A DNA stretch of 34,546 bases from Draconibacterium orientale. Its GTDB lineage: Bacteria; Bacteroidota; Bacteroidia; Bacteroidales; UBA1556. Below the pieces are notes generated by a model. The model was not told where the DNA came from. It searched no databases and worked only from the letters and a program-made list of their open reading frames with translations. The position numbers and the translations under genes were made by a program. Below are positions 1 to 34,546 of this stretch, piece after piece; position 1 is the first letter of the stretch, and each line of letters begins with the position of its first letter. The DNA lies in contig DYSI01000020.1 of assembly GCA_020718275.1 (NCBI GenBank), positions 1 to 34,546 on the forward strand, given 5' to 3'.

Positions 1-25
1 TTAATATTTACTCAAAAATGACTGA

Positions 26-1834
26 TTAGTCGTTGGAATTTTTAAATCGCTTTCTATCAGTTTCTTTAAGCATTATTTTTCTGAGTCGTAGATTTTTTGG
101 AGTTACTTCTAAATATTCATCATTGCGGATGTATTCCATCGCCTCTTCTAATGAAAACTTAATTGGCGGTGCCGCATATAACTTTTCGTCAGAACCTGAG
201 GCTCTCATATTGGTTAACTTCTTGGTTTTGGTAATGTTAATTACTAAGTCACCTTGGCGAATATGTTCACCAATGACCATTCCTTCATAGACCTCTTCCC
301 CTGCATTAACAAAGAATTTTCCTCGATCTTGCAATTTGCCAATCGAAAAGGGAATGGAAGTACCTGTTTCTAAAGCAATAAGTGCTCCGTTACGTTTAAT
401 TCCCAAATCGCCTTTGAGTGGTTCATAACCCTTCAGTCGATGACCAATTACAGCTTCCCCTTCTGTTGCTGTAAGCATTTGATTGCGCAATCCAATGATA
501 GCTCGCGAGGGTAGATAAAATTCTAAATAGCTTCGATCATTTTTTACTTCAATATTTACAATTTCGCCTCTCCTTTGGGTTACTAATTCAATTACTTTTC
601 CTGCAAAAGATTCTGGCACCTGTACGGTCAATACTTCGATTGGTTCATTTTTAACCCCGTCGATTTCTTTAATAATTACTTGTGGTTGACCAAGTTGCAA
701 TTCGTAGCCTTCTCTACGCATCGTCTCTACCAAAATGGAAAGATGTAAAATACCACGCCCATAGACAATAAAAGTGTCCGCTGAATTAGTTCCTTCAACT
801 CGTAAAGCTAGATTTCGTTCAATCTCGGCATACAATCGATCCCGCAATTGACGCGAAGTAACGAACTTACCATCCTGACCATAAAAAGGGGAGTTGTTAA
901 TGGTGAATAGCATACTCATGGTCGGTTCGTCCACAGTAATTGGGGCTAGCGCTTCTGGGTTTTCAAAGTCGGCAACCGTATCTCCAATGTCAAAAGTTTC
1001 GATTCCGAAAATGGCACAAATTTCACCACATTGGATTACTTTTTTAGTTTTTTGTTTTCCAAGTCCTTCAAAAGTGTAGGCCTCTTTAATGTTGGATTTT
1101 AATATTTCACCTTTACGATTTACTACTGATATATTCATCCCCGACTGTAGGCTACCTCTTGTTATTTTTCCAATGGCTATGCGTCCAGTATAGCTGGAAT
1201 AGTCGAGAGAAGTAATTCTCATTTGGAGGCTACCTTCTACAATTTTAGGAGCTGGAATAAATTCGATAATTTGGTCAAGCAAAAAACTTACATCTTCGGT
1301 TGGATTATTCCATTCAGGACCCATCCAACCTGCTTTAGCCGATCCGTAAACAGTCGGAAAATTAAGCTGATCTTCTGATGCTTCTAAACTAAACATCAAA
1401 TCAAAAACAGCCTCTTGGGTATCTTCAGGAGTACAATTGGGCTTATCTACCTTATTAATGACTACGATAGGCTTCAGATCAAGCTCAATTGCTTTTTGTA
1501 ATACAAATCGAGTTTGAGGCATAGGCCCCTCAAAAGCGTCGACGATGAGCAAAACTCCATCAGCCATGTTTAAAACACGTTCAACTTCTCCCCCAAAATC
1601 AGAGTGACCAGGGGTGTCGATGATGTTAATTTTAACGCCTTTGTATCTTACCGAAACGTTTTTGGATAAAATTGTAATGCCACGCTCACGTTCGAGGTCA
1701 TTGTTATCAAGAATTAATTCTCCTACATTTTCGTTCTCACGAAACATTTGTACTTGATGTAAAAGCCTGTCAACCAAGGTAGTTTTGCCGTGGTCAACGT
1801 GAGCTATGATGGCTATATTTCTTATATCTTCCAT
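26..1834 (-). CDS. typA: Ribosome-associated translational GTPase TypA/BipA
   Basis: ORF with GTPase motifs AHVDHGKTTL, DTPGHSDFGGEV and NKVD, and EF-G-like C-terminal domains. The start is placed at MEDIRNIAIIAHVDHGK (1834) because the upstream ATG at 1855 overlaps a -7-like box. Confidence 0.96.
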   Translation of the reverse strand: MEDIRNIAIIAHVDHGKTTLVDRLLHQVQMFRENENVGELILDNNDLERERGITILSKNVSVRYKGVKINIIDTPGHSDFGGEVERVLNMADGVLLIVDAFEGPMPQTRFVLQKAIELDLKPIVVINKVDKPNCTPEDTQEAVFDLMFSLEASEDQLNFPTVYGSAKAGWMGPEWNNPTEDVSFLLDQIIEFIPAPKIVEGSLQMRITSLDYSSYTGRIAIGKITRGSLQSGMNISVVNRKGEILKSNIKEAYTFEGLGKQKTKKVIQCGEICAIFGIETFDIGDTVADFENPEALAPITVDEPTMSMLFTINNSPFYGQDGKFVTSRQLRDRLYAEIERNLALRVEGTNSADTFIVYGRGILHLSILVETMRREGYELQLGQPQVIIKEIDGVKNEPIEVLTVQVPESFAGKVIELVTQRRGEIVNIEVKNDRSYLEFYLPSRAIIGLRNQMLTATEGEAVIGHRLKGYEPLKGDLGIKRNGALIALETGTSIPFSIGKLQDRGKFFVNAGEEVYEGMVIGEHIRQGDLVINITKTKKLTNMRASGSDEKLYAAPPIKFSLEEAMEYIRNDEYLEVTPKNLRLRKIMLKETDRKRFKNSND

Positions 1835-1852
1835 AATTTCTGAATTGGGCGG

Positions 1853-1860
1853 CAAAGGTA
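1853..1860 (-). promoter_or_regulatory. Bacteroidetes-type -7 box (TACCTTTG) upstream of typA
   Basis: Minus-strand TACCTTTG matches TAnnTTTG. No well-spaced TTG -33 element was seen. Confidence 0.45.
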
Positions 1861-2057
1861 GTATTATTCTAATACCAAAATCGAAATCTCAATATTGTCA
1901 TAATATGAACAATTTATGCCTGCTTTTTTATTGCATTTTGCGGACTCTACTTCATCAAAGATGAATTTTTTACGTGCAATCAAATTGCAATCCCGAATTC
2001 TGAACATGCATTATTTGGTGAATAAAAAGAAAAGTGAAGAAAAGAGGGGATAAGGTG

Positions 2058-2088
2058 TTGGCTGATAAAAAAATATGTATTACTTTTG
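2058..2088 (+). promoter_or_regulatory. Bacteroidetes promoter for rplM-rpsI
   Basis: TTG (2058-2060), 20-nt spacer, TACTTTTG (2081-2088), matching TTG-N19/20-TAnnTTTG. Confidence 0.7.
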
Positions 2089-2279
2089 CAGCCCGATTTT
2101 CAAGAAATGTAGTAAGGACTTGATTGATTGGAAATTAATACCAAATAGTAAATTATCGATTTATCGGAATTACAGAAAAGAAGTCAGTGATGGTGCACTG
2201 AACGCCGATTAGTTTGCCCTTAGATGATTTATTATTGTATTGATGAATTGTTTAATTTTTTATATTTAAAGCAAAACGA

Positions 2280-2735
2280 ATGAACACTTTAAGTTATAAG
2301 ACTATTTCAGCCAACGTAGCTACAGTTCACAAAAACTGGGTTTTACTTGATGCTGATGGTGCTACTTTAGGACGTTTAGCGTCAAAAGTTGCCTTTTTAT
2401 TAAGAGGTAAGCACAAAGTAGACTATACTCCTCATGTTGATTGTGGGGATAATGTTATTATTATCAACGCTGAAAAGGTGGTGTTGAAGGGCAAAAAGAT
2501 GACCGATAAAGAATACATACGTTACACCGGATATCCTGGTGGTCAACGTTTTTCTACTCCTCTCGAATTATTGGCTAAAAAACCTGAATCTGTTTTAGAA
2601 AAAGCAATCAAAGGGATGTTACCCAAAAATAAATTAGGAGCTGAGCTTTTCCGCAATTTACATGTTTATGCCGGAAACGAACATCCTCATGAAGCACAAA
2701 AGCCTCAATTGTTGAACATAAATGAACTCAAATAA
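2280..2735 (+). CDS. rplM: 50S ribosomal protein L13
   Basis: Translated sequence matches L13 family ([36 protein letters not shown]). Confidence 0.97.
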
Positions 2736-2737
2736 GC

Positions 2738-3124
2738 ATGGAAGTTATTAATGTAATTGGTCGTAGAAAGACCGCCGTCGCTCGTATTTATATGAGTCCT
2801 GGAAGTGGCGAAATCAGCGTTAACAAACGTGATTATAAAACCTATTTTCCTACTGGAATTTTACAGTACATTGTAACCCAAGCATTTGAGGTTACCGACA
2901 CTATTGGTAAGTATGATGTTAAAGTCAACCTTGATGGTGGTGGAGTGAAAGGACAAGCCGAAGCTGTTCGCCTTGCTATCTCTCGCGCCTTAGTTCAAGT
3001 TGATGCAGAATATCGTCCTTTATTGAAAAAAGAAGGGTTGATGCGTCGTGATCCCCGTATGGTTGAGCGTAAAAAGCCAGGCCGTCCGAAAGCACGTAAA
3101 CGTTTCCAATTCTCCAAACGTTAA
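2738..3124 (+). CDS. rpsI: 30S ribosomal protein S9
   Basis: S9 signatures (GRRKTAVARIYMSPGSGEISVN; C-terminal KKPGRPKARKRFQFSKR). Two bp after rplM. Confidence 0.97.
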   Translation: MEVINVIGRRKTAVARIYMSPGSGEISVNKRDYKTYFPTGILQYIVTQAFEVTDTIGKYDVKVNLDGGGVKGQAEAVRLAISRALVQVDAEYRPLLKKEGLMRRDPRMVERKKPGRPKARKRFQFSKR

Positions 3125-3149
3125 TCGATATCAATGTTTAGTATCTAAA

Positions 3150-3203
3150 CTTCCGGGACTCACTCGATTTTTCTATCGAAGGCTACCCGGAGGTTGTTTT
3201 TTT
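3150..3203 (+). terminator. Rho-independent terminator or attenuator between rpsI and rpsB
   Basis: cTTCCGGG...CCCGGAgG outer stem with inner TCGAT...ATCGA, then ttgttttttt; ends about 33 nt before the rpsB ATG. Confidence 0.65.
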
Positions 3204-3235
3204 AATCAGAATGTAAACAGTTTAATTATTTTATT

Positions 3236-4015
3236 ATGTCAAAAACAAATTTCGACGCCTTGCTTGATGCTGGCGTTCACTTTGGTCACTTAAAACGTAA
3301 ATGGAATCCAAATATGGCTCCTTATATTTTTATGGAGAAAAATGGAATTCACATTATTGACCTTCACAAAACTATAGTCCTTCTAGATCAAGCTGCTGCT
3401 GCGGCTAAGCAAATCGCTAAATCAGGTAAAAAAATTCTATTCGTTGCTACCAAAAAGCAAGCTAAAGAAATCGTTGCTGAACGAGTTCAAAAAACTGGTA
3501 TGCCTTATGCAACCGAACGTTGGCCTGGTGGTATGTTGACTAATTTTGCTACTATTCGCAAAGCAGTTCGCAAAATGGCCACTATCGATAAATTGCTCAA
3601 TGACGACGCTTACAATAATCTTTCAAAACGTGAACGCCTTCAAATTAGCCGCGAAAGAGCTAAGTTGGAAAAAAACTTTGGAAGTATTGCTGACCTATCT
3701 CGCCTTCCTTCCGCTTTGTTTGTGGTTGATGTTGTGAAAGAAAGTATCGCCGTTTCTGAAGCTAAAAAATTGAATATCCCTGTCTTTGCAATGGTTGATA
3801 CCAATTCAGACCCTCGCGATATCGATTTCGTAATCCCCGCTAATGATGACGCTGCTAAATCTATCGCCTTGGTAATGGATGTTATCTGCGCTTCAATTGA
3901 CGAAGGTTTAGCTGAAAGAAAACTTGAAAGAGATAAAAAACCTGAAGATCAAACTAAAGCTGAGAAAGCGGTCGTTGATGTTGATGATGAACTCGAATCA
4001 GAAGTTGAAGATTAA
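3236..4015 (+). CDS. rpsB: 30S ribosomal protein S2
   Basis: S2 signatures (LLDAGVHFGHLKRKWNPNMAPYIF; RWPGGMLTNF; DTNSDPRDIDFVIPANDDA). Confidence 0.97.
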   Translation: MSKTNFDALLDAGVHFGHLKRKWNPNMAPYIFMEKNGIHIIDLHKTIVLLDQAAAAAKQIAKSGKKILFVATKKQAKEIVAERVQKTGMPYATERWPGGMLTNFATIRKAVRKMATIDKLLNDDAYNNLSKRERLQISRERAKLEKNFGSIADLSRLPSALFVVDVVKESIAVSEAKKLNIPVFAMVDTNSDPRDIDFVIPANDDAAKSIALVMDVICASIDEGLAERKLERDKKPEDQTKAEKAVVDVDDELESEVED

Positions 4016-4046
4016 TAGCTAATTCTAAAATTTAAATACTATACAA

Positions 4047-4877
4047 ATGGCAAATATTACTGCTGCTGAAGTGAATGCATTGCGCCAAATTACTGGCGCT
4101 GGCATGATGGATTGTAAAAAGGCTTTGATGGAAGCTGAAGGCGATTCTGAAAAAGCAATCGAAATCCTTCGCAAAAAAGGACAAAAAGTTGCTGATAACC
4201 GTGCTGATAGAGACGCTGCCGAAGGAGTTATCATCGCAAAAGTTAGTGATGACAAACAATTTGCAGCTGTGGTTCGCATGAGTTGTGAAACAGATTTCGT
4301 TGCTAAAAATGAAAATTTTATCAATTTTGTTTCTTCAGTTGCTTCTAAAGCAGTGGAAGATAAAATTCTAGACGCAGAGGCACTTAAAAATGCTGAAATC
4401 AACGGATTGAGTGTTCAGAATATGATTCTAGAACAATTAGCAAAAATTGGCGAAAAAATTGAATTGGCTGATTATAAGATTATTAGCGCTGCCAGAACTT
4501 TTGCATACGTGCATCCTGGTAATCGATTAGCAACCATCATGGGTTTGAATATGGCTGATGTAGCGGATATCGATACGCTAGGTAAAGAGGTGAATATGCA
4601 AATTGCTGCTATGGCTCCAATCGCGCTTGATAAATCGGGTGTTGATGAATCTATCATTCAAAAAGAAATAGAAATCGGAAAAGAACAAGCTCGTCAAGAA
4701 GGTAAACCTGAGGAAATGCTTGAAAAAATTGCCTTAGGTAAATTGAATAAGTTCTACAAAGAGAGAACTCTTTTGGCTCAAGATTTTGTTCGCGACAATA
4801 AATTAAGCGTTGACCAATATCTTCGCAGTGCAAATAAAAATCTTACCGTTACTTCATTCTATCGCCTTTCTTTATAA
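4047..4877 (+). CDS. tsf: Translation elongation factor Ts
   Basis: EF-Ts signatures (LRQITGAGMMDCKKALMEAEGD; CETDFVAKNENF). Confidence 0.97.
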   Translation: MANITAAEVNALRQITGAGMMDCKKALMEAEGDSEKAIEILRKKGQKVADNRADRDAAEGVIIAKVSDDKQFAAVVRMSCETDFVAKNENFINFVSSVASKAVEDKILDAEALKNAEINGLSVQNMILEQLAKIGEKIELADYKIISAARTFAYVHPGNRLATIMGLNMADVADIDTLGKEVNMQIAAMAPIALDKSGVDESIIQKEIEIGKEQARQEGKPEEMLEKIALGKLNKFYKERTLLAQDFVRDNKLSVDQYLRSANKNLTVTSFYRLSL

Positions 4878-4899
4878 GAGATTTTTTAGTTATTATGAT

Positions 4900-4934
4900 A
4901 GCCGTATGGGATTATTCCATACGGCTATTTTTTT
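4900..4934 (+). terminator. Rho-independent terminator after tsf
   Basis: AGCCGTATGG-gattatt-CCATACGGCT, perfect 10-bp stem followed by ATTTTTTT. Confidence 0.9.
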
Positions 4935-5058
4935 AATATTTCTGCCACTTTACATAAATGGAAAAATATTTTTTAATCACTTGTTTTTGTGAATTTATCA
5001 AAAGGGTAAAATATTTTTGTATTTTCGATTTCTCAAATACACAATTAATTCAATAATT

Positions 5059-5763
5059 ATGAAATATAAAAAGGTATTGCTTAAACTGAGTGGTGAAGCA
5101 CTGATGGGCGGACAAAATTATGGTATAAGTACTGAACAATTAAATACTTATGCTATAGAAATCAAAAAAGCATATGATGCAGGAGTGCAAATAGCCATCG
5201 TAATTGGAGGGGGAAATATCTTTCGCGGTTTGAGTGGTGTAGGGAAAGGTTTCGATCGCGTTCAAGGCGATTATATGGGTATGCTCGCAACTGTTATTAA
5301 TTCTATGGCTATTCAAGGGGCACTCGAGAATCTCGGTATTGATACTCAGTTATTGGGTGGGTTGGAGATTAATCCTATAGTCGAAAAAATGAGCCGTAAA
5401 AGAGCAACAGAATATCTGCAACAAGGCAAAGTTGTAATTGTTAGCGGGGGAACTGGTAATCCGTATTTTACTACCGATACTGCCAGCGCCCTGAGAGCTA
5501 TTGAAATGCAAGCCGATGTTATTTTAAAGGGGACAAGAGTTGATGGCATTTATGATAAAGATCCTGAAAAATTTTCGGATGCTGTAAAATATACAATGCT
5601 TTCTTTCCGTGAAGCCTATGAAAAAAAATTGGCAATAATGGATCTAACCGCTTTCACCCTTTGCGAAGAAAATAATTTACCTATTTATGTCTTTAATATG
5701 AACCGAGAAGGTGAGCTTCTTAAAGTGGTACAAGGTGAGAATGTTGGAACTTTAGTTAGCTAG
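5059..5763 (+). CDS. pyrH: UMP kinase
   Basis: Amino-acid-kinase family (KKVLLKLSGEALMG; VIGGGNIFRG; ILKGTRVDGIYDKDPEK). Start at MKYKKVLLKLSGEAL. Confidence 0.95.
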   Translation: MKYKKVLLKLSGEALMGGQNYGISTEQLNTYAIEIKKAYDAGVQIAIVIGGGNIFRGLSGVGKGFDRVQGDYMGMLATVINSMAIQGALENLGIDTQLLGGLEINPIVEKMSRKRATEYLQQGKVVIVSGGTGNPYFTTDTASALRAIEMQADVILKGTRVDGIYDKDPEKFSDAVKYTMLSFREAYEKKLAIMDLTAFTLCEENNLPIYVFNMNREGELLKVVQGENVGTLVS

Positions 5764-5860
5764 TTTTTATAATATTGCCCCTACTTTTTGAGTAATGGTC
5801 TTGCCAAACTAGGCTTTTTACCTGTTTTTAGTTTACTATGATAGTTATGAGTTTTTTTTC

Positions 5861-5891
5861 TTGTAAAAAGCATGCTTCTTTCTTATCTTTG
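5861..5891 (+). promoter_or_regulatory. Bacteroidetes promoter for the TPR/caspase-like gene
   Basis: TTG (5861-5863), 20-nt spacer, TATCTTTG (5884-5891), 42 nt before the ATG at 5934. Confidence 0.7.
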
Positions 5892-5933
5892 CGACTAAAT
5901 ATAATAAGTCTAATAAATCACACTCTCAATATT

Positions 5934-8279
5934 ATGAAAACACTTTCATTCCTTTTATCGTTCATTCTTTTGGCTTCCTTTGGGCAGGCCCAAAATGCAA
6001 AAAAGTTTTTTAAAACTGGAGAGACTTTCAGTGAAAGTCAGCAGTATAATGATGCACTCGATAATTTTACGAAAGCCATAGAAATGGAGCCCGACTTTGT
6101 AAAAGCTTTTGTTGCTCGTGCTGATGTATATATTAAACTCAATAAAACATACGAGGCTTTTGCAGATTTAGAGCGTGCTTGTATCTTAGATGCAAAAGAA
6201 CCAGCCTATTCACTTCAAGCAGCTCGCCTAGCACTAGCGTTAGAAAAATACGAAAGTGCTATCAAATTTGCTGATTTGACTATCTTAAATGATAAAAAGT
6301 TACTGGATTCTTACCATATCAAAGTGATGGCTTTATTTAACCTAAATAAAATTGATGAGGCTCTATTTACTGCTAATGCTGCAATCGAAATTAAAAAGAT
6401 CTTTCAAACTCATTATGATAAAGCAGAAATGCTTTTTGCTCGCAAGGAATATAAAGAAGCTCAAAATTATTATCAATTGGCTATTTCTGACGAAGAGAAT
6501 AATATCAAAGGGTATATCGGCTTAGCAAATGCCTACTTTCAGCAAAATCTTTTCGATCCTACAATCTCATCGGTCAATTCTGCTTTGCGTATCGATCAAC
6601 GTAGCAAGGATGCCTATTTAATACGAGCAGCAGCTTATAACAAAAAGTTTGATTATGTTAGTGCAATTAATGATTTGTCGCAGGTAATTGTATTGTATCC
6701 TAATGAGCCATTCTTAAAAGATGTATTTTTTAAAAGAGGTCAAATGTACTATGACTTTAAACAACATATCAATGCGATCAATGACTATACAAGTGTAATT
6801 GATATGGATCCTCAGTATTATCCAGCTTATTTCAATAGAGCAGCAAGTTATGAGGAAATCCACAGCTTAGATAAAGCAATTCTTGATTACGAAAAGTTAG
6901 ATGCGCTTAATCTTAAAGATGAAGTAGCCCTTAAATTACTGGATGCCGCTCATATTCGTTTGTTTGAATTAAAACGAGAAGACAATCGTCCTGTTTTGGT
7001 AATCAATAATCCAATGGTTACTTCGGATAAAAAAATTCAAATAATCCTTGGAAAAGAAACTCAACAAATATCTGGTCAAGTTAATGACGAAAGCCCAATA
7101 AAGTCTTTTACCATCAACGGTACTGTAATACAATTTGATTCTACCTCTAAGAAAAATGAATTTAATACTAAACTAGTAGTTAAAGATAAAACTGAAATTG
7201 TTTTTGCGGTCAGAGATGTTTATGACAATGTGACTAATGAAATCATGCAAATACAATTTACCGAAGTAGATGCACCTGAACTTAGTCTTGTTCAGCCAAT
7301 GGCAAGTGATGATGGACAAATCTATTTGCAGTCTAGCGAAGCAAAACTTTACATCGAGGGCACCATAATCGATGCTAGCTTAATTGCTTCAATTCTGATT
7401 GATAGTGCACAAGCTAGTTTCATCCCGTCGACTCTAAATCCTTCTTTTGGCGCAAGTGTTAATATCACGAATAAAAATCAAATCTCAATTGAAGTAAAAG
7501 ATATTTTTGGAAATACAACTACGAAAAAATATATCCTAAATAGAGAAGGCGCTGAAATAGCTTCTGAGAATCCTATGGGGAAAACTTGGGTGATCTTTAT
7601 TGAAAACGCTCAATATTCTACTTTTGCTTCCCTAAATGGGCCCACTAAAGATGTTTCAATGATGAAATCGGCTCTAGCAAATTATAATATTAATTACATT
7701 ATTCACAAGCGGAACCTTACTAAATCCCAAATGGAAAAGTTCTTTTCTATAGAATTGCGGGATCTAGTGATTAAAAACAATGTAAACTCCATTATCGTTT
7801 GGTATGCAGGTCACGGAAAATTCTTGAATAATACTGGTTATTGGGTTCCTGTTGATGGTAGAACAGATGATGAATTTACCTATTTTAATATAAGCACTCT
7901 TAAGTCCTCTATGCAGGCTTACAGCAAAATTGTAACCCATACCTTAGTTATTACAGATGCTTGTGAATCAGGCCCATCGTTCTATCAAGCCATGCGTTCA
8001 GATATCACTGAAAGGGATTGCTCCGACTGGAAAGCCACTAAATTCAAATCAAGTCAGGTCTTTTCTTCAGCTGGATATGAACTGGCTTCTGATAATTCCC
8101 AATTTACTAAGACATTTGCTAATTCCTTGATTCACAATCCTAATAGTTGTATTCCGATAGAAAGTATTGTACTTTCAGTTAAAAAGGCCGTTACTAAAAA
8201 TAATCAGCAAGCTCCGCAATTTGGTAAAATTGACGGAATGGAGGATGAAAATGGTACTTTCTTTTTTATTCGCAAATAA
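5934..8279 (+). CDS. Secreted TPR-repeat protein with Ig-like region and C-terminal caspase-like (C14) domain
   Basis: Signal peptide MKTLSFLLSFILLASFGQAQ; several TPR-like repeats; Ig-like middle region; caspase dyad motifs YAGHGK (His codon 7812-7814) and DACESG (Cys codon 7962-7964). Confidence 0.88.
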   Translation: MKTLSFLLSFILLASFGQAQNAKKFFKTGETFSESQQYNDALDNFTKAIEMEPDFVKAFVARADVYIKLNKTYEAFADLERACILDAKEPAYSLQAARLALALEKYESAIKFADLTILNDKKLLDSYHIKVMALFNLNKIDEALFTANAAIEIKKIFQTHYDKAEMLFARKEYKEAQNYYQLAISDEENNIKGYIGLANAYFQQNLFDPTISSVNSALRIDQRSKDAYLIRAAAYNKKFDYVSAINDLSQVIVLYPNEPFLKDVFFKRGQMYYDFKQHINAINDYTSVIDMDPQYYPAYFNRAASYEEIHSLDKAILDYEKLDALNLKDEVALKLLDAAHIRLFELKREDNRPVLVINNPMVTSDKKIQIILGKETQQISGQVNDESPIKSFTINGTVIQFDSTSKKNEFNTKLVVKDKTEIVFAVRDVYDNVTNEIMQIQFTEVDAPELSLVQPMASDDGQIYLQSSEAKLYIEGTIIDASLIASILIDSAQASFIPSTLNPSFGASVNITNKNQISIEVKDIFGNTTTKKYILNREGAEIASENPMGKTWVIFIENAQYSTFASLNGPTKDVSMMKSALANYNINYIIHKRNLTKSQMEKFFSIELRDLVIKNNVNSIIVWYAGHGKFLNNTGYWVPVDGRTDDEFTYFNISTLKSSMQAYSKIVTHTLVITDACESGPSFYQAMRSDITERDCSDWKATKFKSSQVFSSAGYELASDNSQFTKTFANSLIHNPNSCIPIESIVLSVKKAVTKNNQQAPQFGKIDGMEDENGTFFFIRK

Positions 8280-8300
8280 CGTAAACAATAATTTTATCGA

Positions 8301-8329
8301 GAGAAAGCCAAAAGCTTTCTCTTTTTTTT
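8301..8329 (+). terminator. Rho-independent terminator or attenuator between the caspase-like and PP2C genes
   Basis: GAGAAAGC-caaaa-GCTTTCTC then TTTTTTTT; 20 nt separate its end from the next ATG. Confidence 0.8.
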
Positions 8330-8349
8330 GTTTTTCTAAATACACAATC

Positions 8350-11300
8350 ATGGTAAGAAGTTCATTTCAATCGGTCGTATTTCTTTCATTTATATTCTTG
8401 ATGAGCCTAGCAAAAAGCGCATATCCTCAAGATTATTACTTCGATAATTACAGTGTAAAGGAAGGATTGGCGCATACCAAAATCAAAAGTATTATTCAAT
8501 CTCATGACGGTTACGTTTGGATTGGTACGGCTAGTGGATTATCACGCTTTGATGGAAATACTTTTAGAAATTACACCATTGAAGATGGAATTTCGGCATT
8601 TGGAGTTTCTGCATTGCATTTAGATAGTGCTGAAACTCTCTGGATTGGTCACCTATCCTCAGGTTTTTCATATTTGCGAAAAGATAAGTTTTATACCATT
8701 AAGCTTGATAGCGCTCTCGGCGATATTTCTGATATTGAGCAAGATGAAAAAGGCAGACTTTGGATTGCAACTTCTAAAAGTGGCGTTTATCGAATTGATG
8801 ACCCATTTGCTGAAAAAATTCAAATTTCTGCTCATATAACTGCTAAAAGCGGACTCCCTAATGAGGTTTTTTCTATGGCCAAAACTCAATCGTTGGGTTT
8901 ATTATTCATCACAGGCTACGGCGTTAAATATTATGATTCAAAGCTTAATAAGTTTGAATTTGTAAATGATCAATTTATTGACTGGCCTCAATACTTTCAG
9001 ATCACTAGTGTTTTGGAAGATAAAAATAATGGTTTTTGGGTAGGTACTTTTAATGGCGGTTTGTATCATTATCCATCAGTTAAAGCTAAAGCTCGAATTT
9101 TTGACAAGCGTGATGGACTCGTAAATAATTGGATTAGTGATATTTATCAATCATATGATGGTAGCGTTTGGGTCGCAACTTATGGCGGAGGAATATCTGT
9201 TTTTAATGGCGATAAAATCGAAAATTATGACACGGAAAATGGATTAATTGATAATACGATAACTTGTGTTGCTGCTGATTTTGAAGGAAATATGCTAATC
9301 GGAACCTATTCCAAAGGATTAGCTGTTTTTAAAGGGCGTGCATTCATTCATGCAAAAAAGTTTTTGTCCGATAGAGTAGTTCAAGTATACGGAATATCGG
9401 AAGGATTTAAAAACGATTTTTGGTATGCTACCAACGAAGGCTTGTTTAACGCTACTAAAGATCAGTTCGGTCACTTCAAAACTAAGCATTTTACTAGCGA
9501 TGGTCTTAACTTTCAGTCAACTGATGTTCGCTTTGTAAAGCAAGATAAAAAGGGAAATCAATGGGTTGGAACATGGGGAGGAGGAGTGTCCTTTTTTGAT
9601 GCAGCTCGAAATAAATTCACTTATGCTTATTTAGTAAATACAGTTCTTTATCAAGCCTCTAATAGTGCTAACGTCACCGCCATGGAGTTAGATAAAGATG
9701 GTAATTTATGGGTAGGATCTTATGGCGGACTTATCTACTTTGAGCCGTCTAGTGATAAATTAAACGTTCTTACCCAAGGAAGTAATCTGCTGAATAATGA
9801 TATTTCTACGCTTTATTGTGACGAAAATAATATGATGTGGGTTGGACATCGCGATAAAGGAGTGACCCAGATACGAATAAGTGACGGCACCATCAAACCC
9901 TATAATTTTGGCATGGAGGTTACTCCCACTTGTATTCTTGGTAATGAAAGCCAGTTGTGGATTGGAACCGAAGGGATGGGCGTTTTTTTGGTTAACGATC
10001 ATAAAATACTTGAGCATTACAGTTTTGAAAATGGCCTGCTTTCTAATCTGATAACCGCTCTCAGCTTTGATTTAGCTGGAAATTTATTTGTGGCTACGAA
10101 TCGTGGTCTTAATAAAATTGAGATAAAGACTAAAAGAGTTTTATCTTTTGCCGAAAAAGAAGGTTTTGTAGGAATTGAAATCAAACCAAACGCACTTTAT
10201 CGTGATAAAACAGGAGTTTTATGGGCCGGAACTGCAACAGGACTAACGCAAATTGTTCCTAAATTATTAAAAATAAACGAATTACCTCCAATTACAAGAA
10301 TTAATCGACTCAGAGTTAACCTTGAAGATCGTCCTATTACTCAGGATATGGTGTTCAAATATAATGAGAATTCAATCTTGATTGATTATAAGTCAATTTG
10401 TATAACAAATGCAGATAAAGTTGCCTATAAGGTTCGGTTAATAGGAGCGGAAGAAGAATGGCAACCCATTACTTCACAGACCTATGTGAATTATCCTAGT
10501 TTGCCTCCCGGACATTATACTTTTGAAGTGATGGCAATGAATAATGCAAACGTTTGGAATATAGAATCTGAGAAATTCTCCTTTACAATTCGTCCTCCTT
10601 TTTGGCAAACCATTTGGTTTTATAGTTTGGTTCTTTTTGTTTTGATTATTGGTCTGGTGATGTTTATTAAAATCCGTGAACGTCAATTGAAAAATGAAAA
10701 AGCGGAACTCGAACAAAAAGTGAAAGAAAGAACGGTTGAAATACAACAGAAAAATGATTTGTTAGCAAAAAAGAATAAGGATATCACCGATAGTATTAAC
10801 TACGCCCAACGAATCCAAAAAGCAATAATGCCCCCTCCGCAAAAAATGAATGAATTGCTTAAATCTTCGTTTATATTTTATCGTCCAAAGGATATTGTTA
10901 GTGGTGATTTTCATTGGAATACCTTTTATAAAAACAAAATGATAGTGGCTGCTGCAGACTGTACTGGCCACGGAGTCCCGGGTGCTTTTATGAGCATGAT
11001 AAGTATCAGTTCGCTTAATAAAGTTGTAAAGGAAAAACAAATAACCGATCCTGCGCGAATTTTAGATAATATGCGATACGACATCGTTGCCGACCTTAAG
11101 CAAAGTGGTGATGTTCAGGCCAAAGATGGACTTGATATCGCTTTAGTGGCTATTGATATCGAAAATAAAATTGTACAATTCGCCGGCGCATACAATCCAC
11201 TTTATATTGTTAAAGCTAAGCCAGTTGATGAGAGTCAGTTGGAATATGATTTTGCTTTTGCCTTATTTGGTGATCGGCTAATTGAAGTAAAAGCAGACCG

Positions 11301-11583
11301 AATGCCCATAGGAATTTCTGAAAGAATGGACTTAGGTTTCACCACTAAAACGATTCAAATGGAAAAGGGAGATCAGGTTTTTGTTTCTACAGATGGTTAC
11401 ATTGATCAATTTGGAGGGGCTAATGGTAAAAAGTTTATGTCAAAAAGATTCAAAGAATTATTAATGCAATTGCCTTACTCAGACCCTGAAAACGCGATAG
11501 TTAGTTTGGAAAAACAGTTCAACGAATGGCGAGGAGAACATGAACAAATCGACGATGTTTTAGTTATTGGAATTTGTTTTTAA
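8350..11583 (+). CDS. Two-component-regulator-type beta-propeller / Y_Y_Y sensor with TM helix, coiled coil and SpoIIE/PP2C phosphatase domain (SiaA/RsbU-like)
   Basis: Repeated propeller blades (GYVWIGTASGLSRFDG, GSVWVATYGGGISVFNG); Y_Y_Y region; TM WFYSLVLFVLIIGLVMFI; coiled coil; PP2C motifs SGDFHW, AAADCTGHGVPGAFMS, STDGYIDQ, IDDVLVIG. Signal-peptide start chosen at 8350. Confidence 0.92.
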   Translation: MVRSSFQSVVFLSFIFLMSLAKSAYPQDYYFDNYSVKEGLAHTKIKSIIQSHDGYVWIGTASGLSRFDGNTFRNYTIEDGISAFGVSALHLDSAETLWIGHLSSGFSYLRKDKFYTIKLDSALGDISDIEQDEKGRLWIATSKSGVYRIDDPFAEKIQISAHITAKSGLPNEVFSMAKTQSLGLLFITGYGVKYYDSKLNKFEFVNDQFIDWPQYFQITSVLEDKNNGFWVGTFNGGLYHYPSVKAKARIFDKRDGLVNNWISDIYQSYDGSVWVATYGGGISVFNGDKIENYDTENGLIDNTITCVAADFEGNMLIGTYSKGLAVFKGRAFIHAKKFLSDRVVQVYGISEGFKNDFWYATNEGLFNATKDQFGHFKTKHFTSDGLNFQSTDVRFVKQDKKGNQWVGTWGGGVSFFDAARNKFTYAYLVNTVLYQASNSANVTAMELDKDGNLWVGSYGGLIYFEPSSDKLNVLTQGSNLLNNDISTLYCDENNMMWVGHRDKGVTQIRISDGTIKPYNFGMEVTPTCILGNESQLWIGTEGMGVFLVNDHKILEHYSFENGLLSNLITALSFDLAGNLFVATNRGLNKIEIKTKRVLSFAEKEGFVGIEIKPNALYRDKTGVLWAGTATGLTQIVPKLLKINELPPITRINRLRVNLEDRPITQDMVFKYNENSILIDYKSICITNADKVAYKVRLIGAEEEWQPITSQTYVNYPSLPPGHYTFEVMAMNNANVWNIESEKFSFTIRPPFWQTIWFYSLVLFVLIIGLVMFIKIRERQLKNEKAELEQKVKERTVEIQQKNDLLAKKNKDITDSINYAQRIQKAIMPPPQKMNELLKSSFIFYRPKDIVSGDFHWNTFYKNKMIVAAADCTGHGVPGAFMSMISISSLNKVVKEKQITDPARILDNMRYDIVADLKQSGDVQAKDGLDIALVAIDIENKIVQFAGAYNPLYIVKAKPVDESQLEYDFAFALFGDRLIEVKADRMPIGISERMDLGFTTKTIQMEKGDQVFVSTDGYIDQFGGANGKKFMSKRFKELLMQLPYSDPENAIVSLEKQFNEWRGEHEQIDDVLVIGICF

Positions 11584-11649
11584 AAAACGTCAAAGCGTAA
11601 CATTTTTTTTATAAATTAGTGCCTTCTAATAATTCATAAAAAAGTAAAT

Positions 11650-12198
11650 ATGAATACTTACGAAAAGTTTCGCAATATGATGGATAACCATATTGTTTTA
11701 TCCTTTAAAGGCGAAATAAATTCCGACATTATTACGATGGTTTTGCAAATAATGGAAACCAAATTGGATGCTGTTTCAGAAAAAAGCAGCGTTAGGAAGA
11801 AAATATTCAATGTGCTGGTTGAATGTATGCAGAACCTTTATCACCATGCAGAGGCTGAGGTGGAAGGAGACATTCATACAAGACGGGCAATGCTCGAATT
11901 GTTTTACGATGAGGATTTCTACTATATTTTGACAGGTAATTACATCAAGAATGTTGAGATTTCGCCTTTAAAAGACCGGATAGATAGGGTTAATTCCCTC
12001 TCAAAGGATGAATTGCGCCAGTATTATCGCGAAATTTTGGATAATAATATTATTTCCAATAAGGGAGGTGCAGACCTTGGTATGATTGACATGGCTAGAA
12101 AATCGGGTCAGAAATTGGATTATAATTTTACAAAAGTTAATGATGACTTATCCTTTTTTGACTTGAAAGTTAAAGTGGATAAAAAGAGAGATAATTAA
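11650..12198 (+). CDS. SiaB-like protein kinase (DUF6272, HATPase-related)
   Basis: N-box-like KIFNVLVECMQNLYHHAE and GGADLGMIDMARKSG; sits between PP2C and DUF1987 genes as in Sia modules. Confidence 0.8.
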   Translation: MNTYEKFRNMMDNHIVLSFKGEINSDIITMVLQIMETKLDAVSEKSSVRKKIFNVLVECMQNLYHHAEAEVEGDIHTRRAMLELFYDEDFYYILTGNYIKNVEISPLKDRIDRVNSLSKDELRQYYREILDNNIISNKGGADLGMIDMARKSGQKLDYNFTKVNDDLSFFDLKVKVDKKRDN

Positions 12199-12237
12199 AT
12201 AATCAATATATTAATAGAATCACAAAAAAGATTTGTT

Positions 12238-12618
12238 ATGGATAATTTTAAAATCGAAGGAACTAAGCAAACTCCTAAAATAGCTTTTTCAGCAAGTACA
12301 GGAATTTTGGAGATATCTGGTAGATCTATTCCAGAAAATACCTTTGAGTTTTTTAATCCTGTTTTGCTCTGGCTTGATTCATATAGTGCGGTTGCTCCAC
12401 AAAAGATTGTGGCTAAAATTAGTTTAGAATACTTCAACACTAGTTCCTCAAAGTACATTCTTGAAGTCTTAAAACGACTTAAGGGAATGTTAAATGATGG
12501 CAAAGAGGTTTTGGTGGAATGGTATTACGAAGAAGATGATGAGGAAATGATGGAAACTGGTGAAGATTACCAAGATGTAAGTGGTTTACCGTTTAACATA
12601 GTGGCTAAAGAAGACTAA
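12238..12618 (+). CDS. SiaC-like regulatory phosphoprotein (DUF1987)
   Basis: DUF1987-like sequence TPKIAFSASTGILEISGRSIPEN...FNPVLLWLDSY...LEYFNTSSSKYILEVLKRL. Confidence 0.88.
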   Translation: MDNFKIEGTKQTPKIAFSASTGILEISGRSIPENTFEFFNPVLLWLDSYSAVAPQKIVAKISLEYFNTSSSKYILEVLKRLKGMLNDGKEVLVEWYYEEDDEEMMETGEDYQDVSGLPFNIVAKED

Positions 12619-12625
12619 TCTGTAA

Positions 12626-13150
12626 ATGGCAAATCAGAGTATATACCAAAGAGAACTAGAAAATCTCGAGCAAAGTAAGCAGTTTCTTCAACGAAATGAA
12701 TATTCCAAAATTGAACTACAATTGGAATTCAAAAAAATCGTTGAAAATTATGAAGAGCTAATTGATCAGGTGAAGATTATCACCAAAATTAGCGATCGTC
12801 TGCAGAATAAATTAAATAAAACTAACGAAGCGCTCGAAAGCTCTAATATCAAATTGGCTGATTTGAATCACCAACTTAATCAAACTATTGATCAACTTAC
12901 AGAAGCTAAAATTGGTCGAAAGGCTGGAACAATCATTCTTATTTTTGCGATTGCATTATTTATTATCTCAGAAGCTTTTATCGAACCAATCATTGAAAGA
13001 ACCTTTTCCAATAATTTTTGGATAGGATTAGGGCTCAAACTAGGAGTGGCTATCCTTATCAAACCAGGTGAAGATTTTGTGAATAAATATATGCTACGTC
13101 AAGCTCGAAAAAAACAGCTTGCAGAAGCCCGAGAACGTCTAGCAGATTAA
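12626..13150 (+). CDS. Coiled-coil membrane protein with SiaD-type stalk-like segment, no GGDEF domain
   Basis: Long coiled coil (NYEELIDQVKIITKISDRLQNKLNKTNEAL), then hydrophobic segments TIILIFAIALFIISEAFI and FWIGLGLKLGVAILI; 7-nt gap after the SiaC-like gene. Confidence 0.7.
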   Translation: MANQSIYQRELENLEQSKQFLQRNEYSKIELQLEFKKIVENYEELIDQVKIITKISDRLQNKLNKTNEALESSNIKLADLNHQLNQTIDQLTEAKIGRKAGTIILIFAIALFIISEAFIEPIIERTFSNNFWIGLGLKLGVAILIKPGEDFVNKYMLRQARKKQLAEARERLAD

Positions 13151-13166
13151 TTGGTCTGCTATTTTT
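13140..13166 (+). terminator. Terminator overlapping the stop codon of the coiled-coil gene
   Basis: TAGCAGA-ttaattgg-TCTGCTA stem then TTTTATTTT. Confidence 0.55.
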
Positions 13167-13247
13167 ATTTTCGTTTTTATACAACTATTTTCTTTTTTTT
13201 CTGTTTGTACATTTGTTCGTGGTAACATTTGTTTATTTTAATTTATA

Positions 13248-15596
13248 TTGATGATGAAATTTTTTCTCCGTCTTTTTGTTTTGTTTTTTTTCTTTGTTCC
13301 ATATAGCCTTTCTGCTCAGTTTGCAACGGTTCGAGGGATGGTAATTGAAAAATCTACTGGCCAAGCCGTTTTATACACCAATGTATATTTGACTGGTACA
13401 AATTTGGGTGGAGTAACTGACGAAAGTGGGTATTTCACCATTTCAAAAGTTCCACAAGGAAATTATACTATCCAAGTTACGAGCGTTGGCTTTGACACCC
13501 TGAGGATTCTAATTCAAGTAAATGCTGGTGAAATAGTTTATAAGAAATTAGCTTTAGTAAAAGCTACTTACGAAATCTCTGGCGCCACAATTTCGGCTCA
13601 ACGACAGAATTCCTATTTAGATCCAACTACCTCCGTGGTGAAAATTACTCCTAAAAGCATGAATAGACTTCCAACTATAGGAGGGCAGGCTGATTTTGCT
13701 CAATATCTTCAGGTGGTTCCGGGAGTGGTTTTTACAGGGGATCAAGGAGGACAACTTTATATTCGCGGCGGAACTCCTGTACAAAACCTTGTTCTGCTTG
13801 ATGGGATGACCATTTACAACCCCTTTCATTCCATTGGTTTATTTTCAGTTTTTGATGCTGATCTTATCAGTAATGCTGATGTTTATACTGGAGGTTTTGG
13901 TGCTGAGTATGGAGGCCGAATCTCTTCCGTTATGGATATTTCAATGCGTTACGGAAATCCTTATCAATTTGCGGGGAAGGTCGATCTTAATACTTTTGGT
14001 GCAAAGATTATCCTCGAGGGTCCAATTCTGAAAGCAAAAAAACCTGAATCTGGAAGTATATCATATCTTTTTTCAGCTAAGAAATCATACATTAATCAAA
14101 CGTCGAACAGCATTTATAAATACGTTAATGATGGTAATGGTCTCCCTTTTACTTTCGCTGATTTCTACGGTAAGGTCTCTTTTATCGGTAATAATGGTAA
14201 TAAGGCTGATGTCTTCGGATTCAATTTCAATGATCAAGTGAGCTATCAAACGATCAATAATTATGAATGGCACTCCTTTGGTGGAGGTATGAAATTCTCT
14301 GTGGTACCTGGGCAGTCTCCAATGCTACTTTCTGGTAATATGTCTTATTCCGATTACAGAATCGAAATGAGTGACGGATCTGCAATTCCTCGGAGTAGCG
14401 AAGTGGGGGGCTTTAATATGGGACTCGATTTTACCTATTTTCTTGGAAAAAATCGCCTAATTTATGGCATAGAAATGAAGGGGTTTAAAACTGATTTTCA
14501 ATTTACTAACTCCCTTAATAGAGTAATTTCGCAAAAAGAAAACACAACAGAATTGGCGGTCTATGCGTCCACCAGGCTGCTTTTTGGCGAGAAAGTGATA
14601 AAAGAAAGTCAACAAAGTTTTGCGAAAATTATTATCGTTCCTGGCATTCGCATTCACTATTATGCTTCGCTCGCAAACACTTCTATCGAGCCACGCCTTG
14701 CGCTGAAATATAATCTTTCGTCCGTCCTTCGTTTAAAAGCTGCGACTGGTTTATTTTCTCAAAACCTTATCAGCACTGCCTCTGATCGAGATGTTGTCAA
14801 TCTATTTTATGGTTTTGTGTCAGGACCTGATAACCTCCAGAATGAGTTTGAAGGCGAAAAATTGACTCATAAATTACAGAAATCCACTCATCTTATCGGT
14901 GGTTTTGAGTATGATTTAAGTCAATATTTGACGCTCAATGTCGAAGGATATTATAAATGGTTTACCCAATTAACCAACCTCAATAAAAGTAAGATATTTG
15001 ATGATAATGCCTATTATGCCGATAAATCGGATGTGCTTAAAAAGGATTTTATTATCGAGTCGGGTGATGCCGAGGGAGTCGATATTTCATTGCAGTTTCA
15101 GCAAAATAGACTTTATATCTGGGCAGTGTATTCCCTTTCCTTTAGTCATCGTTTTGATGGTTTAATCAGTTATGTACCACACTTCGATCGCCGACACAAC
15201 GTAAATCTCTTAACCACTTATGCGCTGGGAGTGAAAAAACTATGGGATGTTAATTTCAGATGGAACTATGGGTCTGGATTTCCTTTTACTCCAACTGCGG
15301 GGAATTATGAAATAATGAATTTTTCGGACGGTATTGGTACGGATTACACCACTGCTAATGGCGAAGTTGGAATTGTATACGGAAGTATTAATAGCAAAAC
15401 ATTGCCATCATATCATCGTCTTGACTTTGGTTTGAAACGCACAATTCCGTTAACAGAAATCTCATTGCTTGAAATTACGCTCAGCATTACCAATGTTTAT
15501 AATCGTGCCAATATTTTTTATGTAGATAGGGTTACTAATCAAAGAGTGGATCAACTACCATTCATGCCATCATTAGGATTAAATTTAAATTTTTAA
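13248..15596 (+). CDS. TonB-dependent receptor with N-terminal carboxypeptidase-regulatory-like domain
   Basis: Signal peptide; VRGMVIEKSTGQAVLYTNVYLTGTNLGGVTDESGYF; plug motif GGQLYIRGGTPVQNLVLLDGMTIYNPFH; C-terminal beta-barrel. Confidence 0.92.
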   Translation: MMMKFFLRLFVLFFFFVPYSLSAQFATVRGMVIEKSTGQAVLYTNVYLTGTNLGGVTDESGYFTISKVPQGNYTIQVTSVGFDTLRILIQVNAGEIVYKKLALVKATYEISGATISAQRQNSYLDPTTSVVKITPKSMNRLPTIGGQADFAQYLQVVPGVVFTGDQGGQLYIRGGTPVQNLVLLDGMTIYNPFHSIGLFSVFDADLISNADVYTGGFGAEYGGRISSVMDISMRYGNPYQFAGKVDLNTFGAKIILEGPILKAKKPESGSISYLFSAKKSYINQTSNSIYKYVNDGNGLPFTFADFYGKVSFIGNNGNKADVFGFNFNDQVSYQTINNYEWHSFGGGMKFSVVPGQSPMLLSGNMSYSDYRIEMSDGSAIPRSSEVGGFNMGLDFTYFLGKNRLIYGIEMKGFKTDFQFTNSLNRVISQKENTTELAVYASTRLLFGEKVIKESQQSFAKIIIVPGIRIHYYASLANTSIEPRLALKYNLSSVLRLKAATGLFSQNLISTASDRDVVNLFYGFVSGPDNLQNEFEGEKLTHKLQKSTHLIGGFEYDLSQYLTLNVEGYYKWFTQLTNLNKSKIFDDNAYYADKSDVLKKDFIIESGDAEGVDISLQFQQNRLYIWAVYSLSFSHRFDGLISYVPHFDRRHNVNLLTTYALGVKKLWDVNFRWNYGSGFPFTPTAGNYEIMNFSDGIGTDYTTANGEVGIVYGSINSKTLPSYHRLDFGLKRTIPLTEISLLEITLSITNVYNRANIFYVDRVTNQRVDQLPFMPSLGLNLNF

Positions 15597-16388
15597 ATGT
15601 GCGGTAGATACGTTTTAGTTCAAAAAACTGAAATATTGGAGCAAAGGTTTAATATAACTGCTCCAAAATTTTTGGAATGGAAGCCAAATTACAATATAAC
15701 ACCTGGCACTTATGCCCCAGTTATTACTTCGGATAAACCTAGGGAACTTCAACTATTTCAATTTGGCTTAACTCCATTTTGGGCGAAGAAACCTATGTAT
15801 CTCTTCAATGCCCGATCGGAAGGGGATAAAAATAAGGAAAACGCATTCGATTATCATGGAAGCCTTGATATTATTACCAAACCAGCTTTTCGCAAACCAA
15901 TTAGATCACAGCGTTGCTTAGTAATTGCAGATGCATTTATAGAGGGAACAACCAATGAAGGGCTTGATAAGCCATACCTAGTTTTTCAGAAAGACAAAAA
16001 AAGACCGTTTGCCTTTGCAGGGATTTATGACACATGGCTCAATGCTGCAAATGGCGAAATCGTAGAGAGTTTTGCAATAATAACCACTTCAGCTAATGCG
16101 CTAATGCAACAAATCCCTCATCATCGTTGCCCACTTATTTTACCAACTCATCTCGAAAAGGATTGGTTAAACATCAGTTTACCTTTGTCTACGGTGACTG
16201 AAATGTTGCAACCTACTAAATCTGTATTACTGAATGCATATCCTATTTCCCCTAAAATTAAATCAGGTAAAGAAAATAATAAGAGTTTACTTGATCCGAT
16301 TGGCGATCTCATCTCACCAAATCTGTCAATAAAATCAAGCTCATTGATTGAATTGCAGGGGATGGGAAACCGTAAAAAGTTGTCTTAA
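15597..16388 (+). CDS. SOS response-associated peptidase (SRAP/YedK/HMCES family)
   Basis: Begins MCGRYV with catalytic Cys2; NARSE and HHRCPLIL motifs typical of SRAP. Confidence 0.93.
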   Translation: MCGRYVLVQKTEILEQRFNITAPKFLEWKPNYNITPGTYAPVITSDKPRELQLFQFGLTPFWAKKPMYLFNARSEGDKNKENAFDYHGSLDIITKPAFRKPIRSQRCLVIADAFIEGTTNEGLDKPYLVFQKDKKRPFAFAGIYDTWLNAANGEIVESFAIITTSANALMQQIPHHRCPLILPTHLEKDWLNISLPLSTVTEMLQPTKSVLLNAYPISPKIKSGKENNKSLLDPIGDLISPNLSIKSSSLIELQGMGNRKKLS

Positions 16389-16394
16389 AGGTCT

Positions 16395-18305
16395 TTATTT
16401 TATCTTTTTAATATTGGAAATATTAAGTGCATTCTCTGCGACCTTTCCTTCACTAGTATACAGGAAATCCAAAAGTGCTTGGTGTTTTTCAACTACTTTT
16501 CCTCTCACCATCTTCATTGTAGAGTTTAATAATTTGTTCTCCTCGGTAAAGCCCTCATTTAAAACGCCAATAGTAATAGGAATCCAGCGCTGGGGGAATG
16601 CTTTTTCATATTTTCCTCCTGGTAGGTATTCATTAATTTCTGATTCAATGATTTGTATTGTTGCCAAAGCACCGTGGTCCGAATTGATTATGAGTCCTAA
16701 CTCTTTTAGTCGAGTGTTCAAGTTAGCAAGATTAGGATTTACTAGGGCAACGGTATAGTTGTTTTGATTGTTGTATAACATGATTTGATCAATGTACTTG
16801 GATTGCTCAACGATAGCTTCTTCAATCCCTTCGGGACTGTATTTTTCGCCGTCATTTCCGATTAATAAGCTTTTGAATCGACCCAAAACATATAGAAAAC
16901 CATCTGTATCCATATAGCCCATGTCGCCTGTATATAGCCAGCCATCTTTTAAGGCTTCGTTCGTGGCGGATTCATTTTTCCAATAACCTTTCATAATATT
17001 TTCTCCTCTGACTACAATTTCTCCCTTTTCTCCAGTGGCTAAAGTTTTTCCTTCATGATCACAGATTTTTAAATCTAAGTTTTTGACCAGAAAGCCCGAT
17101 GATCCTAATTTATGACGCGCCGGTGCGTTAGATGAGATTATTGGGGCTGATTCGGATAGCCCATAACCTTGATACATTGGTATTCCAATGGCGTAAAAAA
17201 ACTTTTGTAAATCAATATCTAAAAGGGCTCCTCCACCAATAAAGAATTCTAAACGTCCTCCAAATCCTTCACGTACTTTAGCAAATAGGATTTTATCGTA
17301 AATCCAAAGTAGAGGCTTATATTTAAAATTGCCACCTTTTCCTTTATCCCAACCTATTCCATTATATTGGTAGGCAATTTTTAATGCGTGGTTGAAAAGC
17401 TTTTCGATTATTCCACCTTTGTCTTTAATTCCTTTTTCAATGTTTTTTTTGAAATTCTTGGCTAATGCGGGAACACTTAAGAGAAAGGTTGGCTTGGTTT
17501 CTTTGATGTTTTTTGGGATGTTTCGCAATGTTTCTAAGGGTGTTTTACCTAATTCTACTACTGATAAACTAGCTCCATTATCGATAAGTGTGTATAGTCC
17601 AACAGTATGACCAAATGAATGATCCCATGGTAGAATTAATAAGCTAGAGTAATATTCATGAACATGAAGCAAAGATTTGGCTTGTTCCACGTTGGCGGTG
17701 TAATTTCTATGGGTCAACATAATTCCTTTTGGGTCAGCAGTTGTTCCGGAGGTATAACTTATATTGGCAATATCATCGCCTTTAATATTCAAATATATGT
17801 TCTCAAATGCCGAAAATTGAGATTCGAGGTGCTGCTGTCCATTCTTTGATATTTCATTAAATAGAACCTCATTAGTTCGTAATTCAAGAGTAGTTGAGTC
17901 AGTAATAACAATTATTTTTTCAACTTCTTCTAATGAATTAATGATTTGTCGGATTTTTCCTAATTGACGTTCAGTCACCACAATCATTCTACAACCGCTG
18001 TGCTTTATTCTAAAACTTAACTCATCTGGCTCATTAATCTTAATCGACAAAGGAACATTTATTGCACCTAAATATAGCATTCCTAGCTCCGCAATGAGCC
18101 ATTCACTTCTACCTTCTCCGAGTAAAGCTAATCGATCGCCATGTTTGATAGAGAGATTCATTAATCCGATTGAAAAATGATATACTTTCTGTCGGATATC
18201 GTTGTAAGTTAATGGTTGATACGAACTTGAATTGCCTTTTTCCAATACAAGGGTGTTTTGGGAGAATTGCTTTGCGCTTTTTTCGAAAAGTTGTGGTATG
18301 GTCAT
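16395..18305 (-). CDS. AMP-dependent long-chain fatty acid-CoA ligase-like protein
   Basis: AMP-binding motifs ISYTSGTTADPKGIMLTHRN, YGLSESAP, GWLYTGDMGYMDTDGFLYVLGRFKSLLIG. Confidence 0.92.
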   Translation of the reverse strand: MTIPQLFEKSAKQFSQNTLVLEKGNSSSYQPLTYNDIRQKVYHFSIGLMNLSIKHGDRLALLGEGRSEWLIAELGMLYLGAINVPLSIKINEPDELSFRIKHSGCRMIVVTERQLGKIRQIINSLEEVEKIIVITDSTTLELRTNEVLFNEISKNGQQHLESQFSAFENIYLNIKGDDIANISYTSGTTADPKGIMLTHRNYTANVEQAKSLLHVHEYYSSLLILPWDHSFGHTVGLYTLIDNGASLSVVELGKTPLETLRNIPKNIKETKPTFLLSVPALAKNFKKNIEKGIKDKGGIIEKLFNHALKIAYQYNGIGWDKGKGGNFKYKPLLWIYDKILFAKVREGFGGRLEFFIGGGALLDIDLQKFFYAIGIPMYQGYGLSESAPIISSNAPARHKLGSSGFLVKNLDLKICDHEGKTLATGEKGEIVVRGENIMKGYWKNESATNEALKDGWLYTGDMGYMDTDGFLYVLGRFKSLLIGNDGEKYSPEGIEEAIVEQSKYIDQIMLYNNQNNYTVALVNPNLANLNTRLKELGLIINSDHGALATIQIIESEINEYLPGGKYEKAFPQRWIPITIGVLNEGFTEENKLLNSTMKMVRGKVVEKHQALLDFLYTSEGKVAENALNISNIKKIK

Positions 18306-18365
18306 CGCTTAAAATTTGTTAGTCCTTTTGTGACTGCTAAAATAAATAATTTACAATATGATGCA

Positions 18366-18400
18366 AAAAAAAAGAGTCACCGTTTTGGATGACTCTTTTT
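18366..18400. terminator. Bidirectional-looking terminator downstream of the OmpA-family gene
   Basis: AAAGAGTCA-ccgttttgga-TGACTCTTT with A-run on one side and T-run on the other. Confidence 0.75.
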
Positions 18401-18421
18401 AGGAGATTTCTTTGATGTAGA

Positions 18422-19873
18422 TTACTGTATTACTGAGAAGTCCACTCTACGATTAGCATGATCTCTTGGGAATAACAAGAACTCTTCACCATTAGGTTGT
18501 GTTTCTAATCTTGACCCTTCAATTCCGTAATCTTTTATGAGGATATTCTTTATTTTCTCACATCGACGAGTACTAAGGTCGTCATTATAAGGATTTGTAC
18601 CATGTTTATCGGTATTCCCTGAAATCAATATTCTGGATTCTGGGTACATTTTCATATACAATGCAACGTTTATTATGTTAAATTCTCCAGTCGAATCCAC
18701 CACTGTTTTATCAAATTCAAAGAAAACAGGGGAGAAGAAAATAGCTGGGGCTCCGCGCATTGGTTTACGGTTATTGCCGGTACCATTGGTATTAGGTTTA
18801 GTAGGAGTGCCGTTATTTCCACCACCATTAAGATTATTTTGAGGATAATCATTACCTTGGTTACGAGGCTGGGCGTTGCGAGCTATTATTGGCTCACCTG
18901 TTACAGAATCTGGGTACATTATGGCAATACCTTGGAAGTTAACGATTGAACCTTTAGGGCTGAGTAATTCCAAATCTCTACAATTTGGCACCTTATCATT
19001 ATCATCATCCACAGTGGAAGTATCGCAAGGATCTATCTTGTTTTCTTGGCAGCATTTTTCAGTTTCTTCAATGTTGTTGCCCATATCTACAATTTTTTCT
19101 TCTATAGAGCGCATATAATCTGGTTTTGGATTCCACTTATAAGCTTCTTCAAGTTTCCCAAATGTGTAGTGAACTCCTAAAGCAACATGACTATAATTGT
19201 CTAATTCAGATAAAGTTACTATTTTGGAGTCTAAATTATCAACCGGAGTGTTCTGAACACCTATTTCTAAATAAACATCGAGGTGGTTGCTAATTCTATA
19301 GGCAAAATCCATCCCTACATTAAAACAAGAGGTGATTTTCATCTTATCTTTATTACCTTGGGCATCGTATCCAACATAATTGGTGATATTATCATTCAAA
19401 TCATATGATATCGAATGATACCCAAAGAAACCAGCTCCAACGTATAAGGTAGCATTCCATTTTTTGTTATACATATAAGGTGCTACTAGATTGGTCATAT
19501 TTACAGTGAAGTCAAGCGAAAGGTCGCGAACATCAGCCTCAAACCAATTGTCAGCTCTTTCTGAAAACATCTTTCCCATTGTGAAATTTGAGCGGATTCC
19601 GAATCTTTGATTAAACTCCCGACCACCTTGTATGTCAAACATCCAATTGAATTTACCTTTTTTACCAGTTCCAGGAAAATAGGTGTGTTCCGCCAAGTCT
19701 CCATAAAATTGATAAACGCCAAAAGCGCCTCCAATATACCAGCGATTATACTCAGTGAAAGTAGTGTCTGTCCAAGGTACTTGACTAACAGACGTTTGAG
19801 CATAGGAGCTTTTGGTATATAAGCTGCTAACTCCGATTAGTAACAGGGTAAATAATAGTGTTATTTTTTTCAT
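18422..19873 (-). CDS. OmpA-family outer membrane protein
   Basis: Signal peptide MKKITLLFTLLLIGVSSLYTKSSYAQ; N-terminal barrel; TSP3-like DTSTVDDDNDKVPNC; N/G-rich linker; OmpA domain ILISGNTDKHGTNPYNDDLSTRRCEKIKN...HANRRVDF. Confidence 0.92.
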   Translation of the reverse strand: MKKITLLFTLLLIGVSSLYTKSSYAQTSVSQVPWTDTTFTEYNRWYIGGAFGVYQFYGDLAEHTYFPGTGKKGKFNWMFDIQGGREFNQRFGIRSNFTMGKMFSERADNWFEADVRDLSLDFTVNMTNLVAPYMYNKKWNATLYVGAGFFGYHSISYDLNDNITNYVGYDAQGNKDKMKITSCFNVGMDFAYRISNHLDVYLEIGVQNTPVDNLDSKIVTLSELDNYSHVALGVHYTFGKLEEAYKWNPKPDYMRSIEEKIVDMGNNIEETEKCCQENKIDPCDTSTVDDDNDKVPNCRDLELLSPKGSIVNFQGIAIMYPDSVTGEPIIARNAQPRNQGNDYPQNNLNGGGNNGTPTKPNTNGTGNNRKPMRGAPAIFFSPVFFEFDKTVVDSTGEFNIINVALYMKMYPESRILISGNTDKHGTNPYNDDLSTRRCEKIKNILIKDYGIEGSRLETQPNGEEFLLFPRDHANRRVDFSVIQ

Positions 19874-19881
19874 ATGTAGTT

Positions 19882-20031
19882 GTTTATACGCTTGAATTTT
19901 CAATTGTGTATCTTTAACGGTGCTATGTAAAGATTTGTTTCAATTTTGAAACGCAAGTTTATACGCTTGAATTTTCAATTGTGTATCTTTAACGGTGCTA
20001 TGTAAAGATTTGTTTCAATTTTGAAACGCAA
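19882..20031. repeat. Perfect 75-bp tandem direct repeat (2 copies)
   Basis: gtttatacgcttgaattttcaattgtgtatctttaacggtgctatgtaaagatttgtttcaattttgaaacgcaa at 19882-19956 and again, identical, at 19957-20031. Confidence 0.98.
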
Positions 20032-20058
20032 AGGTACGAACATTTATAAAAAAAACAA
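20029..20058 (-). promoter_or_regulatory. Bacteroidetes promoter for the OmpA-family gene
   Basis: Minus strand TTG (20056-20058), 19-nt spacer, TACCTTTG (20029-20036). Confidence 0.75.
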
Positions 20059-20083
20059 CTGTGATTTATATTCCTTTTTATTA

Positions 20084-20091
20084 TATATTTG
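20084..20091 (+). promoter_or_regulatory. -7-like box (TATATTTG) for the divergent barrel/SPOR gene
   Basis: Matches TAnnTTTG 42 nt before the ATG at 20134. No clear TTG -33. Confidence 0.4.
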
Positions 20092-20133
20092 CCCTTGAAA
20101 AAATACCATTAATCTAATTCCTTGTTTTTACTT

Positions 20134-21915
20134 ATGAAAAAGATTTCAATTTCATTTTTTGTCGCATTGTTTTTGTTAATTTCAGGCTTTGTCATGGCTC
20201 AAACAGGCTCCAATACCGATCAAAATTCTCCAAAAGTTTACTTATGGAAAACAAGTGCAAATCTGGGAAGTAGTCTCCTTTGGGGTGATGCTGCATCAAG
20301 TGATAATCCTTTTAGTAGGTGGTTTAGCCCTGAATCTCAATTAACTGCAGGTCTAACTTTAAATAGAAAACTCACCAATACTTTTTGGTTGCAAGCTTCT
20401 GTTCAGAAAGGTTGGTTTTATGGTGAACGGAGTAAATGGACTGGTGATGTTTACCACCCAATCGTAACTTCCAAAACAAGCTTTATTGATTATCATCTAG
20501 GATTAAATGTGGATTTTACTTCCTTGTTTGGTTTTAAACCTGATAGATTAATCACGGTATATGGATTCGGAGGGATAGGATTAGTGCAGTATAATGCTGA
20601 AAGTTTTGCTGATGCGGTCTCCTATGATGTTGTGAAAGATAATGCCATTATCATACCTTGGGGTGGGGGGGTTCGGCTACGGCTGAATGAACGTTGGAGT
20701 ATTTATGGCGAAAGTAATTTTCGTAATACGCTTGTTGATGATATTGATGCTTATGTCGGTGGTGGAACTGATGTGAACGATATTTATTCAATCACTGGCT
20801 TTGGACTAACTTACGATTTCGGAGTCAAAAGAGAGAAAAAACCAAAAATTATTGTTAGTCCTGTTAAACCGGATACTACATTGGCAGAAGCCCCTGTACC
20901 AGTAGACATTTTATTCAATACAAATCTTCCTACTGAAATTGTTTCTAATGCAAGCTATGATGTTTCTTCGTCTATTGATTTAGGTGCACTCAGCACTAAA
21001 GCAGCCTATTTAATTACCATTCCTGAAGACTTCTATATCACTAATGTAAAGGTAGAGGGAGCAACTGTTCAACAAGACTTAAATATTATTAAAATTACTT
21101 GGGACGCTTTAATAAGCGACAAACAAACAATTTCGTATAATCTTGCGACTGGGGGGTTGGAAAAGGAACAATATATTATCGCAAGTAGTATTGAGTATAG
21201 TGAAAATAACGAGCACAAAGTTAAGTTCTTTAATAATAGATTAAATGTGAATGTAGCGGTTGTTGCTACTAATAACCAAAAACCGAACGACAATATTGGT
21301 GAAGTTATTTCAACCGATAACCAGACTACCACGTCTGTAGGTAAAAATCAAGGGAATGAAAGCAAGCCAACTTTGCAAACGCCTGTTTTAGAATACAGAG
21401 TTCAAGTTGCTGCCGTTTACGGTGGAACAACCTCTATTAAAATGTTAAATAAAAAGTATGGCCTTACTGAAGAAATATATGAGGATTTAAGTAAAACTTC
21501 CAACAAATACACCGTCGGTAAATTCAGTAGCTACGGGGAAGCAATTCGTAGTTCAGCTTTAACTAAAGTACCTGGCTCTTACGTTGTTGTATTTAAAGAT
21601 GGAAAATATATTGGACTACTTGAACAAACTAATCCTGATGTAATGGATCAGAACGGTATCTATCCAGAAGGGGAGACCTTCAAAATTCAAATTGCAGCCT
21701 CAAAGGGTAGAACTTATTCAATTGCGAAACTTGCATATAAATACGGTGTAGCTGAAAGTGACATTACTGAAGACGAAATTGCAGGCTGGTATCAGTACAC
21801 ATTGGGTAAATTTAGAAGCGCTGAAGAGTCAATGGAAATGCTAAAGCAGATAAAAAGTAAACTTCCACAAGCCTATTTGGTTAAATTTATGAATGGTAAA
21901 CGAGTCCCGAGATAA
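20134..21915 (+). CDS. Outer-membrane beta-barrel protein with two C-terminal SPOR-like repeats
   Basis: Signal peptide MKKISISFFVALFLLISGFVMAQ; barrel region; tandem C-terminal units YRVQVAAVYGG...KYTVGKFSSYGEA and FKIQIAASKGR...QYTLGKFRSAEES. Confidence 0.75.
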   Translation: MKKISISFFVALFLLISGFVMAQTGSNTDQNSPKVYLWKTSANLGSSLLWGDAASSDNPFSRWFSPESQLTAGLTLNRKLTNTFWLQASVQKGWFYGERSKWTGDVYHPIVTSKTSFIDYHLGLNVDFTSLFGFKPDRLITVYGFGGIGLVQYNAESFADAVSYDVVKDNAIIIPWGGGVRLRLNERWSIYGESNFRNTLVDDIDAYVGGGTDVNDIYSITGFGLTYDFGVKREKKPKIIVSPVKPDTTLAEAPVPVDILFNTNLPTEIVSNASYDVSSSIDLGALSTKAAYLITIPEDFYITNVKVEGATVQQDLNIIKITWDALISDKQTISYNLATGGLEKEQYIIASSIEYSENNEHKVKFFNNRLNVNVAVVATNNQKPNDNIGEVISTDNQTTTSVGKNQGNESKPTLQTPVLEYRVQVAAVYGGTTSIKMLNKKYGLTEEIYEDLSKTSNKYTVGKFSSYGEAIRSSALTKVPGSYVVVFKDGKYIGLLEQTNPDVMDQNGIYPEGETFKIQIAASKGRTYSIAKLAYKYGVAESDITEDEIAGWYQYTLGKFRSAEESMEMLKQIKSKLPQAYLVKFMNGKRVPR

Positions 21916-22005
21916 TATTTTTGTTCTGTAAATCACGGTGACTACTTATATTTTAAGGTGATTCTGTAGTTAAAAAAATTATTTTTTTAATACAATTACT
22001 ATTTA

Positions 22006-22013
22006 TAACTTTG
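22006..22013 (+). promoter_or_regulatory. -7-like box (TAACTTTG) upstream of the OmpA-like/TPR lipoprotein
   Basis: TAnnTTTG match 70 nt before the ATG. -33 not evident. Confidence 0.4.
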
Positions 22014-22082
22014 CAAACTATTTAAAAGATAAATACATAAAGGAATTAAATTAATAAGTTAGATAATTAAAACAAACTAAAG

Positions 22083-23768
22083 ATGCGTAATTTTAGAACA
22101 TTATTGGTAATGCTGTTGGCAATTTTCGTAGCCAGTTGTGGTAGTTTGAAAATGCCAGACCCTTTTCATGTTAACCCTAATCCATTGGTAAATAAAGGTG
22201 GTAAGGTTAGTTTTACTGTTAATGATACGATTCCACCAAAAGGTTTTCCCAAGAAGGAAATCGTAAAAGTGGAGCCTTATCTCAAATATGAAGGTGGCTC
22301 ATTAGCACTAAAACCGCTTCTCCTTAAAGGAGAAAAAGCTCAAGGCGAAGGAATTGTTATAGGTTATAAAACGGGTGCTCCAATGACTTACACCGACGTT
22401 TTTGATTACAAACCTGAAATGCAAACCTCCGAATTATGGGCTAAAGTTACCTCATTAAAAGGTGGAAAAGAAACTCCAATTACTGATGTTAAAATTGCCT
22501 CAGGTATTGTAATTACCTCTACACGAGTTGGTCGTGGCGAAAGTGTTCAACTCGCCCCTCATGCTTATGTTAAAGAAACAATCATTTCCTCTAAGTCTAC
22601 CCTTTATTTCGAATACAATCAATCTAGTTTAAATACCAACCTAAAATTAAATAAGGATGGAAAAACCGCTATTGATGAAATGCTTGGTTTCCTTTCAAAA
22701 GGATATAAAATAAAAGATTTTAGTATTGCTGCTTGGGCTTCACCAGAAGGAGAATTAACCCTAAATCAAGAATTATCTGACGAACGTGGTGCAACCGCTA
22801 AGAAATTTATTGAAGAGAGATTGAAAAAAGCTAAAGTAAATATGGGTGATGTTAAACTTAATGTTACTTCTAAAGGTGCTGATTATGATGGTTTCATGAC
22901 TGCTCTAAACGCTTCTAATATTGAAGATAAAAACACAATTTCTAACGTTATTAAATCACAAGCTAACAAATCAGCTCGTGAGCAACAAATTAGAAATATG
23001 ACCGTAATTTATAAAGAAGTAGAAGATATGCTATCGGTGCTTCGTAGAGCTGATTTTGTTATTAACTGCTACGAACCAAAACGTACTGATGAACAAATCG
23101 CCGCATTATCAACCACCTATGTAGATAGCTTGACTTTAGAAGAGATTCTTTATGCTGCTACTCTAACTCAAGATCTTAATACCCAATTAAAAATCTACAA
23201 AGCTGCCATCGCAAAAAATAACCAATGCTGGAGAGCTTATAATAATGTTGCTGCAATCGATATTAAGTTAGGTAATGTGGAAGAAGCTGCTCAATTCCTC
23301 GAAAAAGCTAGTTCTCTGAAATCTGGTCAAGGGGTAGTTGAAAACAATATGGGTGTTTTAGCTGCTTGGAATAAAGACTATGTAGCGGCTAAAAAACATT
23401 ATGATGCAGCTCAAGCCGCTGGTGTTGATGTTAAATACAATATGGGCGTTATTAAAATGTTAAATGGTGACTTCGGTGCTGCCGAGGCTGCTTTTGGTAG
23501 CAAAACTTGTGATTATAATCTAGCCCTAGCCCAATTTGAAAATGGTAAAACTGCTGAAGCTACTAAAACTTTAGATTGTTCTGAAAAATCAGGTGAGGTG
23601 TATTATTTACTAGCTGTAATTGGTGCTCGTACTAACAATACTTCTATGGTTGTTACCAATTTGCAAAAAGCTATTGAAGCTGTACCTGCTTATAAAAATG
23701 AAGCTAAAAAAGATAAAGAGTTTTGTAAAATGAAAACAAGTAGCGATTTTCAAAATTTGCTTAACTAA
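22083..23768 (+). CDS. Lipoprotein with OmpA-like and TPR-like regions
   Basis: Lipobox-like LAIFVASCGS; OmpA-like LYFEYNQSSLN...IAAWASPEGELTLNQELSDERGATAKKFIEERL; TPR-like C-terminus. Confidence 0.75.
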   Translation: MRNFRTLLVMLLAIFVASCGSLKMPDPFHVNPNPLVNKGGKVSFTVNDTIPPKGFPKKEIVKVEPYLKYEGGSLALKPLLLKGEKAQGEGIVIGYKTGAPMTYTDVFDYKPEMQTSELWAKVTSLKGGKETPITDVKIASGIVITSTRVGRGESVQLAPHAYVKETIISSKSTLYFEYNQSSLNTNLKLNKDGKTAIDEMLGFLSKGYKIKDFSIAAWASPEGELTLNQELSDERGATAKKFIEERLKKAKVNMGDVKLNVTSKGADYDGFMTALNASNIEDKNTISNVIKSQANKSAREQQIRNMTVIYKEVEDMLSVLRRADFVINCYEPKRTDEQIAALSTTYVDSLTLEEILYAATLTQDLNTQLKIYKAAIAKNNQCWRAYNNVAAIDIKLGNVEEAAQFLEKASSLKSGQGVVENNMGVLAAWNKDYVAAKKHYDAAQAAGVDVKYNMGVIKMLNGDFGAAEAAFGSKTCDYNLALAQFENGKTAEATKTLDCSEKSGEVYYLLAVIGARTNNTSMVVTNLQKAIEAVPAYKNEAKKDKEFCKMKTSSDFQNLLN

Positions 23769-23790
23769 TTAGAAAAGTTTATAAAAAATT

Positions 23791-23829
23791 AAGAGGCGGA
23801 TTCGGAAGAATTCGCCTCTTTCTTTTTAA
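23791..23829 (+). terminator. Rho-independent terminator after the OmpA-like/TPR lipoprotein
   Basis: AAGAGGCGGATTC-ggaa-GAATTCGCCTCTT near-perfect stem followed by T-rich tract. Confidence 0.85.
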
Positions 23830-23885
23830 ACTAATTAGCTTTGCTTGGATGAACCTTTGCATACTAGAGTCAGTGGCTCGTTTTT

Positions 23886-24254
23886 TTATTTCTTGAATAT
23901 AAAGTAAACAGCCAAAATTAAAAAAACAAAACCAATCAAGTGATTTATTTTGAAGGTCTCAGTTTTGAAAAAGATTAATGTAAAAGCCATGAATACGACA
24001 AGGGTAATAACTTCTTGAATTACTTTAAGCTCAACTAACGAAAATGGACCACCATTTTCGTTAAAGCCAATTCTGTTGGCTGGTACTTGGAAGAAATACT
24101 CGAAGAGTGCTATCCCCCAACTGAATAGTACAATTCCTAACAAACTTAGTTTTGCAAACCATGAATATTGGGCAAATTTTAGATGCCCGTACCATGCCAA
24201 GGTCATAAAGGTGTTGGATAAAATCAAAAGGGAGATGGTAATGATTGCTTTCAT
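23886..24254 (-). CDS. DMT family protein (DUF486)
   Basis: Short multi-TM protein with LSNTFMTLAWYGHLKF and WGIALFEYFFQVPANRIGF. Confidence 0.88.
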   Translation of the reverse strand: MKAIITISLLILSNTFMTLAWYGHLKFAQYSWFAKLSLLGIVLFSWGIALFEYFFQVPANRIGFNENGGPFSLVELKVIQEVITLVVFMAFTLIFFKTETFKINHLIGFVFLILAVYFIFKK

Positions 24255-24255
24255 C

Positions 24256-25248
24256 TTAACTGTGTAATACTCTTTGTTTTAATGTTTCAATATTAGTGAA
24301 TGCCTTTCTGAAAAATTGGTATCTGAGCTTTTCTGACACTTTACTCATTGGAGTGGCTTTTTTAATCATATTGTTCAACCATTGCTCCGAAAGATTGCAG
24401 TAGGTTTTGTTTAATGTGGAAATTGTACTAAAGCTCATGTGTCCTAGATAAACACTTTTTGTATTGCCTAAGTCAACCAATACGCAATTATTGCCGATCT
24501 CTATTTCGCTAAAATATAGTTCATAATAAGCCTTCTGTCCTGATTCACTGGTACTGCCTATGAGTTTATGCCCAACTTCAGCTTGTAGTTGAATGTCTTT
24601 CAGAAGTTGGGCTAATTCTGATAATACATTAATTACTAGTTCATTGTTTTCAAATCTGCCTGATTCCCAGAAAAACTCTATTTGCTTTATTACGCTGTAA
24701 TAGGTGGTGTCAGTCCATATTTCTATTGAGGGTATCTCTAAATAGGTTTCAAAAATTTGTCTTCCTCCATTTTTTAATTGTTCAGGTATTGAGTTCTGTG
24801 AAAACTTTTTGCCCTCGCTATCATTATTATTTAAGATGGCTTCCATCCAATAGAATATTTTAAAAGCTCCGAGCAAAGGGTATTTATAATTATAGAAAAT
24901 GGGAATATCCTCGCAAGCATAGGTAATTTTATGTTGCTTTGCGTTCCTTATCAAGTTCAAATCCTTTATCATAACCTCTAAATAGGTGTTGAAACTTTCA
25001 ATTTTGTTTTCGAGCTTCAAATATGAAAAAGTGACTGAATTGATGTCTATCTCATCGAAAACATCAAATGAAATTTTGAAATTTCTACATAACTTTGTGA
25101 CTTCATCAATGGTTAGTTGCGTTGATCCACGGATTCGACGGTAGGCACTATCTTGTGAAATCTCTAATATTTCAGATAACTCATTTACTAAACTGGCATT
25201 AGCTGGTAGTATATCCTCTATTTTCTTTAAAAAGTCGTTTTGTGTCAT
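24256..25248 (-). CDS. HTH-type transcriptional regulator (XRE-like N-terminus, Bacteroidetes-type C-terminus)
   Basis: N-terminal HTH-like LVNELSEILEISQDSAYRRIRGSTQLTIDEVTKLCRNFKIS. Start chosen at MTQNDFLKKI. Abuts the DUF486 gene. Confidence 0.75.
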   Translation of the reverse strand: MTQNDFLKKIEDILPANASLVNELSEILEISQDSAYRRIRGSTQLTIDEVTKLCRNFKISFDVFDEIDINSVTFSYLKLENKIESFNTYLEVMIKDLNLIRNAKQHKITYACEDIPIFYNYKYPLLGAFKIFYWMEAILNNNDSEGKKFSQNSIPEQLKNGGRQIFETYLEIPSIEIWTDTTYYSVIKQIEFFWESGRFENNELVINVLSELAQLLKDIQLQAEVGHKLIGSTSESGQKAYYELYFSEIEIGNNCVLVDLGNTKSVYLGHMSFSTISTLNKTYCNLSEQWLNNMIKKATPMSKVSEKLRYQFFRKAFTNIETLKQRVLHS

Positions 25249-25255
25249 AAAATGT

Positions 25256-25334
25256 TTTGCAAATTTTAATAATTTGTATAGTATTATTTGCAAAAATTGC
25301 AAAAAAAATCGAACGCAAAGTCATTTTTTGCAAA
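25256..25334. repeat. Four TTTGCAAA-type palindromic boxes upstream of the HTH regulator
   Basis: TTTGCAAA at 25256-25263, 25287-25294 and 25327-25334; ATTGCAAA at 25296-25303; start-to-start offsets 31, 9, 31. Confidence 0.6.
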
Positions 25335-25531
25335 ATAAAGTTCTTATTTCTGAATTTTTATCCTAGATGCGATGCGTAAATGTTGCAATATCAATGTTTT
25401 AGATGTAATTGATTGCTTAGCTTCGTTTGCATAAATTAATTGATTAAATCGATGGAGTGCAGTATTCCGTTTTTATATGCTCTGATTTGGCTATAAGTTT
25501 GCTTCCTCATTAACCCTCTAATCTAAGCATT

Positions 25532-26713
25532 ATGAAAACAAGAATTACTAATTACAAGAATCATAAATCAATCAAAGCTCGATCACAAAGTGATTATCAT
25601 AGGATTTTGGCAATTTTGTTTTTTATGTTTTTTGTGTTTTATTCCAGTCAAGTCCTTAAAGCACAGGGAACTGAAGGTGTAAAGCCAAGCATCGCGGTAA
25701 TTAATATTGATTGTAAAGGGCTCTCAATGGATATGAAACTTATGACCAGTTTGGTAGCCTTGGAGCTGGAGCGAATCAATAAGTTTGAAGTAATTGATAA
25801 ATATGACGTTTTAGCTCATTTGAAAGAAAATGGTATAGATGTAAATACTCCTTATGGTAAGACTGATTTAATCCGAATTGGAAAATTGTTATCGGTCGAT
25901 AAGATTTTAAGCGGTAGCGTTGAAAAATTCGGTGATAAATTCATTGTGGTTTTGAGAATAGTAGATGTAGCTTCTTCTACAATCGAAAAGGCTGATGTGA
26001 TGGAGTATTTAGATCAAGAAGCCGATATTCAGGTGATGATAAAAATTTCTATCAATAATATTTTGGGCTTACCCAATGACCAAAATACAGTGGATATGTT
26101 ATCCAATTTTAATCCCCCAATATCGAATACTCAAACTAAAATAAATTTAAACGGACCTAGAGTGGGTACCTACGCAACTTTTGGAACTGCCGGTGATCGA
26201 TTACAAGCCCCAAAGGATTCTGGCGGTTTTGATATGTTTTTGCTATCGGCAGTGATTGGTTATCAACACGAAGTTCAGTTTATTAGTTCAGGCGATTTTC
26301 AAGGGTTATTTGAGTTTATTATCTCAGGTTCTGGCTTTGAAGCGGGAATGTTTATTCCTTCATTTTCTACCATGATTGGTTCTAGATTTAATAAGGTTGG
26401 TTTTGAATTTGGAATTGGACCCACTTTTCGATTGGTGAAAACCGCTCGAGGAGCTTATATCAATAATCAGTGGTATTACGAAAATAACCTGCCTACTGAT
26501 CAAGTAAGCTATACATTAGAAGAGCGCATCGACTCTAAAGGTATGCTAAAACCTAGTACTGGATTGATTGTGGCAGTTGGTTATACCTTTCGCTCAGGAT
26601 ATTTGAATTTTCCTATCAATCTTTACTGGTCGCCACGCAAGGATGGTCATGTGGTTGGTTTATTATGTGGTTTCAATTCTGCCAAGACTAAACGGAAAAT
26701 TAAAAATGATTAA
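25532..26713 (+). CDS. CsgG-like N-terminal domain fused to a beta-barrel-like C-terminus
   Basis: SIAVINIDCKGLSMDMKLMTSLVALELERINKFEVIDKYDVLAHL...IGKLLSVDKILSGSVEKFGDKFIVVLRIVDVASSTI resembles CsgG/LpoB-type domains; glycine/aromatic-rich C-terminus. Confidence 0.65.
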   Translation: MKTRITNYKNHKSIKARSQSDYHRILAILFFMFFVFYSSQVLKAQGTEGVKPSIAVINIDCKGLSMDMKLMTSLVALELERINKFEVIDKYDVLAHLKENGIDVNTPYGKTDLIRIGKLLSVDKILSGSVEKFGDKFIVVLRIVDVASSTIEKADVMEYLDQEADIQVMIKISINNILGLPNDQNTVDMLSNFNPPISNTQTKINLNGPRVGTYATFGTAGDRLQAPKDSGGFDMFLLSAVIGYQHEVQFISSGDFQGLFEFIISGSGFEAGMFIPSFSTMIGSRFNKVGFEFGIGPTFRLVKTARGAYINNQWYYENNLPTDQVSYTLEERIDSKGMLKPSTGLIVAVGYTFRSGYLNFPINLYWSPRKDGHVVGLLCGFNSAKTKRKIKND

Positions 26714-26741
26714 TCAATCTGGCTATTAAATGCAAAAAAAA

Positions 26742-26783
26742 ACCGAAATTTGGATAGGCAATCGTCCAGATTTCGGTTATTTT
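26742..26783. terminator. Terminator hairpin between convergent genes
   Basis: ACCGAAATTTGGA...TCCAGATTTCGGT stem with one non-Watson-Crick pair, A-run before and T-run after. Confidence 0.8.
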
Positions 26784-26888
26784 TGGAATATAAAGTTATT
26801 GAAGGCAATCTTTTGGTAACTCCATTATTTGCAATAATGTGTTTGCAAAAAAAAGATTCTGATCCCGCTTAGTGTTTAATTGTATTGG

Positions 26889-28079
26889 CTAAACTGCTCG
26901 ATAGCATTTTTCAATTAGCTCGAATGTTCTTTCAATTTCATGATCTAAACCAACAGAAAAGCGAACTAGGCCCTCTGATAATCCCATTTTCTTTTGTTCA
27001 TCTTCTGGAACTTCTGAGGAAGTACTCTTTCCAGAATTACTAAAAAGAGTTTTGAAATAGCCTAAACTAACTGCCAAATAGCCAACATGTTGCTCTTGCA
27101 TTAGGGTCATGAATCGACTTGCTCTTTCTGTTGTTTCTAAGTCTATAGCAATCATTCCTCCAAATCCAAATTCAGGATTCATAGTTTCTTGCATGGTTTT
27201 ATAGTTGGGATGGCTAGGTAAACCTGGGTAGATAGCCTTGATACCAATAGTCTGAAATTTCTCTGCTAAATACATTGCATTGGCACTATGTTGCTTCATC
27301 CGAATTGCCAAGGTATATAGATTTTTATGAATATTACTGGCTCTGTATGAGTCTAATACTCCACCCAATAACATGCTAGACCCGTGGTTTAAGTCGATTA
27401 GGCTATTGATAAACTCTTTGCATGCGCAAATTGCACCAGCCGTGGTGTCATTTTTTCCGTTCACAAATTTGGTCATTGAATAAACGACTATATCAGCGCC
27501 TAATTCAATGGGTGAAAAAATCATAGGGGTGAAGGTATTGTCTACTACTAATTTTATTTTGTGCTTTTTTGCTATGACTGCTAATTGGGGAATATCAGCA
27601 ATTTGTAGCATCGGATTATTCATTGTTTCAGTATAAATCAATTTTGTGTTTGGACGAATTGATTTAGCAACTTCGTCTAAATTAGTAGTGTCCACAAAAC
27701 TTACTTCAATATGGTATCTCTTAACATAATTCTTTAAAAATGCAAAAGTTCCCCCGTAAATTGTTCGTGATGCGATAAGATGATCTCCTGATTCACATAG
27801 TTCAAGAATTGTATTGGTGATTGCAGCCATGCCCGAACCTGTAACCCATGCTGACTCGGAGTTTTCCATAGCAGCGAGGGCTTGCGACAAGGCTAAATTG
27901 GTGGGATTCCAATGCCTTGAATATAAAAAGGCTCCTTCGAGTTGGCCATTAAAGCAGGCGGTCATTGCCTCTCCGCTTTCGAAGGCGAAAGTGGCTGAAT
28001 CATTAATTGATTGATTAACACCATTGTAACTTCCAAGGTGATGTGTCTTTTCTAGTGCAGTTGCTGGATTGAATTTCAT
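26889..28079 (-). CDS. PLP-dependent Cys/Met metabolism (trans-sulfuration) enzyme
   Basis: PLP motif VVYSMTKFVNGKNDTTAGAI; LIYTETMNNPML; SSEVPEDEQKKMGLSEGLVRFSVGLDHEIE. Confidence 0.88.
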   Translation of the reverse strand: MKFNPATALEKTHHLGSYNGVNQSINDSATFAFESGEAMTACFNGQLEGAFLYSRHWNPTNLALSQALAAMENSESAWVTGSGMAAITNTILELCESGDHLIASRTIYGGTFAFLKNYVKRYHIEVSFVDTTNLDEVAKSIRPNTKLIYTETMNNPMLQIADIPQLAVIAKKHKIKLVVDNTFTPMIFSPIELGADIVVYSMTKFVNGKNDTTAGAICACKEFINSLIDLNHGSSMLLGGVLDSYRASNIHKNLYTLAIRMKQHSANAMYLAEKFQTIGIKAIYPGLPSHPNYKTMQETMNPEFGFGGMIAIDLETTERASRFMTLMQEQHVGYLAVSLGYFKTLFSNSGKSTSSEVPEDEQKKMGLSEGLVRFSVGLDHEIERTFELIEKCYRAV

Positions 28080-28111
28080 AATAATATGTTTTATCAATTT
28101 ATATATGTTAG

Positions 28112-28119
28112 CAAAAGTA
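28112..28119 (-). promoter_or_regulatory. -7-like box (TACTTTTG) upstream of the trans-sulfuration enzyme gene
   Basis: Minus-strand TAnnTTTG match 33 nt before the start at 28079. Confidence 0.4.
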
Positions 28120-28308
28120 TCTAAAAAACAATAATTATTAAGTAAAATATATTTTAAAAAATTAAAATTATAGTAAAAACTGTATAATAAAATTAATATG
28201 TTAATTCAACTGGCTTTTTGTACTTGTTTTGCTTTAAAATATCAAGTATTTAGTCCAATACGGAGCTTTTAAAATTCACTAAATTTGCGAGCATTTAAAT
28301 TTACAATT

Positions 28309-29703
28309 ATGAATTACGATATCATTATAATAGGAAGTGGACCTGGTGGTTATGTGGCTGCTATTCGCGCTTCGCAACTAGGAATGCAAGTAGCAGTTAT
28401 CGAAAAGGCTGAGATTGGAGGGATTTGCTTGAATTGGGGATGTATTCCAACTAAAGCGCTGCTGAAAAGTGCTCAGGTTTATAGCTATATGAAACATTCT
28501 ACAGATTATGGGGTGATTATAGATGGGCAAATCAAAATTGATTTTGACGCGATTGTACAAAGAAGCCGTGGAGTGGCTGCCAATATGAGTAAAGGAGTGC
28601 AGTTCCTTTTTAATAAATACAAAATTGAGGTGATTAAAGGTTTTGGCACTTTGATTAGTAATCATGAAGTGGAAGTTAGCTTGCAAGATGGGGATGTAAA
28701 ACGGCTAAGCGCTGATCATATTATTTTGGCTACTGGTGCCAAAGCACGTGAGTTGCCAAATTTACCTATTGATGGACATAAAATTATTGGCTATCGTCAG
28801 GCAATGACTTTGGGTGCACAACCTAAGTCTATGTTAGTTGTCGGGAGTGGGGCAATTGGATCTGAGTTTGCATATTTTTATCAAAGTATTGGAACGGAGG
28901 TTACTTTAGTTGAGTATTTGCCTAATATTATTCCATTAGAAGACGAAGAAACCTCTAAGAATTTAGCCCGATCATTCAAAAAGATGAAAATGAAAGTGTT
29001 GACTTCTGCAAGTGTCACCCATGTGGATATCTCAGGTGAACATTGTATAGTTAGTGTTGAAACGGCGAAGGGTATCGAAAAGATTGAGGTTGAAGTCGTT
29101 CTTTCAGCGGTTGGGGTACAAACTAATCTTGATGGTTTAGGATTGGATTCACTAGGAATTGAGCATAAAAACGGGAAAGTATTAGTGGATGATTTTTACA
29201 GAACAAACCAAGCTGGCATTTATGCAATTGGTGATATAGTACGCGGTCCTGCATTGGCGCATGTAGCTTCCCGGGAAGGGATTATTTGTGTGGAGCAAAT
29301 TGCTGGTCATCATCCTGCAAAAATGGATTATTCCAATATTCCTTCATGCACCTACACAAGCCCAGAAGTTGCTAGCGTTGGGCTAAGTGAGCAGCAGGCC
29401 ATCGACCAAGGTTTTGAGGTAAAGGTTGGTAAATTTACCTTTAAGGCTAGCGGGAAAGCTGCTGCCTCGGGAAATTCTGACGGATTTGTGAAAGTTATTT
29501 TTGATGCTAAAACTGATTTGTGGCTTGGCTGCAGCATGTTAGGCGATAACGTTACCGAAATGATTGCCGAGGTGGTAGTGGCTCGTAAAATGGGGGCAAA
29601 GGGAATAGATATTATTGAAGCGGTACATCCTCATCCAAGCATGAGCGAAGCAATTATGGAGGCTGTGGCTGCCGCCTATGGCGAAGCGATTCACGTGATC
29701 TAA
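28309..29703 (+). CDS. lpdA: Dihydrolipoyl dehydrogenase
   Basis: FAD/NAD fold IIIGSGPGGYVAAIRASQLG; redox disulfide GGICLNWGCIPTKALL; C-terminal HPHPSMSEAIMEA. Confidence 0.95.
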   Translation: MNYDIIIIGSGPGGYVAAIRASQLGMQVAVIEKAEIGGICLNWGCIPTKALLKSAQVYSYMKHSTDYGVIIDGQIKIDFDAIVQRSRGVAANMSKGVQFLFNKYKIEVIKGFGTLISNHEVEVSLQDGDVKRLSADHIILATGAKARELPNLPIDGHKIIGYRQAMTLGAQPKSMLVVGSGAIGSEFAYFYQSIGTEVTLVEYLPNIIPLEDEETSKNLARSFKKMKMKVLTSASVTHVDISGEHCIVSVETAKGIEKIEVEVVLSAVGVQTNLDGLGLDSLGIEHKNGKVLVDDFYRTNQAGIYAIGDIVRGPALAHVASREGIICVEQIAGHHPAKMDYSNIPSCTYTSPEVASVGLSEQQAIDQGFEVKVGKFTFKASGKAAASGNSDGFVKVIFDAKTDLWLGCSMLGDNVTEMIAEVVVARKMGAKGIDIIEAVHPHPSMSEAIMEAVAAAYGEAIHVI

Positions 29704-29712
29704 AAGTTTTTT

Positions 29713-30876
29713 ATGTCAAGGATTTTATTGATAACCAATCGATTAGTAGTCGGTGGACCGAGTTTTCATTTGCTTCAGTTGGTGAAGCATTTTAATTCTC
29801 AGCACACTATTCTTTTGGTTTATGGTAAATCACTTGATAGCGAAATCTCTTTAGAAAAGTCCTTTCAAGACCTTGGAATTCAATTAGTTCAAATTAGGGC
29901 ACTTCAAAGAAATTATAATCTATTTAGTGATTTATTTTTTGTAGCCAAATTGATGATTATTTTTCATCGGTTTAAGCCAGATATTGTACATACTCATACT
30001 TATAAACCTGGTTTATATGGTAGGTTGGTTGCAAGGTTATTTAAGGTAAAAAAAGTTGTACATACTTACCATGGTTTAATATATAGGAATTATTTTAATT
30101 CTCTTTTTAGCCAACTTATTGTTTTTTTGGATCGTTTATCTGCTCGAAAGACTGATGTAATTATTTCATTATCTGAAAGTCAAAAACGGGAATTAGTAGA
30201 TTTATACCATATTTCAACCGAAAAATTGATTAAGGTAATTCCATTGAGTATTGCCCAGAAGGCAGCTGATTTTACTGAGGCGAAAGCAAAAGCTTTTAAA
30301 CAACGCTGGAAGATTCCTGATGAAGTGATTGTAGTTTCTCAAGTTGGGCGGATTACTAAAGTCAAAAACAACCAATTATTGTTGGATTTTTTTGCGAAAA
30401 TAAGAAAAGAATTCACCGCTCCTATTTTGCTGGTTATTGCTGGGGATGGTGAATTGAAGGCTAGTTTAATTGATCGTGCCATGGCATTAGGATTAAATGT
30501 TGGCGAAACTGCAGATGCATTCGTTGAAGTGCTTTTCACTTCCTGGTGCACTCACTTAGATCAGCTCTATTCGGCTACTGATATCGTAGTTTTGACCTCC
30601 TTGAGCGAAGGCACACCTTTAAGCATAATAGAAGCGCAAATGGCGGGTGTCGCTGTTTTGTCTGCAAAGGTTGGTGGGGTGCAAGATCTTATCGAAGAGG
30701 GTTTTAGTGGCTTGCTTTTTTCAAATCAAGAAGAGTTTGAATATAAATTCAAACAATTGTTAAATAGCGAAGCCTTAAGAGTATCAATAGGGACAAATGC
30801 AGCTAAATTTGCAGCATCAAAATTCTCCGAGGCAAAAATGCTTCAGCAATATGATCAAATCTATAAAATTATCTAA
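29713..30876 (+). CDS. Glycosyltransferase family 4
   Basis: GT4 signatures (PDIVHTHTYKPGLYGRL; SQVGRITKVKNNQLLLDFF; VLTSLSEGTPLSIIEAQMAGVAVLSAKVGGVQDLI). Confidence 0.88.
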   Translation: MSRILLITNRLVVGGPSFHLLQLVKHFNSQHTILLVYGKSLDSEISLEKSFQDLGIQLVQIRALQRNYNLFSDLFFVAKLMIIFHRFKPDIVHTHTYKPGLYGRLVARLFKVKKVVHTYHGLIYRNYFNSLFSQLIVFLDRLSARKTDVIISLSESQKRELVDLYHISTEKLIKVIPLSIAQKAADFTEAKAKAFKQRWKIPDEVIVVSQVGRITKVKNNQLLLDFFAKIRKEFTAPILLVIAGDGELKASLIDRAMALGLNVGETADAFVEVLFTSWCTHLDQLYSATDIVVLTSLSEGTPLSIIEAQMAGVAVLSAKVGGVQDLIEEGFSGLLFSNQEEFEYKFKQLLNSEALRVSIGTNAAKFAASKFSEAKMLQQYDQIYKII

Positions 30877-31418
30877 TGGAAATAATTGAAACTAAAATTG
30901 CAGGCTTATTGATCATTAAACCAGTTGTTTATTATGACCAAAGAGGTTATTTTTTTGAGACTTATAATGAACATAAATTCAAAATACTGAACTTATTTAC
31001 TGATTTTGTTCAGGATAATGAGTCGAAATCACAAAAGAATGTACTTCGAGGCTTGCATTTCCAAAAGCCACCATTTAGTCAGGCTAAATTGGTGAGGGTT
31101 ATTCAAGGGGCTGTTATGGATGTAGCGGTTGATTTGCGTAAAGATTCCCCAACTTATGGTCAATGGGAATCAATAGTCTTAAGTGCCGAAAATAAACTTA
31201 TGTATTGGATTCCAGAGGGTTTCGCACATGGATTTTTGACTCTTGAGGAAGATACTATCTTTTCGTATAAATGCAGCAATGCTTATAACAAAGAAAGCGA
31301 AGGAAGTATCCGATGGAATGATTCTGATCTCAATATTATATGGTCAATTGAAAACCCATTGGTTTCTGATAAAGATAGCATTGCTCCCTCTTTCAGTTCT
31401 TTCAAAAGTCCTTTTTAA
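30876..31418 (+). CDS. rfbC: dTDP-4-dehydrorhamnose 3,5-epimerase family protein
   Basis: RmlC motifs (DQRGYFFETYNEHKF; NVLRGLHFQKPPFSQAKLVRVIQGAVMDVAVDLRKDSPTYGQW; IPEGFAHGFLTL). 1-bp overlap with the upstream stop. Confidence 0.92.
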   Translation: MEIIETKIAGLLIIKPVVYYDQRGYFFETYNEHKFKILNLFTDFVQDNESKSQKNVLRGLHFQKPPFSQAKLVRVIQGAVMDVAVDLRKDSPTYGQWESIVLSAENKLMYWIPEGFAHGFLTLEEDTIFSYKCSNAYNKESEGSIRWNDSDLNIIWSIENPLVSDKDSIAPSFSSFKSPF

Positions 31419-31455
31419 AGGTATTTTGCTGCCCTTTGTCAGAGAATAGTCTGGT

Positions 31456-32166
31456 TTATGGCTGGTGGAAAATAGAATCTTCTTTCACAAATTCTTCGCC
31501 TCGAAACGATTGGAATAACCTCACAACAGTGATGGTATCCTTTTCGCAGTATTCTCTAATTCTGTTTAGATTTTTATCTTTCCAATAAACTTCCCAAACC
31601 ATACTACCGTCTATATCATCCTTTGGGGTTGGAATGTCAAACAGTGAGCTTAATAGTTCAAGCGAGGTGTAATTTTTATAGTCTCCAAACTTCCATAGCT
31701 GCATAGTATCCAAGTGATTTACTTCCCAAGGTTTTTTGCCGGCGACATCAAGTATTTTAGGAATCTTTATTTTATTGATCAGCATCCTTCGGGCAATGTA
31801 AGGGAAGTCGAATTCTTTAGCATTATGACCACAAAGTAAATGTTCGTTCGTATTGAAAAACTTTTGTAGCAAGTTAGCAAAATCTACCAAAAGCAATTTT
31901 TCGTCCTCACCAAAGAAGGATTTGACTCTCAGTTGATCATTATGCAAATAGGCTACTGAAATACAAATTATCTTTCCAAATTCAGCGTAGATACCAGCTC
32001 TAGGGTACAGTGATTCCGGAGTATCGTTATCTGAACTAGCTAATAATTTTCCTTTTTTATTCCATAGATTTTTGATTCGTTCGGGTTGATCCTCGTAGCA
32101 AGGATATTGAGGCACCGTTTCGATATCGAGGAATAGAATTTTTTCGATTTGGAATTCTTCTAACAT
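31456..32166 (-). CDS. PolB-like 3'-5' exonuclease / ribonuclease H-like protein
   Basis: Exo motifs LFLDIETVPQYP, LLCGHNAKEFDFPYIARRML, REYCEKDTITVVRLF. Confidence 0.85.
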   Translation of the reverse strand: MLEEFQIEKILFLDIETVPQYPCYEDQPERIKNLWNKKGKLLASSDNDTPESLYPRAGIYAEFGKIICISVAYLHNDQLRVKSFFGEDEKLLLVDFANLLQKFFNTNEHLLCGHNAKEFDFPYIARRMLINKIKIPKILDVAGKKPWEVNHLDTMQLWKFGDYKNYTSLELLSSLFDIPTPKDDIDGSMVWEVYWKDKNLNRIREYCEKDTITVVRLFQSFRGEEFVKEDSIFHQP

Positions 32167-32558
32167 AGGGCATATTTTTCGTAAAAGTATATAAAAATTA
32201 TTTTGTTCTGAAAAAATATATTTACTGTTTGACTGATAATTTGAATATTTTGCTTGGGAATGGGGAAAGAATTAGGTTTTTTTTGATCAAGTTGGATGTT
32301 TCTATTCTTGCATTGTACTGGTTTTTGCTCATGTTTAGGGAGAAATATTTAAAAATTGCGACTATTTTTCCTGAAATGAAGGATTTAAATACTGATATCA
32401 ATCTCGATTAATAGCGAAAATTTAGATTTGGCAGTCATAAAAATAAATATAAATATCAGAATATCAACATATTAAATATTTGAGTTTTTAAAAATATTGC
32501 TAATTAGAAAAATATTTAGTTGAATATAAAAAATTTATTAAAAAATGCAAAAAAAATG

Positions 32559-32566
32559 TATTTTTG
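32559..32566 (+). promoter_or_regulatory. -7-like box (TATTTTTG) upstream of the small lipoprotein
   Basis: TAnnTTTG match 37 nt before the ATG. Confidence 0.4.
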
Positions 32567-32602
32567 CAGTCCAGTATTTAATTAAATCAAAACTAAGAAC
32601 TT

Positions 32603-32800
32603 ATGAAATTCAAGAATTTATCTTATTTAGTAGTTGCTGCAGGATTAACCTTAGGTATGGTTTCTTGTGGTGGTTCAACCCCAACCGAAGAAGTAGCTGT
32701 AGATTCAACTGTAGTTGAAGCTCCTATGGTAGAAGAACCAGTTGTAGATACAACTGTTGTAGATTCAACTGCTGCTGTTACTACCGAAGTTGCTCAATAA
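32603..32800 (+). CDS. Small acidic V/T/E-rich lipoprotein
   Basis: Lipobox-like LTLGMVSCGG; low-complexity mature part; -7-like box upstream and strong terminator downstream. Confidence 0.7.
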   Translation: MKFKNLSYLVVAAGLTLGMVSCGGSTPTEEVAVDSTVVEAPMVEEPVVDTTVVDSTAAVTTEVAQ

Positions 32801-32821
32801 TTAGCAATTACTTAAGTAACC

Positions 32822-32857
32822 AAAAAAAGCCGGATTCTTTAGAGTCTGGCTTTTTTA
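32822..32857 (+). terminator. Terminator after the small lipoprotein
   Basis: AAAAAAGCCGGATTC-ttta-GAGTCTGGCTTTTTT stem with T-run. Confidence 0.88.
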
Positions 32858-32888
32858 TTGTCTAATATTTTTGTTTTGGCAAAGTGGG

Positions 32889-34097
32889 TTATAGATGTAA
32901 ATCGTGTCCCATCCGTTCTTGTTTTGTAACTAGATATCGTAAGTTATGTTTGCTTGGTGGAATAATCAGCGGCCGTACCTCCACAATTTCGATTCCATAG
33001 GAGCTTAAACCTACTTTTTTTGTTGGGTTATTAGTCAGTAGAATTATTTTATTAGCGCCTAAATCTCTAAGAATTTGAGCACCAATTCCATAGTCGCGTT
33101 CATCCTCTTTAAATCCAAGTTGTAAGTTTGCATCCACCGTATCAACGCCTTGCTCTTGTAAATGATAGGCTTTAAGCTTATTGATTAATCCAATACCTCT
33201 TCCCTCTTGATTCATATAGAGTACGATTCCTTTACCGGCATTATCAATTTGACGCATTGATTCGTGTAATTGTGGACCACAATCGCATTTACAGCTACCA
33301 AAAATATCACCCGTAACACAAGAAGAGTGTACCCTAACAAGAATAGGTTCGTCCGTATCCCAAGTTCCTTTAACCAATGCAATTTGCGGTTTACCGTCTG
33401 AAATTTGAGTATACGCATGTAACATAAAATCACCATATTCGGTTGGCATACTAACTACTTCTTCTTTCTGAATTAGACTTTCAAATTTAATTCGGTAAGC
33501 AATAAGATCTTTAATAGAAACTACTTTCAGATTGAATTTGTCGGCGATCTCGAAGAGTTGGGGTAATCGTGCCATACTTCCATCTTCGTTCATAATTTCG
33601 ACTAGTGCACCAGCGGGTGATAGGCCTGCCAAACGAGCTAAATCAATACTAGCTTCGGTATGGCCTGCTCTACGAATAACACCGTTTTTCTTGGCTTTTA
33701 GTGGGAAAATATGTCCAGGTCGGCCTAAATCTTCAGGCTTGGTAGATGGGTTTACAAGGGCTTGTATTGTTTTGGCTCTATCCATAGCTGAAATACCAGT
33801 GGTGCATCCATTGCCAAGCAGATCTACCGAAACTGTAAACTGGGTTTCGTGTGAAGAGGTGTTATTTTGAACCATCATATCCAGATTCAATTGCTCAGCT
33901 CTTTCCTCGGTGATGGCTGCGCAAATTAAACCTCGGCCATGGGTAGCCATAAAATTAACTAATTCTGAATTAACGAGTTCTGCTGCTGCTACAAAGTCAC
34001 CTTCGTTTTCTCGATCCTCATCATCAACCACAATTACTACTTTTCCATTTTTAATTTCCTGAATTGCCTCGTCGATAATATCTAGCTTTGTTTTCAT
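32889..34097 (-). CDS. ribBA: Bifunctional 3,4-dihydroxy-2-butanone-4-phosphate synthase / GTP cyclohydrolase II
   Basis: RibB motifs [14 protein letters not shown] and [14 protein letters not shown]; RibA motifs [21 protein letters not shown] and [11 protein letters not shown]. Confidence 0.96.
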
Positions 34098-34126
34098 TCC
34101 TTTTTTACAATGTTAAGTTTGTAGTG

Positions 34127-34134
34127 CAAAAGTA
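34127..34134 (-). promoter_or_regulatory. -7-like box (TACTTTTG) upstream of ribBA
   Basis: Minus-strand TAnnTTTG match 30 nt before the ATG. Confidence 0.45.
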
Positions 34135-34401
34135 GCCTTTTTAGATAGATTAGCACTTATAAAATCTATGATTTAATTAGTGTTTCATTTTATCATTTTA
34201 CATCTTGGTGGAATTTTTAGGGTTTTGTTGCATTGCGGATTGTCTGATTCTGTTTGATGATTAATTTGACTACGCCAAAGGTAGTGGATACATTGTGTTT
34301 AATGCATAGTTCAAAATATGCATATTTTAAACTATGGGGTGTAAAACTGGGCTCAATCATTTTACTTATTGCTTGAAAATACCAATCTTACAAATGGTAT
34401 A

Positions 34402-34443
34402 AAAACAGAAAAGCTAACTTTTTTAAGTTAGCTTTTCTGTTTT
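34402..34443. terminator. Perfect 19-bp inverted repeat, probable terminator
   Basis: AAAACAGAAAAGCTAACTT-tttt-AAGTTAGCTTTTCTGTTTT. Confidence 0.75.
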
Positions 34444-34546
34444 AGAAGGTTCTAAAGTTATTCTTTTTGCACGTCCGTAATTGTACCACGCAAATAAAAA
34501 ATACTTATCTTGCATGAAATATTTTGACGTGAATATAATCAAATTT
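34423..34546 (-). CDS. Possible 3' end of a leftward CDS running off the window
   Basis: Open frame to the window edge ending ...NLIIFTSKYFMQDKYFLFAWYNYGRAKRITLEPSKTEKLT*, with the stop inside the loop of the 34402-34443 hairpin. Only 41 codons visible. Confidence 0.4.
   Translation of the reverse strand, partial: NLIIFTSKYFMQDKYFLFAWYNYGRAKRITLEPSKTEKLT

Follow-up and report, generated by a model that had tools for sequence, protein, structure and literature searches.

Four consecutive forward-strand genes of the window, which is the whole 34,546-nucleotide stretch of Draconibacterium orientale DNA analysed here, likely encode a complete phospho-switch of the SiaABC type, in which the fourth gene, judging from its sequence, specifies a SiaC receptor without a GGDEF domain. 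The domains, the gene order, the homology of the fourth protein's stalk to that of SiaD, its docking motif and the co-occurrence of stalk and SiaC are directly visible in the sequences. By analogy with the characterised Sia proteins, T68 of SiaC would be phosphorylated, SiaC would dock on the stalk and the stalk would dimerise, and we infer that the membrane hairpin of the fourth protein may be the output. The features are:

8299..8323, + strand: terminator-like hairpin, 10-bp stem and T tract (consensus match only)
8350..11583, + strand: gene 1, SiaA-like propeller-Y_Y_Y-TM-SpoIIE phosphatase (Pfam, NCBIfam, hydropathy, structure alignments)
about 8437-10269, + strand: Reg_prop propeller of gene 1
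10408-10590, + strand: Y_Y_Y of gene 1
10612-10668, + strand: TM of gene 1, residues 755-773 (Kyte-Doolittle scan)
10933-11574, + strand: SpoIIE/PP2C phosphatase of gene 1
11650..12198, + strand: gene 2, SiaB-family kinase, DUF6272 (Pfam, NCBIfam, alignment to 6KKO)
12238..12618, + strand: gene 3, SiaC phosphoprotein, PF09345 (Pfam, residue mapping)
12626..13150, + strand: gene 4, putative SiaC receptor with SiaD-type stalk and two-helix membrane hairpin
12635..12877, + strand: gene 4 stalk (residues 4-84), a homologue of the SiaD stalk (profile searches)
12788..12805, + strand: SiaC-docking motif I55-S-D-R-L-Q60, equivalent to SiaD I81-S-D-R-Y-Q86 (alignment; contacts from PMC8457831)
12917..13105, + strand: gene 4 membrane hairpin (residues 98-160), conserved signatures A-LF-SE-EP and K-IKP-E
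13140..13161, + strand: terminator-like hairpin, 9-bp stem and T tract, overlapping the gene 4 end (consensus match only)

The earlier note had described a Sia-type partner switch of four consecutive same-strand genes, for a propeller-phosphatase, a SiaB-like protein, SiaC and a coiled-coil membrane protein, with no diguanylate cyclase. Open reading frames, Pfam, NCBIfam and hydropathy bear this out. Searches for PP2C, DUF6272 and DUF1987 assigned SiaB and SiaC, and Pfam found no GGDEF domain in genes 1-4; none was found elsewhere in the genome or in five relatives of its order that carry gene 4, although the absence from this genome is weak evidence alone because it is 71% complete. The genes span 8350-13150 and are spaced by 66, 39 and 7 bp. 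Gene 1 starts with ATG at 8350 and encodes 1077 aa; an alternative TTG start, at 8167, would lengthen the frame and make it overlap with the preceding gene. Since terminator-like hairpins lie on both sides, the transcription unit probably comprises exactly these four genes; the region holds 5 such sites, where shuffled sequence gives 2.7 +/- 1.8. The hairpin at 8299..8323 separates gene 1 from an upstream TPR-caspase gene. The co-conservation expected by the note was also seen: three close relatives have all four genes in this order, and the siaB-siaC-gene 4 order is present in other families.

Gene 1 combines a sensor with a phosphatase, matching Reg_prop (2.7e-37), Y_Y_Y (5e-13) and SpoIIE (1e-15) in Pfam. 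Residues 2-24 resemble a signal peptide, the Kyte-Doolittle scan gives a single TM at 755-773, and a coiled coil lies between the TM and the SpoIIE/PP2C domain. Compared with the SiaA crystal structure 6K4E, the GDF, DCxGHGVPGA, STDGxxDQxGG and DD motifs are retained; gene 1 encodes a membrane-bound PP2C phosphatase with intact metal-binding motifs. It scores strongly on the SiaA equivalog model yet stays under the cut-off because its sensor differs. The fused propeller, which had been singled out as a special feature, is indeed present, but propeller-PP2C proteins lie upstream of many Bacteroidota siaBC loci, and where close homologues of siaB, siaC and gene 4 occur as a set, the sensor may be a propeller, a TPR or a receiver domain, or no sensor is adjacent. 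In other Bacteroidota a gene between the propeller-PP2C gene and siaB was considered as a receptor and rejected, as it encodes a lipoprotein.

Gene 2 matches Pfam DUF6272 (4.6e-40) and NCBIfam SiaB_fam_kinase (NF038262; 153 bits against a curated cut-off of 85), and aligns to SiaB of 6KKO with an E-value of 6e-14. Residue mapping places its E58 at the predicted catalytic Glu of SiaB, residue 61 (PMC7647112) or 62 in the PDB chain numbering. Gene 3 matches Pfam SiaC PF09345 (1.5e-41; 141 bits against a cut-off of 24.5), and its phospho-acceptor T68 (codon 12439-12441) lies within an invariant Y-F-N-T-S-S. The NCBIfam equivalog models for SiaB and SiaC match genes 2 and 3 strongly, with scores under the cut-off. 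Because the same holds for SiaA, the Sia proteins here are family members, not equivalogs. Pfam matches of genes 4 and 2 to DUF1993 and FANCI were under the cut-off and were disregarded.

The link between SiaC and gene 4 rests on the stalk. The NCBIfam SiaD model matches gene 4 precisely across the stalk (E 9e-4), and also matches its orthologues L030 and L113 and stalks linked to kinases and cyclases. Searching the PDB with the gene 4 sequence alone returned nothing beyond chance matches to coiled coils, and a profile was needed to reach SiaD: with a profile of 14 Bacteroidota stalks, SiaD (7E6G) came top among 177,635 PDB sequences (E 0.0013; runner-up 0.3), the alignment covering both of its SiaC-binding motifs. 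A Foldseek search of the PDB with the model of gene 4 had no hits, as expected for long helices. The match to SiaD extends over ~40 residues and is individually weak; what lends it weight is its consistency, together with the genomic linkage. In the crystal structure, SiaD S82 and Q86 hydrogen-bond SiaC T68 (PMC8457831). They correspond to S56 and Q60 of gene 4, within KISDRLQ, which conforms to [IV]-[SG]-D-x-x-Q on a helical stalk. Across 27 SiaC-stalk operon pairs, D83 and Q86 (SiaD numbering) are invariant and position 82 is S or G; in SiaC, Y65, N67 and S69 are invariant. The homology of the stalk and the retention of the T68-bonding residues make it probable that gene 4 is a receptor for SiaC, with a two-helix membrane hairpin in place of the GGDEF domain of SiaD.

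Other parts of the interface have diverged. Two docking motifs 32 residues apart were not found; gene 4 has a single motif, as do the other Bacteroidota stalks. The SiaD-SiaC salt bridges are partly lost, as SiaC D79, R103 and D114 are not kept. The D114-K77 pair is replaced by a hydrophobic pair in 8/8 hairpin cases, which form one clade and possibly reflect a single event; the 114/77 covariation signal is confounded by descent. Covariation between SiaC and stalk at 79/74, 103/91, 110/84, 110/80 and 114/74 showed no excess over shuffles.

Genomic linkage ties the stalk to SiaC. The stalk profile is positive in 18 of 395 genomes, 17 of which carry SiaC, a family found in 18 of 296 genomes; SiaC occurs in 13/14 stalk genomes and in 5/282 others (Fisher p about 7e-18). 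In one genome (G280) the stalk is present and SiaC was not detected. Elsewhere in the phylum, stalk genes usually lie directly downstream of siaB-siaC, and in the large majority the receptor gene immediately follows siaC, often with a gap of 0-20 bp. One gene 4 orthologue (L114) lies apart from siaC, the single copy of which sits on another contig. The stalk carries GGDEF, a class III cyclase, a histidine kinase or SpoIIE, or stands alone; at three loci (L130, L134, L135) it carries GGDEF in a SiaABCD-like order. On the SiaC tree, the proteins group according to the output type of their receptor, which takes 5 changes, the lowest number possible. The presence of this docking segment on many output machines of related bacteria suggests a plug-in signalling module.

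According to the mechanism that we propose, the periplasmic propeller of gene 1 would recognise a signal and set the activity of the cytoplasmic PP2C domain. This domain would dephosphorylate SiaC T68, which the gene 2 kinase would phosphorylate. Unphosphorylated SiaC would then dock at KISDRLQ of gene 4 and lock the stalk as a parallel coiled-coil dimer, like SiaD. Since the stalk would continue without a break in the helix into a hairpin of two TMs in the inner membrane, docking would alter the oligomeric state or the spacing of the hairpin and, with it, the membrane output. This output might be a conductance, might consist in recruiting another membrane protein, or might be of a different kind; candidate effectors are a small conductance or a switchable subunit of a membrane complex. 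We tentatively extend this to a broader reading, plausible but short of probable, in which SiaC switching directly gates a membrane effector and the stalk plugs SiaC into c-di-GMP, cyclic-nucleotide, two-component, phosphatase or membrane outputs, sometimes two at once. Three genomes (G125, G133, G272) have one SiaC and two stalk proteins, a GGDEF and a cyclase protein. The output, which the earlier note had called unknown, can be narrowed to a likely SiaC receptor with a docking stalk.

Gene 4 might instead be only an anchor or scaffold that keeps SiaC by the membrane phosphatase or sequesters it, with the true output encoded elsewhere. No enzymatic domain was found in gene 4 by Pfam or NCBIfam, the SiaA-like protein is itself membrane-bound, and another SiaABC set is present in the genome, with an ABC-transporter-like gene after it. 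In other genomes, stand-alone stalk proteins of 77-99 aa directly follow siaC, so the stalk need not carry an enzyme. The hairpin, however, has invariant residues beyond hydrophobicity (A, LF, E, P; K..P.E) and recurs on stalk-less TPR proteins without the SiaC motif, a pattern more in keeping with a functional domain than with a mere anchor. The domain at its position is the output in every enzymatic relative, and the close relatives G344 and G453 have one SiaC and one receptor each. We therefore regard the anchor as unlikely. The hairpin itself is covered by no Pfam or NCBIfam family. The Kyte-Doolittle scan shows one clear TM (101-119) in gene 4 and a second hydrophobic segment in several orthologues, which in some members, including gene 4 of the window, falls under the threshold; the AlphaFold2 hairpin is of low confidence (pLDDT about 58-77, pTM 0.35).

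Gene 4 is not a SiaD, as it has no GGDEF domain, and it could be read as a decayed SiaD on its way out. The stalk homology would agree with this, as would the order, where no GGDEF was found in 6/6 genomes with the hairpin receptor (this genome and five relatives). But several families, and with L117 also a second lineage at class level, keep stalk and hairpin together at 30-79% identity, and each half has its invariant motifs; the operon position is maintained, and the hairpin, which occurs elsewhere, is not a GGDEF remnant, making decay very improbable. It is equally hard to credit that gene 4 encodes a coiled-coil membrane protein of unrelated origin with a coincidental motif, SiaC having another target: coiled coils do yield weak spurious matches, and others turn up in the PDB search with E-values from 0.3 upwards and also in NCBIfam, but the E-value of SiaD, the top PDB hit, is better by over two orders of magnitude and the alignment includes both docking motifs, the motif D and Q do not vary in the 27 pairs, and the stalk keeps company with an otherwise rare SiaC.

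To our knowledge, the diguanylate cyclase SiaD is the one target of SiaC that has been characterised. In the open-licence literature we found no description of SiaC with non-GGDEF targets or of Reg_prop with SpoIIE, and the 2021 structure paper went only as far as suggesting that DUF1987 proteins modulate adjacent proteins (PMC8457831). The operon is placed here as a SiaC switch with a non-enzymatic, putative membrane receptor, and the docking element becomes recognisable in sequence on GGDEF, class III cyclase, histidine kinase, SpoIIE and membrane-hairpin proteins. The role of many SiaC proteins in organisms without c-di-GMP is thereby turned into specific, testable protein pairs.

Among known systems, the propeller and Y_Y_Y of gene 1, followed by one TM, match the periplasmic sensors of HTCS proteins (BT-type 4A2L, 3V9F), but SpoIIE follows in place of histidine kinase, receiver and AraC regulator. 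The passages of PMC12143880 on the RsbU/RsbT coiled-coil-linker toolkit describe how binding of a partner protein to a helical linker brings about dimerisation of the output, with one input module on phosphatases, histidine kinases and GGDEF enzymes. RsbT differs from SiaC as a GHKL-type partner that binds the RsbU N-terminal domain, and these passages neither discuss a SiaC-docking stalk nor describe a membrane hairpin output. The TPR-coiled-coil-hairpin proteins (L118 6350-8290, L119 9468-11447) share the C-terminal hairpin, but have TPR repeats instead of the stalk and no siaC seen adjacent. The Bacteroidota stalk-enzyme proteins near siaBC share the invariant T, D, Q and L positions of the stalk and differ in using cytoplasmic enzymes as output. 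Compared with SiaABCD of Pseudomonas aeruginosa (PA0172-PA0169; 7E6G), no c-di-GMP synthase was found in this incomplete genome, the SiaA sensor is replaced by propeller-Y_Y_Y, and the receptor has one docking motif, not two, and a TM hairpin, not GGDEF. The two systems share the order of phosphatase, kinase, SiaC and stalk protein, the context of SiaC T68 and the ISDR.Q docking motif on a long helical stalk.

Gene 4 is probably a SiaC receptor, related to the stalk of SiaD, the diguanylate cyclase of the Pseudomonas aeruginosa SiaABCD system. It ends a set of four closely spaced, collinear and genuine ORFs, the only genes between two terminator-like hairpins:

8299-8323, terminator-like hairpin, 5' flank of the four-gene set
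8350-11583, forward strand, gene 1, SiaA-like phosphatase
11650-12198, forward strand, gene 2, SiaB-family kinase
12238-12618, forward strand, gene 3, SiaC
12626-13150, forward strand, gene 4, putative SiaC receptor
13140-13161, terminator-like hairpin, 3' flank of the four-gene set

Pfam and NCBIfam searches assign propeller, Y_Y_Y and SpoIIE domains to gene 1, a SiaB-family kinase to gene 2 and SiaC to gene 3, bearing out the Sia-type module of four same-strand genes proposed in the earlier note. Among solved structures, gene 1 matches the SiaA phosphatase (6K4E, E 4e-36) with all PP2C motifs retained, gene 2 matches SiaB of 6KKO, and gene 3 matches SiaC of 6KKO and 7E6G. The propeller and Y_Y_Y of gene 1 resemble those of the HTCS glycan sensors 4A2L and 3V9F. 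Directly upstream, and cut off from the operon by the terminator-like hairpin, 5838-8279 encodes a TPR protein whose C-terminal domain is caspase-like (NF047832, E 1.5e-8), with the His in YAGHG and the Cys in ITDACESG; a TPR/caspase-type gene likewise precedes siaA in the same-genus loci L030, L110 and L111.

Gene 4 (174 aa) has no family assigned in Pfam, and the NCBIfam SiaD model aligns to residues 26-75 of the protein (E 9e-4). The crystal structure of SiaC with SiaD shows SiaC on the long helical SiaD stalk, its phospho-acceptor T68 bonded to S82 and Q86 of SiaD; S50 and Q54 form a second identical site (PMC8457831). Searching the phylum with gene 4 finds 20 places, most sharing only the first 80-90 residues and most located just downstream of siaB and siaC. 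A 14-stalk profile (invariant E10, L45, T53, D57, Q60, L63 and L70) ranks SiaD of 7E6G first among all PDB sequences (E 0.0013; second-ranked, 0.3), and both SiaD docking motifs align with its conserved part. By residue mapping, I55-S56-D57-R58-L59-Q60 of gene 4 corresponds to I81-S82-D83-R84-Y85-Q86 of SiaD, and gene 3 is identical to SiaC at the stalk-contacting Y65, N67, T68 and S69. The four-gene observation stands, while gene 4, formerly described as a coiled-coil membrane protein, is corrected to a probable receptor by its SiaD-stalk homology and docking motif.

The distribution of the two putative partners also links them. SiaC is rare in the phylum sample (18/296 genomes), occurring in 13 of 14 stalk genomes versus 5 of 282 others (Fisher p 7e-18, which overstates independence because the genomes are related). 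The docking D and Q are unvarying in 27 operon pairs. In the SiaC tree, sequences cluster by receptor type with as few changes as possible, the membrane-hairpin type forming a single clade of eight. The pair equivalent to SiaD K77-SiaC D114 is hydrophobic on both sides in all eight, consistent with a co-adapted interface, possibly arising in one event.

The stalk, present in 18 of 395 phylum genomes, appears to be a plug-in module joined to differing outputs. Pfam places after it GGDEF (L130, L134), class III cyclase (L131, L137, L149), HisKA and HATPase (L129, L138, L150) or SpoIIE (L142, L116); the membrane-hairpin type comprises the window, L030, L031, L099, L110, L111, L113, L114 and L117. 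The GGDEF cases L130, L134 and L135 reproduce the SiaABCD gene order, and three genomes (G125, G133, G272) hold one SiaC and two stalk proteins each, an in-operon GGDEF and an orphan cyclase. Stalks of 77-99 aa without a further domain (L144, L145, L146, L154) lie directly 3' of a siaC whose phospho-acceptor is Ser instead of Thr (N-S-S); they may be adaptors or decoys. A stalk gene beside siaC is a minority arrangement, since it adjoins only 3 of the 80 top-ranking SiaC loci in named genomes, all three of the hairpin type. The window's genome has a second SiaABC set (L128, G000:C31, 3712-10300), in which an 871-aa non-propeller PP2C, SiaB and SiaC (44% identical to gene 3) are followed by an ABC-transporter-like protein of 1018 aa; no docking stalk is recognisable in this protein, which may represent another kind of SiaC target.

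In the neighbourhood survey, the siaB-siaC-receptor core is conserved and the phosphatase sensor is the changeable part: a propeller in the window's genus (L030, L110, L111), TPR in L031, a receiver-PP2C-SiaB fusion in L117, and no adjacent phosphatase sensor at L113 and L099. The fused propeller singled out earlier is present in gene 1 but is not special; the fusion is ordinary for the phylum, because some 20 of the surveyed SiaBC loci encode a propeller-like PP2C protein about 1060-1130 aa long. The L117 fusion (7162-9039) joins a receiver domain to a SpoIIE phosphatase and a SiaB kinase, the latter two being opposing activities on a single chain; it adjoins siaC and a hairpin receptor, with flagellar basal-body genes downstream. 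Many Bacteroidota loci lacking a stalk receptor (L045, L051, L059, L076, L079, L090, L093, L102, L106) encode, between propeller-PP2C and siaB, a conserved lipoprotein-like protein of 270-306 aa (N-terminal 'ETQS..DNA', C-terminal 'CDD.A.F.VNG'), possibly a sensor partner.

As the earlier note states for the four-gene module, no diguanylate cyclase is in evidence: GGDEF was found neither in the window's genome (71% complete) nor in five further same-order genomes with a hairpin receptor (87-98% complete). SiaC in this lineage is therefore very unlikely to work through c-di-GMP. G160, a more distant genome, encodes one GGDEF, located elsewhere, and stalk-GGDEF genomes have 8-9.

Instead of GGDEF, gene 4 carries a predicted membrane hairpin (residues 98-160), with a strong TM at 101-119, a short loop, a second helix of lower hydrophobicity and invariant A, LF, E, P and K-I-K-P signatures. 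AlphaFold2 predicts helices at 6-21, 28-126 (unbroken from stalk into TM1) and 131-173, with mean pLDDT 76 and low values in the hairpin. The same hairpin ends two TPR-coiled-coil proteins without the SiaC docking motif (L118, 6350-8290; L119, 9468-11447), and therefore looks like a candidate output domain joinable to differing inputs. By analogy with SiaABCD, SiaC would be controlled by phosphorylation, and its dephosphorylated form would dock on gene 4 and order the stalk into a dimer, which may shift or cluster the membrane hairpins. Work on RsbU has led to the proposal of a general coiled-coil-linker toolkit, through which binding of a partner drives phosphatases, kinases and cyclases (PMC12143880). 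The enzymatic stalk proteins of our survey fit this toolkit, and the hairpin receptor would extend the idea to membrane output.

Follow-up and report, generated by a model that had tools for sequence, protein, structure and literature searches.

We conclude that the gene at positions 12626..13150 (forward strand) of the window, the whole 34,546-nucleotide stretch of Draconibacterium orientale DNA analysed here, probably encodes the receiver and effector of a SiaABC partner switch with a membrane output, as judged from sequence comparisons. Its product, P0001, is described as a putative SiaC-receiver stalk joined to an inner-membrane protein part with two hydrophobic segments, and this description is based on motif, conservation, profile matches and covariation.

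The reading frame starts with an ATG 7 bp past the stop codon of the SiaC gene and encodes 174 aa. The earlier note had described a coiled coil, then two hydrophobic segments and a short basic tail, and both the coordinates of the ORF and this layout were confirmed. Residues 30-97 show a hydrophobic periodicity of 3.5, that of a heptad coiled coil. They are followed by hydrophobic segment 1 at about residues 100-119 (19-residue Kyte-Doolittle mean 2.5), by segment 2 at about 131-145 (15-residue Kyte-Doolittle mean 2.1), which is weaker because the invariant K138 lies inside it, and by the basic tail MLRQARKKQ. The AlphaFold2 single-sequence model of P0001 was all helix with one break at 127-130, and with a mean pLDDT of 68 and a pTM of 0.30 it is usable for secondary structure alone. 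Given the flanking positive charges, both ends of the protein would be cytoplasmic. A Pfam scan of P0001 returned no family above threshold and no GGDEF domain, and a PDB sequence search returned only chance coiled-coil matches.

At the level of sequence families, the locus is a SiaABC partner switch by its SiaA, SiaB and SiaC, which are encoded upstream of P0001 on the forward strand. The SiaA-like sensor phosphatase (8350..11583; Pfam Reg_prop 6e-37, Y_Y_Y 5e-13 and SpoIIE 1e-15) is laid out as a signal peptide, two-component-regulator propeller repeats, Y_Y_Y, a TM segment, a coiled coil and a SpoIIE-type PP2C domain; its ORF opens at 8167, and the ATG at 8350 is the likelier start. The SpoIIE domain scored 58.5 bits against a Pfam cut-off of 25, which places the protein among the PP2C/SpoIIE phosphatases, and the C-terminal part matched NCBIfam SiaA at 1e-56, under the equivalog cut-off. 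Its input domain differs from that of Pseudomonas SiaA. The SiaB-family protein kinase (11650..12198; NF038262 SiaB_fam_kinase, 153 bits against a cut-off of 85; PF19788, 137 bits) is encoded 39 bp upstream of the adjoining SiaC gene. The SiaC phosphoprotein, P0002 (12238..12618; PF09345 SiaC, 141 bits against a cut-off of 24.5), was matched by phmmer without gaps to the SiaC of PDB 6KKO/7E6G (E 1e-17) and keeps Y65-F66-N67-T68-S69-S70 in a numbering that coincides with that of PMC8457831; the phospho-acceptor position, T68 in N-T-S, is present in its sequence. Directly upstream of SiaA, at 5838-8279, lies a gene for a TPR protein whose C-terminal region (WYAGHGKF...DACESG) looks caspase-like, a call made by eye.

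The best NCBIfam match of P0001 was SiaD, at E 9e-4 and over stalk positions 47-95 only; its 18.7 bits, from the stalk alone, stand against a SiaD equivalog cut-off of 290 bits. Other, unrelated coiled-coil models matched the wider stalk family at similar E-values in NCBIfam and Pfam scans; the SiaD library match is therefore weak evidence, and matches of this kind were discarded as proof of SiaD likeness. A stalk HMM was built from eight 33-mers of proteobacterial SiaC-partner stalks only, namely both motifs of P. aeruginosa SiaD, an Azospirillum histidine kinase and diguanylate cyclase, and Methylobacterium, Tistrella and Paraburkholderia cyclases adjoining SiaC on plasmids. Run over the 1339 proteins of the window and of the fetched loci, it placed 29 stalk-membrane proteins at the top, with 12.1 bits for P0001, 4.9 for the best unrelated protein and 6.5 for the best reversed decoy. 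Since this protein set is enriched for the stalk family, the search was repeated on whole genomes. In the six-frame search of 41 genomes, the P0001 ortholog was the best match in all nine genus genomes carrying the gene, and in its own genome P0001 was the sole match at E<=5. The ranking by a proteobacterial profile and the six-frame specificity bear out the proposal of the earlier note that the stalk resembles SiaD-type stalks beyond a generic coiled coil, and the contrary outcome named there, a stalk no better than generic coiled coils, was examined and rejected on the same results.

The P0001 gene was found in nine of the 11 genus genomes, its own included, always directly after SiaC; the two genomes without it, both about 70% complete, carry no SiaC and a single SiaC, respectively. 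When the profile search was widened to 393 genomes of the class and 299 of the phylum, full-length proteins with the stalk and two segments turned up immediately after SiaC in more families of the order and the class and in another class (L063, L124-L141, L162, L163 and L191). The SiaC and stalk-membrane ORFs usually overlap or lie within about 35 bp of each other, with the exception of one genus that has an extra stalk copy away from SiaC (L148-L150, L161). Proteins with the stalk and hydrophobic segments after SiaC come in two classes, and in the second membrane type (class II) a single TM lies at the C-terminus and the gene comes after doubled SiaB-SiaC sets (L153-L156, L160, L167-L169). 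In most genus genomes the TPR-caspase-like, SiaA, SiaB, SiaC, stalk-membrane and TonB-receptor genes are collinear. In genome G008 (locus L227) the SiaA and TPR genes are missing and SiaB, SiaC and stalk are still together, and between families the neighbours change to aminotransferase-, glycosyltransferase-, ParA- or flagellar-like genes while SiaC and stalk stay paired. SiaC/DUF1987 occurs in 83 of 198 genomes of the order, several with 20 or at least 21 matches, and it is strongly multiplied in some families; a stalk gene lies beside SiaC in one of 80 sampled SiaC loci of the window's order (L063), the others having no stalk.

The contacts between SiaC and SiaD are listed in the paper on crystal structure 7E6G, in which S82, D83, R84 and Q86 of SiaD contact N67-T68-S69 of SiaC, and S82 and Q86 form hydrogen bonds with T68 (PMC8457831). 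A SiaC-docking motif is predicted at residues 40-69 of P0001 (ENYEELIDQVKIITKISDRLQNKLNKTNEA; 12743..12832, forward strand) from the match to the proteobacterial stalk profile and from these contact residues. Within it, ITKISDRLQ maps without gaps onto SiaD, with S56, D57, R58 and Q60 equivalent to S82, D83, R84 and Q86. In 22 distant homologs D57, R58, L59, Q60 and N67 are invariant (Q60, the equivalent of Q86, in 22/22), and the position of S56 is S or G in 22/22, with G at the S82 equivalent in several class I lineages; among the class II tail-anchored relatives, the Q86 equivalent is often E. SiaD has two docking motifs, spaced by 32 residues; by sequence inspection, residues 24-28 and 88-92 of P0001, at that spacing to either side, carry no second one. 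With one SiaC motif and not two, a stalk:SiaC stoichiometry of 2:2 rather than 2:4 is expected. The identification of P0001 as SiaD itself was tested and rejected, because it has no GGDEF domain, scores under the SiaD cut-off and lacks the second docking motif.

Contacts that differ from those in Pseudomonas mostly change in a compensating manner. The pair SiaC79/stalk74, D-R in Pseudomonas, becomes K or R with Q, D, E or T; SiaC103/stalk91 (with 88), R-D in Pseudomonas, becomes E or D with K; SiaC114/stalk77, D-K in Pseudomonas, is replaced by hydrophobic or small residues; and at SiaC29/stalk90, R29 pairs with N, D or E, and N29 with K or R. Summed over the seven published contacts in 26 lineages, where the residue pairing within two of the PMC8457831 contact lists is our interpretation of the word order there, charge complementarity was 68 against a shuffled mean of 46 (0/10,000 shuffles, phylogeny uncorrected), and when seven other pairs were drawn at random, 0.7% of such sets exceeded their own shuffles by as much as the published contacts did. 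Much of the signal reflects deep clade splits, that is, the split between Proteobacteria and Bacteroidota; within Bacteroidota, 29/90 alone varies usefully (15 lineages, P 0.0004, phylogeny uncorrected). Because the SiaC and stalk contact residues are kept, the contact charges covary and the gene pair is conserved, we infer that the interface evidence favours binding of SiaC by the P0001 stalk. In families with both membrane types, the 29/90 combinations differ between the pairs, N with K/R versus R with N/E (L131-L141 vs L156/L167-L169; L126/L127 vs L153/L154; L125 vs L155), and they look as if they keep two switches apart.

The membrane module of P0001, residues 98-147 (12917..13066, forward strand), was delimited by hydropathy and by conservation in 22 homologs. 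Segment 1 carries E116 and segment 2 carries K138, followed by K146-P147-x-E149; all 22 homologs keep K138, K146 and P147, while E116 is kept in 21/22 and E149 in 20/22, the remaining two having D there. Modules related to it form the ends of TPR proteins (L142-L147, L194, L196) and Y_Y_Y proteins (L152, L171) without a SiaC in the vicinity. The membrane part of P0001 could be a mere anchor; the conserved charges, together with the related modules on TPR and Y_Y_Y proteins, argue for a functional output and against an inert anchor. None of the 11 genus genomes (six at least 90% complete) yielded a GGDEF or class III cyclase domain, and several control genomes gave matches. In a genus without these domains a c-di-GMP output is not available, which supports the earlier suggestion that the output is a membrane protein rather than a nucleotide second messenger. 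At the C-termini of TPR and Y_Y_Y proteins, relatives of the module take the place where kinase, phosphatase and cyclase outputs are usual.

Considering these results, we propose a plausible model for the switch. The SiaA phosphatase, with its periplasmic propeller sensor, and the SiaB kinase would set the phosphorylation of SiaC at T68. Unphosphorylated SiaC would dock on the cytoplasmic stalk of P0001 at about residues 40-69, with T68 placed between two helices against S56 and Q60, and would keep the stalk in the form of an extended parallel dimer, with probably two stalks and two SiaC. Phosphorylation of T68 by SiaB would free SiaC from the stalk, and SiaA would reverse this step. The state of the stalk would be passed on, as in SiaD, to the hairpin of two membrane segments with its conserved charges, and the state of the switch would appear in the inner membrane as an altered oligomer or conformation, and not as c-di-GMP. 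The stalk mechanism is modelled on SiaC-SiaD and resembles that of RsbT-RsbU, and within it we infer SiaC-stalk binding, its dependence on T68, the stalk dimer and transmission to the membrane.

P0001 might also bind SiaC without being its effector, as a membrane scaffold or sink that keeps unphosphorylated SiaC near SiaA or as a buffer for it, with the true output elsewhere. SiaA is itself a membrane protein, the class II relatives have a single C-terminal TM as an anchor would have, and the genome holds another SiaABC set, the output of which could serve both. However, the two-segment module, with its invariant charges in or beside the hydrophobic segments, exceeds an anchor, and modules related to it also stand at the ends of TPR and Y_Y_Y proteins that are not accompanied by SiaC. 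The stalk gene also sits where SiaD, histidine kinase, cyclase and PP2C effectors sit elsewhere, and in G008 SiaA does not adjoin the SiaB-SiaC-stalk set. We therefore consider a scaffold or sink unlikely and retain P0001 as the probable effector.

Two further explanations appear far less probable. One is that the likeness to SiaD is a generic coiled-coil effect and that P0001 is unrelated to SiaC binding. In its favour, NCBIfam and Pfam scans of the stalk family also gave many unrelated coiled-coil models at similar E-values; but the independent profile is specific across whole genomes and places the stalk above other coiled coils and decoys, the contact residues are conserved and covary, and the gene pair is conserved, which makes this explanation highly improbable. 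We likewise give very little credence to P0001 recruiting SiaC as a co-effector, for example on the adjacent TonB-dependent receptor or the caspase-like TPR protein: the collinearity of these genes with the Sia genes and the stalk-membrane gene in most genus genomes would suit such a role, whereas between families the neighbours vary and SiaC and stalk remain paired.

Outside this class, the same N-terminal stalk (profile positions ~3-104) directly behind SiaC carries other domains, and the output domains of representative stalk proteins were checked by Pfam. SiaC-adjacent stalks were found with a class III nucleotide cyclase (L192, L193), a GGDEF domain (L197, and L202 by a 5-83 match and position), a HisKA histidine kinase (L198, L201) and a SpoIIE PP2C (L199); for two more stalk-cyclases (L195, L200), there was no SiaC within the 1.5 kb read. 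As the same stalk lies behind SiaC with many outputs, it is best interpreted as a module that receives SiaC. A broader and still doubtful generalisation is that the SiaC-docking stalk may be a universal receiver, by which a single phospho-switch is coupled to six or more exchangeable outputs (GGDEF, class III cyclase, histidine kinase, PP2C, tail anchor and two-segment membrane module), with the two-segment module as a new inner-membrane signalling output. If this is true, the membrane module would be a new kind of output, for instance a regulated oligomer or a small channel.

The closest comparison is SiaABCD of P. aeruginosa (PDB 7E6G; PMC8457831), which shares with this locus the operon order A-B-C-effector, N67-T68-S69 in SiaC and a helical effector stalk with an I-S-D-R-x-Q motif. 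In contrast, the effector here has two membrane segments and no GGDEF domain, it has one docking motif where SiaD has two, the residues at three published contacts are charge-reversed or replaced, and the window's genus lacks GGDEF and class III cyclase domains. By analogy, P0001 appears to work like SiaD on its input side. Plasmid SiaBC loci of Azospirillum, Methylobacterium and Tistrella (L173, L175, L178, L179) have SiaC followed by stalk proteins with KISDRLQ or LSDRMQ, as here, and their outputs, unlike that of P0001, are a histidine kinase and a diguanylate cyclase. The class II tail-anchored proteins resemble P0001 in being SiaC-adjacent, in their FLTKISDKLE or LTRIADRNQ motif and in their membrane C-terminus; they differ in the single C-terminal TM, in having no K-P-x-E module and in the frequent E at the Q86 equivalent. 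The RsbT-RsbU system of Bacillus works in a similar way: according to the excerpt of PMC12143880 considered here, the partner protein orders a coiled-coil linker and thereby dimerises the attached effector, and it is proposed there that effectors (PPM, GGDEF, HK) are exchanged as modules behind coiled-coil linkers. RsbT differs from SiaC as a kinase-type switch protein that binds the RsbU linker; the system has no SiaC, and no membrane effector is proposed in that excerpt.

In the literature searched, a diguanylate cyclase was the one SiaC effector found described, and a membrane effector of SiaC was found in none of the papers; PMC8457831 suggested that DUF1987 proteins modulate adjacent proteins, and nothing further. 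The docking stalk could serve as a sequence rule for predicting SiaC effectors. A SiaC switch could end in a membrane protein, in a genus that has no diguanylate cyclase domain though SiaC is abundant in its order. This suggests that the switch is a plug-in module with a swappable output, would extend to SiaC the RsbT/RsbU idea of exchangeable outputs on coiled-coil linkers, and marks an uncharacterised membrane module, placing it under a defined switch.

Several further loci deserve mention. On contig C31 of the same genome (L003:3712-10377), the gene after a second SiaA-SiaB-SiaC set encodes an ABC-2 type transporter of 1018 aa, in which no clear docking stalk was seen. The arrangement of SiaB-SiaC with an ABC transporter recurs in many genomes of the order, and the gene order suggests that the transporter may be another SiaC output. 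Two tail-anchored stalk proteins (L157:4338-4760 and L158:3254-3676) have no SiaC nearby, and their genes lie downstream of a large gene resembling an outer-membrane receptor with a carboxypeptidase-regulatory domain. In one genome from another class of the phylum (L228:850-11039), a receiver-PP2C-SiaB fusion (Pfam), SiaC and a protein with the stalk and two segments stand directly before flgB-, flgC-, fliE-, fliF-, fliG-, fliH- and fliI-like genes, which were named by eye.
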